In this document: piece after piece, positions 1 through 52,203 of the stretch | How positions within the stretch are numbered: position 1 is the stretch's first letter | Layout of the letters: every line of letters begins with the position of its first letter | Assembly (NCBI RefSeq): GCF_028716865.1 | Contig: NZ_JAQUOY010000019.1 | Span: 1 to 52,203 of the forward strand | Reading direction: 5' to 3' | Origin: Candidatus Methylomirabilis sp. | GTDB lineage: Bacteria; Methylomirabilota; Methylomirabilia; Methylomirabilales; Methylomirabilaceae | Length of the DNA stretch: 52,203 bases | Program-made: the position numbers and the translations under genes | Notes under the pieces: model-generated | The model's input: only the letters and a program-made list of their open reading frames with translations | Database searches by the model: none | What the model was told of the DNA's origin: nothing

Positions 1-547
1 TCAATGAGCCCAGATAGCCGAGGACAGCATTGACAATGACACCGGCGAGCAGCAGGGTCACCGGCGAGCTGTGCCCATCCACCCGTGCAAGCCGGTAGAC
101 CAGGAGTACCGCCAGCAGGCCGCCGACAAAGGCTGAGAACGCCACCGATCCAAAGCCGAGCATGGAGGCCGGGGGCAGGACAAGTATGGCCATCGTCGCC
201 GCGAAGCCTGCGCCGGCCGACGTGCCAATGATATACGGGTCGGCGAGCGGGTTGCGAAGTAATCCCTGGAACAGGACGCCGGCAGTCGCCAAGGCTGCGC
301 CTACCAGTGCCCCTCCCAGGACTCTGGGCAGCCGAAGCTCCAGCAGGATCGTCTCGTCCGCTGCCTGCCAGGTCACCGGGCCGAGTGGAATACCGGCTGA
401 CCGAAGAAGGATCTTGAGGATGGTCAGGGGCGATAACGCGACGGCGCCCTGCGTAACACCGATGAACAGCGCCAGGAAAAGGACCACGGAGAGGATGATG
501 TAGGTACGAAGGGCGGGTGGTCGGGAGCGAAAAAAATCGGTCATCAT
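1..547 (-). CDS. FecCD-type ABC permease, probably cobalamin (BtuC-like), 3' part missing
   Basis: This is the membrane permease of a metal-chelate/vitamin B12 ABC importer. The minus-strand frame from the ATG at 547 (second ATG at 544) stays open to the window edge, about 182 residues. It starts MMTDFFRSRPPALRTY, followed by a hydrophobic helix, then the family hallmarks LRLPRVLGGALVGAALA and GLLRNPLADPYIIGTSAGA, typical of the BtuC/FhuB/FecCD family (PF01032). Its start overlaps the stop of the binding-protein gene (ATGATGA), so translation is probably coupled. The third position in a riboswitch-controlled receptor/binding-protein operon argues for cobalamin as substrate. The ATPase subunit (BtuD) should lie beyond the left edge. 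Confidence 0.9.
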   Translation of the reverse strand, partial: MMTDFFRSRPPALRTYIILSVVLFLALFIGVTQGAVALSPLTILKILLRSAGIPLGPVTWQAADETILLELRLPRVLGGALVGAALATAGVLFQGLLRNPLADPYIIGTSAGAGFAATMAILVLPPASMLGFGSVAFSAFVGGLLAVLLVYRLARVDGHSSPVTLLLAGVIVNAVLGYLGSL

Positions 548-1437
548 CGAAATCGATCCGGGTGCAGCAGTCTGGCCAACAGCTCGAGGCCCTCAACGAT
601 CCTGGGCCCAGGACGACTGATCACGTTCGCATCGATCGCAACGATCGTTCCACGGCGCACCGCCCTCAAGCCGCTCCAACCGGGACGTTGAGCCACCAGT
701 TCCGGCGTTTGAGGATGCAAGGGAGCGAGGGCATCGCTCAGGATGATCAGGTCGGGATCGGCACTGATCAGTTCCTCCAGACTGAACTGAGGCCAAGTCG
801 TTCGCGAGTGCGCGGCGACGTTGACCCCACCCGCGAGGCCAATGAGGACATCGATAAAGGAGCCTGGACCGGCTGTAAAAGGGCGACCCGGGTCGCTGCC
901 ATCAAACTCGATAAAGACCTTGGGCTTGGGAGCGTCTCCCACCTTCGCCACGACCGCCGTTACACGCTGCCGCATGGCGCGAACCAGGCTTTCGGCTCGC
1001 GCCTCGGCGTCCACGATCCGCCCCATCAGGAGAATATTTCGGTAGATGTCGTCGAGCGTCCGTGGCGCGAAGATCATCACCCTGATCCCCTGCCGTTCGA
1101 GCGGCAGAAGCGGCTCGGCGCTTCCGTAGGTCGAAAGAATCAGATCCGGACTGAAGCGCACGATCTGCTCCACACTAAGATTAAAAGGAGCAACTCGAGG
1201 TTTAGCTTTTGCGGCAGGCGGAACGTCGCTCCATTGGTCCACGGTTACGATTCGGTCCTCGGCACCCAGGGCGAATAGGATCTCCGTATTGCCCGGCGTC
1301 AAGGTCATAATCCGCTTGGGCGGCCCATCCAGCGTGACGGACCGCCCGGCATCATCGACAACAGTGAGTGGAGCCGCTTCGGCAGGTCCCCACAACAACA
1401 GCACGATCCCGAACAGCAGGATCAACCGGCGTCTCAT
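544..1437 (-). CDS. Periplasmic cobalamin-type binding protein (BtuF-like)
   Basis: A 297-residue ABC-transporter substrate-binding protein of the PF01497 family. It has an N-terminal signal peptide (RRRLILLFGIVLLLWGPAEAA) with no lipobox cysteine, so it should be a free periplasmic protein. Family features follow: PKRIMTLTPGNTEILFALGAEDRIVTVDQWSDVP near the front, the VEQIVRFSPDLIL segment, and the GGVNVAAHSRTTWPQFSLEELISADPDLIIL half. It lies between a TonB receptor and a FecCD permease and overlaps each by 4 bp (ATGA), which marks one translationally coupled uptake operon. The cobalamin assignment comes from the upstream riboswitches; siderophore binding cannot be excluded from sequence alone. 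Confidence 0.9.
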   Translation of the reverse strand: MRRRLILLFGIVLLLWGPAEAAPLTVVDDAGRSVTLDGPPKRIMTLTPGNTEILFALGAEDRIVTVDQWSDVPPAAKAKPRVAPFNLSVEQIVRFSPDLILSTYGSAEPLLPLERQGIRVMIFAPRTLDDIYRNILLMGRIVDAEARAESLVRAMRQRVTAVVAKVGDAPKPKVFIEFDGSDPGRPFTAGPGSFIDVLIGLAGGVNVAAHSRTTWPQFSLEELISADPDLIILSDALAPLHPQTPELVAQRPGWSGLRAVRRGTIVAIDANVISRPGPRIVEGLELLARLLHPDRFR

Positions 1438-3485
1438 AGTGTACCCTTGAGACCAAACAGGGCCGTAATCCCAGGGGTCGAAAAGCCATACACTTGCTGG
1501 AAGTCGTTATCGAAGAGGTTCTGAATCTTTCCGAACAGTGTAAGTTCCCGCAGATGGCGGGCATCCTTCAACAAGGTATACGAGGCCGCAAGATCCACGG
1601 TCTTATAGCCCTCTGCAGTCACCCGTCGAGTTTCGAAGGTGGCCGGATCGGTAAAGATATCCGGCCGATCACCGACGAACGTTGCCGTCAAGCTCGTATG
1701 CAGACGACGCCACACATGGTCGATGGTGAGCGTCCCGGCGTGTCTGGGGCGACGGAGCAGCGGCTGGCCCTTCAGCAAGGCGACGGACCCGATCCCACCA
1801 TCGTCGAGCACTTTGGTATCCAGAAAGGTGTAGGTGCCACCGATCGTCAAGCCGAATCCTGGGCGTACTGTCGTGGCCAGCTCAACCCCCTCCGCCCGCG
1901 CGTTCTGAACATTACAAAAGCTGGCCGGGCAGCCAGGCGTGGGACTAAAAATAAAGGCGATCAAATCATCAAAATGGTTGTGAAAGTAGGTCGCTGAGAA
2001 ATCGGCCAGCCCATGGAGTACCGGCTGGTCAAGGCCAATCTCCCAACTCCTGGTACGTTCCGGTCTCAAATTGCGATTACCGACGACAAACTGACTCCCG
2101 TCGCCAAAGTTCTCAATGAAGCTCGGCTCCTTGATCCCTTTGCCATAAGCGGCTCTAAGCTTTGTCTCTATAAAAGGGATAAGATACGCCGCCGATACAC
2201 GGGGAGTCACCTCAGTCCCGAATGTGCTGTTTCCATCGACCCGGAATCCCGCCGTTAGGAACAGCCGTTTTTTCCAATCAAACTGACCCTGGAGATAGCC
2301 GGCCTTATTATCCCGGCGGGCGTCGTTCGCGCTTAAAGAGGGAAAATCGGTCTCTGTAGCCGCGGCCCGCTGTTCAAACCACTCCCGCTCGAACGCGAAG
2401 CCGACGGTGAATAGACCGGATAGATCGAGAACGGTCGGAGTCGTAAGATTCCAGAAGTAGTCTGCGGAGACGCGGCGCTCCTCATTGGTACTGTGGAAGG
2501 CGGAGAAATCAAGGGGCTGTCCAGTGCGGGGATCGAACGGATCGAACGGATCGTCGAAGACCGACTGATGGCGGTAGAAGCCGATCTGTACCGTCTGCTG
2601 CCACCAGGAGGTGAGCGAGTGATCGCCTTTCGCGCTGAGAACCAATCGCTGCTGATCGCTGGATTGGTTCGGATCAAGCCTGCGCGTATCCCGTGGAAGG
2701 ACCCGTGGCCGATCACCTTCGAACTCAGTGGGAAAATTGAGGTGGCTGTCGCTGTAACGGACGGCAAGACCCAGATCCAGCGCTTTCTCAAGAGCAAAGC
2801 CCACGCGGCCGCTTACAGTCGTGACGCCGAAGTGGTTGTTGATGGGGAGGCTCCCATCGGTGTCGCTTCGGCCCAGCCCCAGCAAGTAGTCAAGTTGCCC
2901 GGCTCCTCCACTGAGATTCAATTTCTCCTCAAAGGTTTTTAGATTTCCACCCGCAAACGAGGCTTCGACACGCGGGGTCCCCTTTCCTCTCTTCGTAAAT
3001 ATCTGAATCACCGACCCCATGGCATCGGAGCCGTACAACGCGCTGTGGGGCCCCCGGACGATCTCGATCCGCTCGATGTTGTCGGTACTCAGGTCGCCGA
3101 AATCGTAGAAGCCGCCGGCGTCGTTGACCTTCACTCCGTCAATCAGCACCAGATTAAAATTGGAGTTGCCGCCTCTTGGAAACGCAGTCACAATGCTGCC
3201 GCGGCTACTCTGTTGCCTGACGCTCAAGCCCGGGACATCCCGGAGAAGGTCCGATACCTGATCGACCTGACGCGCCTCGATCTCCTTTTTCGTAATGACC
3301 GTCACCGATGCAGCAACCTGTTTTACTGGAACTTCGGTTTTGGTCGCCGTCACTACCACCGGCCCAAGCTCTACTGCTTCTTCAGGAGTGAGTCCGAGCA
3401 TCTGCCCCGACGCGCTTCCCAGTCCACAAGCCCACAGAACTGTCACCCACAACCACCCCTTGATCAGACTACTCCAGCATTTCAT
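1434..3485 (-). CDS. TonB-dependent outer-membrane receptor (BtuB-like)
   Basis: Outer-membrane receptor that takes up a bound substrate, here most likely cobalamin, using TonB energy. I start it at the ATG at 3485 because it gives a signal peptide (MKCWSSLIKGWLWVTVLWACG) and has an AAGGGGG ribosome site just upstream; the frame is open further 5' but that part is riboswitch. About 683 residues. Visible parts: the plug domain with VTVITKKEIEARQVDQVSDLLRDVPGL and the RIEIVRGPHSALYGSDAMGSVI segment, then a long beta-barrel ending in VYGFSTPGITALFGLKGTL. This end lacks the usual terminal aromatic residue. It is the first gene after two cobalamin riboswitches, and binding-protein and permease genes follow with 4-bp overlaps. 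Confidence 0.92.
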   Translation of the reverse strand: MKCWSSLIKGWLWVTVLWACGLGSASGQMLGLTPEEAVELGPVVVTATKTEVPVKQVAASVTVITKKEIEARQVDQVSDLLRDVPGLSVRQQSSRGSIVTAFPRGGNSNFNLVLIDGVKVNDAGGFYDFGDLSTDNIERIEIVRGPHSALYGSDAMGSVIQIFTKRGKGTPRVEASFAGGNLKTFEEKLNLSGGAGQLDYLLGLGRSDTDGSLPINNHFGVTTVSGRVGFALEKALDLGLAVRYSDSHLNFPTEFEGDRPRVLPRDTRRLDPNQSSDQQRLVLSAKGDHSLTSWWQQTVQIGFYRHQSVFDDPFDPFDPRTGQPLDFSAFHSTNEERRVSADYFWNLTTPTVLDLSGLFTVGFAFEREWFEQRAAATETDFPSLSANDARRDNKAGYLQGQFDWKKRLFLTAGFRVDGNSTFGTEVTPRVSAAYLIPFIETKLRAAYGKGIKEPSFIENFGDGSQFVVGNRNLRPERTRSWEIGLDQPVLHGLADFSATYFHNHFDDLIAFIFSPTPGCPASFCNVQNARAEGVELATTVRPGFGLTIGGTYTFLDTKVLDDGGIGSVALLKGQPLLRRPRHAGTLTIDHVWRRLHTSLTATFVGDRPDIFTDPATFETRRVTAEGYKTVDLAASYTLLKDARHLRELTLFGKIQNLFDNDFQQVYGFSTPGITALFGLKGTL

Positions 3486-3530
3486 CGTTCGCCCCCTTAT
3501 CCGCGAAGGTGGTGCGTTCTTGTCCTCCCC

Positions 3531-3715
3531 CTGGACAGGTCTCCTGACTCGTGGATCGTTGCCGACCCTGCGCCTTCCCATCCTTCGGCAAGCTCAGGAC
3601 AGTGGCGTTATGCAGAGCGACTCCCCACTCACAGTGGCGGGACCGTGCTGGCTTTGCCCTGCCGCAGCAAGCGGCCGGCACACCAGCTTCCCTTACATCC
3701 AGGGGCGTTCAATTC
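3531..3715 (-). promoter_or_regulatory. Cobalamin riboswitch 1 (receptor-proximal)
   Basis: Read on the minus strand, this leader shows the cobalamin riboswitch signature: AAGGGAAGCTGGTGTG, then GGTCCCGCCACTGT, a variable arm, GGGAAGGCGCAGG, and finally the B12 box GAGTCAGGAGACCTGTCC, which ends 46 bp before the receptor ATG. The ribosome site lies just past the B12 box, so translational control is likely. Boundaries are approximate. The variable arm contains a segment like the REP-type repeats seen elsewhere in the window. Confidence 0.9.
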
Positions 3716-3813
3716 GTCCGAACAGTTACCTGATCGTATAGGCTTCTCTCACCCCCCTTCAGGCACTCTATCCATCCCTACCAAAGCAAAGATCCGACCC
3801 ACATCTCCTCCGC

Positions 3814-3851
3814 AATTAAAAAACCCCAATCCTCCGAGGAGGATTGGGGTT
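3814..3851 (-). terminator. Intrinsic terminator between the two riboswitches
   Basis: A 14-bp perfect inverted repeat (3822-3835 with 3838-3851) followed on the minus strand by TTTTTTAATT. It lies about 95 bp downstream of riboswitch 2 and upstream of riboswitch 1, so it is the natural expression platform of riboswitch 2. No gene sits between the riboswitches. Confidence 0.88.
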
Positions 3852-3943
3852 CTCATTCCCAAACCGAACGTTAAACCTGCGCCGCGATCAACCCGGTACG
3901 CGACAAGGCCGCCCTTCCCCTCGGAAGGTTATCAGCACCTCGG

Positions 3944-4170
3944 GGCTGGGCAGGTCTCCTGGCTCGCGGCTTATCTTACTCTCTGCGCCTTCCCAGTGAA
4001 AAGACGAGGGATAGGATAAGCGCCCTAACCCTGGTCTTTCACCAGTGGCGTTCAGCAGATTTCAACGCCGCTTACAGTTGCGGGGCAGCAACGGCTTGGC
4101 CCTCTACACTCCGAGTACAAGGCTTCACCGTTTTCCCTGTTTCCGCTATCGGCGGACCCAGCCCCACCCG
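3944..4170 (-). promoter_or_regulatory. Cobalamin riboswitch 2 (promoter-proximal)
   Basis: A second, separate cobalamin aptamer on the minus strand. It contains CAGGGAAAACGGTG, GCTGCCCCGCAACTGTAAGCGG, an extended peripheral hairpin region, CTGGGAAGGCGCAG and the B12 box GAGCCAGGAGACCTGCCC at 3944-3961. It follows a good sigma-70-type promoter and precedes an intrinsic terminator, so it probably acts by transcription attenuation. Edges are approximate. Confidence 0.9.
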
Positions 4171-4190
4171 ACTTTGGCGGGACAAGGTCT

Positions 4191-4220
4191 ATCTAATCCC
4201 ACGCTCACCCACAGTGTCAA
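4191..4220 (-). promoter_or_regulatory. Sigma-70-type promoter of the cobalamin operon
   Basis: Minus strand: -35 TTGACA (4215-4220) and -10 region ATTAGAT (4191-4197) with 17-18 bp between them. It lies just upstream of riboswitch 2 and just after the terminator of the preceding small genes, so it is well placed to start the leader-receptor-BtuF-BtuC transcript. Confidence 0.7.
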
Positions 4221-4226
4221 GAAAAT

Positions 4227-4259
4227 AAAAAGCACCCCGCAAAATGCGGGGTGCTTTTT
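4227..4259 (-). terminator. Intrinsic terminator after the small secreted protein genes
   Basis: Perfect 14-bp inverted repeat (AAAAAGCACCCCGC / GCGGGGTGCTTTTT) around a short loop, with A and T tracts on both sides, so it could act in either direction. It lies 33 bp after the stop of the 82-residue gene and directly before the cobalamin-operon promoter, insulating the two units. Confidence 0.88.
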
Positions 4260-4292
4260 GGCTCGCGTTAAAGCCCGAAGAATAACTAAACG

Positions 4293-4541
4293 CTACTTCT
4301 TTTCAGGCGCAGCAGCCGGGGCCTTCTCAGCGGCCGGCGCGGTCTCCGCCTTCGGGGCCGCCTTCTTAGCCTTCTTGGCAGCCTTCTTCGGCTTCACTTC
4401 CTTCTCAGCAGCAGCAGCCGGAGCCGCCTTCTCAGCAGCAGGCGCGGCATCATGCTTCTTCATTTCGTCAGCAAAGCTGAGACCAGCCACGGAGACGCTG
4501 AACAGGCCGGCCATCACTACGATACCGAGTTTCTTCATCAT
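4293..4541 (-). CDS. Small secreted Ala/Lys-rich protein, downstream copy
   Basis: An 82-residue protein with a clear signal peptide (MMKKLGIVVMAGLFSVSVAG, cleavage probably after SFA). The mature part is almost only Ala, Lys, Pro and Glu (APAAEKAAPAAAAEKEVKPKK style), so it should be extended, basic and disordered. Family not recognised. Its ribosome site AAAGGAGGTGAT is a full match to the 16S anti-SD end and lies 9 bp from the ATG, suggesting strong translation. It is a tandem paralogue of the 84-residue gene just upstream. A possible role as a nucleic-acid, surface or chromatin-like Lys-rich protein would be a guess. Confidence 0.82.
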   Translation of the reverse strand: MMKKLGIVVMAGLFSVSVAGLSFADEMKKHDAAPAAEKAAPAAAAEKEVKPKKAAKKAKKAAPKAETAPAAEKAPAAAPEKK

Positions 4542-4870
4542 CGCTTCAAATCACCTCCTTTCCAGTTTTGACGTCATATCGTCAGAAGAAGAGGAGTTAC
4601 TTCTTCTCTGATTCAGGAGCCTTGGCTGGTGCAGCCGGCTTGGCATCCTCCTTAGGAGCCGCAGCCTTCTTCTTGGCCGCCTTCTTCGCGGGCTTCTTGT
4701 CCTTGCTACCATCACAAGGGTTGGCTGGAGCACCGGCCGCTGCAGGCGCGGCGGGAGCCGCTGGCTTCGTCTTTTCGTCAGCAAAGCTGAGACCAGCCAC
4801 GGAGACGCTGAACAGGCCGGCCATCACTACGATACCGAGTTTCTTCATCATCGCTTCAAATCACCTCCTT
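4463..4870. repeat. 98-bp identical direct repeat covering ribosome site and signal peptide
   Basis: 4463-4560 and 4773-4870 are identical base for base, 310 bp apart. Each copy spans the ribosome site, start and signal-peptide codons of one of the two small genes. Similarity fades upstream (GTTTTGA and CAGAAGAA motifs are still shared) and stops sharply inside the mature protein. Confidence 0.95.
4597..4851 (-). CDS. Small secreted Ala/Lys/Pro-rich protein, upstream copy
   Basis: An 84-residue exported protein whose first 26 residues are identical to those of the next gene downstream, while the mature part differs: Ala/Pro-rich, then a single Cys in NPCDGSKDKK, then KKPAKKAAKKKAAAPK. The composition is low-complexity and basic. 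The ribosome site is the same perfect AGGAGGTGAT. A sigma-54-like promoter lies about 67 bp upstream and no promoter or terminator was seen between the two paralogues, so they are probably co-transcribed. Function not known; the protein does not resemble a named family that I can recall. Confidence 0.82.
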   Translation of the reverse strand: MMKKLGIVVMAGLFSVSVAGLSFADEKTKPAAPAAPAAAGAPANPCDGSKDKKPAKKAAKKKAAAPKEDAKPAAPAKAPESEKK

Positions 4871-4917
4871 CCTCGTTTTGATATCTCATCATCAGAAGAA
4901 TTTGACTGTTACACTTT

Positions 4918-4932
4918 GCAGGAACGGTGCCA
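4918..4932 (-). promoter_or_regulatory. Sigma-54-like promoter of the small secreted protein pair
   Basis: Minus strand TGGCACCGTTCCTGC has the -24 GG and -12 GC with the correct 10-bp spacing and differs from the TGGCACG-N4-TTGC consensus at two positions only. It lies 67 bp upstream of the 84-residue gene. Inference from motif only. Confidence 0.55.
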
Positions 4933-5050
4933 AGACTCGAATTCGCCCACAAATTATTCTCCTCAATAAATCTCATGAGTTACGAACCATACCTACCAGA
5001 GCTAGGCGATGAAGGAAGGGCCACACCATTCCGCTCACCCGTTTTGGGGC

Positions 5051-5078
5051 GTGGCCTACCCCAATTGGGGTGGGCCAC
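5051..5078. repeat. 28-bp palindrome in the intergenic region
   Basis: GTGGCC at 5051-5056 pairs with GGCCAC at 5073-5078 around ACCCCAATTGGGGT, a near-perfect dyad. There is no T tract, so it is not a typical terminator. It lies about 120-145 bp upstream of the sigma-54-like promoter at 4918-4932 and could be an activator site; a role as mRNA 3' end of the penicillin-binding protein is the alternative. Confidence 0.6.
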
Positions 5079-5097
5079 GGTTCACGAGACCTCACAA

Positions 5098-5200
5098 CAA
5101 TACTGTTCACTTCAACCGCTCGTGGTGAGCCTGTCGAGCCACGATGACCCTTCGATAAGCCCAGGGTGAACAGTTGGGGGAGCCTACGTGAACAGTATTG
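5098..5200. repeat. MITE-like element with 13-bp terminal inverted repeats
   Basis: CAATACTGTTCAC at 5098-5110 is the exact reverse complement of 5188-5200. Between them lies a REP-type core with GTGAGCCTGTCGAGCC and CCCTTCGATAAGCCCAGGGTGAAC, the same motif family as at 15.6, 30.0 and 34.0 kb. It ends 3 bp from the stop codon of the penicillin-binding protein. No coding capacity. Confidence 0.75.
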
Positions 5201-5203
5201 TCG

Positions 5204-7219
5204 TTAGCGAGAAAAAACGTGACGAATCCAATGCCAGAGAGCGAACGTATCTTGGGAGCAGGTTGCCCTCGGTTCCGTCCCTTGGATGAAAACCTCGTCT
5301 ACGCCGCCTGAACAGCCGGGGGTCAGGCGGAGGCCGGACGAAGGATCGATCTTGGCTGTGACGATCCCTGGCGGAGGCTCAAAGCTTCGAGACGGATGGT
5401 GAACAGACGCTTGCTTAATAAACTGCGTCCAGATCGGCAGCGCAGCCTGAGCCCCTGTCAACTGAAGTGACGCCCCGGAATCGACACCTACCCATACGCC
5501 AGCGACCAAGTCTGGCGTGTAGCCGACAAACCAGGCATCCCGCAGGTCGTTGCTTGTCCCGGTCTTGCCGGCCGCGTTCCTGGTGAGCCCGAGGGCGCGA
5601 GCCGAGGCAGCAGTGCCCCGTTCGATGGTGCCCTGCAGGATCGACGTTACCAAAAAAGCTGCCTGAGACGAGACTGCTCGCCGCGCCTCTCGTCCCCCTT
5701 CAAACAGCACATGTCCTTGTCCATCCTCCACCTTTTTGATCGTGTAAGGTTTGATCCACGTCCCTCCCCTGGCAAGCGTACCGTACGCCGCAGTGATCTC
5801 CAGTACGCTGACCTCGGAGGCGCCCAGGAGCGTTGCCGGGTCAGGTCGAAGCCGACTTTCGATGCCGGAAGCCTTCGCTTGATCGATCACACGACCCAAT
5901 CCGACTTGCTCGCCAATTGTGATAGTGGCAGCGTTGAGGGATCGCTCAAGCGCCTCGCGTAGCCGAACTTTGCCGTAGTAACGATCGTTGAAGTTCCTCG
6001 GCCTCCATCGCCCATTCTCCACATCTGGCGCAAGCGGACGATCTTCCACGATAGTCGCAGGCGTAAGCGCTTCGCGCCCATCGACGTGTCCCGCTTCAAA
6101 AGCCGCCAGATAGATGAATGGCTTGAAGAGCGAGCCTGGCTGTCGTTTAGCCTGGACGGCGCGGTTAAACTGGCTGCGGTAATAGTCCCTCCCTCCCACC
6201 ATCGCTTTGATGGCCCCCGCTTCTACGTCCAGCGCTACCAGTGCGCCCTCCACGGCATTTCCTGGCGTCCTCTTTCGCCGACCGTCAAGCTTCGATAGCC
6301 CTTGTACAACGGCCTGATGAGCCGCCTGTTGCGTCGCTATATCAAGGGTGGTAAAGACCTTCAGCGTCTTGCCCTTCGAGGCGCCTGAAAGCTTGGCTTC
6401 AAGTTCTTTCCGAACGAAATCCAGGAAATGCGTCGCTTCCACAGTCGAGTCCCGTACGACTCGGACTGGTTCCTTCAGGGCGCGGCGATAGTCCGCGTCG
6501 CTCAGCTTCCGCTCCTCCAGCAGGCGGCGAAGGACCAGGTCCCGGCGCTCGCGGGCACGCCGCAACGAAACGAGGGGAGAAGCCGTGTTGGGCGACCGGA
6601 TCAGGCCGACTAACAAGGCCACCTCAGCCGGGTGAAGGGCATCAGGTTCTTTGCCCAGGTAATGGCGCGAGGCGGCCGTAATTCCACGCACCTCGTAAGC
6701 CCCGCGTTGGCCGAGATAGACATCATTGAGGTATCGCTCAAGAATTTCTGGCTTCGACAGGGTTGTTTCCAGGCCGAGGGCGAGGACGGATTCTTTAATC
6801 TTTCGCGAGAACGAGCGTTCATGGGTGAGGTACCGCGACCGGGCGAGTTGCTGGGTCAAGGTGCTACCCCCCTGGACGATAGACCCGTGCTGCGCGTTCG
6901 CCCATGCGGCCCTTATGACCGCGCGCAGGTCTACCCCATGATGTTGATAGAAGCGGCGATCTTCCATGAGCAGCACCGCATCGATCAAGAGAGGAGGGTA
7001 GGCACTCAGGGGACGCTCTTCGCTAAGCACGTAGGAAGCGCCCCGGAAGATTGCCATCGGCTCATCCGCCCCGTCGGCATAGATCATCAGCCTGCTTTGC
7101 AGTAGATGGCCGGCAATCAGTCCCCACGCTACCCAGACACCGATCAACCCCACCGCAAGTACCAGGGCGTAGCTCAGGCGAATCGACGATCGATCAAAGG
7201 ATAACATCTGTCCACTCAT
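5204..7219 (-). CDS. Class A penicillin-binding protein (bifunctional peptidoglycan synthase)
   Basis: A 671-residue bifunctional murein synthase anchored by one N-terminal membrane helix (about residues 14-37). The glycosyltransferase domain (GT51) shows EDRRFYQHHGVD with the catalytic Glu near residue 86, GGSTLTQQLARS near 118 and the YLNDVYLGQRGAYEVRGI segment near 163-180. The transpeptidase domain has SLFK (nucleophile Ser near 363), SLN near 427 and KTGT near 552. These are all the motifs expected of an active PBP1-type enzyme. It stands alone on the minus strand; a near-perfect sigma-54 promoter lies about 60 bp upstream of the ATG. A MITE-like repeat abuts its 3' end. Confidence 0.95.
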   Translation of the reverse strand: MSGQMLSFDRSSIRLSYALVLAVGLIGVWVAWGLIAGHLLQSRLMIYADGADEPMAIFRGASYVLSEERPLSAYPPLLIDAVLLMEDRRFYQHHGVDLRAVIRAAWANAQHGSIVQGGSTLTQQLARSRYLTHERSFSRKIKESVLALGLETTLSKPEILERYLNDVYLGQRGAYEVRGITAASRHYLGKEPDALHPAEVALLVGLIRSPNTASPLVSLRRARERRDLVLRRLLEERKLSDADYRRALKEPVRVVRDSTVEATHFLDFVRKELEAKLSGASKGKTLKVFTTLDIATQQAAHQAVVQGLSKLDGRRKRTPGNAVEGALVALDVEAGAIKAMVGGRDYYRSQFNRAVQAKRQPGSLFKPFIYLAAFEAGHVDGREALTPATIVEDRPLAPDVENGRWRPRNFNDRYYGKVRLREALERSLNAATITIGEQVGLGRVIDQAKASGIESRLRPDPATLLGASEVSVLEITAAYGTLARGGTWIKPYTIKKVEDGQGHVLFEGGREARRAVSSQAAFLVTSILQGTIERGTAASARALGLTRNAAGKTGTSNDLRDAWFVGYTPDLVAGVWVGVDSGASLQLTGAQAALPIWTQFIKQASVHHPSRSFEPPPGIVTAKIDPSSGLRLTPGCSGGVDEVFIQGTEPRATCSQDTFALWHWIRHVFSR

Positions 7220-7278
7220 GGCCTTCGAAATCGAATCCGACTGTAGGAAGGGAGGCGCGTGTCATACTCATATCAAGG

Positions 7279-7293
7279 GCAACTATCGTGCCA
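7279..7293 (-). promoter_or_regulatory. Sigma-54 promoter upstream of the penicillin-binding protein
   Basis: Minus strand TGGCACGATAGTTGC fits the sigma-54 consensus TGGCACG-N4-TTGC at every defined base. The start of transcription would be near 7267, about 48 bases before the ATG at 7219. Motif-based inference. Confidence 0.65.
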
Positions 7294-7332
7294 TGTTGAG
7301 CGCTGGCATACGATGCCGTGAAAAGCGCTCGC

Positions 7333-7356
7333 ACGACACATGGTTGACCGTGTCGT
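7333..7356. promoter_or_regulatory. Dyad upstream of the sigma-54 promoter, possible activator site
   Basis: ACGACAC (7333-7339) and GTGTCGT (7350-7356) form an exact 7-bp inverted repeat with a 10-bp gap, centred about 77 bp upstream of the predicted transcription start. That is a usual position for a bacterial enhancer-binding protein. Confidence 0.4.
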
Positions 7357-7870
7357 ACTCGGGGCGGTTCGATCTCCGGGCGTTGAAATTGCGTGCGAGG
7401 AGGGTAAATTTTTCTCGCTGTTCAACGAGAAAACTGCATGGCAGTCAATGCAAATAGGGCGGGAGGTGCGACCCGTGTCTGTCGGAGGTCGAGGAGGGAG
7501 TCCTAAAAAGAGAGGCTCTTACAGTTGTTGCATAGATCCTCCAGTACAGGCATAAGCAGGTAGGAGGCGGAACGGATACTTCTCAAAGCTCAGCATAGGC
7601 TTCACCGGAGGAGCGAGGACCCACAGAATCTCTACCAGGAAGGCATGCGGAAACTGACTGAGCTTGTAAGGAAGTTTCCGAAGACTTCCACCCGACAGAG
7701 CCAGAATGGTCGCTCCGAGAGCCGCAGAAGCAGCAGCTTCCCGCTACCTACCTGTCGACAGGCAGGTATTCGGGAACGCATCAACGATTTCGTTCACCCC
7801 ACACGGTCCGGGAGAGTCAGGGTATTGACAGCCGCTTCGCGTCACAAGGCGTACGGCGAAGAATATACGA
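7357..7870. other. Intergenic stretch without a supported gene
   Basis: About 510 bp between the activator dyad and the end of the MlaA gene. Open frames here are short, lack convincing ribosome sites and show no recognisable protein. A palindrome-like segment TACCTGTCGACAGGCAGGTA lies at about 7749-7768 and is the only structure I noted. It may contain the MlaA transcript's 3' end, but I see no clear terminator. Confidence 0.5.
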
Positions 7871-8641
7871 TTACTTCTCGATGGCCTTCTGTCTCCGCTG
7901 CAGATAAGCATTTCGTACCGCACTGTACAAGTCAACGGTCGACTCTTCAACACTCTCGTACAATTCCAGGTTCTGCGACCGGGCATTGACGACGTCTCCG
8001 CCTCTCCTCCCGAACGATGCGGCTAATGGAGCAAAATAATTGATCGGGTCCATCGCCACGTCCCCCACAAGACCAAAGGCATCACGGACCGTCAGCGGGG
8101 GTAAGAAGGGGAAGATGAAATAGGGACCGGGACCTATCCCCCATTTACCCAGCGTTTGGCCGGTGTCCGCATCGCTCTGTTCAAGTCCCCACTTCTTGGC
8201 GACATCGAAGAAGCCGACGACGCCGACCGTTGTGTTGATGCCGAAGCGAGCCAGTTCGGTACCGGCCCCCTTAAATTTCGCCTGCAGCAGGTTGTTGACT
8301 ACGCGACGAGGCATGGCGACGTTATCAAAAGCGTTACCGAGGTGCTCCTGCACAGGGTCCGGCAGATAATCCCACACAGTCGCTACAGGTTTCAGGACAT
8401 ACCGATCAACCTTATCGTGATTGAAGCTGAACATCTTTTCATTATACGGCTCCCAGGGGTCGTACTCCTCAATCTGCTCCTTCTCCAGCGACACTGCGCC
8501 TTCCATCTGTCGAACAGCGCCTTCATCGGTCGATTGCGGATCGGCCGCCATAACGCTCGACGCGCCCATTAAACCTGTAATTGTCACAACGACAGCCAAT
8601 GCACCCATCCACGGCAAGAATTTCCTGGCCCTGTGTCCCAC
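7871..8641 (-). CDS. mlaA: MlaA/VacJ-family outer-membrane lipid-asymmetry protein
   Basis: A protein of the MlaA (VacJ) family, which in other bacteria removes mislocated phospholipids from the outer leaflet of the outer membrane with MlaC and the MlaFEDB complex. Family motifs are plain: DPWEPYNEKMFSFNHDKVDRYVLKPVA, the LPDPVQEHLGNAFDNVAMP segment, RFGINTTVGVVGFFDVAKKWGL and GQTLGKWGIGPGPYFIFPFLPPLTVRD. I start at the GTG at 8641 (about 256 residues) because AAGGAGGG lies just upstream; a TTG at 8665 is the alternative. The N-terminus is a signal peptide ending near VMA, without a lipobox cysteine, unlike the E. coli lipoprotein. No other mla genes lie nearby. Confidence 0.92.
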   Translation of the reverse strand: MGHRARKFLPWMGALAVVVTITGLMGASSVMAADPQSTDEGAVRQMEGAVSLEKEQIEEYDPWEPYNEKMFSFNHDKVDRYVLKPVATVWDYLPDPVQEHLGNAFDNVAMPRRVVNNLLQAKFKGAGTELARFGINTTVGVVGFFDVAKKWGLEQSDADTGQTLGKWGIGPGPYFIFPFLPPLTVRDAFGLVGDVAMDPINYFAPLAASFGRRGGDVVNARSQNLELYESVEESTVDLYSAVRNAYLQRRQKAIEK

Positions 8642-8828
8642 CCTTTCCCTCCTTCCCTTAGTCAAAGCCGATGTTCTCGATTGCTTATCCTCGCGCCTCT
8701 CCTAATGTCTCACTCTCTCTATTCGTCAAAAAAGCCTATCATCTTTACCACGAATTTTCTTTCTTGTCGCGCAAAATGTGTAACCCATACTACGTCTTAA
8801 AGCCTTTCTTGCTAAAATATTAACAAGG

Positions 8829-9050
8829 TTATTTTCTGTAGCTAATTTGATAAATCACATCTACCTCATCGTCCGAAACCAGCATCGCGCCGTTTGGGCC
8901 GAGGGCCATTGAACGGGCGTTGGGGACATGATTCGCGTAGATGCCGATCTCAAACCCTGGCGGCAGTCTGATCTGGTGGAGCGGTAACGCCTGTGCGCTG
9001 TTTACTCGGCCGCAAGATACCGATCCGGTCAGCAACACGAGTAAGGGCAA
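8829..9050 (-). pseudogene. Collapsed sorbosone/glucose dehydrogenase-like gene (N- and C-termini joined)
   Basis: A 73-residue frame with a signal peptide (MPLLVLLTGSVSCGRVNSAQA), then the N-terminal signature of the PQQ-type sorbosone dehydrogenase family (LHQIRLPPGFEIGIYANHVPNARSMALGPNG), which runs straight into what looks like the family's C-terminal end (AMLVSDDEVDVIYQISYRK). The full enzyme is around 350-400 residues, so the central beta-propeller appears to have been lost in one in-frame deletion. It lies 19 bp after the quinone oxidoreductase stop. It may still be expressed as a small exported peptide, but enzymatic activity is not expected. Confidence 0.65.
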
Positions 9051-9069
9051 CCGAGTCGAAGACCGCGCA

Positions 9070-10038
9070 TCAGGGGATCAGTACGACCTTCCCTGTGGTC
9101 TTACGCGCTTCAAGGTTGCGATGGGCGAGTGCCGCCTCGGCAAGCGGCAAAGTCGTATCAATCCGCACGGTGAGGGTCCCGGCGCTGATCCAGTCGAACA
9201 GATCCGATGCCCGCTTCAGCAGTTCCGCTCGATCGAGCGTATAGTGCATCAGGTTGGGACGGGTCAGATACAGGGACCCTTTGGCGCTGAGCACCTGGGG
9301 GTTCAGCGGCGGCACCGGCCCGCTGGACTGGCCGTACAGCACGAGGTAACCGCGAGGCATGAGGCAGTTCAGACTCTTATCGAAGGTGGTCTGCCCGACC
9401 GAGTCGTAGACTACGTTGACGCCTTGGCTATCGGTCAGGCGCCTGGTTTCCGTTTCGAAGTCAGTCTGCGTGTAGAGGATTACCTCATCGGCGCCGGCCT
9501 GTCTCGCCAAATCTGCCTTCTGCTCGGTCGAGACGGTTCCGATGACCCAGGCTCCCCGCCGCTTGGCCATCTGGATCAGGAGCAGGCCAACACCACCCGC
9601 GGCCGCATGAATCAGCGCCCTGTCGCCCGGCTGCAGCGGATAGGTACTGCAGGTCAGATAGTGTGCGGTCAGCCCCTGTAACATCGCCGCCGCCGCAAGT
9701 CGCACATCAATTGCGTCCGGGATCGGCACCAGTCTCCGCGCCGGGACTACCGCATACTCCGCGTAGGAGCCGACATGCATGGCGTAGACGACGCGAGTTC
9801 CCGGTATAAGGTCCGACACGCCGGGGCCGACGGCATCCACCACGCCGGCCGCCTCTCGGCCGGGGATCACCGGCAGCGGGTCAGGGTACTGGCCCTTTCG
9901 CTGATAGATATCGATATAGTTGACCCCCACTGCCTCAACCTTGACCCGCGCTTCGCCCACACCGGGTTCGGGAAGCGACACCTCTTCGTAACGAAGCACT
10001 TCAGGGCCGCCATACTCATGCATGCGAATCGCGCGCAT
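9070..10038 (-). CDS. NADPH:quinone oxidoreductase / zinc-free alcohol dehydrogenase-like
   Basis: A 322-residue medium-chain dehydrogenase/reductase of the quinone oxidoreductase (Qor) branch. It shows the catalytic-domain start [20 protein letters not shown], the [34 protein letters not shown] segment, and the nucleotide-binding [24 protein letters not shown] (GxGxxG-type) near residues 148-171. The zinc-binding cysteines of true alcohol dehydrogenases are absent, as expected for Qor. It reduces quinones or enals with NADPH in the cytoplasm. The ATG at 10038 matches the family N-terminus. The neighbours do not indicate a special pathway. Confidence 0.93.
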
Positions 10039-10179
10039 ACTGTTGTCTCCCTCTGGAAAAGCGATCAGGGGTCAGCCGTCTGCCAGGTATTGAGGCTGAA
10101 GACCGAAGACTGAAGTAGTCTAAAAGCTCTTCCGCCTTCGGCCTTGGATAGAACTGACGGCTAATCGCTAACAAGCTCC

Positions 10180-10545
10180 TTAGTAAGTAACCGATCGATC
10201 ATACTCCATGAGCAGTTGGGCGTATCGTTTGATGTCGATCTTCTCGACGCCTGGTACACGCTTGAGGTCTTCGTCCAAGACCCCCCGGGTCTGGGCTCAC
10301 CCCCCTCAGAGATAGACCGGGATCTGGTGATCTACGGCGAACTGAAATAACTCTTCGAGTGGCGGCAGCCCGTACGGTTTTACATGCTGCCGCAACTCCG
10401 GCTTGATCAGGACCGTGGCATCGAGCGCCAACACAATGCCGACATCGATCCCCGATTCCTTCGCCCCCTTCGCCACAAAGAACGGCATCGCCGCCCGCGT
10501 TGAGTTATCGTACCCGTGGGTCGCTGTGATCAATAACTTTGCCAT
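10180..10545 (-). CDS. DsrE-family protein with two in-frame TGA codons: probable UxxU selenoprotein
   Basis: Starting at the ATG at 10545 (ribosome site AGGGAGGGG), the frame reads MAKLLITATHGYDNSTRAAM and continues as a DsrE/DsrF-like small sulfur-relay fold up to HQIPVYL, where it meets TGA (10306-10308). Two Gly codons later comes a second TGA (10297-10299). The same frame then continues as AQTRGVLDEDLKRVPGVEKI and on to YDRSVTY and TAA at 10180. Family members that I recall end with PVYxCGxCAxxRG...DRVVTY, so both TGA codons fall exactly on the conserved CxxC cysteines. Read as selenocysteine, the product is 121 residues with U80-G-G-U83. TGA is a normal stop elsewhere in the window. The alternative is a pseudogene with two nonsense changes, which would be an unlikely coincidence. 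Confidence 0.75.
10264..10295 (-). promoter_or_regulatory. Two overlapping SECIS-like hairpins after the TGA codons
   Basis: Hairpin 1 pairs CCCAGACC (10288-10295) with GGUCUUGG (10275-10282), one mismatch, loop CGGGG; its loop starts 19 nt after the first TGA. Hairpin 2 pairs GGGGUCUU (10277-10284) with AAGACCUC (10264-10271), one G-U, loop GGACG; its loop starts 21 nt after the second TGA. Both loops carry G in the first two positions and sit in the 16-37 nt window described for bacterial SECIS elements. The two share bases and cannot form together. Confidence 0.6.
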
Positions 10546-10599
10546 CGTCCCCTCCCTCTTTCTCCTTAACGCTCTGTTCATACAGAAGCCTAAAATACC

Positions 10600-11295
10600 T
10601 CAAATGTTGAGTCGTGGGGTGGATTCCCACTCCTGGACTGCGCTGTTCCATCGGCAAAATCCACATGAGAATGAACTGACCGGGGCAGGGCCGTGAAGAA
10701 TCGCCACGGCGTCCTTGACGAGCGATTCGGCGGCCGCAGGGTCGGTCGGCACCTCGTGGACGTCGACCTGGAACTGAATGAGACCGTGCGCTTTCACCTC
10801 GATCGGATGATAGTAGATCAGATACGCGAGACGCTTGGTCTTGTGGCCGTTACCTTCCAGCAGCAGTGTGTAGAGGTTCATCTGATTCTGATAGAATGCA
10901 TGGGTGTCGGCTTTCGGGGCATACCCCCGGGTCTTGTAGTCCAGCGGGTAGTAGAAGTCGGCCTCATCCACAAGGCACTCGTCCAACGCCCCCATCACTT
11001 CAACGTCAGCCCAGGCCGGCGTATAGCGGATCCCACGTCTCCAGTCACGCCATCGGTCGATCGTCTGCGTGTCGGATAGCAGTCGACCCGGGAGCTTTCC
11101 TTTCACTTCAGGAGGCAGCTCGCTACGATCCCTGAACTGATCAAAGTATCGCTTGAACTGCAGGTCTAGCCCACCAGGGAGGCTCGGGAAGATAGTCTCG
11201 GGGCGCTTAATCCCGGCGTTGATCTCCAGCCAGAAGCAGCGGGGGCACTCGGTATACAATCCCAGGCGGCTGTTGGATAAGGTGAGGCGCTTCAT
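10600..11295 (-). CDS. PD-(D/E)XK nuclease-like protein with Cas4/RecB-type cysteines
   Basis: A 231-residue protein resembling the PDDEXK_1 / Cas4-AddB nuclease group. The N-terminus LTLSNSRLGLYTECPRCFWLE matches the family start with its first cysteines; the core has VMGALDECLVDEADFYYPLDYKTRG (the D-x(n)-D-x-K active-site pattern) and AFYQNQMNLYTLLLEGNG with the motif-III Gln/Tyr; the C-terminus carries CGFCRW. Four cysteines (CPRC and CGFC) could hold an Fe-S cluster as in Cas4 and AddB. No cas genes are near, so a stand-alone DNA-repair role is more likely. It lies 54 bp upstream of the DsrE-family gene on the same strand. Confidence 0.8.
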   Translation of the reverse strand: MKRLTLSNSRLGLYTECPRCFWLEINAGIKRPETIFPSLPGGLDLQFKRYFDQFRDRSELPPEVKGKLPGRLLSDTQTIDRWRDWRRGIRYTPAWADVEVMGALDECLVDEADFYYPLDYKTRGYAPKADTHAFYQNQMNLYTLLLEGNGHKTKRLAYLIYYHPIEVKAHGLIQFQVDVHEVPTDPAAAESLVKDAVAILHGPAPVSSFSCGFCRWNSAVQEWESTPRLNI

Positions 11296-11363
11296 GTTGT
11301 CGTCATGGCGCGTCTGTCAAGCGGTGAAGGTTCTTACGGCCGAGAATGAGGTCCGGCTCTACG

Positions 11364-12896
11364 CTATCCCTCCAGCAACTGGTATTTTCCGGGGGCCAAC
11401 GATTCTTCCGGAACCAGGATGATCTCCCCGCCATAGGCCTGCTGGAGCGCTTCGATCTCCTCGCCGTCTTCCGCCTGGAACCAGCCGATCAGATCGGGGT
11501 GGGCCCGGATCCGGACCAGGGGGATCTGCTTGCGGGACAGCCGCCACTCGACCTCTCGGAGGACTTGATGGGCGATGGAGGGGGTTGAGCGGATGTAGCC
11601 AAGACCGCCGCACGCGGGGCAGGACGCGCTCAAGGCCTTGTTCAAGCCTTGGCGGACTCGCTTCCGCGTCATCTCGACCAGGCCAAGCTCTGATAGGAGC
11701 GAGACGTTGGTGGGGGAGCGGTCGGGCTTCAGCGCCTCCTTCAACTCCTGGACCACACGATCCCGACTCTCCTGCCGAGCCATATCGATAAAATCGATGA
11801 TAATGATCCCACCCAGGTCTCGTAAGCGCACCTGGCGCGCGATCTCTAGAGCCGCCTCCAGATTGGTCTTGAGGACCGTCTCTTCAAAATCGTGCTTGCC
11901 GACGTACTTTCCGGTGTTGACATCGATGGAGACGAGCGCCTCCGTCTCCTCCAACACGATATAGCCCCCTGATTTAAGCCACGCCTTATGTCGCAGCGCC
12001 TTCTCGACCTCCCGTTCAATACCGAACGACTTGAAGATCGGCTCGTCCTCGGTGTACAGAAACAGATGCGACTTCAGATCGGGATGCAGCGATTCGGCAT
12101 ACTCCAGGCATCGCTCGTACTCCGTCGGACTGTCCACGACTAGGCGGACCACCTCTTTCGTGAAGAGGTCGCGGAAGATCCGGAAGATCAGGTCCAGGTC
12201 CTTCTGGACCAATGACGGGGCAGCGAGCGCTTCGGCCTTGCCTTTGATCTTTTTCCAGAGGGATCGGAGAAACTCGAGATCGGCCTCGATCTCCGCTTTC
12301 CCCTTGCCGATCCCGGCAGTCCTGACGATGACCCCCTCCCGTTGAGGGTTGATCTCTTCGATGATCTGCTTCAGCCGGGATCGTTCCGCCTCGTCCTCGA
12401 TCTTCCGCGAGACCCCGACGTGCTGCTCGGTCGGCATATAGACCAAGTGGCGGCCTGGCAGGGTGATGTGAGAGGTGATACGAGCGCCCTTGGTCCCAAG
12501 CGGCTCGCGAGCCACCTGTGCGACAATCTCCTGGCCCTCCTTCAGGAGCTCCTCGATGCTGGCCTGTGGGCGACGACCTCGAGGGAAGCCGGATCTCGGC
12601 TCCTCGGAGAGGGGTTCTGTCGGCTCGCCTTCCTCCCCGATGGTGAGTAACTGCTCATACTCTTCCACGTCCTCGAAGATGTCCCGGACGTACAAAAAGG
12701 CATCCTTCGCCAGGCCCAAATCCACGAAGGCCGCCTGCATCCCGGGAAGGATCTTCAGGACACGCCCTTTGTAGATGTTTCCGGCGATGCTCTTGTTCTT
12801 CGAGTCATCGATCAGTAGTTCGACCAGCACGCCGTCCTCCAGGACGGCTACCCGGGTTTCCACGATAGAAGAGTTGACGATGATCTCGCGTTTCAT
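11364..12896 (-). CDS. rng: Ribonuclease G/E family endoribonuclease
   Basis: A single-strand-specific endoribonuclease that matures rRNA and starts mRNA decay. From the ATG at 12896 it is about 510 residues: REIIVNSSIVETRVAVLEDG, then the S1 RNA-binding region (GNIYKGRVLKILPGMQAAFVDLGLAKDAFLY), an acidic loop EDVEEYEQLLTIGEEGE, the RNase-H-like catalytic region with SIDVNTGKYVGKHDFEETVLKTNLEAA and IIIIDFIDM (catalytic Asp pair), and the zinc-link CPACGG near the C-terminus. Its length and lack of a long tail fit RNase G rather than E. Its ATG overlaps the stop of the radical-SAM gene (ATGA), a pairing common in several bacterial phyla. Confidence 0.95.
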   Translation of the reverse strand: MKREIIVNSSIVETRVAVLEDGVLVELLIDDSKNKSIAGNIYKGRVLKILPGMQAAFVDLGLAKDAFLYVRDIFEDVEEYEQLLTIGEEGEPTEPLSEEPRSGFPRGRRPQASIEELLKEGQEIVAQVAREPLGTKGARITSHITLPGRHLVYMPTEQHVGVSRKIEDEAERSRLKQIIEEINPQREGVIVRTAGIGKGKAEIEADLEFLRSLWKKIKGKAEALAAPSLVQKDLDLIFRIFRDLFTKEVVRLVVDSPTEYERCLEYAESLHPDLKSHLFLYTEDEPIFKSFGIEREVEKALRHKAWLKSGGYIVLEETEALVSIDVNTGKYVGKHDFEETVLKTNLEAALEIARQVRLRDLGGIIIIDFIDMARQESRDRVVQELKEALKPDRSPTNVSLLSELGLVEMTRKRVRQGLNKALSASCPACGGLGYIRSTPSIAHQVLREVEWRLSRKQIPLVRIRAHPDLIGWFQAEDGEEIEALQQAYGGEIILVPEESLAPGKYQLLEG

Positions 12897-15496
12897 TGGT
12901 CGCCGTCCAGGATCAGGGCTGTTCTCGCCACGCGCAATTTTGTCTCCCACCCATCATACCGGCCGTTGAGGGTTTCCTTCAAAAGGTGAGCCATAATCAC
13001 GTGCGGTCGTACACCACCACCCTGACCCGTGCTCAGCCGGATGTCCCAGCGAAGCGCGCCTTCTTCCTCCCCCAAGACTACCAACTCCCGGATCTGCGGA
13101 CGGGCGTCTACCTCGATCCGCTTCTCCTTCCGCTCTACGCTCACCAGAATGCTGGGTCGATCGAGCCACTCATCGCAGAGCGCCTGAGCGCGAAGCCGCT
13201 CGCCGATCTCTTGGGCACAGCCGTTCAGCGGCAACGACACGCGATAGGCGGCCTCCCGTACCAACGTCGTCAGCGATGGCGCCGTCAATGGGACCTCCCA
13301 GGCGCGAAGCAACTGCAGTTCGGCCGCGAGGCAACGATTGACCTGCGCCACCAACTCCTCCGGTGCCATGGCCGCACGAAGCTCGATGTCCGCCAATTCC
13401 TGCCGCCCCTCAACCCCCACCGGAAGCGCGAGGGCGCACGACAGCTTCGGCTGAGGGTTAAACCCCTGCGAGTAGGCTACGGCGACCCCGGCCCGACGCA
13501 GCGCTCGGCCCAGCGCCCGCATCAACTCCAGATGCGACAGAAACCGGAGCATCCCGATCTTCTGGAACATAAACCGAATGCGCTGTACCGGCGCTTCGCT
13601 CGGCTCGCGCAGTGTTGAGCGTTGAGCGTTGAGCGTTGAGTCGGGAATCTCACAATGTGAACTCGACGCTCGACGATCGACACTCGACACCTCCATCCCG
13701 ACCTCTTCTGCCCAGGTCGGCCAGTTGGGCATGCAGATCTCGCCGCAAGCCGTACAGGCGGCCGTATGGCAATCGGGCGTCCCGCGAACCTCCATAGCCT
13801 TCTTGTACTCCCGCTGCAGGAACGCTTTGTTGACGCCGGAGTCGATATGATCCCACGGCAACGGCTCATCCACGTTACGCGGCCGATTCGCAAACGCCCT
13901 CGGATCGATCCCCGTCTCGTCGAAGGCCTGCATCCACCGGTCGAACTTCAGGTGTTCGGTCCAGCCGTCCAACCGACACCCCAGCTCGTAGCCGCGCCGG
14001 ACGACGCGGCCAAGTGAACGGTCGCCCAGCGAGAAGACCGCCTCCAGAAACGAGGACTGGACGTTATGCCACTTATACGACACCCTGAGTTCCCGCAACC
14101 TTCGTCTCAGGAAGTCCTGCTTGTCCTTGAGTACCTCCATCGGCTCCTGGGCACACCACTGGAAGGGCGTATGCGGTTTCGGTACGAACGAGGAGGTACT
14201 GACCGTCAGCCCAAAGCCTCTCGCCGACTCGGCCCGCGCGATCCTCGCCGATTCCCGCGTGATCCGGACGATGTCATCCAGGTCCTCCTGCGTCTCGGTC
14301 GGCAGTCCGATGATAAAGTAAAACTTGACCGACTCCCAACCCGCCTTAGCAGCGTTCCGCACGGCCGTAAAGATCTGCTCCTCGTCGAACCCCTCCTTGT
14401 TGATCACCTTCCGAAGCCGACTGCTGCCGGCCTCCGGCGCGATGGTGAAGCCGGTCTTCCGAACCCGGCTGATCTCCTCGGCCACCTGCGGAAACCGGTT
14501 CAGCGTTTCGACCCGGAGAGAGGGAAGCGACAGTGAGATCTTTTCCGGCAGGAGCCGGTCCATCAATGCGGGCACCACGTCGGGCAGGACCGTCAGATCG
14601 GCGATGCTCAACGAGGCGAGCGAGACCTCTTCGTATCCCGTCTGCCGGACTGCATGCATAGCCAATTGCTGAATCTCCTCGCTCGATCGTTCCCGGAGCG
14701 GTCGGTACAGGTAGCCTGCCTGGCAAAACCGGCACCCCTGGGTACAGCCCCGCATCACCTCGATACTCACGCGGTCGTGGACGATCTCCATGAAGGGGAC
14801 CGGGAAGGCGCCGTAATCGATCCCGTCCAGATGGATTGCCGTCCGCTTGCGGATGGTCTCGCCCTGGTGGAACGCCGGGACGTAGCAGCCAGGGATCCTG
14901 GCCCATGCCTCAAGCAGCGCGTCACGCCGCCCGCCTGAGGCTTTCCACGCGGCTGTCGCCTCGCAGACCTCGAGGACGACCTCTTCGCCGTCGCCCAGAA
15001 CGAACAGATCGATGAACTCCGCGATCGGCTCGGGGTTGAAGCCGACGGACCCGCCAGCAATCACAAACGGATCGCCTTCCCGTCGCTCAGCGCTCCCCAA
15101 GGGGACGCCGGCCAGGTCCAGCATGTTCAGGATGGTAGTGTAGGACAGTTCGTACTGCAGCGTGAAGCCGATCAGATCGAAATCGGCCAGGCTGTAACCG
15201 GACTCAAGGGTACAGAGCGGAATCCGCCCCCGCCGCAGCAGCGCCTCCGCATCGGTCCAGGGCGCATAGACCCGTTCCGCCATAAACTCCGGCCGTCGGT
15301 TCAAGATCTGGTACAGAATCTTCAGGCCGACATGGGACATGCCGATTTCGTAGGTATCGGGGAAGGCGAGGGCAATCTTGACAGATGTTGCGGCGGGGTC
15401 CTTCTTGACGGCGTTCCACTCCATGCCGATATAGCGAGACGGCTTGCTGACCGTAGGGAGAATTTCATTTACTATCGCTTGCTGAAAGCTGCGCAA
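12893..15496 (-). CDS. TIGR03960-type B12-binding radical SAM protein fused to DUF2344 domain
   Basis: An 867-residue two-part protein. The N-terminal part (about 1-600) is a B12-binding-like region followed by a radical SAM core with RGCTQGCRFCQAGYLYRPLRER (the CxxxCxxC that holds the 4Fe-4S cluster). A second cysteine set CHTAACTACGEIC lies near 585-600. After a linker, the C-terminal part (from about VQRIRFMFQKIGMLRFLSHLELMRALGRALRRAGV) is the TIGR03936/DUF2344 domain. Substrate is not known; the constant coupling to RNase G hints at an RNA-related role. The start is a TTG at 15496 with a strong AAGGAGG 7 bp upstream. The linker codons contain two arrays of 7-bp repeats. Confidence 0.9.
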   Translation of the reverse strand: MRSFQQAIVNEILPTVSKPSRYIGMEWNAVKKDPAATSVKIALAFPDTYEIGMSHVGLKILYQILNRRPEFMAERVYAPWTDAEALLRRGRIPLCTLESGYSLADFDLIGFTLQYELSYTTILNMLDLAGVPLGSAERREGDPFVIAGGSVGFNPEPIAEFIDLFVLGDGEEVVLEVCEATAAWKASGGRRDALLEAWARIPGCYVPAFHQGETIRKRTAIHLDGIDYGAFPVPFMEIVHDRVSIEVMRGCTQGCRFCQAGYLYRPLRERSSEEIQQLAMHAVRQTGYEEVSLASLSIADLTVLPDVVPALMDRLLPEKISLSLPSLRVETLNRFPQVAEEISRVRKTGFTIAPEAGSSRLRKVINKEGFDEEQIFTAVRNAAKAGWESVKFYFIIGLPTETQEDLDDIVRITRESARIARAESARGFGLTVSTSSFVPKPHTPFQWCAQEPMEVLKDKQDFLRRRLRELRVSYKWHNVQSSFLEAVFSLGDRSLGRVVRRGYELGCRLDGWTEHLKFDRWMQAFDETGIDPRAFANRPRNVDEPLPWDHIDSGVNKAFLQREYKKAMEVRGTPDCHTAACTACGEICMPNWPTWAEEVGMEVSSVDRRASSSHCEIPDSTLNAQRSTLREPSEAPVQRIRFMFQKIGMLRFLSHLELMRALGRALRRAGVAVAYSQGFNPQPKLSCALALPVGVEGRQELADIELRAAMAPEELVAQVNRCLAAELQLLRAWEVPLTAPSLTTLVREAAYRVSLPLNGCAQEIGERLRAQALCDEWLDRPSILVSVERKEKRIEVDARPQIRELVVLGEEEGALRWDIRLSTGQGGGVRPHVIMAHLLKETLNGRYDGWETKLRVARTALILDGDQ
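13614..13640. repeat. 7-bp tandem repeat array (GTTGAGC) inside the radical-SAM gene
   Basis: Almost four copies of GTTGAGC in a row. On the coding strand they encode the linker residues around STLNAQRSTL between the radical SAM and DUF2344 domains. One unit gained or lost would shift the reading frame. Confidence 0.93.
13660..13689. repeat. Second, degenerate 7-bp repeat array (ACTCGAC type)
   Basis: Four imperfect heptamers of the form (A/G)(C/A)TCGAC lie 20 bp from the GTTGAGC array and within the same interdomain linker, encoding SSVDRRASSSH. Confidence 0.75.
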
Positions 15497-15559
15497 TTAT
15501 GCGCCTCCTTGTTTTAACGCAGACTTTTACCGTTCTGGCGAAATCATACACTATGGAGA

Positions 15560-15688
15560 CTGTCCCGCAAACCTCTTTTTATGCTTCGACAGGCTCAGCA
15601 CGAACGGAATAACCTCAATGTTTTCAATGCCCATACCGTTCACCCTGAGCGTGTCGAAGGGTAATTATGAGTCTACAGAACAGGCTCT
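15560..15688. repeat. REPIN-like intergenic repeat, copy A
   Basis: About 129 bp bounded by CTGTCCCGCAAACCTC and ACAGGCTC. It carries CTTCGACAGGCTCAGCACGAACGG and, inverted, CCGTTCACCCTGAGCGTGTCGAAGG. The whole unit recurs in reverse orientation at 30001-30127. It lies between the radical-SAM gene and a LuxR-type regulator. Confidence 0.85.
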
Positions 15689-15709
15689 ATGGCCACCGCA
15701 AAGGCAATC

Positions 15710-16543
15710 TTAGGACAATGGAATGGCGAGTGTGGAGATGAGAGGGATGACAGGGAAGTAAGTAAAGAATAGATCGATCAGACGATTCTGAAAGGCAAAC
15801 CGGACCAGCGCGGTGCGGCCACCTCCGATGTCAAGCTTCTTGCGGATTCGCGCGGCGTGGTTCTCGACGGTCCGCACGGACAGTTGAAGCGCTGCGGCGA
15901 TCTTCTTGTCGGGTAAACCCTGCGCGATATGCTGAAGCACCTGGGTCTCACGAGCCGTCAAACGCGTACCCTGGACGCAATCCGGCTGCCCCTGCGCACG
16001 CTGGGCCACCCGATCTCCAATCTGTGAATAGACAATACCGGGCGTCGCCAGACTCTCCGGAGATGTTCGATAGTAGATGACATAGGCGCAATTGAGCGAC
16101 GGCGTCCCCGAGCATTCGCTCATACAGACCTTGACGTCGCCGATCGCCTCCGCCATGGCCCCGCCAAAGAGCCCGGACCCGAACTCGCACAGGTACGATT
16201 CGGATTCACTCGACTCCGCTAACCGGCACCCCAGCACGGTGACCCGAATCACGCCTTCCGACTCGACCGCGACTCGAAGCGTCCATCCGAACTGGTCCCC
16301 CAGCTTTTTCAGGCACTCGGCCCAGGTATAGCTATTCGGGCGTCCACGCACGTGACGCGTCTGGCAGTACTCCAACAACGCCTGACGTCCCAACTGCGCT
16401 CCGACACCGCGCATCATCTCTTGAAGCACCACAGGGTCGAGGTGTCTCGCGACGGCCTGGATGAGTCCGGACAGCGCATTGGCTCCCAGTGTCCGCTCAG
16501 AGTTCTGGCGCTGCCTACTCTTGTCACGAGCTTCACGCGCCAT
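15710..16543 (-). CDS. LuxR-family regulator with V4R-like sensor domain (intact copy)
   Basis: A 277-residue regulator started at the ATG at 16543, which has GGGGGAG upstream. The N-terminal ~190 residues resemble a V4R/heme-NO-like small-ligand domain: SYTWAECLKKLGDQFGWTLR, then ESYLCEFGSGLFGGAMAEAIGDVKVCMSECSGTPSLNCAYVIYY with several conserved cysteines. The C-terminal part is a GerE/LuxR helix-turn-helix: RLTARETQVLQHIAQGLPDKKIAAALQLSVRTVENHAARIRKKLDI. It therefore probably binds DNA in response to a ligand or metal. Two relatives lie nearby, at 16704-16815 (scrap) and 19584-20357 (amber stop). A kinase and a response regulator separate them. Confidence 0.85.
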   Translation of the reverse strand: MAREARDKSRQRQNSERTLGANALSGLIQAVARHLDPVVLQEMMRGVGAQLGRQALLEYCQTRHVRGRPNSYTWAECLKKLGDQFGWTLRVAVESEGVIRVTVLGCRLAESSESESYLCEFGSGLFGGAMAEAIGDVKVCMSECSGTPSLNCAYVIYYRTSPESLATPGIVYSQIGDRVAQRAQGQPDCVQGTRLTARETQVLQHIAQGLPDKKIAAALQLSVRTVENHAARIRKKLDIGGGRTALVRFAFQNRLIDLFFTYFPVIPLISTLAIPLS

Positions 16544-16703
16544 ACACACTCCCCCGCCACGCCCTTGTGTCCTGCAAGAGGATATCAAGATAAGACATCC
16601 TCCCATAGAACCATACCTGGGCACACAGTAATTGGTAAATTTACAATCAGTATAGTGCGACAAGGGTAATTCTACCAGCCCAAGTTTACTCCTCCGCACG
16701 GGT

Positions 16704-16815
16704 TTACGGCGTATCGACTACCGGAGCGCGAAGCGCAAACCGGACCAGCGCCGTGCGGCTGCCGATCCCAAGCGCGCTGCGGACCTGCGCGGGATGACTC
16801 ATTGGCTCGAATCTG
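16704..16815 (-). pseudogene. Scrap of a LuxR-type DNA-binding domain
   Basis: Directly after the response regulator, the minus strand encodes MSHPAQVRSALGIGSRTALVRFALRAPVVDTP and TAA. This aligns with the last part of the intact neighbour (NHAARIRKKLDIGGGRTALVRFAFQNRLID). The DNA is also clearly alike. Everything upstream of this helix is missing, so it is a 3' remnant of a third paralogue. Confidence 0.75.
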
Positions 16816-16833
16816 CGCATGGGTGTCCGCGAC

Positions 16834-17205
16834 TCAGCGTCTCAGCAGGGTAGCGACGGTCTGTAACAGGATCCGGGAATTGAGGGGTTTGGTGAGGTAG
16901 GCGACGCAACCGGCCTCCAGGGCCTTTGCATATGGTTCCGGATGGACATAGGCGGTCGTTATCACGATCGGGATCTGTCGCGTCTCGTCATCAGCCTTGA
17001 GCTGACGGATGAGCGTCAAACCGTCGATACCCGGGAGTTGCAGGTCCATGAGGATGAGATCCGGCCGCTCGATTTTGACCCGTTCCAGCAGGCCACGGCC
17101 ATCTTCCGCCGACAGGACGGTATATCCCGCGGCGTCGAGAACCTCCTTCGCCAGCTCTCGGCCCGCCGGATCATCCTCCACGATCAAAATTACGGCCGGT
17201 GTCAT
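16834..17205 (-). CDS. Single-domain response regulator (CheY-like)
   Basis: A 123-residue receiver domain without an output domain. From the ATG at 17205 it reads MTPAVILIVEDDPAGRELAKEVLDAAGY, with the acidic pair ED-D near residues 10-12, the phosphorylated Asp in PDLILMDLQLPGIDG (about D54), the Thr in PIVITTAYVHPE and the Lys in AYLTKPLNSRIL. The ATG overlaps the stop of the histidine kinase gene (ATGA), so it is almost certainly its partner. With no output domain it probably acts through protein-protein contacts or as part of a phosphorelay. Confidence 0.93.
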   Translation of the reverse strand: MTPAVILIVEDDPAGRELAKEVLDAAGYTVLSAEDGRGLLERVKIERPDLILMDLQLPGIDGLTLIRQLKADDETRQIPIVITTAYVHPEPYAKALEAGCVAYLTKPLNSRILLQTVATLLRR

Positions 17206-19397
17206 CGTTCTTCCCCCATGTCCCGGCTCGCGGGCGGCGTCAGCGGCAGCCACACCGTGAAGGTGCTCCCATGGCCTGGGCCGGCCGACGCGGCCGCCAT
17301 CGTCCCTCCGTGCAGTTCGACCAACTGCTTGGTCAACGCAAGGCCCAACCCGCTCCCCTGGGACTGCTGAGTGGTCTCAAGCTGCCGAAAGCGCTCAAAG
17401 AGGCGAGGGAGATCCTCCGCCGCGATCCCGATGCCGGTGTCCGCGACCGAAATCTCCGCATAATCAGGAGATTTCGAGAAGCTGGGGGTTGGGGTGCGGG
17501 CGGTGACCGTAACCCGGCCGCCCTCTGGGGTAAACTTGATGGCATTCGACAGGAGGTTAAGGACGATCTGCTTAAACCGAACCGGGTCGGCGGTGAGGGT
17601 GATCGGCGCACTGTCAATATCCGACACGATAGTGAGGCGCTTGGCATCAGCAACAGGCCGGATCTCGTAGACGGTGGCGGCGAGTGCCTCGGAGAGCGCG
17701 AGCGACTCGAGACGCAGGGTCAGTTTGCCCGCCTCGACCTTGGACAGATCCAGCAGGTCGTTGATCAGCGCGAGCAGGTGGCGGCCGCTGGTCTGGATGT
17801 GGTTGGCGTAACGGGCCTGCTTGGGGGTCAGCGGCCCGACGGTCTGGTCGCACAGTAGGTCGGCAAAGCCCAGGATGGCGTTGAGGGGGGTCCGCAGTTC
17901 GTGGGACATGTTGGCCAGGAAGTTGGACTTGTGGCGGGAGGCATCCGCCAGGTGGCCGTTGGCCGCCTGCAACTCTCGCGTTCTCTCCTGAACCAGGTCC
18001 TCCAAATTCTGGGAGTAGCCTACCACCTGCGCGTAGAGCTGGACATTCCGGACGGCTGAGGCGAGCGGTTCCATGAAATTACTCAGTATCGTGACATGAT
18101 CCTGCGTGTAGGCGCCGGGCATCCGGCTGTCCAGCGTGATGGATCCGACCGCCTCCCCACCGACCAGCAAGGGCAGGATCATGGTCGAACGGATCCCCTC
18201 CCGCGCGACGAATACCTCATCGGCAAAGGTCTGCTCATGCTGCAGATCCCGAATCAGCCGAGGTATTTTGTGGTCCATAACCCACTCGACGGCTGTCTTG
18301 CCCGACGAATGCCATGTCTTCCCGTGGAAACACTTTAGAGAAGGCTCGGCGAACGACAGCGTCGCGACCAGCTTCTCCCCTTCCCGGACCACGACGCAGA
18401 TCCGATCGCAGGGAACCAGTGTTGTGATGACTGTCGCAACGCCGGGAAAGACATCTTCCAGCATGAACGACTGGCTTAAGAGCGCGGACACCTTATTGAT
18501 CCCACGCTGATACTCTTCCGCCTGAATCAGCGACGTCGCTTGCCAGTAGATGCTTCCTGTCAACGCGACGATCGCGAACACTACGATAATCGCCAGTCCG
18601 AACTCAGTGTTGAAGAAGCCGAACTGCTGCCCCTTTAACCGTATCCAACCCGCCAAGATCGGAAGAAGGATTGCGACAACCAGCAGCCGCCGCATCGCGG
18701 CGGCAGCAGCCGCATCGCTCGTCATAACGCCTACAATCCTGTGTTGCGCTCGAGCGAACACGACACCGATGGACAGCGCGAGGAACAGCAATGCCGTGGG
18801 CGGGGCGACTGTCGCGAAAGGATAAACCTGATGGATCGCGACCCCGCCGTAGAGGTAGGCCACGAGGGTCAAGAACGCCACCGAGGAGACCGCAACGGCC
18901 ACGTGCTCAGCAGGCCAATAGCCGCTGCGAGTCTTCACATCCAGCAGCAGGAGGGCGCTGCCGAGCAGCAGAAAGCTCAGTGCGCTCGTAAACGCCATCC
19001 GGCCTGGATTCAGATGCGGTACCAGGTTCCTGCGTTCCTGCAACAGCAGTCCGTCGATTCCCAGGTCCTGCCCAAACAGATATTCGTACAGGTATTCGCT
19101 GAGTGCGAGCAGACCGATCAGCACGACGATCGATGCAGGGATCTGCGCGACCCGTCGACTCCATCTATTAGTGGACGCTGCGCGTGACAACCAGAGAGCG
19201 AGACCGGCCAGGACAAAGGCGAGCGCCGTGTTGGCCTTCATGGTAGGAAATTGCGGCGCCGGGTTCTTGAGGATATCCACGTCAAACCACCAGCCGACTA
19301 GGACCAGGCCGGCGACCAGGACCGCGCTCACGCTTGCGATGCGTGAAATCCACCGCAACCGTGATGGAAGCTGACGTGAATCAGGCTGAACACTCAT
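17202..19397 (-). CDS. Membrane-bound sensor histidine kinase with GAF domain
   Basis: A 731-residue sensor kinase. The first ~285 residues hold about eight hydrophobic helices (for example VSAVLVAGLVLVGWWFDV and LLVVAILLPILAGWI). A GAF domain follows (about 300-455, VATVITTLVPCDRICVVV to AYTQDHVTILSNFMEPLASAV). The HisKA dimerisation domain has the phospho-His in NMSHELRTPLNAILGFADLL, and the ATPase domain shows LLSNAIKFTPEGGRVTV (N box), VADTGIGIAAEDLPRLFERFRQL (G1/F) and GSGLGLALTKQLVELHGG (G2). It is coupled to the CheY-like gene. What it senses is not visible. The promoter region upstream is AT-rich with several AGTAA repeats. Confidence 0.93.
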   Translation of the reverse strand: MSVQPDSRQLPSRLRWISRIASVSAVLVAGLVLVGWWFDVDILKNPAPQFPTMKANTALAFVLAGLALWLSRAASTNRWSRRVAQIPASIVVLIGLLALSEYLYEYLFGQDLGIDGLLLQERRNLVPHLNPGRMAFTSALSFLLLGSALLLLDVKTRSGYWPAEHVAVAVSSVAFLTLVAYLYGGVAIHQVYPFATVAPPTALLFLALSIGVVFARAQHRIVGVMTSDAAAAAAMRRLLVVAILLPILAGWIRLKGQQFGFFNTEFGLAIIVVFAIVALTGSIYWQATSLIQAEEYQRGINKVSALLSQSFMLEDVFPGVATVITTLVPCDRICVVVREGEKLVATLSFAEPSLKCFHGKTWHSSGKTAVEWVMDHKIPRLIRDLQHEQTFADEVFVAREGIRSTMILPLLVGGEAVGSITLDSRMPGAYTQDHVTILSNFMEPLASAVRNVQLYAQVVGYSQNLEDLVQERTRELQAANGHLADASRHKSNFLANMSHELRTPLNAILGFADLLCDQTVGPLTPKQARYANHIQTSGRHLLALINDLLDLSKVEAGKLTLRLESLALSEALAATVYEIRPVADAKRLTIVSDIDSAPITLTADPVRFKQIVLNLLSNAIKFTPEGGRVTVTARTPTPSFSKSPDYAEISVADTGIGIAAEDLPRLFERFRQLETTQQSQGSGLGLALTKQLVELHGGTMAAASAGPGHGSTFTVWLPLTPPASRDMGEER

Positions 19398-19583
19398 AGC
19401 GTGCTATGACATACTGTTGTTTACTATTCTTTACTCCGAGTGTTACTTTTATAGTAATACTCTTCCTAATGCAAGAGTACAACTACTTAATGTCGTTGAA
19501 AACTCATGAATTGTACCGATGCGGCGCACCCATGGGCAGAGAACTCGGTGTGTTGAGCCCTCCGCAGCTTTCTCGCGGCGTCT

Positions 19584-20357
19584 TCAGGGCTCGATCAGAT
19601 GCGTGCGATACGCAAATCGGACCAGCCCGGTGCGGCTATCGATACACAGTTTCTAACGGATCCGCGCGGTATGGTTCTCGACGGTCCGAACCGACAGCCG
19701 GAGCGTTGCGGCGATTTTCTTATCGGAAAGGCCCTGAGCAATGAGCCGGAGGACCTGCACCTCGCGCGGGGTCAGACGCTGGTCTTGTACACTCTCCAGC
19801 GACCCTTCGGCGACCAGAACCGACCCTTGTTCCGTGTGCGGATGGATGATGTCGGGTGTGGCGAGGTGATCCTCGGACTCGTCGAGGTAGATCGTGAAGA
19901 CGCAGTGAAGCGGCGGTGTCTCTGGACATTGGTCGGCATAGATCTTTGCGTAGCCGAGCGTCTCCGCCACAACCCCGGCACAGAGCCCCGCGGCCAGGTC
20001 ACACAGGTAGAATCCATACTCACGCGGTTCCGTGAACCGGCACTCCAGCACGTTGACGCGAAGTGTGTCAGCCGACTCGACCGTCGCTTGAAGGTTCCAC
20101 CCACATTGCTGCCCTACCGCCTCCAGGCACTGGGCGGACGTTCGACGGTCACATCGTCTCTCCACGCCATGCGTCAGCCGCCATTCGGAAGCCGCCAGCC
20201 GACCATGCTCCGTCCCTATACCGCGAACGATATCTTGGAACACCGATGGGTGGATCTGCCTGGCGACCCTATGAATTACGCCAGCCAGCATCTTCGTCAG
20301 CAGCGCCTGCGGGCAGTCTGTTCGCTGATGGCTCTTATTGTCAACCCGATGCTTCAC
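19584..20357 (-). pseudogene. LuxR-type regulator paralogue truncated by an amber codon
   Basis: Starts at a GTG (20357) and gives 234 residues homologous along their whole length to the regulator at 15710-16543, including YGFYLCDLAAGLCAGVVAETLGYAKIYADQCPETPPLHCVFTIYL and SVRTVENHTARIR. A TAG at 19653-19655 stands where the intact copy has the first Lys of RIRKKLDI. After it the frame stays recognisable (KLCIDSRTGLVRFAYRTHLIEP) up to TGA at 19584. The missing piece is the end of the DNA-binding domain, so DNA binding is probably weakened or lost. It may be a recent pseudogene or a truncated regulator that still senses its ligand. Confidence 0.8.
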
Positions 20358-20756
20358 GACATGTCCCTTTTCTGTTTCGTCTCGTTTTCACACTTCACGG
20401 CGCTCCAGAATGATCCTCAGGCCGGATAGACCCACAATTCTGATTTTATTATGGAGGTGAGCACCTAACACATGCAAGCGTATATTTACGTAGATAGGAT
20501 GCGTATAACTACGTATTTTTCTCGGACAACTCCCGTAGGTCCACCCACCCGCTGCTGGTGATTCAAACGCACGGCCACCTTAAAATAAGGAGGAGGAGCA
20601 CAGAAACGGCTTTCTCCCCTGGCGGGAAGGCCGATCTTCCTCGTACCAACGCTACTGTCGGAAGAACCGAAACCGAAACCGTGAGCCGCGTCACGAAGTT
20701 CTTTCGAGACAGGCTCCATCGTGAGATAATGCAGCACATCCCGAGGTAACCACTTC
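20358..20756. other. Intergenic region between divergent genes
   Basis: This 399-bp gap separates the truncated LuxR-type gene (minus) from the phosphoesterase gene (plus). It holds a pair of near-identical 15-mers at 20478-20515 and a GA/CC-rich stretch (20620-20700) with repeated CCGAAA units. No gene or known riboswitch was recognised. Confidence 0.6.
20478..20515. promoter_or_regulatory. Paired 15-bp repeats, possible regulator binding sites
   Basis: GCGTATATTTACGTA (20478-20492) and GCGTATAACTACGTA (20501-20515) differ at two positions and repeat with 23-bp spacing, about two helical turns. Each is itself partly dyad-symmetric. The position is about 120-155 bp upstream of the truncated regulator's start. 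Confidence 0.4.
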
Positions 20757-21461
20757 ATGAGAATACTGCTGCTTTCCGATCTGCACGCGAATCCGGCGGC
20801 GCTGGAAGCCGTCACAGCGGAGAGGTTCGACCGCTTGATCTGTCTTGGCGATCTTGTCGGCTATGGACCCTCCCCAAGCGAGGTCATCAGGTTCATCAGA
20901 GAACACGCCTTCGCGACCATCCGTGGCAATCACGACAATGCCCTGGCGCTTGACGTCGAGTGCCGTTGCTCGCCGGATCTGAAGGCGTTGGCGGAATCGA
21001 CCCTCGCTTGCCATCGCAGCCTCTTGAACAGCGAGGAGCTTGACTGGTTACGGGCACTACCCAACTCGGTTGAGTTTACGCTCGACGGGTACCGCTTTGC
21101 CGCCTTCCATGCGACACCTCACGACCCGCTGTACGGATATGAGATCACGCCGGAGCTGCCCGACGATCAGCTCCGCGAACAGATCGAAGGGATCAAGGCT
21201 GACTTTATCCTCCTGGGACATACGCACCTGCCGATGGTGCGGGGGATCGGCTCGCGGATCGTCGTCAATCCCGGCAGTGTGGGTCAGCCAAAAGATGGCA
21301 ACCCTGAGACGAGTTACGCCATCATCGAAGACGGCGTTGTTGAGCTGAGGCGCGCCAAGTACGATCTGCCCGGAACCGTGGATGCTCTGCGCAAGCTGCC
21401 GCTCAGCGCTGAGCTGATCGATCAACTGACCTCTATCCTTGAGCAGGGCACACTCAAATGA
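20757..21461 (+). CDS. Calcineurin-like metallophosphoesterase (YfcE/MJ0936-type)
   Basis: A 234-residue two-metal phosphoesterase. The order of motifs is textbook: SDLHAN (D-x-H, residues 7-11), CLGDLVGYGPSP (GD-x-x-GYG), TIRGNHDNAL (GNHD), then AAFHATPHDPLYGYEI and LLGHTHLPMVRGIGSRIVVNPGSVGQP (GHxH). This subgroup usually acts on phosphodiesters or nucleotides; the substrate here is not predictable. The ATG at 20757 has GAGGT 10 bp upstream. The pyrophosphatase gene follows 37 bp later on the same strand, so they are probably co-transcribed. Confidence 0.93.
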   Translation: MRILLLSDLHANPAALEAVTAERFDRLICLGDLVGYGPSPSEVIRFIREHAFATIRGNHDNALALDVECRCSPDLKALAESTLACHRSLLNSEELDWLRALPNSVEFTLDGYRFAAFHATPHDPLYGYEITPELPDDQLREQIEGIKADFILLGHTHLPMVRGIGSRIVVNPGSVGQPKDGNPETSYAIIEDGVVELRRAKYDLPGTVDALRKLPLSAELIDQLTSILEQGTLK

Positions 21462-21498
21462 TTGTCACTGTTGTACGTCAATTGAGGAGGATTCGACG

Positions 21499-22005
21499 GT
21501 GAACTTCAAAAGCCTGCCGATTGGCAATAGCGCCCCGGTCATTGTCAACGCCGTCGTGGAAATCCCTTCGGGCTCCAGCAACAAGTACGAGTATGACATG
21601 AGCCTGGGCGTGTTTCGGCTGGACCGTGTGTTGTACTCTCCGGTGCATTATCCGGCTGACTACGGATTTATCCCGGGCACGCTCGGTCAAGATGGGGACC
21701 CGCTCGACATCCTGATCCTTATCTCACAGCCCACGTTCCCCGGTTGTCTGGTCGAAGCCCGACCCGTTGGGATGCTGGACATGGTCGATGAGAAGGGGAT
21801 CGATGAGAAGATCCTCGCCGTGGCCCACGGCGATCCGCGCTATCAGCGGATCGAGGATCTCGTGAGCGTGGAGCCTCACGTACTAAAAGAAATCGAGCAT
21901 TTTTTTAACGTCTACAAAAACTTGGAAGGGCGAACGAGCCTGACATCCGGTTGGCTGGGTCGGGGCGCTGCGCATGAGCGTATAGAGACCTACCGCGTCA
22001 GGTAG
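21499..22005 (+). CDS. ppa: Inorganic pyrophosphatase, soluble family I
   Basis: Hydrolyses pyrophosphate to phosphate and so pulls biosynthetic reactions forward. I choose the GTG at 21499 because GAGGAGG lies 8 bp before it, giving 168 residues, the usual bacterial length. Family I marks: VVEIPSGSSNKYEYD, the substrate/metal motif YPADYGFIPGTLGQDGDPLDILIL (with the D-x-D-P-x-D triad), VGMLDMVDEKGIDEKILAV, and EIEHFFNVYKNLEG near the C-terminus. It is preceded by the metallophosphoesterase and followed 13 bp later by an MFS carrier gene. Confidence 0.96.
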   Translation: MNFKSLPIGNSAPVIVNAVVEIPSGSSNKYEYDMSLGVFRLDRVLYSPVHYPADYGFIPGTLGQDGDPLDILILISQPTFPGCLVEARPVGMLDMVDEKGIDEKILAVAHGDPRYQRIEDLVSVEPHVLKEIEHFFNVYKNLEGRTSLTSGWLGRGAAHERIETYRVR

Positions 22006-22018
22006 TCAGGGGGTTCGC

Positions 22019-23185
22019 ATGTTCGGCCTCAGCCGGAACGTAGTGGCGCTCGGGCTGGTCAGCCTGCTCACCGACGTCAGCGCGGAGATGATCTACCCGC
22101 TCCTGCCGCTGTTTCTGACCACCGTGCTCGGAGCGGGCCAGACCTTCATCGGCCTGGTGGAAGGGATCGCCGAGAGCGCGGCCAGCCTAACCAAGCTATT
22201 CTCCGGGTGGCTTTCCGATCGGCTTGGCCGGCGAAAAGGCCTGGTGGTCGTCGGCTATACCCTGTCCACAGTCGCCCGCCCCCTCGTCGCCCTCGCCCTC
22301 GCCCCCTGGCACGTCCTGATGGTGCGGTTTGCGGACCGTCTTGGCAAAGGGCTGCGCACCTCCCCGAGGGATGCCCTGATCGCCGGCTCTACCGACTTGG
22401 CCATCAGGGGAAAGGCCTACGGGTTCCATCGCTCGATGGACCACCTGGGGGCCGTGGCCGGGCCGGCCCTGGCTTATGTGCTCCTCCTGCTCATGGGTGG
22501 TCGGCTCAGGACCCTTTTCCTGCTCGCGGCGATCCCTGGCGTCTTCTCGATTCTTATTCTCGTCCTGAAGGTAAGCGAGATCCAGGTCAATCCCACAGCA
22601 GCCCATAAAGCGACACCAAGCGCCAGTCGCATGGATCCACAACTGACTCGCTTCCTCCTCGTCGTAACGCTGTTTACTCTGGGCAACTCCAGCGATGCCT
22701 TCCTGCTGCTGCGAGCGCAGGAAGTCGGCATCGCCGTTGCCCACCTGCCGCTGCTCTGGATGGTCTTCAGCCTGGTCAAGGCGGTGACGGGGATGCCGGG
22801 CGGAATACTCTCCGACCTCAGGGGCAGGCGAGGCGCAATCATCGCCGGATGGCTGGTGTACGCCCTCGCCTACCTGGGTTTCGGCGCCGCCAGTCAGCCC
22901 TGGCATATCTGGGTGCTCATCGGTTTCTATGGCCTGTATTTCGGACTCACCGAAGGAGGAGAGCGCGCGCTGATCGTCGATCTGGTCTCCCCGGACCGCC
23001 AAGCCTCCGCCTTTGGCCTCTTTCACTTCTGCATCGGGATCGCCGCCCTGCCTAGCAGTCTGCTGATGGGGTACCTCTACCAGCACTTTGGCGCCGGGCC
23101 GGCGTTCACCGTCGGCGCCGCCCTGGCCGGCCTTTCAGCTTTCCTACTCCTCATCCTGCTCCGGCCTTCGTCCCCTCAGACCTGA
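22019..23185 (+). CDS. MFS transporter, multidrug-type
   Basis: A 388-residue major facilitator with about 12 hydrophobic helices. The loop 2-3 signature SGWLSDRLGRRKGLVVVGY is clear, and a second related motif GILSDLRGRRGAIIAGW lies in the C-terminal half, showing the usual internal duplication. The N-terminus NVVALGLVSLLTDVSAEMIYPLLPLFLTTVLGAG is typical of a large, poorly characterised bacterial group. AGGGGG lies 6 bp before the ATG. Substrate unknown. It lies 13 bp after ppa, probably as the third gene of the operon. Confidence 0.9.
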   Translation: MFGLSRNVVALGLVSLLTDVSAEMIYPLLPLFLTTVLGAGQTFIGLVEGIAESAASLTKLFSGWLSDRLGRRKGLVVVGYTLSTVARPLVALALAPWHVLMVRFADRLGKGLRTSPRDALIAGSTDLAIRGKAYGFHRSMDHLGAVAGPALAYVLLLLMGGRLRTLFLLAAIPGVFSILILVLKVSEIQVNPTAAHKATPSASRMDPQLTRFLLVVTLFTLGNSSDAFLLLRAQEVGIAVAHLPLLWMVFSLVKAVTGMPGGILSDLRGRRGAIIAGWLVYALAYLGFGAASQPWHIWVLIGFYGLYFGLTEGGERALIVDLVSPDRQASAFGLFHFCIGIAALPSSLLMGYLYQHFGAGPAFTVGAALAGLSAFLLLILLRPSSPQT

Positions 23186-23341
23186 ATGAGCGTGGGACGC
23201 CGGCGCCTTCGCACCTCTGGCTGGGTTAGCTGCAGCAGCATGGGAAGTAATGGACTACTGATGAGATGCGTTACTGAGGAGTAGGACTTGCTGGGAGTTG
23301 TGGCTTAGATCGAGGGTGTGACACAACGAGGAAGAGGGGAC

Positions 23342-24181
23342 TTAATCCGGGAGGAACTCCGGGTGGATTCGTTTGGTGATCACGCCCTGCTCCCATGCCA
23401 AATTCAATAGATGTTCGAGGCCCCGTCTGCATTCCTGATTCCAAACGCGAGTATCCTCGTTCACATACATGCCGACGAATCGATCAGCCAGAGCCTCCTC
23501 CATACCGCGGCCAAACTGCAGGGCGTACTGGAGCGCCTCCTGTCGGTGAGCCAGGCCATAGTCGATGCTGGCCTGAAGGTATTTCGAGACTTCCAGGCAA
23601 CATGACTCACCCAGATCCTTACGGATGGCGTTGGCTCCAAGCGGCAGCGGCAGCGCGGTCCGCTCGTACCACCAGGCGCCAAGATCCACCAACTTGATGA
23701 AACCGCGGGCGCCGAAGGTGAGCTGTCCTTCGTGGATGACAAGAGCAGCATCCGCCTCGCCGCTTTCGACCGCGTCGAAGACCCGCTCGAAGGGAACAGA
23801 CACGGCCTGAAACTCATCCAGGTACAGCCGCAGTACGAGGAAAGCCGTCGTGAGTCTACCGGGGATGGCAATTCGCTTACCGCGGAGTTCGGCGAGATCG
23901 AGCCCTGGCTTCGCTACGAGGATCGGCCCGTAGTTCCGTCCGATGCTGGCGCCATGCGGTAGCAGGATGTAGCGGTCAGCCACATACACATACGCATGGA
24001 CCGAAAGCGCCGTCACCTCCAGCCTGCCTTCCATCGCCCAACTGTTCAGGACTTCGATCGCTTCGAGGATATGCTGGAAGCGAAACCGGCCCGCGTGAAG
24101 TCGCTCCTTCGCCAGGGCGTAAAACATGAATGCATCATCCGGGTCCGGACTATGTCCGATCCGGATGAGAGATGTCTCCAT
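23342..24181 (-). CDS. mqnD: 1,4-dihydroxy-6-naphthoate synthase (MqnD) of the futalosine menaquinone pathway
   Basis: A 279-residue periplasmic-binding-like enzyme that converts cyclic de-hypoxanthine futalosine to 1,4-dihydroxy-6-naphthoate. The start IRIGHSPDPDDAFMFYAL is the MqnD hallmark, followed by EVTALSVHAYVYVADRYILLPHGASIGRNYGPILVAK and GKRIAIPGRLTTAFLVLRLYL. It shows that the organism makes menaquinone by the futalosine route. A HemQ-like gene lies 14 bp upstream on the same strand. The other mqn genes are not in the window. Confidence 0.95.
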   Translation of the reverse strand: METSLIRIGHSPDPDDAFMFYALAKERLHAGRFRFQHILEAIEVLNSWAMEGRLEVTALSVHAYVYVADRYILLPHGASIGRNYGPILVAKPGLDLAELRGKRIAIPGRLTTAFLVLRLYLDEFQAVSVPFERVFDAVESGEADAALVIHEGQLTFGARGFIKLVDLGAWWYERTALPLPLGANAIRKDLGESCCLEVSKYLQASIDYGLAHRQEALQYALQFGRGMEEALADRFVGMYVNEDTRVWNQECRRGLEHLLNLAWEQGVITKRIHPEFLPD

Positions 24182-24195
24182 GCGCTGTCCGCTCT

Positions 24196-24891
24196 CTAGC
24201 CCAGGTCGTCCAGGGTCTCGTGAATGGTCTTTTGAATGCAGGTAAAGATCGGCGTATCGCGAAGGGTAAAACGGCTGGCTTCGGTCTCGCGGAGCGCCAT
24301 GATAAGCTCCACAAAATCAGCCGGCTGATCGCTCTCAAACGCGACCACAAACTCCTGATCATCGAGGCCGAATGAGTAGGTGGTGTTCAGTTTCACCGAT
24401 GGAAACTTGTGGCCCACCTTGATATGGACATTCATCATCTCCTGACGCCGATCGAGCGGCAGCAGGTACCAGTCCCGTTGTTTGACGAACGGATAGACGA
24501 ACAGGTATTGATGTTCACCGGGGATGATTGTCGATCGACGGCCCTCCTGGCCTGGATGGAGATGCTTAGTAACATAGATCGAGCGCCGAGCCATGGCAAC
24601 GAATGAGTAGGGTGTCGTCAAGTAGGCGCCAAGCACCGTCCCGTTCATCTGTCGTGACATTTCCTGAAACAGCCTCAGCGAGTCACCGATCCGCCAGAGC
24701 ATAAAGTCGGTGTCCGGCCGCAGCCCTACGGTGGAGTACGGGATCAGCAGCATCCGTTCACGCCACTGCTCCACCGCGGCGCTGAACTCCTTTTTACTTG
24801 TCTCGCGCTCCTCTTTCGGAAGGCGTCGCCAGGCCAAGTCAACCTTGTAAAAAGCAAAATTTACGTATTGTTCTTGGACTGAAGTCGGCAT
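24196..24891 (-). CDS. Chlorite dismutase-family heme protein (HemQ-like coproheme decarboxylase)
   Basis: A 231-residue member of the chlorite dismutase/HemQ fold. The sequence starts PTSVQEQYVNFAFYKVDLAWRRLP and has the paired ferredoxin-like halves: DTDFMLWRIGDSLRLFQEMSRQMN and then the heme-side segment VHIKVGHKFPSVKLNTTYSFGLDDQEFVVAFESDQPADFVELIMALRETEAS, ending RDTPIFTCI. Family members of this length without the distal Arg of true chlorite dismutases usually make heme b from coproheme. It precedes mqnD by 14 bp. Chlorite dismutase activity is less likely but not excluded by reading alone. Confidence 0.85.
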   Translation of the reverse strand: MPTSVQEQYVNFAFYKVDLAWRRLPKEERETSKKEFSAAVEQWRERMLLIPYSTVGLRPDTDFMLWRIGDSLRLFQEMSRQMNGTVLGAYLTTPYSFVAMARRSIYVTKHLHPGQEGRRSTIIPGEHQYLFVYPFVKQRDWYLLPLDRRQEMMNVHIKVGHKFPSVKLNTTYSFGLDDQEFVVAFESDQPADFVELIMALRETEASRFTLRDTPIFTCIQKTIHETLDDLG

Positions 24892-25037
24892 ATCATCTTC
24901 GTCCTGCTTCCTACTTCGAGCTGGGCTGCCGCTTACGCAGCCCCATCCGTTTTTCCTTCGCCACCTCTCTTATACATCAGGATTAGGGTGGGCGCAAGGA
25001 CTGGTTGAGGCGTCGATAGGGTTTCAGCTAATTATCC

Positions 25038-25066
25038 TTGACAAATTCGCTAGGGATGTTTATGCT
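25038..25066 (+). promoter_or_regulatory. Sigma-70-type promoter for the S21 leader
   Basis: TTGACA (25038-25043), exactly 17 bp, then TATGCT (25061-25066). Transcription would start near 25073, about 40 bp before a terminator hairpin and 125 bp before the S21 start codon. Confidence 0.75.
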
Positions 25067-25111
25067 TAATCGATTTTTGGTCTGAGGGCTGCGTTTACGT
25101 TTACAGAAAAC

Positions 25112-25145
25112 ACCGCGAGGACCATGGGCTCGCGGTATTTTCGTT
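25112..25145 (+). terminator. Intrinsic terminator/attenuator in the S21 leader
   Basis: ACCGCGAG (25112-25119) pairs perfectly with CTCGCGGT (25129-25136), followed by ATTTTCGTTT. Together with the promoter at 25038 it would produce a transcript of about 70 nt. Either a small RNA or an attenuated leader for the S21 gene. Confidence 0.7.
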
Positions 25146-25198
25146 TCTAAGACCGTGAATCATGTCAGCGGGAAACGACGCTGTGATGAAGAGGGATA

Positions 25199-25480
25199 AT
25201 GGCTCCTGACGATAGCATTGAGGAAACGAGCGGGGGTTCGAGGTTCGATAAAGGAACTCGGCATCGCCCTCTCGAGGTCAAAGTAGACGGTCGAGGGGTC
25301 GAATCAGCTATTCGACTCTTCAAGAAGCTCATCTTGCGCGATGGGATCTTGAAGGAACTGAAACGAAGAGCGCACTACGAGAAGCCGGGGGAGAAGCGTC
25401 GCCGAAAGGTTCGTGAGGCCGCACGCAGACTTCGCCGCCAGGCGGCTCGCGCAGTTCGCCGCGACCAGTCGGAATTCTAA
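25199..25480 (+). CDS. rpsU: Ribosomal protein bS21 with an N-terminal extension
   Basis: The core from about residue 24 is classic S21: [57 protein letters not shown], which sits on the 30S platform near the anti-SD region. The encoded protein is 93 residues; standard S21 is 58-71. The extra 20 or so N-terminal residues ([20 protein letters not shown]) are acidic and unstructured in look. The start is supported by GAGGG 5 bp upstream of the ATG. An RRM RNA-binding protein gene follows 119 bp later, a sensible pairing of translation-linked functions. Confidence 0.88.
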
Positions 25481-25564
25481 GTCCCCCGGAAGGGTCCGGG
25501 TGGATGAAGCCAGCCGTGGAAGGCGGGGCCATGGCGATGGCACCAATCGAATTACCCGTGAGAA

Positions 25565-25581
25565 GTCGGCCGCAGGCCGAC
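25565..25581 (+). promoter_or_regulatory. Hairpin just before the RRM gene ribosome site
   Basis: GTCGGCC and GGCCGAC form a perfect 7-bp stem with a 3-base loop (GCA), ending 1-2 bp before AAAGGAG (25583-25589). Such a stem could affect ribosome access or mRNA stability and be temperature-sensitive. Inference. Confidence 0.45.
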
Positions 25582-25599
25582 GAAAGGAGTTCCGAGAGT

Positions 25600-25959
25600 A
25601 TGGGGACACGAGTGTATGTAGGCAATCTCCCGTTTGATACGGATGCATCTGCGCTCCGCGCCCTCTTTGAAGAGGGTGGTCGCGTGGTTACCGATGTGAA
25701 GATCATTACCGATCGGGATACCGGACGACCCCGGGGCTTTGCCTTCGTCGAAATGGAGAACCAGAGCGACGCCCAGGCCGCCATCCAGGCCTTAAACGGG
25801 CGAGAGCTTGGTGGCCGGGCACTGACGGTCAATGAGGCAAAGGAACAGGCCCCTCGCGGTGGTGGCGGTGGCGGTCGCGGTGGATATCGCAGTGGTGGTG
25901 GCGGTGGCGGATATCGCAGTGGTGGTGGCGGTGGCGGTGGTCGCAGAGGCGGCTATTAA
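25600..25959 (+). CDS. RRM-type RNA-binding protein with glycine-rich tail
   Basis: A 119-residue protein. One RRM covers residues 1-82, with both RNP motifs visible: RVYVGNLPF (RNP2) and [10 protein letters not shown] (RNP1), including the aromatic residues that stack on RNA. The tail (from about 88) is nearly pure Gly with spaced Arg and Tyr: two [11 protein letters not shown] repeats, then GRRGGY. Proteins like this occur in cyanobacteria and other phyla and are often cold-induced. I start at the ATG at 25600, with AAAGGAG 10 bp upstream; the frame is open further 5' but without support. The tail repeats at DNA level (GGTGGTGGCGGTGGC) are prone to slippage. Confidence 0.93.
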
Positions 25960-26088
25960 CGGTGGTGGTGCACAATCTCCACGGAGCAGGTCCAGACGGG
26001 ATAAAACCTGCTTGATTTACTCTAGCCTACTGAGGTCCTGAGACCCTTTACCCCTTTTCATAAAATCTGAAAGGTCCTTGCCTGATCA

Positions 26089-27222
26089 TCATTTGCCCTG
26101 CTCGCCTCCGATAGGCTGATCGGCCGGGGCTGACGATAACTCCACATAGATTTCAAGAAAAGTCGAGAGCGTCACGAGAAGCACGGGCCCCAGGATAAAC
26201 CCGAGGATACCGAATACCTGAAGACCGCCAAGCATGCCGAAAAACAGGAAGAGCGTCGGCAGATTGGTCCCGCCTGAGATGAGAGCCGGTTTCAGCACAT
26301 TATCAGCCGTGCTGACGACTACCGTCGACCAGGCGAGCAACAAGATGCCGCGAATCCAGCTTCCCTCCAGAAACAGATAAATAGCTGCCGGGATCCAGAT
26401 TAACCCCGACCCGCCAACCGGGAGTAATGAGAAGAGGGCGGTGGCCAGCCCGAGAAAGACCGGGTACGGGACACCGAAGCTCCAGTACCCTACTCCTCCA
26501 AGGACGCCCTGCGCCAGGGCCGTCACAAGCGTGCCGCGGACAACGGCCGACACAGCGTCGTAGAGGCGAGAAAAGAGTACCTCGGCATGCCTTCGTTCAA
26601 GCGGTAAGAACGTCTGGAGACTGCGGACGATCGCCTCACCGTCTCGGAGCAAGAAGAAGAAAGTAAAGGCGGCGAGAAAGAAATTGACCGTAAAGCTCAA
26701 CAGGTTGAGGGCGATCCCCTTGAGGTTGTCGACAATAAAACTGCTGATGGCGCCCAGACCGTCCAGCAGCAGCGCGTTCAGATCGAAGCCCAGAGGCTTG
26801 AAGAGTAGGCTCACGCGGTCCCAAAAGACCCGGCCGGCCATCACGACCGGGTGGGACGCAATCCCCTCCAGTCCCTGCTGCTGATAGAGGCGCTCTGTTG
26901 CCTGATAGAAGCCGGCGGCTTCGCGCGTCAGCACCCACCCGCACAGGATGGCCGGGACCATCACGGCCACAATCACAGTGATCGTCAGTAAAAGGGCCGC
27001 CAGCCCGGACTTGCCGACGAGCCACTGCAGCAACCGGCGATAGACCGGTTGAAAGACAATGACCAGTACGACCGCCCAGAGAATTGGGGACGCGAAGGGA
27101 ATCAGGATCAGGTAGGTCAGGTAGAAGAGCAGGAGCAGAGACCCGTAGAAGAACGCGACGGAAACACCGGTTCCGTTCCCGCTCCATCTGGAGGGTCTCC
27201 CCTCATGTTTCGTGTCGCTCAT
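26089..27222 (-). CDS. AI-2E-family transporter (PF01594)
   Basis: An integral membrane protein of about 377 residues in the AI-2E/PerM family, whose members move autoinducer-2, Na+/H+ or unknown solutes. About eight helices are visible: LLLFYLTYLILIPFASPILWAVVLVIVFQPVYRRL at the start, LLLTITVIVAVMVPAILCGWVL, and in the C-terminal half the family signature PVFLGLATALFSLLPVGGSGLIWIPAAIYLFLEG and LFFGMLGGLQVFGILGFILGPVLL. The start may be the ATG at 27222 or a GTG at 27231; neither has an ideally spaced ribosome site. It follows the isoaspartyl peptidase and M48 genes on the same strand. Confidence 0.9.
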   Translation of the reverse strand: MSDTKHEGRPSRWSGNGTGVSVAFFYGSLLLLFYLTYLILIPFASPILWAVVLVIVFQPVYRRLLQWLVGKSGLAALLLTITVIVAVMVPAILCGWVLTREAAGFYQATERLYQQQGLEGIASHPVVMAGRVFWDRVSLLFKPLGFDLNALLLDGLGAISSFIVDNLKGIALNLLSFTVNFFLAAFTFFFLLRDGEAIVRSLQTFLPLERRHAEVLFSRLYDAVSAVVRGTLVTALAQGVLGGVGYWSFGVPYPVFLGLATALFSLLPVGGSGLIWIPAAIYLFLEGSWIRGILLLAWSTVVVSTADNVLKPALISGGTNLPTLFLFFGMLGGLQVFGILGFILGPVLLVTLSTFLEIYVELSSAPADQPIGGEQGK

Positions 27223-27249
27223 TCCCTCCACCCTCTCTGTTCAGTCGGC

Positions 27250-28140
27250 TCAATCAAAGATCTCTGGTTCTGTGTTACCCTCCAGGATACAGGCGCAGGC
27301 CATTTGTGCAGTGTTTCTCGCAACGCCGATTCGGCCGTATGAATCGAGCAGGATGATGCCGACCTCGGCGCCGGTCCGAGCTGTAAGTTCCCTGACGGCA
27401 CGCCTGGCTGCCTCCATTGGCTCTTCGCCCATCCGGAGAAACTCGACAGCAGTCTTTGCGAGCACCAGCTTGATGATCGCCTCCCCATTGCCGGTGCAAC
27501 TGGCCGCGCCAAGCTGATCGTCGGCATAGGTCCCGCAGCCGATCAGCGCCGAGTCGCCCACGCGGCCTGGCGCCTTGAGCGGAAGGCCGCCCGTCGAGGT
27601 GGCTGCGGCCAGGTGCCCCGCCTGGTCGAGAGCGACGGCGCCGACGGTGCCGACATTCTCAGCGTCTTCTTCTCGCAGGATAGCCCATCGGGTACGCTGT
27701 CGTTCTGTCAACAGCGCCTCGGCCACGCACTCCGTGATCCCAACCGTTGCGGCGAACTGCCGGGCCCCATCGCCCACAAGCAGGATTGGCCCGCCCGCCC
27801 CCATCACGGCTCTCGCAAGTGTCACGGGATTGGCGATTCGCTTGACGGCCCCGATGGCCCCGGCCGCCAGGTCCCGGCCGTCCATGATCGAGGCGTCAAG
27901 CTCTATCTCTCCATCCCGATTGAGGCAGGCGCCTCGGCCGGCATTGAAGGCCGGATCATCCTCCAGGATCTTGACTGCCTGCTCGACGGCCTCCACCGCG
28001 GAGCCTCCCGCTGTGAGTGTCTGCCATCCCTTTTCCGCGGCCGCCCGAATACCCGCGCGCCGCACCTCAACCAGGTCCGGGGCTACCTTTCCTGCGCCTC
28101 CATGGACCAGAATAACAGGACCGAACGATCTCGCACTCAT
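27250..28140 (-). CDS. Isoaspartyl peptidase / L-asparaginase, Ntn-hydrolase type
   Basis: A 296-residue plant-type asparaginase precursor that matures by cutting itself just before a threonine nucleophile. The front has PVILVHGGAGK; the segment NAGRGACLNRDGEIELDASIMDG is a family hallmark; the cleavage site is AENVG|TVGAVALD with the nucleophile Thr near residue 165, followed by ATSTGGLPLKAPGRVGDSALIGCGTYAD. The enzyme removes isoaspartyl dipeptides formed by protein ageing, or hydrolyses asparagine. It lies 13 bp after the M48 protease gene, another proteolysis-linked gene. Confidence 0.94.
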   Translation of the reverse strand: MSARSFGPVILVHGGAGKVAPDLVEVRRAGIRAAAEKGWQTLTAGGSAVEAVEQAVKILEDDPAFNAGRGACLNRDGEIELDASIMDGRDLAAGAIGAVKRIANPVTLARAVMGAGGPILLVGDGARQFAATVGITECVAEALLTERQRTRWAILREEDAENVGTVGAVALDQAGHLAAATSTGGLPLKAPGRVGDSALIGCGTYADDQLGAASCTGNGEAIIKLVLAKTAVEFLRMGEEPMEAARRAVRELTARTGAEVGIILLDSYGRIGVARNTAQMACACILEGNTEPEIFD

Positions 28141-28153
28141 CAATGCTGTCTCT

Positions 28154-29425
28154 TCACTGTCCCTGTTTCCCTCGGAATGCCTCAGCCATGGCGATCCGTT
28201 CCAGAACCGGAGGGTGGGTGTACAAGAGCCAGACTATCGCTCGCGGCGGCTCGATATCTGCGAGATTCGCCCTCGCAAGTTTGACCTCTGCGGCAATGAA
28301 GGCCCCGGGATTCGCGCTGAGGCGGAGCGATTCGAGGTCGGCTTCTCGTTCGAAGGACCGTGAAATGGCCGACTGGATCGGCGTCGTCAGACTGGTGAGG
28401 GCGAGGAAGAGGAGCAGCAGCAACGGTAGCGACCTGGGGTCAGCCGGATGAATAAAGCCGAAGCGTCCGGAGTCGGCAGCGGCATTCAGGAGGCGGGCGA
28501 TCAGCCACATGGCCGCGAGCGCCGAAGCCGCGCCAATGGCCATCCCCTTCCAGATGTGATGGTGTCTCCAGTGGCCCAGCTCATGCGCCACAACCAGTTC
28601 TATCTCCTCAGGGGTAGAGCCGGCGATCAGCGTATCGTACAGGACGATGCGTCTGGATCGGCCAAGCCCCGCGAAGTAGGCATTGGTCTTCGCGGTCTTT
28701 TGGCTGGCATCCATCTCCAGGATCGGCCCCACCGTAAGACCCGCCCGATCAGTTAACGTACGGATCCGCTCTATCAGCCCTTGATCCTGCACCGGTCGGA
28801 ATGTGTGAAACAGCGGATCGAGGAGGATCGGGGACAGCTCAGCGATCAGGCTCATCACAAGGACAAGGATCACCCATGCCGGCAGATACCAACGGACGGG
28901 ATCCCATCGGATGAAAGTATAGAGCAGAATCAGCAGCGGGAGCATCATCCCCGCGTTGATCAGCGCTCCTTTTGTATAATCCCATGCCCACGAGGCGAAC
29001 GACTGGTGGGAGAGGCCAAATGTATGCTCACGCAGGAAGCCCCCGTAGAGGCTGACGGGGAACGTAACCGCATAGTACAGCAGAGTCACTAAAAGGCCGA
29101 AGACCGCAATGGTCAGCCACACACGTCCGCTTGCAACCGAGACGCTGAGATCGCGAATTCTCGCAGACAGTGGGCTCATGGTCAGGAGTCCAAAGAGGCC
29201 AAGGGTCAACGCCATTCGCACGCCATACAACAGATATCGCCCTCGTGCGTATGCCCGCCCCCTGACCAACTCCTCAGCGGTAAAGTACTGTCGGGCCCTA
29301 TCGCCGAATGAGGTGCGCAGATCTGAAGGTGGAGCGCCGTCCCCAAGCGCCTGCCTTTCAAGCGAGATCGTTGCCCCGGCGGCAAGCGCCAGCAAGAATA
29401 CGAGGATGGACCATTGTGGTGACAT
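28154..29425 (-). CDS. M48-family membrane metalloprotease (Ste24/CAAX protease 1-like)
   Basis: A 423-residue integral membrane zinc protease. Several hydrophobic helices cover the first ~200 residues; the zinc motif is VVAHELGHWRHHH (HExxH, about residue 280), and the third ligand is the Glu in FEREADLESLRLS about 70 residues later. The N-terminal region and length match the Ste24 branch rather than HtpX. Bacterial homologues are thought to clear faulty membrane proteins. Upstream in the same direction lies a TPR protein; downstream the isoaspartyl peptidase. Confidence 0.92.
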   Translation of the reverse strand: MSPQWSILVFLLALAAGATISLERQALGDGAPPSDLRTSFGDRARQYFTAEELVRGRAYARGRYLLYGVRMALTLGLFGLLTMSPLSARIRDLSVSVASGRVWLTIAVFGLLVTLLYYAVTFPVSLYGGFLREHTFGLSHQSFASWAWDYTKGALINAGMMLPLLILLYTFIRWDPVRWYLPAWVILVLVMSLIAELSPILLDPLFHTFRPVQDQGLIERIRTLTDRAGLTVGPILEMDASQKTAKTNAYFAGLGRSRRIVLYDTLIAGSTPEEIELVVAHELGHWRHHHIWKGMAIGAASALAAMWLIARLLNAAADSGRFGFIHPADPRSLPLLLLLFLALTSLTTPIQSAISRSFEREADLESLRLSANPGAFIAAEVKLARANLADIEPPRAIVWLLYTHPPVLERIAMAEAFRGKQGQ

Positions 29426-29456
29426 ATAGTGTGGGCCTCGAAAAGGGATCAGCCGA

Positions 29457-29942
29457 TCAATTTAACAGTCCTAAGACCTTGTGCAACTCGAGGCGGGCCG
29501 CAACATAATTCGGCTCGATGTCCAGGGCCGTTTTGAGTTCTTTAATCGCCTCTTCGTACCTCCCCTTTCGCACAAGGACTCGGCCCATATTCATGTGGGG
29601 GTAATGGCGAGGCTCGTACCGCTTAGCCACCATGGCCCGCTCGAGCCACGGGACCGCCTCATCGTACTGCCCCTTCTCAATCAGGTAGACACCGATGTCG
29701 TTGTACGGATTACCGAAATCAGGGTCAACCTGGATGGCGGCCTCGCACTCCTTGATAGCCTCGTCGATCTTTCCCTGAAAGCTGTATGCCCACCCCAGGA
29801 AGGTATGAGCTTCGGCCGTCGGGTAGAGTTCGATGGACCGGGTGTAAGCCGTGATTGCGCCTTCCAGATCCCCACTCGTCTGTAGTCGGTATCCTTCTTT
29901 GCAATAGAATTCCGCCAACTCAAGTCTTCCCGGATCAGGCAT
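29457..29942 (-). CDS. Tetratricopeptide-repeat protein
   Basis: A 161-residue protein made of about four TPR units: LAEFYCKEGYRLQTSGDLEGAITAYTRSIELYP, AEAHTFLGWAYSFQGKIDEAIKECEAAIQVDP, GNPYNDIGVYLIEKGQYDEAVPWLERAMVAK and YPHMNMGRVLVRKGRYEEAIKELKTALDIEP. No signal peptide or catalytic domain. It probably serves as a protein-binding scaffold in the cytoplasm. The ATG at 29942 is preferred (AGGTGAAG upstream); GTG at 29951 is possible. A REPIN-like repeat separates it from the ABC exporter genes. Confidence 0.92.
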   Translation of the reverse strand: MPDPGRLELAEFYCKEGYRLQTSGDLEGAITAYTRSIELYPTAEAHTFLGWAYSFQGKIDEAIKECEAAIQVDPDFGNPYNDIGVYLIEKGQYDEAVPWLERAMVAKRYEPRHYPHMNMGRVLVRKGRYEEAIKELKTALDIEPNYVAARLELHKVLGLLN

Positions 29943-30000
29943 GATCTTCACCTATCGTGACCGTATTCGCAGGCACAGCGAGGATCAGTCTTACTCTATG

Positions 30001-30127
30001 AGCCTGTCCTGCAAATCCTTATGTACCCTTCGACGCGCTCAGGGTGAACGGAATGGGCATTGAACATATTGACCTTTTTCCGTTCGTGCTGAGCCTGTCG
30101 AAGCATGAACGGAGGTTTGCGGGACAG
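30001..30127. repeat. REPIN-like intergenic repeat, copy B (inverted relative to copy A)
   Basis: Reverse complement shares the order of blocks with 15560-15688: CTGTCCCGCAAACCTC, CTTCGACAGGCTCAGCACGAACGG, TTCAATGCCCAT, CCGTTCACCCTGAGCG and ACAGGCTC. The two copies differ by scattered substitutions and short indels. Confidence 0.85.
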
Positions 30128-30196
30128 ACTTCTATGCTGGACGACTTCATTCTACCACGTGAACGGGCCCTGTGACGTGCTGAAAAAGGCCTGTGC

Positions 30197-31327
30197 TCAG
30201 CCGAGCTTCTTGTGGAAGCGGAGAATGCTGGTTGTGATCAGGATAGTCCCGATAGCGATGAGAACAAACAGATGAGTCCAAAGATAGGACATCCCGATAC
30301 CCTTCAGGATGATCCCGCGGAAAATCTCCACGTAATAGGTGAGAGGGATCATGTATGCGACGGTTTTGGCCAGGGGCGGCATCGCCTCGATCGGGAAGAG
30401 CACGCCGGAGAGGTAGACCGACGGGATGAAGATGAAATACGATAACTGCATGGCCTGCTGCTGGGTCCTGGCGATGGTGGATAACAGGATGCCGAGACCC
30501 AGAGTCCCCATGATGAAGAACAGGGACAGGAAATACAGGAGGGGCAGGCTCCCACGTATCGGAATGTCAAAGATCCAGACGCCGAACACGAGGGCGAATG
30601 TCATTTGCGCATAGGCGATCAGGACATTCGGAACGATCTTTCCGATCATCAACTCCCAGCGGCGCAAAGGGCTCACGATCAGCGCCTCAAGCGTTCCACG
30701 CTCTCGTTCCCGCACCACCACCATGGCGATGATGGTGATGGTGGTCTGCATCAGGATGAAGCCCAGCAGGCCTGGGATGATGAAGATGGCGCTAACAAGG
30801 TCGGGATTGTACCAGGCCCGGACCCGGACATCCAGGGGGGTGGTAGGTGCGGCTCGACCGGCGCTCCGCTGCAGCATCTCCGACGCGATCCGGAGCGAGC
30901 CCACCTGACCGATGGCGTTGGCCGCATTGATGGCCGATGTCGCCACCAGCGGGTCCGAGGCGTCCACGATCACCTGGATCTGAGTGATACGCTGCTGCTT
31001 GAGCGAGCGGGCATAGTCGGGTGGAAAGATGATCCCCACCTTCGCTTTGCCGCTGTCGATGAGGTATGTGATCCGTTCATAGCTTTCCACGTGATAGTTG
31101 AGGTTGAAATACTGAGAGTTGGTAAACGCATGGAGGAGATCTCGACTCTCAGGCGTCCTGGACTGATCGAGGACAGCGGTCGGCATATGCTTGACGTCGG
31201 TATTGACGGCCCACCCGATGATGCCGAGGATCATCATCGGCATAAACAGCATCATCCCCAGCGTAAAGCGGTCGCGCCACATCTGGATGAACTCTTTGCG
31301 GATCATACCGAGCAGGCGTGACCTCAT
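30197..31327 (-). CDS. ABC-2 type exporter permease (YbhR/YhhJ-like)
   Basis: A 376-residue ABC-2 membrane subunit. One N-terminal helix (FTLGMMLFMPMMILGIIGWAVN) is followed by a large periplasmic loop of about 150 residues and a cluster of five helices with the ABC-2 signature RERERGTLEALIVSPLRRWELMIGKIVPNVLIAY. It ends in a last helix near ILITTSIL. With the ATPase and HlyD genes it forms a three-gene efflux system of the YbhGFSR/YhiI-YhhJ type, which export drugs or other amphiphiles. Its start overlaps the ATPase stop by 4 bp. Only one permease gene is present, so the membrane part would be a homodimer. Confidence 0.93.
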   Translation of the reverse strand: MRSRLLGMIRKEFIQMWRDRFTLGMMLFMPMMILGIIGWAVNTDVKHMPTAVLDQSRTPESRDLLHAFTNSQYFNLNYHVESYERITYLIDSGKAKVGIIFPPDYARSLKQQRITQIQVIVDASDPLVATSAINAANAIGQVGSLRIASEMLQRSAGRAAPTTPLDVRVRAWYNPDLVSAIFIIPGLLGFILMQTTITIIAMVVVRERERGTLEALIVSPLRRWELMIGKIVPNVLIAYAQMTFALVFGVWIFDIPIRGSLPLLYFLSLFFIMGTLGLGILLSTIARTQQQAMQLSYFIFIPSVYLSGVLFPIEAMPPLAKTVAYMIPLTYYVEIFRGIILKGIGMSYLWTHLFVLIAIGTILITTSILRFHKKLG

Positions 31328-32316
31328 AGCCCACCTTCCCGCATTCGCTTCAGTTGCGCCCGGAGGGAGCGCCGATCGACCAGACCGACAAAGGAGACAA
31401 AGATATCCTCGATCGACGGGATCGCCGCCTCAACCCGGTTGACCTTGAGTTGCTCGGCAGTCAGGCGAGCCTCCACCTCGGTGGGTGATAGGCTCCTGTC
31501 CTCGGTGACCACGTGGATGGTATTCCCGAATCGGACCACCTCCGCCACGCCAGGAAGCGTTTCAAGAAATATCGTGGCCTCCCGCATCGGCTGGCACTCG
31601 ATTTCGATGACCTGGCCTTTGAGGGCGTTCACCTTGATCTCCTCACGACTCCCTTGGGCCGTGATCCGACCCTGATAGATAAATCCCAGACTGTCGCAGT
31701 GCTCCGCCTCATCCATGTAGTGGGTGGTGGCCACGATGGTGATTCCTTCCTCGGACAGTCGGTAGATCAGGTCCCAAAAGTTACGGCGAGAAACCGGATC
31801 GACCCCTGCGGTCGGCTCATCCAGAAAAAGCAGCTCCGGCTTATGAATGATGCTGCACCCCAAGGCCAGGCGTTGCTTCCAGCCGCCTGACAGGTGGGCC
31901 GCCAGCGCGCCCTCGCGTCCGGTCAGGTCGGCCATCTGGATCATCTGCTCGATTCGGGCCCGCTTGATCCCATTCGGAACCGAGTAGAGACTGGCGTAGA
32001 AGTCGAGGTTTTCCCGGACGGTCAGATCCTCGTACAGACTGAACCGTTGGGACATATAGCCGATCTTTTCCTTGATCCGCTCCGGCTCCGTGGCAATATT
32101 GTGGCCCAGTACATACCCTGACCCCTCGGTCGGGTCCAGCAGCCCACAGAGCATCCGGATGGTGGTGGACTTCCCGGCCCCGTTGGGGCCGAGGAACCCG
32201 TAGATCTCGCCTCGCTTAATCCTCAAATCCACATGGTCCACGGCGACGATCTTGCCGAATCGCTTCGTCAGCCCTTCGGTGATGACGGCGTAGCTGTCGA
32301 GGTCGAGCTCAGCCAT
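31324..32316 (-). CDS. ABC exporter ATPase (YbhF/YhhH-like)
   Basis: About 330 residues from the ATG at 32316. Walker A GFLGPNGAGKSTTIRM, Q-loop, signature LSGGWKQRLALGCSIIHKPELLFLDEPTAGVDP (signature and Walker B) and the switch His in ATTHYMDEAEHCD are all intact. The C-terminal ~100 residues are the DUF4162-like tail found in ABC-2 ATPases. Signature LSGG-W-KQR is typical of this group. It overlaps the HlyD gene's stop by 8 bp and the permease start by 4 bp, so the three are made as one unit. Confidence 0.95.
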   Translation of the reverse strand: MAELDLDSYAVITEGLTKRFGKIVAVDHVDLRIKRGEIYGFLGPNGAGKSTTIRMLCGLLDPTEGSGYVLGHNIATEPERIKEKIGYMSQRFSLYEDLTVRENLDFYASLYSVPNGIKRARIEQMIQMADLTGREGALAAHLSGGWKQRLALGCSIIHKPELLFLDEPTAGVDPVSRRNFWDLIYRLSEEGITIVATTHYMDEAEHCDSLGFIYQGRITAQGSREEIKVNALKGQVIEIECQPMREATIFLETLPGVAEVVRFGNTIHVVTEDRSLSPTEVEARLTAEQLKVNRVEAAIPSIEDIFVSFVGLVDRRSLRAQLKRMREGGL

Positions 32317-33367
32317 TGAGACCACTCCAACGGGCAGGCGGGCGACGACTGGTTCGCCCTGTCCCTCCACCTCCCATCTTGATCTCGGCATCGGCCGGCA
32401 TCCCCGGCTTCAGCAGGCGCTCGCGGTTGTCCAGGCTGATCTTGACCCCGAAGACCAGATTGACGCGCTCCTTCTTGGTCTGGACCGTGCGGGGGGTAAA
32501 TTCGGCCTTCGAGCTGATCTCGACCACCTTCCCTTCGAAGCGCCGATCCGGAAATGAATCGACGGTGACCGCCGCGGCCTGGCCGATGCTCACCAATCCG
32601 ATCTCCGACTCCGGGATGTAGACGCGAAGCCACAGATCATCAGGATCGATGAGGATCAGGATGGGAAAGCCGGGATTGACGACTTCCCCTTGCTCAGCCC
32701 GCTTAGTCAAGACGATGGCCGTGAGGGGCGCCAGGATCGTGCTGTCACGAAGTCGGACCTGGGCCATGCCAAGCGCCGCCTTCGCTCGATCGCGTTCGTG
32801 ACGGGCCGCCTCGATCACCTCCGATCGAGGCCCGATCCTCACCAGCGCAAAGCGTTCTTGCGCCGCCTTGAGCTGGCTCTGCGCAATCTCGATCCTGTTT
32901 TTGGCTCGATCTCGCTCCTGCGCCGAGATGGCGCCCTCCTTGAAGAGGTTATCGAACCGGTCCCAATCGTCCCTCGCCAGCTTCAGGTTATCCTGTGCCT
33001 GCTGCAGATTGGCGCGCGCCTCCTCGATCTCCTGAAGGCGCGAGCCGGCGAGCTGCTCTTTGAGTTGGGCCTCGGCCCTGGCCAGTGCCGCCTGCTGCTG
33101 CGCTACGTCTGCCTCGATCTCCGAGGTGTCGAGGCGAGCGATGACCTGATTGGCCTGGACCTGGTCCCCTTCCTTCACCAGGAGCTGGGCGAGACGGCCC
33201 GGCAGCTTCGAGCTGACCTCGACCTCGGTGGCCTCAATCGTCCCGTTCGCCACGAGTTTATCGCCGTCCCCCTTTTCGCGGACCAGCCCCCAGCCGACGA
33301 TAAGTGCAGCGCCAGCCATGACCAGTAACGCTATAAGCAGCCCTATCTTCCGCTTCTGTTCCGTCAT
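32309..33367 (-). CDS. HlyD-family membrane fusion protein
   Basis: A 352-residue periplasmic adaptor. One N-terminal helix (IGLLIALLVMAGAALIVGW), then a lipoyl-like half (EVSSKLPGRLAQLLVKEGDQVQANQVIARLDTSEIEADVAQQ), a long coiled-coil hairpin (about 95-205, rich in Ala, Glu, Arg, Gln), the second lipoyl half (DSTILAPLTAIVLTKRAEQGEVVNPG) and a beta-barrel domain. It links the inner-membrane ABC exporter to an outer-membrane channel, probably a TolC homologue encoded elsewhere. First gene of the exporter operon. Confidence 0.94.
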   Translation of the reverse strand: MTEQKRKIGLLIALLVMAGAALIVGWGLVREKGDGDKLVANGTIEATEVEVSSKLPGRLAQLLVKEGDQVQANQVIARLDTSEIEADVAQQQAALARAEAQLKEQLAGSRLQEIEEARANLQQAQDNLKLARDDWDRFDNLFKEGAISAQERDRAKNRIEIAQSQLKAAQERFALVRIGPRSEVIEAARHERDRAKAALGMAQVRLRDSTILAPLTAIVLTKRAEQGEVVNPGFPILILIDPDDLWLRVYIPESEIGLVSIGQAAAVTVDSFPDRRFEGKVVEISSKAEFTPRTVQTKKERVNLVFGVKISLDNRERLLKPGMPADAEIKMGGGGTGRTSRRPPARWSGLNG

Positions 33368-33594
33368 GCACTCTCTCGCGGGTTTATGACAATATTTACT
33401 TTCTCAATTCTGTTCCTCGGCCAACCAGTTTTTGTAGGTTGGGTTATGGTGCTCCCCATTGTCAAGACAAAAATAGGGGCATGATAACTCTACTTAAATC
33501 GAAAATGCTGCGTTGACTCACGCTTGCACTTTTTGGTAGTCTCTGAGCAGTGTGCTACCGTCTCAATGGAACGCCAAGGAGGATACTTACAGCG

Positions 33595-33933
33595 ATGAAG
33601 CGATTCTTGCAGTTGTTAGGAGAGATGAGTCACTACCGATTGCCCCAGGCTAAACTTGCGCTGCAGGAGTTGGCAGCAGACGACGAGCTGGTAATCGTCG
33701 TACCCGAGCAATCGCTGGCCGGCGAGATACAGCAGTGGGCCACCAGCGAGGGCTTTACCGTTGCCGCCCCAAAGAAGATCCTGGATGGGTTGCCTCGGTG
33801 GCAACTGTCGGTCAAAAAGGCCACACCTGTGCCTGTGGAAGAAAAGCCGCCTGCCGCTGCGCCGACCCCTGCCGCGGCCTCCACTCCTGCCGTAGCGCCG
33901 GCCCCTGCCATAGCACCAACTACTGCCGGCTAA
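33595..33933 (+). CDS. TusA-like small protein without the sulfur-carrier cysteine, Ala/Pro tail
   Basis: A 112-residue protein from the ATG at 33595, with AAGGAGG 12 bp upstream. Residues ~10-70 (MSHYRLPQAKLALQELAADDELVIVVPEQSLAGEIQQWATSEGFTV) follow the alpha/beta pattern of TusA/SirA domains, with LPQAK in the position of the CPxPL motif, so the catalytic Cys is missing. The last ~35 residues are Pro/Ala-rich (EKPPAAAPTPAAASTPAVAP). It stands alone, divergent from the exporter operon. The TusA relation is a pattern-based inference with no cysteine to support it; otherwise a hypothetical protein. Confidence 0.65.
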   Translation: MKRFLQLLGEMSHYRLPQAKLALQELAADDELVIVVPEQSLAGEIQQWATSEGFTVAAPKKILDGLPRWQLSVKKATPVPVEEKPPAAAPTPAAASTPAVAPAPAIAPTTAG

Positions 33934-33972
33934 GTATTCCTAACCATAAATACGGTGTGTTCAGTGGGCATT

Positions 33973-34034
33973 ACCGTTCACGTTGAGCTTGTCGAAGTGC
34001 GAACGTTCATGGCTCGACAAGCTCACCACGAACG
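33973..34034. repeat. REP-like inverted repeat, short form
   Basis: CCGTTCACGTTGAGCTTGTCGAAG followed after a short gap by the inverted GGCTCGACAAGCTCACCACGAACG. Same motif family as the elements at 5.1, 15.6 and 30.0 kb but without their outer blocks. It lies between convergent genes and could also act as a transcript end. Confidence 0.75.
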
Positions 34035-34077
34035 AGAGGGCTCACGTCATCGTAATACTGAAAGGCTGTACTACGTA

Positions 34078-35049
34078 TTAGTGAGCGGTAGCGACCGGCA
34101 CCTTGGCCTCGGCCAGTAAGGCCAGGGTCCCCGCATGCCGCTGCCTATCCCGCTCGACCTGGATCGTGGTTAAGCGCGCCTTCCAGGGATTCAGATCAAA
34201 CGGCTCACCCGGCGTGTTGGCGGCATAAGCATCTAGCATCTCACGATAGAACCTGACGATGCGCCCCACGAGCGCCGTGGTGTACTCGCGGCCCTGGATC
34301 TTCAGACAGCGGACGCCCAGATCGATCAGGCATGGGATATCCTCCAGCAGGAAGAACGCCTCGTTCCTGAGCGCCACGCGGTCCTCCCGCTTGACGTCGC
34401 CGCTATAAAGCTGCCAGGCCTCAAGACAGACGCGATAGTCAAGACCGCCCCGGTTCGGACTCCCCTTAAAGAGGTCCTTGCCCGCCTCGTCGATCGTTCG
34501 CTCCAGTCGAACGTACGGCGACATCCAGCACTTACCCAAATAGGTATAGCAGGTGTTCGCATGGATCAGGATCTCGATCCCGACGTCCAGGTGCGCCTTT
34601 CTGGAGAGAAGCTCCCTCACGGTCAGCTTGGTATCGGCCACGACTTGACGGACGCCGATCTCCCGGTAGAAGGCCACGTCAGCGTCATTGAGGATATTGG
34701 CCCCGATGCTCGCATGGAGGGGCAGATCAGGAAAGCTCTGATGCACCGCCGCGATGGCACCGATATCGGCCATAATGGCTCCATCAACACCGTCCATGAC
34801 GAAGCGCTCCATTCGGCTGAGCAGCGCCGGGATCTCTTTGGATTGCATGTGCGTATTGCATGCCACCCGAAGCTTGGCGCCGCCATCATGGGCGAGCCGC
34901 ATCGCCTCACGGACGGCGCCATCGTCCATCTCAAAGGCATCACGACGTCGGCTCCAGCCTCGCGGTCCCACATAGATGGCGTTCGCCCCAGCCCGCGTGA
35001 CCTCCGCCGCCATCTCCAGATTGCCTGCGGGCGCGAGCAGTTCAATCAT
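34078..35049 (-). CDS. U32-family protein (peptidase U32 / YegQ-UbiU group), third of three
   Basis: A 323-residue TIM-barrel-like U32 protein: IELLAPAGNLEMAAEVTRAGANAIYVGPRGWSRR is the family start. Cysteines that could hold a 4Fe-4S cluster, as shown for UbiU/UbiV, are in HANTCYTYLGKCWMSPY and DYRVCLEAWQLY, with another in RCLKIQGREY. U32 members act in tRNA/rRNA hydroxylation (TrhP, RlhA) or O2-independent ubiquinone hydroxylation (UbiU/UbiV), with few true peptidases. The ATG overlaps the preceding U32 gene's stop (ATGA). Substrate not predictable. Confidence 0.88.
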   Translation of the reverse strand: MIELLAPAGNLEMAAEVTRAGANAIYVGPRGWSRRRDAFEMDDGAVREAMRLAHDGGAKLRVACNTHMQSKEIPALLSRMERFVMDGVDGAIMADIGAIAAVHQSFPDLPLHASIGANILNDADVAFYREIGVRQVVADTKLTVRELLSRKAHLDVGIEILIHANTCYTYLGKCWMSPYVRLERTIDEAGKDLFKGSPNRGGLDYRVCLEAWQLYSGDVKREDRVALRNEAFFLLEDIPCLIDLGVRCLKIQGREYTTALVGRIVRFYREMLDAYAANTPGEPFDLNPWKARLTTIQVERDRQRHAGTLALLAEAKVPVATAH

Positions 35050-36005
35050 TGCCCCACCCTGCTCCGCCTTGCCTCCGCCGTGTCCGCGCCTGGGTGCCGC
35101 ACGCCATGGTAGGCCATGCCCGATCTGCCGAAATAGAAGCCGTTACACAGGCCGATTCGCGCATGACGTTTGATCGTGTCCCACCACCGCTCTTCCAAGC
35201 CGTCGCTCCCCGCCAGGGCAGCTTCCAGAGCCTCACGGTAGACCTGGCCGATCTCCAGTCGGTAGGCCGGACTCTCTGAAGCCGCCTCGACCCGAAAGCA
35301 GGAATGCCCCTCGGTCATCAATCGCTGCAGGTGCTCCAGCAGGCAGACATCCTTCCCGCTCATGACCCCTTTCCCGATTGACTTCATCGCCCAATCGCCC
35401 TGCTTCAGAAACAGGTCCTGCCGGCACAGGGTCGGGCATGTCACTCCCCAGGCCTGCTCATACTCCAGCAGAAAGCAATCGTCTGACATACCAAGCGGCA
35501 TCTTGCCATGAACCAGCAGTTCCATCGGCAGCTCAACCTGGCGATGGATCTCACCGATCTCCTCCAGGCTCAGCTCGTAGTTTGGCGTGATGCAAACGGC
35601 CCCGTATCGTTTCAGGACGGCAGCGCCAACATCGGTATAGACATTCGCGAAGCCGCCGATATGGACAACAAGATCGGGGTGCGCCTCGTGGATGATCTTC
35701 AAGACCCCGAGGTTATGGACCTCCACGGCATCTGCCCCGGTCTCTACGGCTACTGCCACAACCTTTCGGAGTTGCGACAGGCTGTCGTTGCGCGGTGCGG
35801 CATACGTAGTGACGTATGCCTTCTGCCCTCGGCCCTTCACGATCGCGATCGCCTCCCGCAGGTCATCGAGACGCTCCAGCAGGTTGCCCTCGTACAGCCG
35901 ACAGGTGATGTTGCCAAGGTAGACGGCATCATAGGGGCTCAGATCCGACTCGGTCAGATCCCGCAGATTCGAGATGGTCGTGTTCAGTTCAAACGCCTGC
36001 GCCAC
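35046..36005 (-). CDS. U32-family protein, second of three
   Basis: A U32 protein of about 319 residues from a GTG at 36005, which has AAGGAG five bases upstream; GTG 36050 (overlapping the previous stop) and TTG 36083 are alternative starts. The core reads ELNTTISNLRDLTESDLSPYDAVYLGNITCRLYEG, then AVEVHNLGVLKIIHEAHPDLVVHIGGFANVYTDVGAAVLKRYGA, LPMELLVHGKMPLG and VTCPTLCRQDLFLKQGDWAMKSIGKGVMSGKDVCLLEHL, whose cysteines may bind a cluster. It is less like the first and third copies than they are like each other, as expected of subunits with separate roles. Confidence 0.85.
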   Translation of the reverse strand: MAQAFELNTTISNLRDLTESDLSPYDAVYLGNITCRLYEGNLLERLDDLREAIAIVKGRGQKAYVTTYAAPRNDSLSQLRKVVAVAVETGADAVEVHNLGVLKIIHEAHPDLVVHIGGFANVYTDVGAAVLKRYGAVCITPNYELSLEEIGEIHRQVELPMELLVHGKMPLGMSDDCFLLEYEQAWGVTCPTLCRQDLFLKQGDWAMKSIGKGVMSGKDVCLLEHLQRLMTEGHSCFRVEAASESPAYRLEIGQVYREALEAALAGSDGLEERWWDTIKRHARIGLCNGFYFGRSGMAYHGVRHPGADTAEARRSRVGQ

Positions 36006-36046
36006 TGCCTCTCCTTCATCCTGACCCCTGCCTGACGGCAGACAGG

Positions 36047-36979
36047 TCACCGGCGCATCACCGTCCAGGATGGTTCCAGACAAGGCTCTGCGAAGGCCGG
36101 CAAGGGCTCTCCCGCCATCCAGGCATCGATCGCCAGACGATAGCGCTGCACGAGCGGGGCGAGCAGGTCGGCTGCGAGACCTCTGCCTTGGAGCTTGACA
36201 ACATCGACGCCGGCATTAAGGAGATCGGCCAGGTAATTGATCGCGCTGATCTGACGGCTCGGCAGGAGCCGTGTGGCCACGCATCGCTCGCTCCGGTACA
36301 GCTCCCATGGCTGCTCGCAGAGTTTAAAGCAGATCCCGGCGCCTCCCCGCTTCACGCTCCCTATCAGGCGACTGACATCCTCACACTGAGATGCCAGCGG
36401 AGTCGAATGCAGCCGGTAATAGCTCGGCATCCAGCATCTGCCCAACAGGATGAACTCTTGCACCATATGAACCATCACCTCGATTTGCACATCGGGAACC
36501 TGCGTGAAGGCGACGATCTCATCAGGCGTCAGGGTGCCGGGGAGCACGACCGCATCGGCCCCAAGGTCGCGGTAGAAGGCGACATCAGCCTCGTTCATGA
36601 CGGCGCAACCAATGCTGGCGGTAATGCCAAGCCGGGGGTAGCGGCTGCGGAGCTCAGCTAAAAGGCCGGCGTCGTTCACGATAACCCCATTGATTCCCCA
36701 CCCAAGCAACTCCTCGACCTTTTCCGCGAGGTCTCGCCGTTCGGCCTGGCGTGGGATGGTATTGAGCGCGACCTGCACATGGCGGCTCTGCGCATGAGCC
36801 GCCGTCAATACGTCCCGAAGCGCTTGGGAGGCCAGTTCGTTCCTGGGTCCGCCACGACTGAAGCCTTCGAGGCCGACGTAGATCGCGTCGGCACCGGCGC
36901 CTAACGCCGCCCACGCAGCCGTCAGACTGCCCGCCGGCGCCAGGAGAATGGGCTTAGTGGCCCGATAGGCGGTCGACAC
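36047..36979 (-). CDS. U32-family protein, first of three
   Basis: A 310-residue U32 protein with a GTG start (AGGAG 8 bp upstream). PILLAPAGSLTAAWAALGAGADAIYVGLEGFSRGGPRNELAS gives the family start; GRCWMPSYYRLHSTPLAS and GGAGICFKLCEQPWELY carry the probable cluster cysteines; VDVVKLQGRGLAADLLAPLVQRYR closes the barrel. It begins 10 bp after the P-type ATPase stop, and the two other U32 genes follow, so all lie in one apparent transcription unit. Which reaction this trio supports is unknown. Confidence 0.88.
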   Translation of the reverse strand: MSTAYRATKPILLAPAGSLTAAWAALGAGADAIYVGLEGFSRGGPRNELASQALRDVLTAAHAQSRHVQVALNTIPRQAERRDLAEKVEELLGWGINGVIVNDAGLLAELRSRYPRLGITASIGCAVMNEADVAFYRDLGADAVVLPGTLTPDEIVAFTQVPDVQIEVMVHMVQEFILLGRCWMPSYYRLHSTPLASQCEDVSRLIGSVKRGGAGICFKLCEQPWELYRSERCVATRLLPSRQISAINYLADLLNAGVDVVKLQGRGLAADLLAPLVQRYRLAIDAWMAGEPLPAFAEPCLEPSWTVMRR

Positions 36980-36989
36980 AGAAATACTC

Positions 36990-39692
36990 CTAACACATTT
37001 CCCCGAACCATCCGCGTCGCTCCATCCACTTTGCCAATTCTAGCACGGGCGAAACCGTAGAAGCCAATACGACGACGATAGCCCAATCCACGAGTGGCAG
37101 GCTAACCGTGCTAAACGGCTCATGCAGGAAAGGTGCATAAACAATTATAACTAACGGCACTAACCCCCATACAATCGCCAGATTCAGCCACCTATTCGCA
37201 AAGGGCTGATTCAACACTGAATGGCGATCGGAGCGGAAATTGTAGGCCTTGACGCACTCAATCAGCACCAGTGAAACGAACGTCATCGTCATGGCTTTTT
37301 CGATGCTTCGGTCGGAGTGGAGCACCCAGGCAAAGAGGCCAAGGTTGACTGCCGCCGACCAGAATCCACCCACCATCATCACCGTGACGACAGGCCGAGT
37401 AAAGATACCGGTGCGTGGGTTACGCGGCTTGCGGCGCATGAGGTCGGGTTCGGGTGGGTCTACGGCCAACGCCAATGCGGGCAAGCCATCCGTGGCGAGA
37501 TTGACGTACAGGATTTGTACGGCCGTCAACGGCAGGGGCAGGCCCAGCAGAGTCGCCCCGGCCATCAGGACTATTTCGCCGATATTGCACGAGAGCAGGT
37601 ACATCAAATATTTCTTGATGTTGTCGAAGATACCCCGACCCTCCTCCACCGCCGCAACGATGGACGCAAAGTTGTCGTCGGTAAGTGTCATGGCGGCGGC
37701 CTCTTTGGTCACGTCCGTGCCGGTGATGCCCATCGCGATGCCGATGTCGGCCTTCTTGAGCGCGGGCGCGTCATTGATCCCGTCACCCGTCATCGCGGCA
37801 ACGTGACCTTTCTTTTGCAACGCCATGACCACACGCAACTTATGCGCCGGAGACACGCGAGCGTAGACATCGATCTTCTCGACCTCACGCTCAAACTCGG
37901 CCTCGCTCATCGCCTCCAGTTCTGCGCCGGTCACGATGCGGCCCGTCTTGAGCAATCCCAATTCGCGCGCGACGGCTTGCGCGGTCAGTGGGTGGTCGCC
38001 GGTGATCATGACCGGCTTAATCCCAGCCTGTTCGCACGTTTCAATCGCAGCTTTCGCCTCAGGACGTGGCGGGTCGATCATGCCCACCAAACCAAGAAAT
38101 GTCATGCCGCATTCGGCGTTTTCTCGTGTTGCGTGTAGTTTATACGCTATCGCCAGCACCCGCAATGCCTCGCTTGCCATCCGGCGGGCTGTTTCCACAA
38201 TCATCTCCCGACTCTCGGTGTCAAGAGCTGTTTCTCCATCTGCCGTCATGCGCCGGACGCACGAATCAAGGATAACTTCCGGCGCGCCTTTGGCATAAGC
38301 CACGACGCCCTCCGGCTCCCTGTGCAGCGTGGTCATGCGTTTGGTTTCGGAGGTGAAGGGAATTTCATTCACGCGAGGGGATTGTGAGTCAAGCTCGGCC
38401 TTATTCAACCCAGCTTTGGCGGCGGCGGCAATCAATGCGCCCTCCGTCGGGTCGCCTTTGACATGCCAGCGGCCATTGGCTTCGCTGTGAACGATATGCG
38501 CATCAGAGGCCAGCACAGCAGCGCGCAGGAGCAGGATCAGCGGACCGGAGGGTTCAATGATGAGGCCATCGTGCGAGAACCGGCCGTACGGCTCATAGCC
38601 TGCCCCGAAGACGTCCAACATTTGCCCGGCCACAAAGATCTTACGGACTGTCATCTCGTCTTTCGTCAGTGTGCCGGTCTTATCGGAGCAGATCACCGAC
38701 GTGCTGCCGAGCGTTTCGACTGCCGGGAGGCGGCGCATCAGCGCATGGCGCTTGACCATCCTCTGCACGCCGATCGCGAGCGAGATCGTGACCACAGCAG
38801 GCAGGGCCTCCGGGACAACGGCAACCGCCAGCGCAATACCGAAAATCAACATCTCAATGAAGGGTTGTCCACGATACAGGCCGATGGCAACGATGGCAGC
38901 TACCACCACGCAGGCGGCCCACGCCAGCACGCGACCGACCTTATCCAGGTTGTCTTGCAACGGGGTCCGCCCGGTTTCGACCGTCTGGAGCATTTGGGCG
39001 ATCTTGCCAAATTCGGTATGCATGCCTGTCGCCACGACAACCGCGCGACCCCGGCCATAGGTCGCGGCGGTGCCGGCGTAGGCCATATTTTTGCGGTCAC
39101 CTAAGGCCAATTCACCATTTGTGAGCGGCGCGGCGTGTTTGTCCACCGAAACCGACTCGCCCGTCAGCGCGGCTTCTTCGACTTGCAAATTCACGGCCTC
39201 AATCAATCTGACATCGGCTGAGATTTTGTCGCCGGCTCGTACCAGGACGACATCGCCCGGCACGAGGGCGCGCGCCGGGATTTCAACCTCCTCCCTATCG
39301 CGGAGGGCGGTGGCAGTCGGCGCAGTCATTTGGCGCAATGCCTCGGTCGCGCGTTCGGCCCGGTATTCCTGCGCAAAACCCAAGAGCACCGCAAACAACA
39401 CAATGACGACAATGGCGATGGCTTCAATCCCGTGCCCAAGAAAGGCGGAGAGAGCAGTCGCCACAAGCAGAATGACGATCAGCACATTCTTGAACTGCTC
39501 AAAGAGAATCGTCCACAGCGAGATGCGGTGGGCAGCTTTCAGTTCATTCGGCCCATATTCTGCCAAACGTTGGGCTGCCTCAACTTCTGTCAGACCGGTA
39601 GGTGTGGATTTCAGGTGAGCGAAGACGGTTTCGCTGGAGAGGGTATGCCAGAGAGAAGGGTCGAACCCTCCTCGGGATTCAGGAAGCCCCAT
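36990..39692 (-). CDS. P-type cation ATPase, Ca2+/PMR1-like (P2 group)
   Basis: About 900 residues from the ATG at 39692. The N-terminal cation-ATPase domain starts WHTLSSETVFAHLKSTPTGLTEVEAAQRLAEYGPNEL. M4 has VVPEALPAVVTISLAIGVQRMVK, the phosphorylation site is CSDKTGTLTKDEM, the hinge GDGINDAPALKKADIGIAMG, and M5-M6 NIGEIVLMAGATLLGLPLPLTAVQILYVNLATDGLPALALAVDPP. PEALP and NLATDG are typical of Ca2+ or Na+/K+-like bacterial pumps; the ion cannot be fixed by reading. The full-length C-terminal four helices are present. The start overlaps the FNT channel gene's end by 14 bp. Confidence 0.93.
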   Translation of the reverse strand: MGLPESRGGFDPSLWHTLSSETVFAHLKSTPTGLTEVEAAQRLAEYGPNELKAAHRISLWTILFEQFKNVLIVILLVATALSAFLGHGIEAIAIVVIVLFAVLLGFAQEYRAERATEALRQMTAPTATALRDREEVEIPARALVPGDVVLVRAGDKISADVRLIEAVNLQVEEAALTGESVSVDKHAAPLTNGELALGDRKNMAYAGTAATYGRGRAVVVATGMHTEFGKIAQMLQTVETGRTPLQDNLDKVGRVLAWAACVVVAAIVAIGLYRGQPFIEMLIFGIALAVAVVPEALPAVVTISLAIGVQRMVKRHALMRRLPAVETLGSTSVICSDKTGTLTKDEMTVRKIFVAGQMLDVFGAGYEPYGRFSHDGLIIEPSGPLILLLRAAVLASDAHIVHSEANGRWHVKGDPTEGALIAAAAKAGLNKAELDSQSPRVNEIPFTSETKRMTTLHREPEGVVAYAKGAPEVILDSCVRRMTADGETALDTESREMIVETARRMASEALRVLAIAYKLHATRENAECGMTFLGLVGMIDPPRPEAKAAIETCEQAGIKPVMITGDHPLTAQAVARELGLLKTGRIVTGAELEAMSEAEFEREVEKIDVYARVSPAHKLRVVMALQKKGHVAAMTGDGINDAPALKKADIGIAMGITGTDVTKEAAAMTLTDDNFASIVAAVEEGRGIFDNIKKYLMYLLSCNIGEIVLMAGATLLGLPLPLTAVQILYVNLATDGLPALALAVDPPEPDLMRRKPRNPRTGIFTRPVVTVMMVGGFWSAAVNLGLFAWVLHSDRSIEKAMTMTFVSLVLIECVKAYNFRSDRHSVLNQPFANRWLNLAIVWGLVPLVIIVYAPFLHEPFSTVSLPLVDWAIVVVLASTVSPVLELAKWMERRGWFGEMC

Positions 39693-40500
39693 CGTTCGGC
39701 TGACGCTCGCCTCGTAGGTAGGCCACCCAGTACACGCCGGCGACCAGCAGAGTTCCACCGACCACGTTGCCGGCGGTCACGGCGACAATGTTTCTCGTGG
39801 CCCCAACGACCGACACCGCGCCTTCCCTATCCAGCGCAAGCCCGAAGGGTAGGAAGAACCAGTTTGCAATCGAATGCTCGAAGCCCATGGCCACGAATGC
39901 GGTAATGGGAAAAAGAATTGCCAAAATCTTGTCCGTCATGCTGCGCCCGCCCATGGCGAGCCATACCGCCAGACAGACCAGCGCGTTGCACAGCACACCG
40001 CGCGCAAAGGCTTCGGTCATAGAGAGATCGGCCTTCGTGCGAGCGATGTTGAGGGCCGCCTCGCCGACAGCGCCCCCGCCCAGACCGGCAACGTCGGCCC
40101 ACACAACGAGCAGAACCGTGGCTAGGCAACCGCCCACATTGCCCAGATAGGCCAGGACCCAGTTACGCATGACCTCTCGAGTGCCGATCAGTTTGCTCGC
40201 CCAGGCCATGGCGATGAGGTTATTCCCGGTGAACAGCTCGGCGCCCGCGACCACGACGAGGATCAGCCCGAGGCAGAAGCTTAAGCCCCCGACCAACCGC
40301 GTCATGCCGAAGCCAAGGGAGGATTTGGTCACCACGACGATGAAAAAGAGAGCCCCCAGCGAGATGAAGGCGCCTGCCAGCACGGCCAGCACGAGTAGTG
40401 TGAGGGAATCGGTGCGTGCCTTCGCCACACCGAGGCCCTCGACTTTCCGCGCAATCTCCCGCGGCGGATAGGCGTCACCAAAGTGTAGATCGTTGTCCAT
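39679..40500 (-). CDS. Formate/nitrite transporter (FocA/NirC family)
   Basis: A 273-residue FNT channel with six helices, moving formate, nitrite or hydrosulfide. Family motifs: YPPREIARKVEGLGVAKA before the first helix, the helix LVLAVLAGAFISLGALFFIVV, GLSFCLGLILVVVAGAELFTGNNLIAMAW (the conserved ELFTGN loop), NWVLAYLGNVGGCL and GFEHSIANWFFLPFGLAL, and in the last part ITAGNVVGG-like VTAGNVVGGTLLVAGVYW. It leads the FNT-ATPase-U32 gene string. Nitrite is plausible for a denitrifying organism, but that is context-based inference. Confidence 0.95.
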   Translation of the reverse strand: MDNDLHFGDAYPPREIARKVEGLGVAKARTDSLTLLVLAVLAGAFISLGALFFIVVVTKSSLGFGMTRLVGGLSFCLGLILVVVAGAELFTGNNLIAMAWASKLIGTREVMRNWVLAYLGNVGGCLATVLLVVWADVAGLGGGAVGEAALNIARTKADLSMTEAFARGVLCNALVCLAVWLAMGGRSMTDKILAILFPITAFVAMGFEHSIANWFFLPFGLALDREGAVSVVGATRNIVAVTAGNVVGGTLLVAGVYWVAYLRGERQPNDGAS

Positions 40501-40662
40501 CCGCTTAGCCCCTGCTAACGGAGCAACGCCGCCACATCGAGGAACCTGAGGATGTGCTGCTACCCAATGACATTGTGACTAATCCGCGGGCCGCAGAACA
40601 GGAATGCGCAACGAGTTCGTCGGGAACCCGGCGCGAAGCGAGTCGACGCGTTCAGCCGCTTA

Positions 40663-40977
40663 TTAGACGGCACGGGCGGAACCGACCAATACGGAGACTT
40701 CGCGCTCCAGCCTCGAACCCAGTCGATCCCGCTCGACCTCCAGGTCGTACCGCGTCTGAAGATTTAGCCAGAACCGATCGGTAGTGCCGAAGTAGCGAGC
40801 GAGCCGCAACGCCGTGTCGGCTGTAATGGCGCGATTGCCGTGCACGATCTCGTTCACGCGCCGCGCGGGCACGCTGATCTCTTTCGCCAGCCGGTATTGG
40901 GAGATCTCTAGAGGTTTCAGGAATTCTTCCTGAAGCACTTCACCAGGATGAACAGGCGACAATTTTCTAGCGGCCAT
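40663..40977 (-). CDS. higA: HigA antitoxin
   Basis: A 104-residue antitoxin with a helix-turn-helix: LSPVHPGEVLQEEFLKPLEISQYRLAKEISVPARRVNEIVHGNRAITADTALRLARYFGTTDRFWLNLQTRYDLE, the classic HigA/VapI sequence. It binds and blocks HigB and represses the operon. I start at MAARKLS (ATG at 40977); an earlier in-frame start has no support. It begins 20 bp after the toxin gene, in the toxin-first order that is usual for higBA. Confidence 0.95.
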   Translation of the reverse strand: MAARKLSPVHPGEVLQEEFLKPLEISQYRLAKEISVPARRVNEIVHGNRAITADTALRLARYFGTTDRFWLNLQTRYDLEVERDRLGSRLEREVSVLVGSARAV

Positions 40978-40997
40978 GAAAACCCCTCCTACCACAC

Positions 40998-41279
40998 TTA
41001 GTGATAATCCGTAATCTCAACGTCGTAGGCGTCGTCGTCGCGCCACCGAAAGCAGATACGCCACTGATCGTTGATCCGAATGCTGTATTGCCCGACACGG
41101 TCGCCCAACAGCTTCTCAAGTCGATTCCCTGGCGGGATTCGAAGGTCATCCAATGCTTCGGCCGCATCGAGAACGAGGAGCTTTCGCAGGGCGGCGCGTT
41201 GGAGATCAGTGGACCATCGCCGAACGACCTCCCGGCGGAATAGTCTTTCGGTGTCTCGGTCGGCACAGTTACGGATCAC
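40998..41279 (-). CDS. higB: HigB toxin (RelE-superfamily mRNA interferase)
   Basis: A 93-residue ribosome-dependent mRNA endonuclease: IRNCADRDTERLFRREVVRRWSTDLQRAALRKLLVLDAAEALDDLRIPPGNRLEKLLGDRVGQYSIRINDQWRICFRWRDDDAYDVEITDYH, full-length and with the usual GQYSIRINDQWRICF core and C-terminal His. The start is a GTG at 41279. The predicted transcription start lies within a base or two of that GTG and no ribosome site is visible, so the mRNA may be leaderless. Confidence 0.95.
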   Translation of the reverse strand: MIRNCADRDTERLFRREVVRRWSTDLQRAALRKLLVLDAAEALDDLRIPPGNRLEKLLGDRVGQYSIRINDQWRICFRWRDDDAYDVEITDYH

Positions 41280-41285
41280 GTAGGT

Positions 41286-41314
41286 AGCATAACGCTAGTC
41301 GTTATTGTCGTCAA
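41286..41314 (-). promoter_or_regulatory. higBA promoter with overlapping operator
   Basis: Minus strand -35 TTGACG (41309-41314), 17 bp, -10 TATGCT (41286-41291). A perfect dyad ATAACG-N5-CGTTAT (41289-41305) covers the spacer and part of the -10, exactly where a HigA repressor should sit. Confidence 0.75.
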
Positions 41315-41532
41315 GCGTTACTATCCCATCGTCTAATAGAGCCGCGAGCTGACTCGCTGCTGGGCTAGCGTACTCACTTGAGCGAGTTCGGTCCAGCGAG
41401 CAGTTCGGCCCTCGCAGGCGGCCAACTGCGAGCAGAGTGAGTTCCGGGCAACTGCAATTTGGGGTTAGCTGTACACCGTGGTCGATAGCAGATCGTATTG
41501 ATTTCTCTCTTGAGAGAAGGGATCATGAAGCC

Positions 41533-41655
41533 ATGAATAAGACTACTTGCGATCACCGCATGGTCTGGAGCGTTCACGTTCTGGCTGGTCACCGAACCTG
41601 GGACGAGATCACGTGCCGTCGTTGCGGCTGGACGCGGTTCGTTAACTTCCGCTGA
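41533..41655 (+). CDS. Small Cys/His-pair protein, 40 residues
   Basis: A 40-residue frame: MNKTTCDHRMVWSVHVLAGH and then TWDEITCRRCGWTRFVNFR. Cys6, His8, Cys28 and Cys31 could form a single zinc site, and the CRRCGW end resembles the C-terminal CTNCGW of the TIR protein 0.5 kb away. A GAAGGGATC ribosome-like site lies upstream of the ATG. The frame runs opposite to its neighbours and converges with the next zinc-ribbon gene. Not recognised as a known family; could be chance. Confidence 0.45.
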   Translation: MNKTTCDHRMVWSVHVLAGHRTWDEITCRRCGWTRFVNFR

Positions 41656-41665
41656 GTCACTGCCC

Positions 41666-41947
41666 TCAGTCATCCGGTCCCAGGAGACCCAGCTTTCTCC
41701 TGAGCCTATAGAAGAGGCGGGTCCCAGGGGTAAAGCGCTTAAACGTCGCTACGCCCTTCTCGTCCAGTAAGTAGTAATGCTTCCCACCGCAGTGCAGGCA
41801 GCGGATAAAGGCGCCATCCTTATCGGCACGGCTTTCAAGGATCTGCTGTGGTTCGTCGGGTTCCCAGTGCCCACGCAAGCTTACCGGCCTACCCAAGGAT
41901 TGACCGCACCCCTTGCATAGCCAACCGCTCGACCAGTCGTCGGTCAT
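41666..41947 (-). CDS. Hypothetical zinc-ribbon protein
   Basis: A 93-residue protein with two Cys pairs, C11-K-G-C14 and C50-L-H-C53, forming a probable zinc ribbon, followed by a basic tail (KRFTPGTRLFYRLRRKLGLLGPDD). The family is not recognised. An attC-like hairpin lies between it and the TIR gene upstream, so it may be a separate gene cassette. Function unknown; the ribbon could bind nucleic acid or a partner protein. Confidence 0.7.
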   Translation of the reverse strand: MTDDWSSGWLCKGCGQSLGRPVSLRGHWEPDEPQQILESRADKDGAFIRCLHCGGKHYYLLDEKGVATFKRFTPGTRLFYRLRRKLGLLGPDD

Positions 41948-41970
41948 CGCAGCCTCTCATGCTAGCCATC

Positions 41971-42034
41971 GCCTCGCTGAGGTCCCTCGGCTTCAGCGGC
42001 CGGCGAAGCCCGGCCGCTGAGCGCTTTGTTCGGC
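41971..42034 (-). repeat. attC-like hairpin downstream of the TIR gene
   Basis: Minus strand GCCGAACAAAGCGCTCAGCGG, then a GC-rich apex with GGGCTTCGCC, then CCGCTGAAGCC: an imperfect palindrome like integron attC recombination sites (left end GCCGAAC against the consensus GCCTAAC). The matching right-hand GTTRRRY is not clear, so the site is degenerate or only attC-like. Confidence 0.4.
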
Positions 42035-42060
42035 AGCCGTCCCATGTTGCGCCTTTCAGG

Positions 42061-42663
42061 CTATATCTCGCCACCATCGGACCAACCGCAGTTTGTGCAA
42101 CGCATACCCGCGTAGACGTCATCTCCCTCACGGTCGGTCTGTTCCCAGCCTATGAGGGTGTCTGTCTCACCACAGGTGGGACAGCAGACCATTGGGGGGA
42201 GCGCAGGGTGCGTGATCCAGCTTACATCCATTTCCTGCAGTGCAGCCTGTATCGCCAGTAGACGCTGACGGCGTGTGCGTGAGCCCGTGAGGTCTCCCAG
42301 CAGATCCTCGATCCCTTGGTGTACGTCACTGAAGTCGATACCGCGACGATCACAAATGAGGGGAGGTAACGGAGTCTCGTCGAGCAGACATGGGATGATC
42401 TTCGCGGAACCATCCTTGACGGCTCGGATAATGGCGGTATGCAGCTCCTGGCGCACCCAGTTGGATCGATTGGCGTCGGCGGACCAAAGCAGCACGAATG
42501 CGTCAAACGCCTCCAAGCCTTCACTGAGCTTGCCGGGGATAGAGTCACCGGCTTGGATCTCCCACTGATCGAACCAGAAGTCGATCCCGGTGAGAGACAT
42601 GTGGGCTCCGATAGAACGGGCTACCTCCTTGTCTGCTTTGTTGTAGCTCAGAAAGCAATGCAT
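42061..42663 (-). CDS. TIR-domain protein with C-terminal zinc ribbon
   Basis: A 200-residue protein. The TIR domain (about 1-140) begins MHCFLSYNKADKEVARSIGAHMSLTGIDFWFDQWEI, with the box SYNKAD, LLWSADANRSNWVRQELHTAI containing the candidate catalytic Glu at about residue 73, and IPCLLDETPLPPL. Bacterial TIR domains of this sort are NAD-cleaving defence effectors. The C-terminal ~40 residues form a zinc ribbon with C161-PT-C164 and C189-TN-C192. It is one gene in an island with three toxin-antitoxin modules, and attC-like hairpins lie on both sides. A phage-defence role is plausible but has no direct evidence here. No second defence gene (sensor) lies immediately next to it. Confidence 0.88.
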   Translation of the reverse strand: MHCFLSYNKADKEVARSIGAHMSLTGIDFWFDQWEIQAGDSIPGKLSEGLEAFDAFVLLWSADANRSNWVRQELHTAIIRAVKDGSAKIIPCLLDETPLPPLICDRRGIDFSDVHQGIEDLLGDLTGSRTRRQRLLAIQAALQEMDVSWITHPALPPMVCCPTCGETDTLIGWEQTDREGDDVYAGMRCTNCGWSDGGEI

Positions 42664-42706
42664 CTCTTGCCGTCACGCCGCGGTTCCGGTGAGTCTCTCC
42701 GTATCC

Positions 42707-42767
42707 GGCGAACGCCAGCGATCAGCGGCCGCGCCCTTGCGCGGTCCGCTCGATCGCACTGTTCCGC
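42707..42767 (-). repeat. attC-like hairpin upstream of the TIR gene
   Basis: Minus strand GCGGAACAGTGCGATCGAGCGG, a GC apex with an AAGGGC turn, then CCGCTGATCGCTGGCGTTCGCC. The two halves pair with one unpaired base, which is the extrahelical-base pattern of attC sites, and the ends resemble RYYYAAC and GTTRRRY. 61 bp long, within the attC size range. Best attC candidate in the window. Confidence 0.5.
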
Positions 42768-42879
42768 ACTGCTCAAAGAGCAGTCCCATAAGCGCTGGAG
42801 AATGCCGTCGGCCAGTACCGGGAAGTGGGAGCCCCCCAAAAGCTGCATATGGAGGGATAGCGATGTGAACATTATCGAC

Positions 42880-43152
42880 TCAGAATCCTAGCGCCTCAAG
42901 AATCGGTGCCAGTAGCCGCGGCGAGAACCAAAAGACGACGGAGGCGACAAGGCCGATAACCGCGCTTGTGGAAATCCCGATTAGCACTGACCCAACGATA
43001 CCCAGCGCCCCGGATCCAAGGGCGACGAGCATTCCAAAGAACACACTCCAGAATATGGGGGCGCGCTCGGTAGGGGACCTTTGGTGGTTCAACGCGCCCC
43101 AGGTCCTGACGCCCGAGGCGACGAAGGCTAGAAAGCACCCGACTACCAGCAT
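42880..43152 (-). CDS. Small membrane protein, hypothetical
   Basis: A 90-residue protein from the ATG at 43152, only 4 bp after the stop of the preceding gene. About three hydrophobic helices: MLVVGCFLAFVASGVRTWG, APIFWSVFFGMLVALGSGALGIVGSVLIGIS and AVIGLVASVVFWFSPRLLAPIL. Family not recognised. Together with the 92-residue gene upstream it forms a two-gene unit followed by an attC-like hairpin, as in an integron cassette with two genes. Confidence 0.65.
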   Translation of the reverse strand: MLVVGCFLAFVASGVRTWGALNHQRSPTERAPIFWSVFFGMLVALGSGALGIVGSVLIGISTSAVIGLVASVVFWFSPRLLAPILEALGF

Positions 43153-43156
43153 CTCG

Positions 43157-43435
43157 TCACCGCAGCCGCCCGTTACGCTCGTCGAAATAACGCCCGACGA
43201 GGTAATGACCTGCAAGGCGCTTCCTAGCCCGGGTGAGCCAGGAGTCACACCAGATGCAGTCAATATCCCCACCAATGCGAGGCCCGAACTGCGCGTTCGT
43301 GAAAGCCGGTTCGTCTGGCTGGAAGATGTAAGTGTGCCCACAATCGAGCCGAATCGACATGACCCTCTCCCACCCGTACGGGTGAAGGCCGGGGAAGCAT
43401 CGGCCCTCCTCGATTTTTTCGACGACTCTCCACAT
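43157..43435 (-). CDS. Hypothetical protein with CGH...CIWC cysteine motif
   Basis: A 92-residue protein with a strong ribosome site (GGGGGGAGG) 7 bp before the ATG. The sequence MWRVVEKIEEGRCFPGLHPYGWERVMSIRLDCGHTYIFQPDEP... holds C32-G-H34 and a later DCIWC pair, so a metal site is likely. The end is basic (RARKRLAGHYLVGRYFDERNGRLR). Family not recognised. It is coupled to the small membrane protein downstream. Confidence 0.7.
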   Translation of the reverse strand: MWRVVEKIEEGRCFPGLHPYGWERVMSIRLDCGHTYIFQPDEPAFTNAQFGPRIGGDIDCIWCDSWLTRARKRLAGHYLVGRYFDERNGRLR

Positions 43436-43726
43436 CGTCAGGCCTCCCCCCCAGAGGCGCGCTAGGCGCTTGCCAAACCATTACATATACCGACCAGCCT
43501 ATTACGGTCAGGGAATTTCTGAAGACCGAGCGGATTCTCTTTGCTTGCCCGGTACTTGTCAAACAGTTTTCGAACACTTCCCAGCCGAAAAATACTGGTC
43601 GACCTTCATATGTGAATACCTGACTCGGGACACTACTTTGCCTTCGCCTGGTTCGGCGTTCGCTGGAGGAGGAACTTGCCGGTACCGGGGACCACTGGGT
43701 CGCACGGGCCGAATGGGATTGTCGCG
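43436..43726. other. Island spacer without a supported gene
   Basis: 291 bp between hicB and the 92-residue gene. Open frames exist on both strands (up to 88 codons on the plus strand) but none has a convincing ribosome site or recognisable product. GGCGTTCGC at about 43653 resembles the end of an attC site, without a matching partner. Confidence 0.4.
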
Positions 43727-43939
43727 TCAAGCATAAATGAGACGTCTGCCCTTGGGTACTGGGATCGGATCGCCGAACTCCTTAGCCGTCTCGATCCATA
43801 GTGCGATAGCCTCTTGGACGCTTGTCAAGGCGGCTTCCTGAGTTACCCCATGCGCGAGACAACCGGGCAGTTCGGGGACCTCCGCGATATAGACCTGATC
43901 TTCCTCACTCCAGTAAATGATGACCTCGTATTTGTTCAC
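43727..43939 (-). CDS. hicB: HicB-family antitoxin, short form
   Basis: A 70-residue HicB domain (partial RNase-H-like fold): MNKYEVIIYWSEEDQVYIAEVPELPGCLAHGVTQEAALTSVQEAIALWIETAKEFGDPIPVPKG, which matches the family from start to end. The usual C-terminal DNA-binding domain is missing, as in many short HicB proteins. The GTG start overlaps the hicA stop by 4 bp. Confidence 0.93.
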   Translation of the reverse strand: MNKYEVIIYWSEEDQVYIAEVPELPGCLAHGVTQEAALTSVQEAIALWIETAKEFGDPIPVPKGRRLIYA

Positions 43940-44190
43940 GGCTCCTCACCCCCCAGTCGATACTTGAGGATTACGGCACGGACCTGGCGCACTTGGTAAG
44001 GTTTTGCTTCACTTCCTTCGCGCTGGAGATTAAGCTTCTCCTCGATCCCAGCCTTGCGAAAGATATGGTGACCCCCTTTCACTCTCATGGCAAACCCGAG
44101 GCTGCTGAGCAAGTGGCACAGATCGTCGAACTGGATGTTCGTGTCAGAAGCGCCACTCAGCACACATCGGAGGATCTTCTCCCTGGTCAT
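43936..44190 (-). CDS. hicA: HicA mRNA interferase toxin
   Basis: An 84-residue HicA toxin with the dsRBD-like fold: MTREKILRCVLSGASDTNIQFDDLCHLLSSLGFAMRVKGGHHIFRKAGIEEKLNLQREGSEAKPYQVRQVRAVILKY. The catalytic His is in GGHHIF. The ATG at 44190 is preferred over a GTG two codons upstream. It overlaps hicB by 4 bp in the usual toxin-first order. Type II module within the toxin-antitoxin island. Confidence 0.93.
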   Translation of the reverse strand: MTREKILRCVLSGASDTNIQFDDLCHLLSSLGFAMRVKGGHHIFRKAGIEEKLNLQREGSEAKPYQVRQVRAVILKYRLGGEEP

Positions 44191-44304
44191 GCCCACATTC
44201 TACGCGAACTGAGGTTACATGTGAACCCGTCTGGCCGCAAGGCTAACGGGATGATGATATGCTACGCACGAGCCACCTGTACAGTACAGCCTCAGATGAA
44301 AACA

Positions 44305-44455
44305 GCGCTAGTCTACCTGCTCCCGCTGGCGGAGAAGTCACCGGAGCAGCTTGCCTGTGCCAGGGCTGCCGGGCCCGGTGAGGCGGGGCATCCGAACTAC
44401 GAACTCCACTTCTCGCGGCAGCTTGTACATGGCAAGCTTCCCCTGGCAGGACAGG
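44305..44455 (-). pseudogene. Degenerate copy of the 3' end of the acyl-CoA ligase gene
   Basis: Minus strand encodes GKLAMYKLPREVEFVVRMPR, LTGPGSPGTGKLLR, an in-frame TGA, then LLRQREQVD and TAG. This is the C-terminus of the ligase at 45117-46787 (GKLAVYKLPREVEFVDRMPR, ATGPGGPGTGKLLRRLLRQREQ), with the nonsense codon in place of one Arg. The DNA is similar through about 130 bp. The DUF433/DUF5615 pair lies exactly between the two copies. Confidence 0.85.
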
Positions 44456-44470
44456 ACCGCTTCGACATCT

Positions 44471-44824
44471 TCATGGCCTGATCCGTACCCGGTCCTCTTC
44501 AACGATCCACAAATGCCCTCTTGGTTCCTCCCTGCTAAACAGGGGGATCAGCCGCCCGACCATCCTTAGCACGTGCAGTTTGTCCTGACTGTTCAGCCGC
44601 AGGACCACCAGCCCGCCGTAGTGTGCTGGCGGATAGGCCCGGATATCGGAAAAGTCCAGATCAAGGGTTACGAGCAGTCGCTCCTCTCGCTTGACGAACA
44701 ACGCGACCGTCGTGTCTGGCTTTCCGCCAAGCCCCTCTTCGTCCACCGTCACGGCGTCATGGCCAGCCTGCCGGAAAAGGTCGGCTACCTCACGAGGCAG
44801 ATTCTCATCGATCTTCACCTTCAT
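44471..44824 (-). CDS. DUF5615 PIN-like toxin
   Basis: A 117-residue PIN-like putative nuclease: MKVKIDENLPREVADLFRQAGHDAVTVDEEGLGGKPDTTVALFVKREERLLVTLDLDFSDIRAYPP. The acidic residues of the PIN-like site are seen in KIDENLP, DEEGLGGKPD and TLDLDFSD. Members of this group pair with a DUF433 protein as a toxin-antitoxin module. It starts 8 bp after the DUF433 gene stop, so the two are co-transcribed. Confidence 0.93.
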   Translation of the reverse strand: MKVKIDENLPREVADLFRQAGHDAVTVDEEGLGGKPDTTVALFVKREERLLVTLDLDFSDIRAYPPAHYGGLVVLRLNSQDKLHVLRMVGRLIPLFSREEPRGHLWIVEEDRVRIRP

Positions 44825-44832
44825 CGGCCACC

Positions 44833-45084
<252 letters not shown>

Positions 45085-45116
45085 TTATCCTCTCTCAGCA
45101 CACACTACACATTTTA

Positions 45117-46787
45117 TTAGGGCGCCTTCGCCTTGTCCTGCTCCCGCTGGCGGAGGAGGCGACGGAGGAGCTTGCCGGTGCCGGGGCCGCCGGGCCCCGT
45201 GGCGCGCGGCATCCGATCCACGAACTCTACCTCTCGCGGCAGTTTGTACACGGCAAGCTTTCCCGTGCAGAACTCGATCAGCTCTACCTTGAGGGCTTCG
45301 AAAGGCTGCTGGCCAGATTTGAGCGCGACAAACGCCTTCGTCCGCTGGCCCATGATAGGGTCGGGCAGGCCGACTACACCGACATCGGCTACCGCCGGAT
45401 GGGTCAACAGGACATCTTCGATTTCTTCAGGACCGATCCGGTATCCGGAGCTCTTGATCAGGTCGTCCTCGCGCGTGAGAAAGGTAATATAGCCCTCTTC
45501 GTCCATGCCGACCATATCGCCGGCGCGACTCCAGCCTTCCGTCACGACACGCCGTTGCGCGTCCGGGTCGCGCCAGTAGACGGTCCCCGTTGGACCCTTA
45601 ACCAGCAACTCGCCGGTTTTGCCGGGACGGCAATCCCTTCCCTCTTCGTTGACTACCCTGAGTTGGTAGCCGGGCACGGCAGGGCCGATCGATCCCGGCT
45701 TGACCTTTCTCGGCCCGGCTGAGCTGGCGAACACGAACATCAGCTCTGTCGTCCCGAGTCCCTCGAAGATCTCGAGGCCGAACGTCGCCTTCCAGTCGAA
45801 GTAGGTCTGTGCGGTCAAGGATTCGCCGCCGCCTGTACACAACTTGAGCGAACTCAGGTTATAGCGCGTCCGGGTATCCGGCACCTGGAGCATCTTGCGG
45901 TAGGCGGTTGGGAGGGCCGAGAGGATGGTGACCTTGTGGTGTTCGATCGTCTCGAATGCCGCCTCCGGCGTAAAACGCGGTAACAAGGAGAGGGCTGCCC
46001 CGAATCGATACGGGATGGCAGCCGCAACGGAGTAACCGGCCGCCATTGCCAGGGGTGCCGGGCTGAGGAGGACATCCTCTTCCGTCACGCGCCAGCAGTA
46101 TTTGCCGAAGCTGTCGGGGACGATCAACGCCTCTTCCATGAAGTGGACCGTCCCCTTCGGCGGCCCCGTCGTTCCGGAGGTGAAGAGGAGGACCGAGACG
46201 TCCAACCGATCCCGCCGCACCGGATCGCACGTCGGATCGCCCCCATCAAGCAGCTCCTGATAACTTAGATATCCCTTCCGCTTGATCTCGTCTCCCTCCC
46301 CACCGACGACAATGACATGGCTGACCGTGTGAAGCAGGGGCCGGGCCTGCTCGAACTCCTCCAGCAGTGGGGCGGCAACGATGATCGCCTTGGCCTCCGT
46401 ACTGTTGCAGATGTGCGCAATCTCGGCCCTAGAAAAGAGGACGGATGTCGGAACGATCACTGCGCCGATCTTCAGGACCGCAAAGTTCGCCACGATCGCC
46501 GGCGGGGTATTCGGCAGGCGCAATACCACCCGATCCGCTTCCTTGATCCCCAGCCGCGTGAGCGCGCTCCCGAGCCTGTTGACCTGGCCCAAGAGTGCCT
46601 TGTACGGGATCTGTTTGTCCTCGAAGTAGAGCGCCGTTCGGTCACCCCTCCCTGCGGCAACGGTCTTATCCAGTAATTCCTCTGTGCTGTTGAACCGCTG
46701 AGGGAGGTGCGCGAACTCCGGAAGCGTGTAGATGCGCTGTGGCCAGAGATCTTTTGGAGGCAGGTATTCGGTAGGAATCTGACCCAT
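45117..46787 (-). CDS. Acyl-CoA/benzoate-CoA ligase-type AMP-binding enzyme
   Basis: A 556-residue acyl-adenylate-forming ligase: activates a carboxylic acid with ATP and joins it to CoA. Motif A3 is LLFTSGTTGPPKGTVHFMEEA, the ATP site is EGLGTTELMFVF, GELLVKGPTGTVYWRD and GDMVGMDEEGYITFLTREDDLIKSSGYRIGPEEIEDVL follow. It resembles the benzoate-CoA ligase branch. The C-terminal A10 motif, usually PRTxTGKxxR, reads MPRATGPGGPGTGKLLRRLLR and so has a short Gly/Pro insertion before the catalytic Lys. An IclR-family regulator lies upstream on the same strand. Substrate (aromatic or fatty acid) is unproven. Confidence 0.9.
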   Translation of the reverse strand: MGQIPTEYLPPKDLWPQRIYTLPEFAHLPQRFNSTEELLDKTVAAGRGDRTALYFEDKQIPYKALLGQVNRLGSALTRLGIKEADRVVLRLPNTPPAIVANFAVLKIGAVIVPTSVLFSRAEIAHICNSTEAKAIIVAAPLLEEFEQARPLLHTVSHVIVVGGEGDEIKRKGYLSYQELLDGGDPTCDPVRRDRLDVSVLLFTSGTTGPPKGTVHFMEEALIVPDSFGKYCWRVTEEDVLLSPAPLAMAAGYSVAAAIPYRFGAALSLLPRFTPEAAFETIEHHKVTILSALPTAYRKMLQVPDTRTRYNLSSLKLCTGGGESLTAQTYFDWKATFGLEIFEGLGTTELMFVFASSAGPRKVKPGSIGPAVPGYQLRVVNEEGRDCRPGKTGELLVKGPTGTVYWRDPDAQRRVVTEGWSRAGDMVGMDEEGYITFLTREDDLIKSSGYRIGPEEIEDVLLTHPAVADVGVVGLPDPIMGQRTKAFVALKSGQQPFEALKVELIEFCTGKLAVYKLPREVEFVDRMPRATGPGGPGTGKLLRRLLRQREQDKAKAP

Positions 46788-46883
46788 CTCTCTTCCTATA
46801 TATTCAGAAGCGCCCGCTATGTCCTCTCGGAGAACGAAGCGGGCAGATGAGACATGGTGATGGTCAGAGAATCAAACTATGTT

Positions 46884-47693
46884 TTACTGATCGGCCGGCA
46901 CTGTTCTCGCTTCGTAGCCGAGTCGTTCGGAGAGTTTCATCGTCGCTGTCTTGACAAGCGGAGCGAGTTTATGTTTGATCCGCTCAAGGGAGAACCGGGA
47001 GATGGGGCCGGACAGACCGATGCTGGCCACCACCTTTCCAGAATAGTCTCTCACGGGAGCGGCAATACACCGTACCCACGGCTCATACTCTTCATCATCA
47101 ACAGCGAACCCGAGCTTGGCCACCTCACGAAGGTGTTCTCGAAATGCCTGGGGGTCAGTAATCGTATGCTCGGTCAGTTTGCGCATCGGTTGATGTTGAA
47201 GGATGCTGTCTAACCGGTCGGCCGACTCGTAGGCCAGTTGCGCCTTTCCTGCGGCAGTGCAGTGAACCGGGAGACGTCGTCCAGGAAACGATGCGACCCG
47301 AACCATCTGAGTAGTGTCCTGAACGAGAACGTAGATGACCTCCGATCCGTCCAGAACGGCAAGATAGGCCGTTTCATCGCACTGATCCACCAACTCTTCG
47401 ATGATCGGCCTGGCCTGGCGCCGAAAGCCCAGATGATGGAGGAAGACATTGGCGACCTCGAACGGCTTGATCCCCAAGCGGTAGTTGGCTGTCTTTTTGT
47501 CCTGCTCGATATAACCCCGAACCTCAAGGGTGGCCAGAAGTCGGAAGATGTTGTTTTTGGGTAGATGAAGCTTTTCGGCGAGTTCCGTGACGCCTAACTC
47601 CCCTGTCTGATAATCGAACGACTCCAGGACATCAAGCGCTCGATCGACGGACTGGACGAGATAATCAGCCTTTTCTTTCTTTTGATGGTCCAT
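46884..47693 (-). CDS. IclR-family transcriptional regulator
   Basis: A 269-residue regulator from the ATG at 47693 (GAGGGG upstream). The winged helix-turn-helix (about 10-80) reads VQSVDRALDVLESFDYQTGELGVTELAEKLHLPKNNIFRLLATLEVRGYIEQD; the IclR effector domain follows, with VHCTAAGKAQLAYES and VRCIAAPVRDYSGKVVASIGLSGP. This family commonly controls aromatic or acyl-acid degradation, consistent with the ligase gene next in line. Its likely ligand is a small organic acid; unproven. Confidence 0.94.
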   Translation of the reverse strand: MDHQKKEKADYLVQSVDRALDVLESFDYQTGELGVTELAEKLHLPKNNIFRLLATLEVRGYIEQDKKTANYRLGIKPFEVANVFLHHLGFRRQARPIIEELVDQCDETAYLAVLDGSEVIYVLVQDTTQMVRVASFPGRRLPVHCTAAGKAQLAYESADRLDSILQHQPMRKLTEHTITDPQAFREHLREVAKLGFAVDDEEYEPWVRCIAAPVRDYSGKVVASIGLSGPISRFSLERIKHKLAPLVKTATMKLSERLGYEARTVPADQ

Positions 47694-47797
47694 ACACCCC
47701 TCACACACCCTTTGGCAAAGCAAGGTAACGCCTTCTCAGTACACGTTCGCATCACTTTGCCTGGGATTCGATGTAAGATGAAAGGAAAATTGGTGTG

Positions 47798-47826
47798 ACT
47801 ATAGAAGGGTGTTCTATTTTTGTCAA
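47798..47826 (-). promoter_or_regulatory. Sigma-70-type promoter of the IclR gene
   Basis: Minus strand TTGACA (47821-47826), exactly 17 bp, then TATAGT (47798-47803). Start of transcription near 47791, about 100 bp upstream of the ATG at 47693. It lies just beyond the yggS stop. Confidence 0.8.
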
Positions 47827-47841
47827 CGGAAAATTATCAGC

Positions 47842-48540
47842 CTAAAGTACCGGTCTTTCCTCAAAGATCGCCGTGCCGACCCGTATCAGCGTGGCCCCCT
47901 CTTCGATGGCGATCTCGTAATCGTGACTCATCCCCATTGAGAGGTGACGAAGAGGGTAGTCGAAACAGGCCTTGGCCGCCTGATCTCGTAACTGCCTAAG
48001 TCTTCGGAAAAAAGGGCGGACATCCTGAGGATTCTTGCGATACGGTGGGATGGCCATCAGGCCTTCGATAGCCAGATGCGTAAACTGCCGGCAGGCATGA
48101 AGTAACGGTAATAGGTCGTGTTCGAGAACACCGGTCTTGCTCGGTTCGCCACCGAGGTTGACCTCCACGAGAACCCGTATCTGCTTCCCTAAAGCGGCCC
48201 CATGTCGGTCCAGCGCAGCAGCCAGCTTCACAGAATCAAGCGAATGGATCAGGTCAAACAGCTCAGCGGCAGACCGACTCTTGTTTGTCTGTAAGTGACC
48301 GATCAAATGCCATGTGACCGGGAGCGGACTCAGGAGGGCAATCTTATCCGACGCCTCTTGGACCCGGTTCTCACCCAGTGTCGTTACGCCGGCATCGACC
48401 GCCTCTCGAATACGGGGAACCGGTACGGTCTTGGTGACGGCAACCAGTTCTACTTCACCAGGGTCGCGACCGCCGCGGCGGGCCGCCGCGGCCATCCGCT
48501 TCCATACCTGCTCAACCCGATCTTTTACCCGTTCCGCCAA
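47842..48540 (-). CDS. yggS: YggS/PLPBP-family PLP-binding protein
   Basis: A 232-residue single-domain PLP protein that keeps vitamin B6 and amino-acid balance; no enzymatic activity is known. Family features: ELVAVTKTVPVPRIREAVDAGVTTLGENRVQEASDK, where the Lys of VTK binds PLP, WHLIGHLQTNKSRSA, VLVEVNLGGEPSKTGV, GLMAIPPY and LSMGMSHDYEIAIEEGATLIRVGTAIFEER. The start is a TTG at 48540, matching the family N-terminus. Linked here to ftsZ, as in many bacteria, and overlapped by the zinc-ribbon gene. Confidence 0.95.
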   Translation of the reverse strand: MAERVKDRVEQVWKRMAAAARRGGRDPGEVELVAVTKTVPVPRIREAVDAGVTTLGENRVQEASDKIALLSPLPVTWHLIGHLQTNKSRSAAELFDLIHSLDSVKLAAALDRHGAALGKQIRVLVEVNLGGEPSKTGVLEHDLLPLLHACRQFTHLAIEGLMAIPPYRKNPQDVRPFFRRLRQLRDQAAKACFDYPLRHLSMGMSHDYEIAIEEGATLIRVGTAIFEERPVL

Positions 48541-48767
48541 GCTTGCCCTTTTTCGCCTCCTGCCCCTACATGGAACGCTGCAAGGCGTGATCCATCAGGA
48601 TGGCGCTTCGCCCGGAGCTCCGCAATTCCCTCAAACCGCAACAGCCGACGACAGTTCGGGCAGACATTCTCCGATTCGCCGATCGGCAACAGGCAGTGTG
48701 GGCAAGTCGCAGCCATCGATCTGTTTGAAAATACAAACAGCCGGAATAGGGTGCTGAGTCGTCTCAT
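48525..48767 (-). CDS. Small zinc-ribbon protein between ftsZ and yggS
   Basis: An 80-residue protein from the ATG at 48767. CPHCLLPIGESENVCPNC is a compact zinc ribbon, followed by RRLLRFEGIAELRAKRHPDG. Start is uncertain: an ATG at 48716 (MAATCPHC) is also possible. It overlaps yggS by 16 bp and follows ftsZ by 52 bp, so it is part of the division gene string. The family is not recognised. Its 3' overlap suggests coupling to yggS. Confidence 0.65.
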   Translation of the reverse strand: MRRLSTLFRLFVFSNRSMAATCPHCLLPIGESENVCPNCRRLLRFEGIAELRAKRHPDGSRLAAFHVGAGGEKGQAWRNG

Positions 48768-48819
48768 GACACATTCTCCCTTCCCTGGCACGCCTCGATA
48801 AGGAGCTTTCCCGTGATCG

Positions 48820-49995
48820 TTAATCAGCTTGACGCCGCAAAAAGGTCGGGATATCCAACTCGTCCCCATCGAGGTCCTGGGGTCTGATCTCTAGGCCATG
48901 GAGATTGAATTGCTCATCGGAGGTCTCAATCCCCTGCGCCACGCGCTTCCTGAGAAAGCCCCCGCGCTCCGCAGCTTTGGCTGCGTACGCCTTCATTTCG
49001 ACCATGTTTGAGGACGTCTCCTCTCTCACCGGGGCAGCGGCCTCGAACCCGGTAGCAATCACCGTCACGCAAACATCATCTTTGAGCGATTCATCGATGA
49101 CCGCTCCAAAGATGATATTCGCGTCTTGATGGGCCGACTTACAGATCGTGGAGCTGGCCTCGTTCACCTCGTACAGCGAGAGCGCCGGACCGCCGGTGAT
49201 GTTAATGAGGACGCCCCTGGCGCCCTCGATAGAGACGTTTTCCAGGAGTGGACTGTTGATAGCCTTGATGGCCGCTTCGGAGGCGGCGCTCTCGCCTGAC
49301 GCAACCCCGATGCCCATCATGGCAATTCCACGCTCCGACATAATGGTCTTGACATCGGCAAAGTCCAGATTGATCAGACCCGGCACCACGATAAGATCCG
49401 CAATCCCCTGCACCGCCTGGCGCAACACGTCATCGACGACCTTGAAGGCATCGGTCAGGGAGGTCTGTCGCTCCACCACCTGTAGCAGCCGCTGATTCGG
49501 GATAGTGATCAAAGCATCGACACTCTCGCACAGCGCAGCAAGCCCACGGGCTGCATGAACCTCTCTAACCTTACCCTCGAAGCCGAACGGCTTAGTCACC
49601 ACCCCAACCGTCAGGATACCCAACTCCTTGGCAAGATTCGCGATGATAGGCGCAGCCCCTGTTCCCGTCCCTCCTCCCAACCCGGCGGTGATAAATACCA
49701 TATCCGCGCCTTCCAGGAGGGCCAGGATCTTGTCGGTATCCTCAAGCGCCGCTTGTCGCCCGATCTCCGGGTTTGCCCCTGCCCCCCGACCCCCCGTGAT
49801 GTTGGCGCCGATCTGAAGCTTGGTGTCCACTGGAGACATTCTAAGCGCCTGGGTGTCAGTATTGACGATAAAAAATTCAACCCCGGTGAAATCCGATGTC
49901 GACATCCGATTGACTGCGTTAGACCCCCCGCCCCCAATTCCGATGACCTTGATCTTGGCTGCGTGCTCGGCATCGATCTCCAGCGCGAATGGCAT
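48820..49995 (-). CDS. ftsZ: Cell-division protein FtsZ
   Basis: Tubulin-like GTPase that forms the Z ring. About 391 residues from the ATG at 49995 (AGGAGG 5 bp upstream; a GTG two codons earlier is possible). [18 protein letters not shown], the tubulin signature [10 protein letters not shown] in [25 protein letters not shown], and the T7 loop [11 protein letters not shown] are intact. The C-terminal conserved peptide [12 protein letters not shown], which contacts FtsA and ZipA-type partners, is present after a short linker. It is the last gene of the classical cluster here. Confidence 0.98.
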
Positions 49996-50034
49996 CTCCA
50001 CCTCCTCTCAAAAGCGGTTATTGGATGTTGGATC

Positions 50035-51270
50035 TCACAGGAAATCGCTGAACCATTGCCTCATCCGCTTGATGACCTTGTCCATCAGGCTTCGCTCCGA
50101 TGATCTGCTGAATTGATGCTGGTCCAGATGCGCCGCGCCGTACAGCACCAGGCCCACGCCGGTCGCATACATCGGCGAGCTGACCACTTCCTTCAAACCG
50201 CCGACGCCCGACGGGATCCCCAGTCGCACCGGCAGGTCGAAGAGCTGCTCGGCCAGCTCCGGCATACCCTCCATCGACGAGGATCCGCCTGTTACCACAA
50301 TCCCAGCGGCTACCTGTTGCATCAACCCGACCCGTCGCACTTCCAGGCCTGCATGCGTGAAGATCTCCTCCGCCCTTGGCTGAACGATCTCGCATAACAT
50401 CTGCCGCGAGAGCAGGCGAGGTTTACGGCCGCCAACGCTTGGGACCTCTACCGCCTCCTCACCCCCCGCGAGCGAGGCCAGGGCGCAACCGTACCGGCGT
50501 TTGATCTCCTCGGCGCACTGGGGGGGCGTCCTGAGTCCAATGGCAATGTCATGGGTCAGATGATCGCCGCCCAGCGGCAGCACCGCGGTGTGGCGAATGC
50601 TCCCATCCACGAAGACGGCAATGTCCGAGGTCCCCCCACCGATATCGATCAGAATTACCCCCAGCTCTTTCTCATCCGCGGTCAGCGTCGCTTCACTAGA
50701 GGCCAGCGGCTGCAACACGATGTCCCGCACCTCCAGCCCGGCCCTGGTCGCACACTTGATGATATTTTCTGCCGAGGCAATGGCGCCTGTCACGATATGG
50801 ACCTCAGCCTCAAGCCGGCAGCCGCTCATCCCGACCGGCTCCTTCACTCCCCCCTGATCGTCGATAATGAACTCCTGGGGGATGACGTGAATCACCCGGC
50901 GATCGGCGGGTAGCGTGATGGCCTTAGCCGCCTCGATGACCCGATCTACATCGGTCTGCGTGACCTCCTGGTTCTTGCCGGAAATGGCGATGACCCCCCG
51001 GCTGTTAATCCCCTTGATGTGGCCTCCGGCGATTCCCACAAATGCAGAATCCAGAGCGACTCCCGCCATCTCCTCTGCTGCCTCGACCGCTTGTCTGATT
51101 GATTCAACGGTCACATCGATGTTGACGACAACACCCTTCTTCAGACCCTGCGAGGGACTGGTCCCGCATCCGATGATTTCGATCCCATTCTCCGTCAGTT
51201 CAGCGACGATGACGCAGATCTTCGTCGTACCGATATCGAGTCCTGTCACGATCTCGCCCTTTCGGGTCAT
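50035..51270 (-). CDS. ftsA: Cell-division protein FtsA
   Basis: An actin-like membrane tether for FtsZ, 411 residues. ATPase motifs: VTGLDIGTTKICVIVAE, GVILIDIGGGTSDIAVF and IVVTGGSSSMEGMPELAEQLF. The C-terminal amphipathic helix (KVIKRMRQWFSDFL) is the membrane-targeting sequence. It overlaps ftsQ by 4 bp (ATGA) and ends 39 bp before ftsZ. Confidence 0.98.
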   Translation of the reverse strand: MTRKGEIVTGLDIGTTKICVIVAELTENGIEIIGCGTSPSQGLKKGVVVNIDVTVESIRQAVEAAEEMAGVALDSAFVGIAGGHIKGINSRGVIAISGKNQEVTQTDVDRVIEAAKAITLPADRRVIHVIPQEFIIDDQGGVKEPVGMSGCRLEAEVHIVTGAIASAENIIKCATRAGLEVRDIVLQPLASSEATLTADEKELGVILIDIGGGTSDIAVFVDGSIRHTAVLPLGGDHLTHDIAIGLRTPPQCAEEIKRRYGCALASLAGGEEAVEVPSVGGRKPRLLSRQMLCEIVQPRAEEIFTHAGLEVRRVGLMQQVAAGIVVTGGSSSMEGMPELAEQLFDLPVRLGIPSGVGGLKEVVSSPMYATGVGLVLYGAAHLDQHQFSRSSERSLMDKVIKRMRQWFSDFL

Positions 51271-52040
51271 GCGCCCCCCTTCGGAAGCGGCTTCACAATG
51301 ACCTTATCAGCGAATCGAAGATCGGCATATTCCAACTCGCGCAGGGTGGTTCCACGCATCTTCAGCACCCGCGCCAACCGATCCAACCGCCACTGCAAGC
51401 CATCTTCCTCCCTGAAACGCAGGTACGGCAACCCGGAGCCCAGTGAGACGGTATAGCTCCCGTCGCCTTCCAGACGGATCTCCCTCGCCTGCACATCCGG
51501 TCCTAATGTGCCCTGATGAAACCGCTGCCACAGACGCGCCCCCTGTTCAATGCGAGCGGGATCGATCCGCTCCCCCGTCCCGAACGGGTGGTCGGTGTGG
51601 AGCCTCAGGAGCGGAAGATCGGATATCTCCGCCGGTGACGCCTCCTGCAGGATCAGCCCGTCCTCACTGACGAGGTAGGGGCGATCGGCCACGACAATCG
51701 TGTGCGGCACATGCTCTGACACGTAAACCAACAATGTTGTTGGGAGGCGTCTGCTCACCCTGGCCGTTTTGATCCAGGGATTACGCAAGACGGCCGCCGC
51801 CAACTCCTTCAAGTCGACCTGCAAGAGGCTCGCATTGGAGGGTAGGGCCAGGCTGTCGATAATTGCCGCTGTAGGCACTCGTCCGTTGCCTTCAACGATG
51901 AGATTGCTGATCTGAAAATAGCGCAGGGGCGTAGAGAGCGAAACCTGCTGCCAAGCCAGCCATCCCAGCACGATCAGCGACGCAGAGAGGGCGGCCACTT
52001 TCACACCCCGTCTGAGGCGCGGACCAAGCCGTAGCCCCAT
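51267..52040 (-). CDS. ftsQ: Cell-division protein FtsQ
   Basis: Single-pass divisome protein with a POTRA domain. From the ATG at 52040 (GGAGGGG upstream) it is about 257 residues: helix VAALSASLIVLGWLAWQQV, then POTRA with ISNLIVEGNGRVPTAAIIDSLALPSNASLLQVDLKELAAAVLRNPWIKTARVSRRLPTTLLVYVSEHVP, then the beta domain. An upstream TTG (52169) would overlap murB and has no ribosome site, so the shorter form is preferred. No ddl gene lies between murB and ftsQ. Confidence 0.9.
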   Translation of the reverse strand: MGLRLGPRLRRGVKVAALSASLIVLGWLAWQQVSLSTPLRYFQISNLIVEGNGRVPTAAIIDSLALPSNASLLQVDLKELAAAVLRNPWIKTARVSRRLPTTLLVYVSEHVPHTIVVADRPYLVSEDGLILQEASPAEISDLPLLRLHTDHPFGTGERIDPARIEQGARLWQRFHQGTLGPDVQAREIRLEGDGSYTVSLGSGLPYLRFREEDGLQWRLDRLARVLKMRGTTLRELEYADLRFADKVIVKPLPKGGA

Positions 52041-52125
52041 GCGGGTCACACCCCTCCGTCGCCATCCCGACTTCGCCGATTCCAACCTCAGGAAGCGCCG
52101 ATTTGGGCGAAACCCAACACTATCC

Positions 52126-52203
52126 TCATCTCGCGATGGGCGATCCGACAATCTGGATCTCCAGTTCAAGCGCCACTCCTGTCTTGACCATCACTAGGGC
52201 TCT
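52126..52203 (-). CDS. murB: UDP-N-acetylenolpyruvoylglucosamine reductase C-terminus (MurB), partial
   Basis: Only the last 25 codons are in the window: RALVMVKTGVALELEIQIVGSPIAR and TGA at 52126. The end pattern (xV...G..LELEI.IVG) is that of MurB, which reduces the enolpyruvyl group to make UDP-MurNAc. Being the gene before ftsQ agrees with this (murC-murB-ftsQ order). The call rests on a short stretch. Confidence 0.6.
   Translation of the reverse strand, partial: RALVMVKTGVALELEIQIVGSPIAR

Follow-up and report, generated by a model that had tools for sequence, protein, structure and literature searches.

A DsrE-family gene of Candidatus Methylomirabilis with two in-frame UGA codons, probably both selenocysteine, and a candidate SECIS hairpin for each

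The gene and its predicted protein

Methylomirabilis genomes belong to nitrite-dependent methane oxidisers, and the window, by which we mean the whole stretch of DNA that was analysed, comprises 52,203 nucleotides of one contig of such a genome (GCF_028716865.1, NZ_JAQUOY010000019.1, positions 1 to 52,203). It carries a DsrE-family gene (Table 1) in whose predicted active site two UGA codons stand 9 bases apart. Translated from 10545 to 10180, the frame reads M-AKLLITATHG...IPVYL-U80-GG-U83-AQTRGVLDEDLKRVPGVEKI...YDRSVTY-TAA, which confirms the run of TGA-Gly-Gly-TGA through YDRSVTY to a TAA that an earlier note on this DNA had described without naming a strand; the gene lies on the minus strand. 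The family assignment made there was upheld as well, with a match of Pfam DsrE (PF02635) spanning residues 3-120, across both TGAs (E=2.8e-14; 53.7 bits in the profile search, curated cut-off 22.7). The motif is UGGU (Sec-Gly-Gly-Sec) and not the single-Sec UxxC, and NCBIfam holds no specific model for the UGGU DsrE protein. Judged from the sequence, the gene is a strong candidate for a double-Sec DsrE protein, in which both UGAs very probably stand for selenocysteine. An ordinary gene call, which opens at an upstream start, gives 91 aa and ends with codon 79, much as the note had foreseen with a protein cut near residue 79, and because gene callers truncate there, the protein is likely missing or broken in annotated Methylomirabilis genomes.

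Table 1. Features of the DsrE-family locus, in positions of the window.
Feature	Position	Strand	Basis
Putative DsrE-family selenoprotein gene, ATG to TAA, 121 aa, U80 and U83	10180..10545	-	frame translation, Pfam, AlphaFold2
Ribosome-binding site GGGAGGGG, just 5' of the ATG	10549..10556	-	sequence
In-frame TGA no. 1 (codon 80, UGA1), Sec candidate	10306..10308	-	TGA in 20 UxxU and 62 UxxC members, Cys in 42
In-frame TGA no. 2 (codon 83, UGA2), Sec candidate	10297..10299	-	TGA in 20 of 124 members and in L166; Cys in the remaining 104
Hairpin 1, SECIS candidate for UGA1: AGACCC-GGG-GGGTCT	10278..10292	-	folding, family survey, covariation
Hairpin 2, SECIS candidate for UGA2: GGGGTCTT-GGACG-AAGACCTC	10264..10284	-	folding, survey, synonymous-site freeze in codons 88-94

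The AlphaFold2 model shows a DsrE fold (mean pLDDT 94.8, pTM 0.88) in which U80 closes a strand and U83 lies in the following helix, the usual place of a redox CxxC. Top matches in Foldseek were YchN, a Sulfolobus DsrE-like protein, DsrEFH and TusD, and among solved structures E. coli YchN (PDB 1jx7) was the best match by fold (E=1e-7). Its CKTC..RG aligns with UGGU..RG, although YchN has Cys at both positions, shares only 22% identity and contains no selenium. The protein is best described as a YchN-like DsrE protein of one domain, with Sec-Gly-Gly-Sec predicted in place of the active-site CxxC. The relay Cys of DsrEFH and TusBCD lie in the same region. These sulfur relays have the same fold (2hy5, 2d1p) but are three-subunit complexes, whereas the profile search found a single PF02635 member in the source genome; three DsrE-fold subunits encoded together were not found there, the adjacent ORFs being of other kinds. 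The likeliest function is a cytosolic one in selenol redox chemistry or in a sulfur/selenium relay, in which the protein would cycle through an intramolecular U80-U83 diselenide, although we give it no more than about even odds. Among the loci compared, no gene neighbourhood was conserved outside the genus and no operon supports a particular function: the neighbours, named by eye, differ from place to place. Methylomirabilis has a quinone oxidoreductase and a PQQ-type dehydrogenase there, locus L054 has CcdA-like and cupredoxin genes, and locus L057 has 2-oxoacid dehydrogenase genes.

The closest known selenoprotein is the DsrE-like one (PF02635, UxxC) of Zhang, Fomenko and Gladyshev 2005 (PMC1088965); DsrE 1 and DsrE 2 are given in PMC2398784, and a DsrE-like selenoprotein is also listed in PMC1794560. 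As far as the accessible parts of these sources go, all are UxxC proteins with one Sec (PMC1088965, PMC2398784, PMC9312934 and the 2026 review PMC13188914), which bears out what the earlier note said of one-Sec forms and agrees with its view that a double UxxU would be unusual in the family. No UxxU DsrE protein was found in the portions of the literature searched, where UxxU is given for other families only, and an earlier mention elsewhere is possible. With the known proteins the present one has in common the DsrE domain, Sec at the first CxxC position and a bacterial SECIS candidate just downstream; it differs in having Sec predicted at both positions and a second hairpin. Other bacterial selenoproteins with two Sec in a UxxU motif are a Prx-like family, the putative mercuric reductase/metal-binding family NF041115 and an FmdB-like family, but these are unrelated to DsrE, and a second SECIS for the second UGA is not described for them in the accessible part of the review (PMC13188914). 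A double-Sec (UxxU) form would extend a family for which only single-Sec proteins are listed. Selenoprotein L of aquatic eukaryotes also carries UxxU, which is taken to form a diselenide; it shares the motif with the protein described here and differs in its thioredoxin-type fold and in the location of its SECIS in the 3' UTR.

Selenocysteine machinery and the UxxU, UxxC and CxxC relatives

The source genome (2.54 Mb in 53 contigs, 99.98% complete) contains all four genes whose search the earlier note had proposed, namely selA (604 bits), selB (381 bits, over the cut-off), selC as a tRNA-Sec with anticodon UCA (67 bits) and selD (400 bits). Seven of the eight other tested genomes with Sec forms of the family likewise had selB over the cut-off, the exception being an assembly from Chloroflexota (G195), 1.4 Mb in size and possibly incomplete; in both CxxC-form genomes tested, Nitrospira moscoviensis and a Nitrosospira, selB over the cut-off was absent. 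As a separate observation, the genome's own selD (L047, G000:C3:103676-104599, minus strand) has one in-frame TGA, and for that reason its product, selenophosphate synthetase, probably contains Sec as well. The accessible part of PMC13188914 mentions a Methylomirabilota MAG for which 63 selenoproteins are predicted.

Family comparisons were based on 124 distinct members, 20 UxxU, 62 UxxC and 42 CxxC, the UxxU sequences coming from 19 genomes since two contigs of the REEB33 assembly (G001) carry the copy; a further UxxU member, L166, was found later and stands outside this set. When L166 is counted, 20 genomes have the double TGA, so that both codons are kept in 19 genomes besides the source. 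Ten of these are of the same genus (protein 88-93% identical), including one assembled as a single contig of 2,752,854 bp, and six are further Methylomirabilota/Rokubacteria genomes with 71-85% identity. A second, divergent UxxU group of 34-37% identity, with the motifs UGGU, UTGU and UGTU, comprises two more Methylomirabilota as well as Chloroflexota (L036, L044, L064, L166). UxxC relatives with a single Sec are spread over many phyla, and Nitrospira and Nitrosospira have CxxC relatives. The TGA pair aligns with Cys-Cys in E. coli YchN (CKTC) and Nitrospira (CGAC) and with Sec-Cys (UGxC) in single-Sec relatives; from YchN and the family alignment it follows that both TGA positions are Cys positions of the family, as the first reading of the sequence had claimed.

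Close relatives keep both TGAs together with intact downstream frames, and in the main UxxU clade codons 2-79 have a dN/dS of 0.095 and codons 96-121, which follow both TGAs, one of 0.142. The frame beyond the TGAs is therefore under purifying selection similar to that upstream, in line with the earlier statement that it is otherwise undamaged. The same double-TGA frame recurs in 19 other genomes, far above chance. Taken together, the evidence marks a real gene for a predicted UxxU selenoprotein, neither a pseudogene nor an error.

In the tree the main UxxU clade is separate from the UxxC members, and the best topology places two UxxU groups inside UxxC. Two independent origins of UxxU were considered and dropped, as a single UxxU clade stays admissible (AU p=0.57). 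With CxxC, UxxC and UxxU forms in one family, the gain of a second UGA can be compared with the gain of a second hairpin. Some members deserve separate mention. One Rokubacteria-group contig (G057:C164) carries a UxxU and a single-TGA DsrE gene (880-1242, plus strand, and 3046-3387, minus strand) on opposite strands about 1.8 kb apart. Two Chloroflexota members, L144 and L161, show SGMSSKGRGV at the UxxC/CxxC site, with Ser first and no Cys or Sec, and a relative on a viral contig (L173) has 29% identity; the motif scan gave no output for it.

Two candidate SECIS hairpins

According to the accessible part of PMC13188914, a bacterial SECIS has a loop of 3-9 nt with G at its first two positions, lies 16-37 nt after the UGA and has an MFE at or below -7.5. 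Both hairpins of Table 1 agree with this description, their loops lying 19 nt after UGA1 and 20 nt after UGA2, respectively; hairpin 1 needs its lower pairs for it, since the strict stem gives -7.4 kcal/mol, just short of -7.5, and -11.3 kcal/mol with these pairs included, while hairpin 2 reaches -10.3. Each UGA thus has a candidate bacterial SECIS hairpin of its own, which is new here, the second hairpin being absent from the earlier note.

Hairpin 1, defined by a 3-nt loop at exactly +19, was present in 79 of 82 Sec members (19/20 UxxU, 60/62 UxxC) and in none of the 42 Cys members. Among Sec members its stem showed 23 two-sided changes with 99% of cells paired, a value that none of 1000 shuffles equalled, and the same positions in CxxC members were 57% paired, same as shuffles. 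In one UxxU member, L025, the hairpin is weak (-3.8 kcal/mol).

Hairpin 2, at or below -7.5, was found in 20/20 UxxU members as compared with 2/62 UxxC and 5/42 CxxC; for UxxU against UxxC, Fisher's test gives 4e-17 with kinship ignored, the contrast being one of one or two lineages. Pairing at its positions reaches 99% in the main clade and 59% in UxxC. Being nearly invariant in the main clade, the stem has no covariation of its own there. The second UxxU group has a different hairpin 2, CCGACCA-GGATY-TGGTCGG, with the loop 26-27 nt after UGA2, and L166 keeps six of its seven pairs, with one A-C mismatch. Under a null of synonymous codons, hairpin 2 alone was matched in 254/3000 draws for L016 (moderately strict), and both hairpins jointly in 2/3000 for L016 (strict) and 110/3000 for L025 (looser).

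Synonymous divergence (pS) in the main clade is 0.55 in codons 2-79 and likewise in codons 96-121, but drops to 0.19 over codons 84-95 and, within these, to 0.11 over codons 88-94. The latter, GGG GTC TTG GAY GAA GAC CTC, are invariant in the clade except for the third base of GAY and a Glu-to-Ala change of codon 92 in L020. Leu90 is always TTG, a codon used for 1.6% of leucines in the Rokubacteria ORFs sampled and for 13% in genes of the window. From the drop in pS, the fixed TTG at Leu90 and the fact that the sole free third base (GAY) falls in the loop of hairpin 2, it follows that codons 88-94 are constrained as RNA, beyond the protein alone. That hairpin 2 is a second, UGA2-specific SECIS appears likely, and it is proposed here as a good candidate.

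A hairpin-2-like stem, GGGTCTT-GGATG-AAGACCT, was also noticed in a Neomarinimicrobiota UxxC member (L059, 3001-3360), in which the second position is Cys. As L059 sits in the group adjoining the main double-Sec clade on the tree, the stem may predate the second Sec; alternatively, a second Sec may have been lost in L059.

Decoding of two UGA codons nine bases apart

One cis-acting hairpin at a fixed distance offers no obvious explanation for two Secs nine bases apart, and the gene can be regarded as a natural experiment on how bacteria place them. In the main clade the 5' arm of hairpin 2 (10284-10277) takes in the whole 3' arm of hairpin 1 (10283-10278), hence the two cannot coexist. Each begins about 12-13 nt past its own UGA. 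Once UGA2 occupied the A site, the ribosome would enclose the 5' arm of hairpin 1, then 4-9 nt downstream. When the mRNA was left free to fold from 13 nt past UGA2 onward, the pairing probability of hairpin 2 was 0.93-1.00 in 20/20 members; with UGA1 in the A site the hairpins compete, and most main-clade members already favour hairpin 2.

The shared strand and the mutual exclusion suggest a hand-off from UGA1 to UGA2. The SelA/SelB/SelC/SelD system would decode both UGAs as selenocysteine, hairpin 1 directing insertion at UGA1. When the ribosome had advanced three codons (9 nt) and UGA2 entered the A site, the 5' arm of hairpin 1 would come to lie inside the ribosome and the hairpin would melt, so that the freed strand GGGGTCTT could pair with AAGACCTC to form hairpin 2, which would in turn direct insertion at UGA2. 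Such a translational SECIS relay, in which mutually exclusive, strand-sharing hairpins would see the Secs inserted in turn, each by its own signal, is put forward tentatively, at somewhat less than an even chance.

Rather doubtful, yet to be taken seriously, is a reading in which both UGAs are Sec and hairpin 2 alone serves both, hairpin 1 being a relic inherited from an ancestor with one Sec. Measured from UGA1, the loop of hairpin 2 is at 29 nt, within the accepted range of 16-37 nt, hairpin 2 beats hairpin 1 in most main-clade folds, and the weakness of hairpin 1 in L025 points the same way. However, the position of hairpin 1 is kept in 19/20 UxxU members, loop size and distance included, and the second UxxU group has hairpins that are free of overlap and able to form side by side (L036, L064).

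Decoding may be inefficient when UGAs are closely spaced, which would favour a situation where only UGA1 is efficiently read as Sec and UGA2 mostly terminates, leaving an 82-residue product with the full-length protein as a minor one. This is improbable in view of the strong purifying selection past UGA2 (dN/dS 0.14), the fact that no other stop codon ever takes the place of UGA2 and the existence of a candidate hairpin specific to it. A decaying pseudogene or a sequencing or assembly error as source of both TGAs is ruled out for practical purposes by the same TGAs in 19 other genomes, the single-contig genome among them, by intact frames and by purifying selection. Reassignment of TGA to another amino acid (Trp, Cys) in the lineage can be set aside just as firmly, as relatives have Cys, not Trp, at both positions, selA/B/C/D are present and ORF calling with table 11 yields genes of normal, full length throughout the window.

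Elsewhere in the window, two tandem cobalamin riboswitches (93 and 107 bits) were detected at 3517-4176 on the minus strand, upstream of the minus-strand ORFs 1434-3581 and 544-1437, which by eye resemble genes for a TonB-type receptor and a substrate-binding protein, respectively.

Follow-up and report, generated by a model that had tools for sequence, protein, structure and literature searches.

Overlapping alternative SECIS-like hairpins, apparently an older one and one tied to a second selenocysteine codon, in a putative DsrE-like UxxU selenoprotein gene of Candidatus Methylomirabilis

According to the accessible parts of PMC13188914, bacterial SECIS elements (bSECIS) are modelled with a G in the first two positions of the apical loop, and for most elements this loop is located 16-37 nt from the UGA. 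DsrE-like selenoproteins (PF02635) are listed as UxxC proteins in those portions of PMC1088965, PMC2398784, PMC9312934 and PMC13188914 that were available. Selenoproteins of the UxxU kind are also known, namely Prx-like, FmdB-like and metal-binding proteins, the last represented by UxxU_metal_bind (NF041115; available sections of PMC13188914). A pair of alternative SECIS hairpins serving two codons is not described in the accessible text of the literature searched, which took in the smaller part of the subscription papers, nor in the passages available from, among others, PMC4513850 and PMC3834832. How two Sec codons two residues apart are decoded, with a hairpin that the ribosome unwinds, is likewise left unexplained in that literature as far as its text was accessible.

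The gene described here was found in a stretch of 52,203 nt from a methane-oxidiser relative, Candidatus Methylomirabilis sp. (contig NZ_JAQUOY010000019.1), which was analysed as a whole and is referred to as the window. The relevant features are the following.

10180..10545, minus strand: putative DsrE-like selenoprotein gene, ATG at 10545-10543, TAA at 10182-10180, with two in-frame TGAs (UGGU)
10306..10308, minus strand: TGA1, putative Sec codon 1, TGA in the 50 distinct homologues compared (18 UxxU, 32 UxxC), which were themselves chosen for having TGA1
10297..10299, minus strand: TGA2, putative Sec codon 2, replaced by a Cys codon in one-TGA homologues; of the phylum's 95 genomes, 19 have homologues with both TGAs
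10275..10295, minus strand: hairpin 1, a SECIS-like stem-loop and apparently the older of the two, its conserved core pairing 10292-10288 to 10282-10278 and its loop being CGNGN or GNG
10264..10284, minus strand: hairpin 2, a SECIS-like stem-loop formed in the two-TGA clade, with GGAYG as its loop
10263..10308, minus strand: possible lower stem UGAGG (10308-10304) / CCUCA (10267-10263), enclosing hairpin 1 and competing with hairpin 2

With the DsrE-like selenoproteins the window gene shares the fold family and the position of the first Sec. As described in the available parts of the sources above, these proteins are UxxC, whereas the window gene specifies UGGU, the second active-site Cys being also replaced by Sec. 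Of the 50 distinct homologues with TGA1, 32 contain the UxxC motif. The motif is absent from the window protein, which is a UxxU variant and not a described member of the DsrE-like group. Like the known UxxU selenoproteins, it has two Sec codons two residues apart. The hairpins resemble bSECIS elements, in terms of the accessible account in PMC13188914, in being small coding-region stem-loops just after a UGA, with a loop G and a spacing of 16-37 nt. Unlike in that model, two stem-loops share one strand here, and their registers are set to UGAs nine nucleotides apart.

The start codon was picked by conservation, beginning at MA(K/R)LLITAT, and inspection of the sequence upstream of the ATG revealed the purine-rich stretch AGGGAGGGG. 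Read through both TGAs, the product is ...IPVYL-U-G-G-U-AQTRGVLDEDL... around the motif and contains a DsrE/DsrF domain (PF02635, 53.2 bits at a cut-off of 22.7, E 4e-14). This frame is kept in relatives, where homology runs on past both TGAs. Proteins of relatives are 87-89% identical and carry the labels Candidatus Methylomirabilis or Methylomirabilota; NCBIfam contains no family for the DsrE-like protein. An AlphaFold2 model with a mean pLDDT of 94 has 3mc3 (TM 0.82 by query length), YchN (1jx7) and DsrEFH (2hy5) as its nearest solved structures, and in this model Sec positions 83 and 86 are located at a strand end and in the following helix. Judged from the family, the protein may function in redox reactions or sulfur transfer.

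The same genome encodes SelA (604 bits), SelB (381 bits), SelD (400 bits) and tRNA-Sec (67 bits), each scoring above the curated cut-off, and by gene content the host is Sec-decoding. Both UGAs of the DsrE-like gene are probably read as selenocysteine. The selD gene itself (L175, C3:103676-104599 of this genome) contains a TGA, SelD being a selenoprotein, and the codon is followed by two consecutive hairpins. The second of these exposes a GUG loop 33 nt from the TGA, similar to the loop of hairpin 1 in most DsrE-like relatives.

Hairpin 1 begins 10 nt past TGA1. Its arms, CC(C)AGACCC and GGGUCU(U)GG, flank GGG and form eight of nine pairs (-10.0 kcal/mol), and its loop is 19 nt from TGA1 and 10 nt from TGA2. 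Hairpin 2 begins 12 nt past TGA2, with the arms GGGGUCUU and AAGACCUC around GGACG, all eight pairs formed (-10.3 kcal/mol), and a loop 20 nt from TGA2 and 29 nt from TGA1. Both stem-loops lie in coding sequence after an in-frame UGA, and both show the loop G of the bSECIS model: GGG or CGGGG in hairpin 1, with GUG and GAG also found in clade relatives, and GGACG or GGAUG in hairpin 2. Spacings of 16-37 nt are obtained for hairpin 1 with TGA1 and for hairpin 2 with either TGA, while hairpin 1 is too close to TGA2. Since both hairpins use the same ten nucleotides, 10284-10275, they are mutually exclusive. Thus, two SECIS-like hairpins as located in a preliminary description of the region agree with sequence and folding, including their exclusivity, the 19 nt between TGA1 and the first loop, and a G in the first two places of each loop. 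The 21 nt given there for TGA2 and the second loop are correct as to register, but 20 nt lie in between and the loop is the 21st nucleotide.

Compared with dinucleotide shuffles (n = 200), the segment of hairpin 2 stands out (z -3.1, 1 of 200 as good), while hairpin 1 is ordinary (z -0.6, 56 of 200 as good), as are the surrounding regions of 56 nt (z 0.12) and 86 nt (z 1.04). In the 33 ORFs of the window (11,770 codons), 7.5% of the codons precede a 6-bp stem and 1.6% an 8-bp stem when the loop rule and a distance of 16-25 nt are applied; two codons three apart followed by stems of at least six and at least eight bp, respectively, account for 0.37%. Because stems of this quality follow so many codons, one sequence alone constitutes modest evidence. 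Rfam at gathering thresholds revealed no RNA family at the hairpin site, and folding of the whole region of the single sequence was dropped as uninformative. The weight of the case rests on the relatives rather than on the single sequence.

The phylum is represented by 95 genomes, and homologues were detected in 56 of them. The 19 genomes with both TGAs comprise 17 with one type of gene, distributed over seven genera, and two with another type (G027, G017). After identical segments had been counted once (56 reduced to 50), 50 distinct homologues with TGA1 remained: 16 main UxxU sequences, referred to as the clade, two other UxxU sequences (L027, L028), and 32 UxxC sequences. One of them (L081) was left out of alignment A1 because of an indel, giving 49 aligned sequences, and four (L074, L081, L083, L088), being fragments or having an indel, were left out of alignment A3. 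In homologues in which CSPC replaces the Sec motifs, the hairpin stretch GCC-CGN-GGG-GTC is absent. A protein tree placed the 16 main UxxU sequences in one group (support 0.62), with L027 and L028 outside of it, apart from each other and near the midpoint root; the number of UxxU gains is uncertain because the protein is short. When the search was widened to 388 genomes, 18 of those outside the phylum yielded matches, and in none of these were there two TGAs. In the phyla to which two of these 18 belong, 7 of 22 genomes (2 of 4 and 5 of 18) harbor one-TGA homologues, with E values up to 1e-20. These seven keep the core GCC-CGN of hairpin 1, and their nine-pair register is poor.

Comparative analysis indicates that hairpin 1 is old in the family and under selection. 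Over the 49 aligned sequences its covariation score is 0.309, against 0.142 (sd 0.013) after shuffling, with 0 of 500 shuffles as high and no more than 0.127 after sliding of the partner strand. Changes on both sides occur at six of the nine pairs. For example, pair 10292-10278 is U-A in 19 sequences, A-U in 18, G-C in seven, C-G in two, U-G in one and unpaired in two, and pair 10291-10279 is G-C in 43, C-G in three, A-U and G-U in one each, and unpaired in one. The five core pairs are intact in all 16 clade sequences and in 31 of 32 UxxC sequences; L027 has four of them and L028 two. The innermost pair, 10287-10283, is broken in L030, L035 and L066, so that the functional loop may be the five nucleotides CGNGN. 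Hairpin 1 is taken as the SECIS of TGA1 by descent, because the one-TGA proteins have it.

Within the clade, the data suggest, to a modest degree, that hairpin 1 is still under selection. On the clade gene tree, upstream synonymous changes average 2.62 at 2-fold sites (n = 32) and 4.23 at 4-fold sites (n = 30), and a single one of the 30 4-fold sites shows no more than one change. Of the third positions in the 5' arm of the core, 10291 is unchanged and 10288 changed once, to a base still able to pair. Together this is one change where about 6.9 are expected (Poisson about 0.008, 10288 alone about 0.08), for sites chosen after the structure had been looked at. Most weight falls on 10288, and 10291 is weak, since two of the four other Gln codons of the gene are invariant as well. 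The loop codon CGN (10285) and the outer position 10294 changed four times each, and L016 shows two wobble pairs in hairpin 1.

Hairpin 2 presents a different picture. All eight pairs are formed in 15 of the 16 distinct clade sequences and seven in the remaining one, versus a complete hairpin in none of the 32 UxxC sequences. The outer pairs are often found in the latter (GGGGUC/GACCUC), yet never all eight, and the two inner pairs are formed together in a single UxxC sequence, L088; a coding artefact as the source of the outer pairs was rejected on these grounds. A10270, which pairs in hairpin 2 and not in hairpin 1, is present in 16 of 16 clade sequences and 0 of 32 UxxC sequences, and 10296-10264 folds by consensus into hairpin 2 in the clade and into hairpin 1 in 31 UxxC sequences.

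Within the clade, hairpin 2 is invariant beyond coding need. No changes have occurred at the third positions 10282, 10279, 10276, 10270, 10267 and 10264, versus five in the loop codon (GAY, 10273). The codons GGG GTC TTG ... GAA GAC CTC are thus without synonymous change, one sequence having GCA for GAA. Over codons 8-14, synonymous diversity averages 0.07, compared to 0.46 over 73 other eligible codons, and 0 of 53 upstream stretches of seven eligible codons are as low. The Leu codon in the stem is TTG in 16 of 16 sequences, a codon used for 7% and 3% of the Leu residues in two ORF pools. The preliminary description had looked to compensatory changes in relatives for support. These exist for hairpin 1; for hairpin 2 there is strict invariance in the clade and no convincing covariation (0.112 versus 0.098 shuffled, 16 of 500 as high, and 0.138 for a slide of -1; 49 sequences), as expected if this hairpin exists in one clade only. 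A shorter stem of similar kind beats about 98% of recodings in 5 of 31 UxxC sequences (L023, L024, L045, L049, L061); therefore, part of hairpin 2 may predate TGA2. Since the complete hairpin is found only together with TGA2, it goes with the second Sec codon and, by this co-occurrence, probably serves it.

The clade sequences could form a further structure. The lower stem UGAGG/CCUCA is complete, with five of five pairs, in all 16 clade sequences and in 17 of the 32 UxxC sequences, and the clade consensus fold over 66 nt combines it with hairpin 1. The codons GAC and CTC (10267, 10264) could therefore be held by the lower stem rather than by hairpin 2. For 13 of the 16 clade sequences, unaided folding of 10296-10261 predicts hairpin 2 to be more stable than hairpin 1. 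When the segment from TGA1 to +48 was folded, eight sequences were mainly in each form; extension to +60 shifted this to four with mainly hairpin 1 and twelve with mainly hairpin 2. With the 9 nt after TGA1 occluded, the mean probability is 0.08 or 0.24 for hairpin 1 and 0.92 or 0.74 for hairpin 2, depending on segment length. As hairpin 2 is favoured unaided, SelB or the order of folding would have to hold hairpin 1. Occlusion of the 9 nt after TGA2 (10296-10288) gives 0.98-0.99 for hairpin 2 and 0.00 for hairpin 1. The predicted energies leave both forms within reach.

Other genes of the phylum with two TGAs were also considered. Presence of hairpin 2 in every UxxU protein is ruled out by L027 and L028, both from one genus, which have another hairpin instead: the stem CCGACCA-GGAUC/U-UGGUCGG (loop GGATC/GGATT) 26 nt after TGA2. 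In each sequence, 4% of synonymous recodings attain the energy of this stem, and the two synonymous differences between L027 and L028 keep or improve pairing. The preliminary description had regarded loss of both stems with retention of both TGAs as an argument against its proposal. L028 comes close to this, with four of nine pairs of hairpin 1 and four of eight of hairpin 2, but contains the strong third hairpin. In both UxxU types examined, the second TGA is thus accompanied by a strong downstream hairpin.

In five of the 95 genomes, UxxU_metal_bind (NF041115) is found over the family cut-off. Among 40 MerP-like loci (20 + 20), 24 fit a motif filter and were counted; the 16 left out include L114, L115 and L117, in which the match is free of TGA. 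All 21 parsed MerP-like UxxU sequences have a stem of at least five of six pairs with a G-first loop (GGA in 19), located 32 and 23 nt after the TGAs. Hence, these NF041115-like proteins have one canonical G-loop hairpin for both codons, while the window gene has two alternative ones. The same stem is present 32 nt after the sole TGA in two of three parsed one-TGA relatives, both from one genus, with a C-G pair replaced by U-A. Given these stems and the selD hairpin, distances of about 30 nt appear to be tolerated in this phylum. A second stem upstream (UGACC/GGUCA, or GGUC/GGCC) has a distance or loop outside the bSECIS rule. In 18 of the 21 MerP-like UxxU sequences (loci L098-L116, L155-L161), TGA2 is contained in the UGACC/GGUCA stem just before the G-loop hairpin; this stem could hide the second UGA or alternate with the G-loop hairpin. 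Many TGA-containing metal-binding domain proteins were noticed in the phylum, several of them on one contig (G006:C48, G022:C95), in line with the large selenoproteome reported, in the available parts of PMC13188914, for a Methylomirabilota MAG.

In transcription attenuators, the position of the ribosome decides which of two overlapping hairpins is formed. Their output is termination of transcription, whereas the output proposed here would be delivery of SelB to successive codons. According to this proposal, the gene would encode a small redox protein of the DsrE/DsrF fold with two selenocysteines, U-G-G-U. Hairpin 1, the old SECIS of the family, would serve TGA1. When the second active-site Cys became Sec, hairpin 2 would have been built in register with TGA2, the 3' arm of hairpin 1 doubling as the 5' arm of the new stem. 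While TGA1 occupies the A site, intact hairpin 1 about 10 nt ahead would bring the SelB-Sec-tRNA complex. Three codons later the ribosome would have taken in most of the 5' arm of hairpin 1, and the freed 3' arm (10284-10277) would pair with 10271-10264, so that a SelB complex on the loop of hairpin 2 could decode TGA2. Such a handover, with hairpin 1 serving TGA1, is plausible from the comparisons; what we infer is that SelB binds to each hairpin, that the clade continues to use hairpin 1, that the two hairpins divide the labour, and that the ribosome drives the switch. A relay in which hairpin 1 serves TGA1 and hands over to hairpin 2 for TGA2 as the ribosome advances has, in our estimation, just about an even chance of being correct. 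That hairpins of similar stability act in turn, the advance of three codons destroying the first SECIS and thereby creating the second, is put forward more tentatively.

The main competitor is one shared SECIS: hairpin 2 would serve both TGAs, and hairpin 1 would be an inherited remnant whose 3' arm survives through the need of hairpin 2 for it. This is a real possibility, if on balance somewhat doubtful. Its distances to both TGAs (29 and 20 nt) are in the range of 16-37 nt, and its greater stability in 13 of 16 clade sequences points the same way. The assignment of one hairpin to each TGA in the preliminary description holds as far as register is concerned. Its strict reading is weakened by the fit of hairpin 2 to TGA1 as well, by this stability, and by the MerP-like UxxU family, which has one canonical hairpin for both codons. 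That family, its one-TGA members with the stem at 32 nt and a C-G to U-A replacement, and the selD hairpin at 33 nt all favour sharing, as does the loss of the outer hairpin 1 pair, 10294-10276, in four of the 16 clade sequences. The intact core of hairpin 1 throughout the clade speaks against a remnant, as do the single change at 10291 and 10288, with the reservations given above for post hoc sites and the Gln position, and the pair gained in L022 and L044 through a change from Q to K.

Alternatively, an fdhF-like single SECIS, hairpin 1 on the lower stem, could serve TGA1, with TGA2 read weakly or by the same SelB delivery; the lower stem would hold the sequence of hairpin 2, which would be a by-product. 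The pairing of the lower stem throughout the clade and the 66-nt consensus fold are consistent with this. We consider it unlikely, since the lower stem explains neither A10270 nor the 8-bp match of hairpin 2 and is also intact in about half of the one-TGA homologues (17 of 32), and hairpin 1, starting 1 nt after TGA2, would be inside the ribosome during decoding of TGA2. Finally, the pairs could be forced by conserved amino acids in GC-rich coding sequence, and the TGAs could be stops or sequencing errors. The frequency of 6-bp stems in window ORFs, the ordinary shuffling values of hairpin 1 and the whole region, and the energy of hairpin 2, attained in 3-9% of synonymous recoding trials per clade sequence, would fit such an explanation. 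It is nevertheless very improbable in view of both TGAs in 19 genomes with homology continuing beyond them, covariation of hairpin 1 unmatched in 500 shuffles, and a lack of synonymous change over codons 8-14 that no upstream stretch equals.

In the favoured reading, the handover from hairpin 1 to hairpin 2, the gene may represent a rare case of a moving ribosome switching one signal for another. The overlapping alternative SECIS-like hairpins themselves, one apparently older and the other tied to the second Sec codon, make the gene family a natural experiment, with one- and two-TGA homologues in one phylum. The complete second hairpin occurs only with the second TGA, and whether each codon needs a SECIS of its own lends itself to a clear mutational test.

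In one genome, a UxxU (L021) and a UxxC (L061) DsrE-like gene are present about 1.8 kb apart on opposite strands (contig G057:C164, 871-1242 and 3049-3390). Elsewhere in the window, two tandem cobalamin riboswitches were detected with Rfam on the minus strand (3517-3717 and 3932-4176; 93 and 107 bits), at and just before the start of an ORF of 715 aa (1434..3581) on the same strand.
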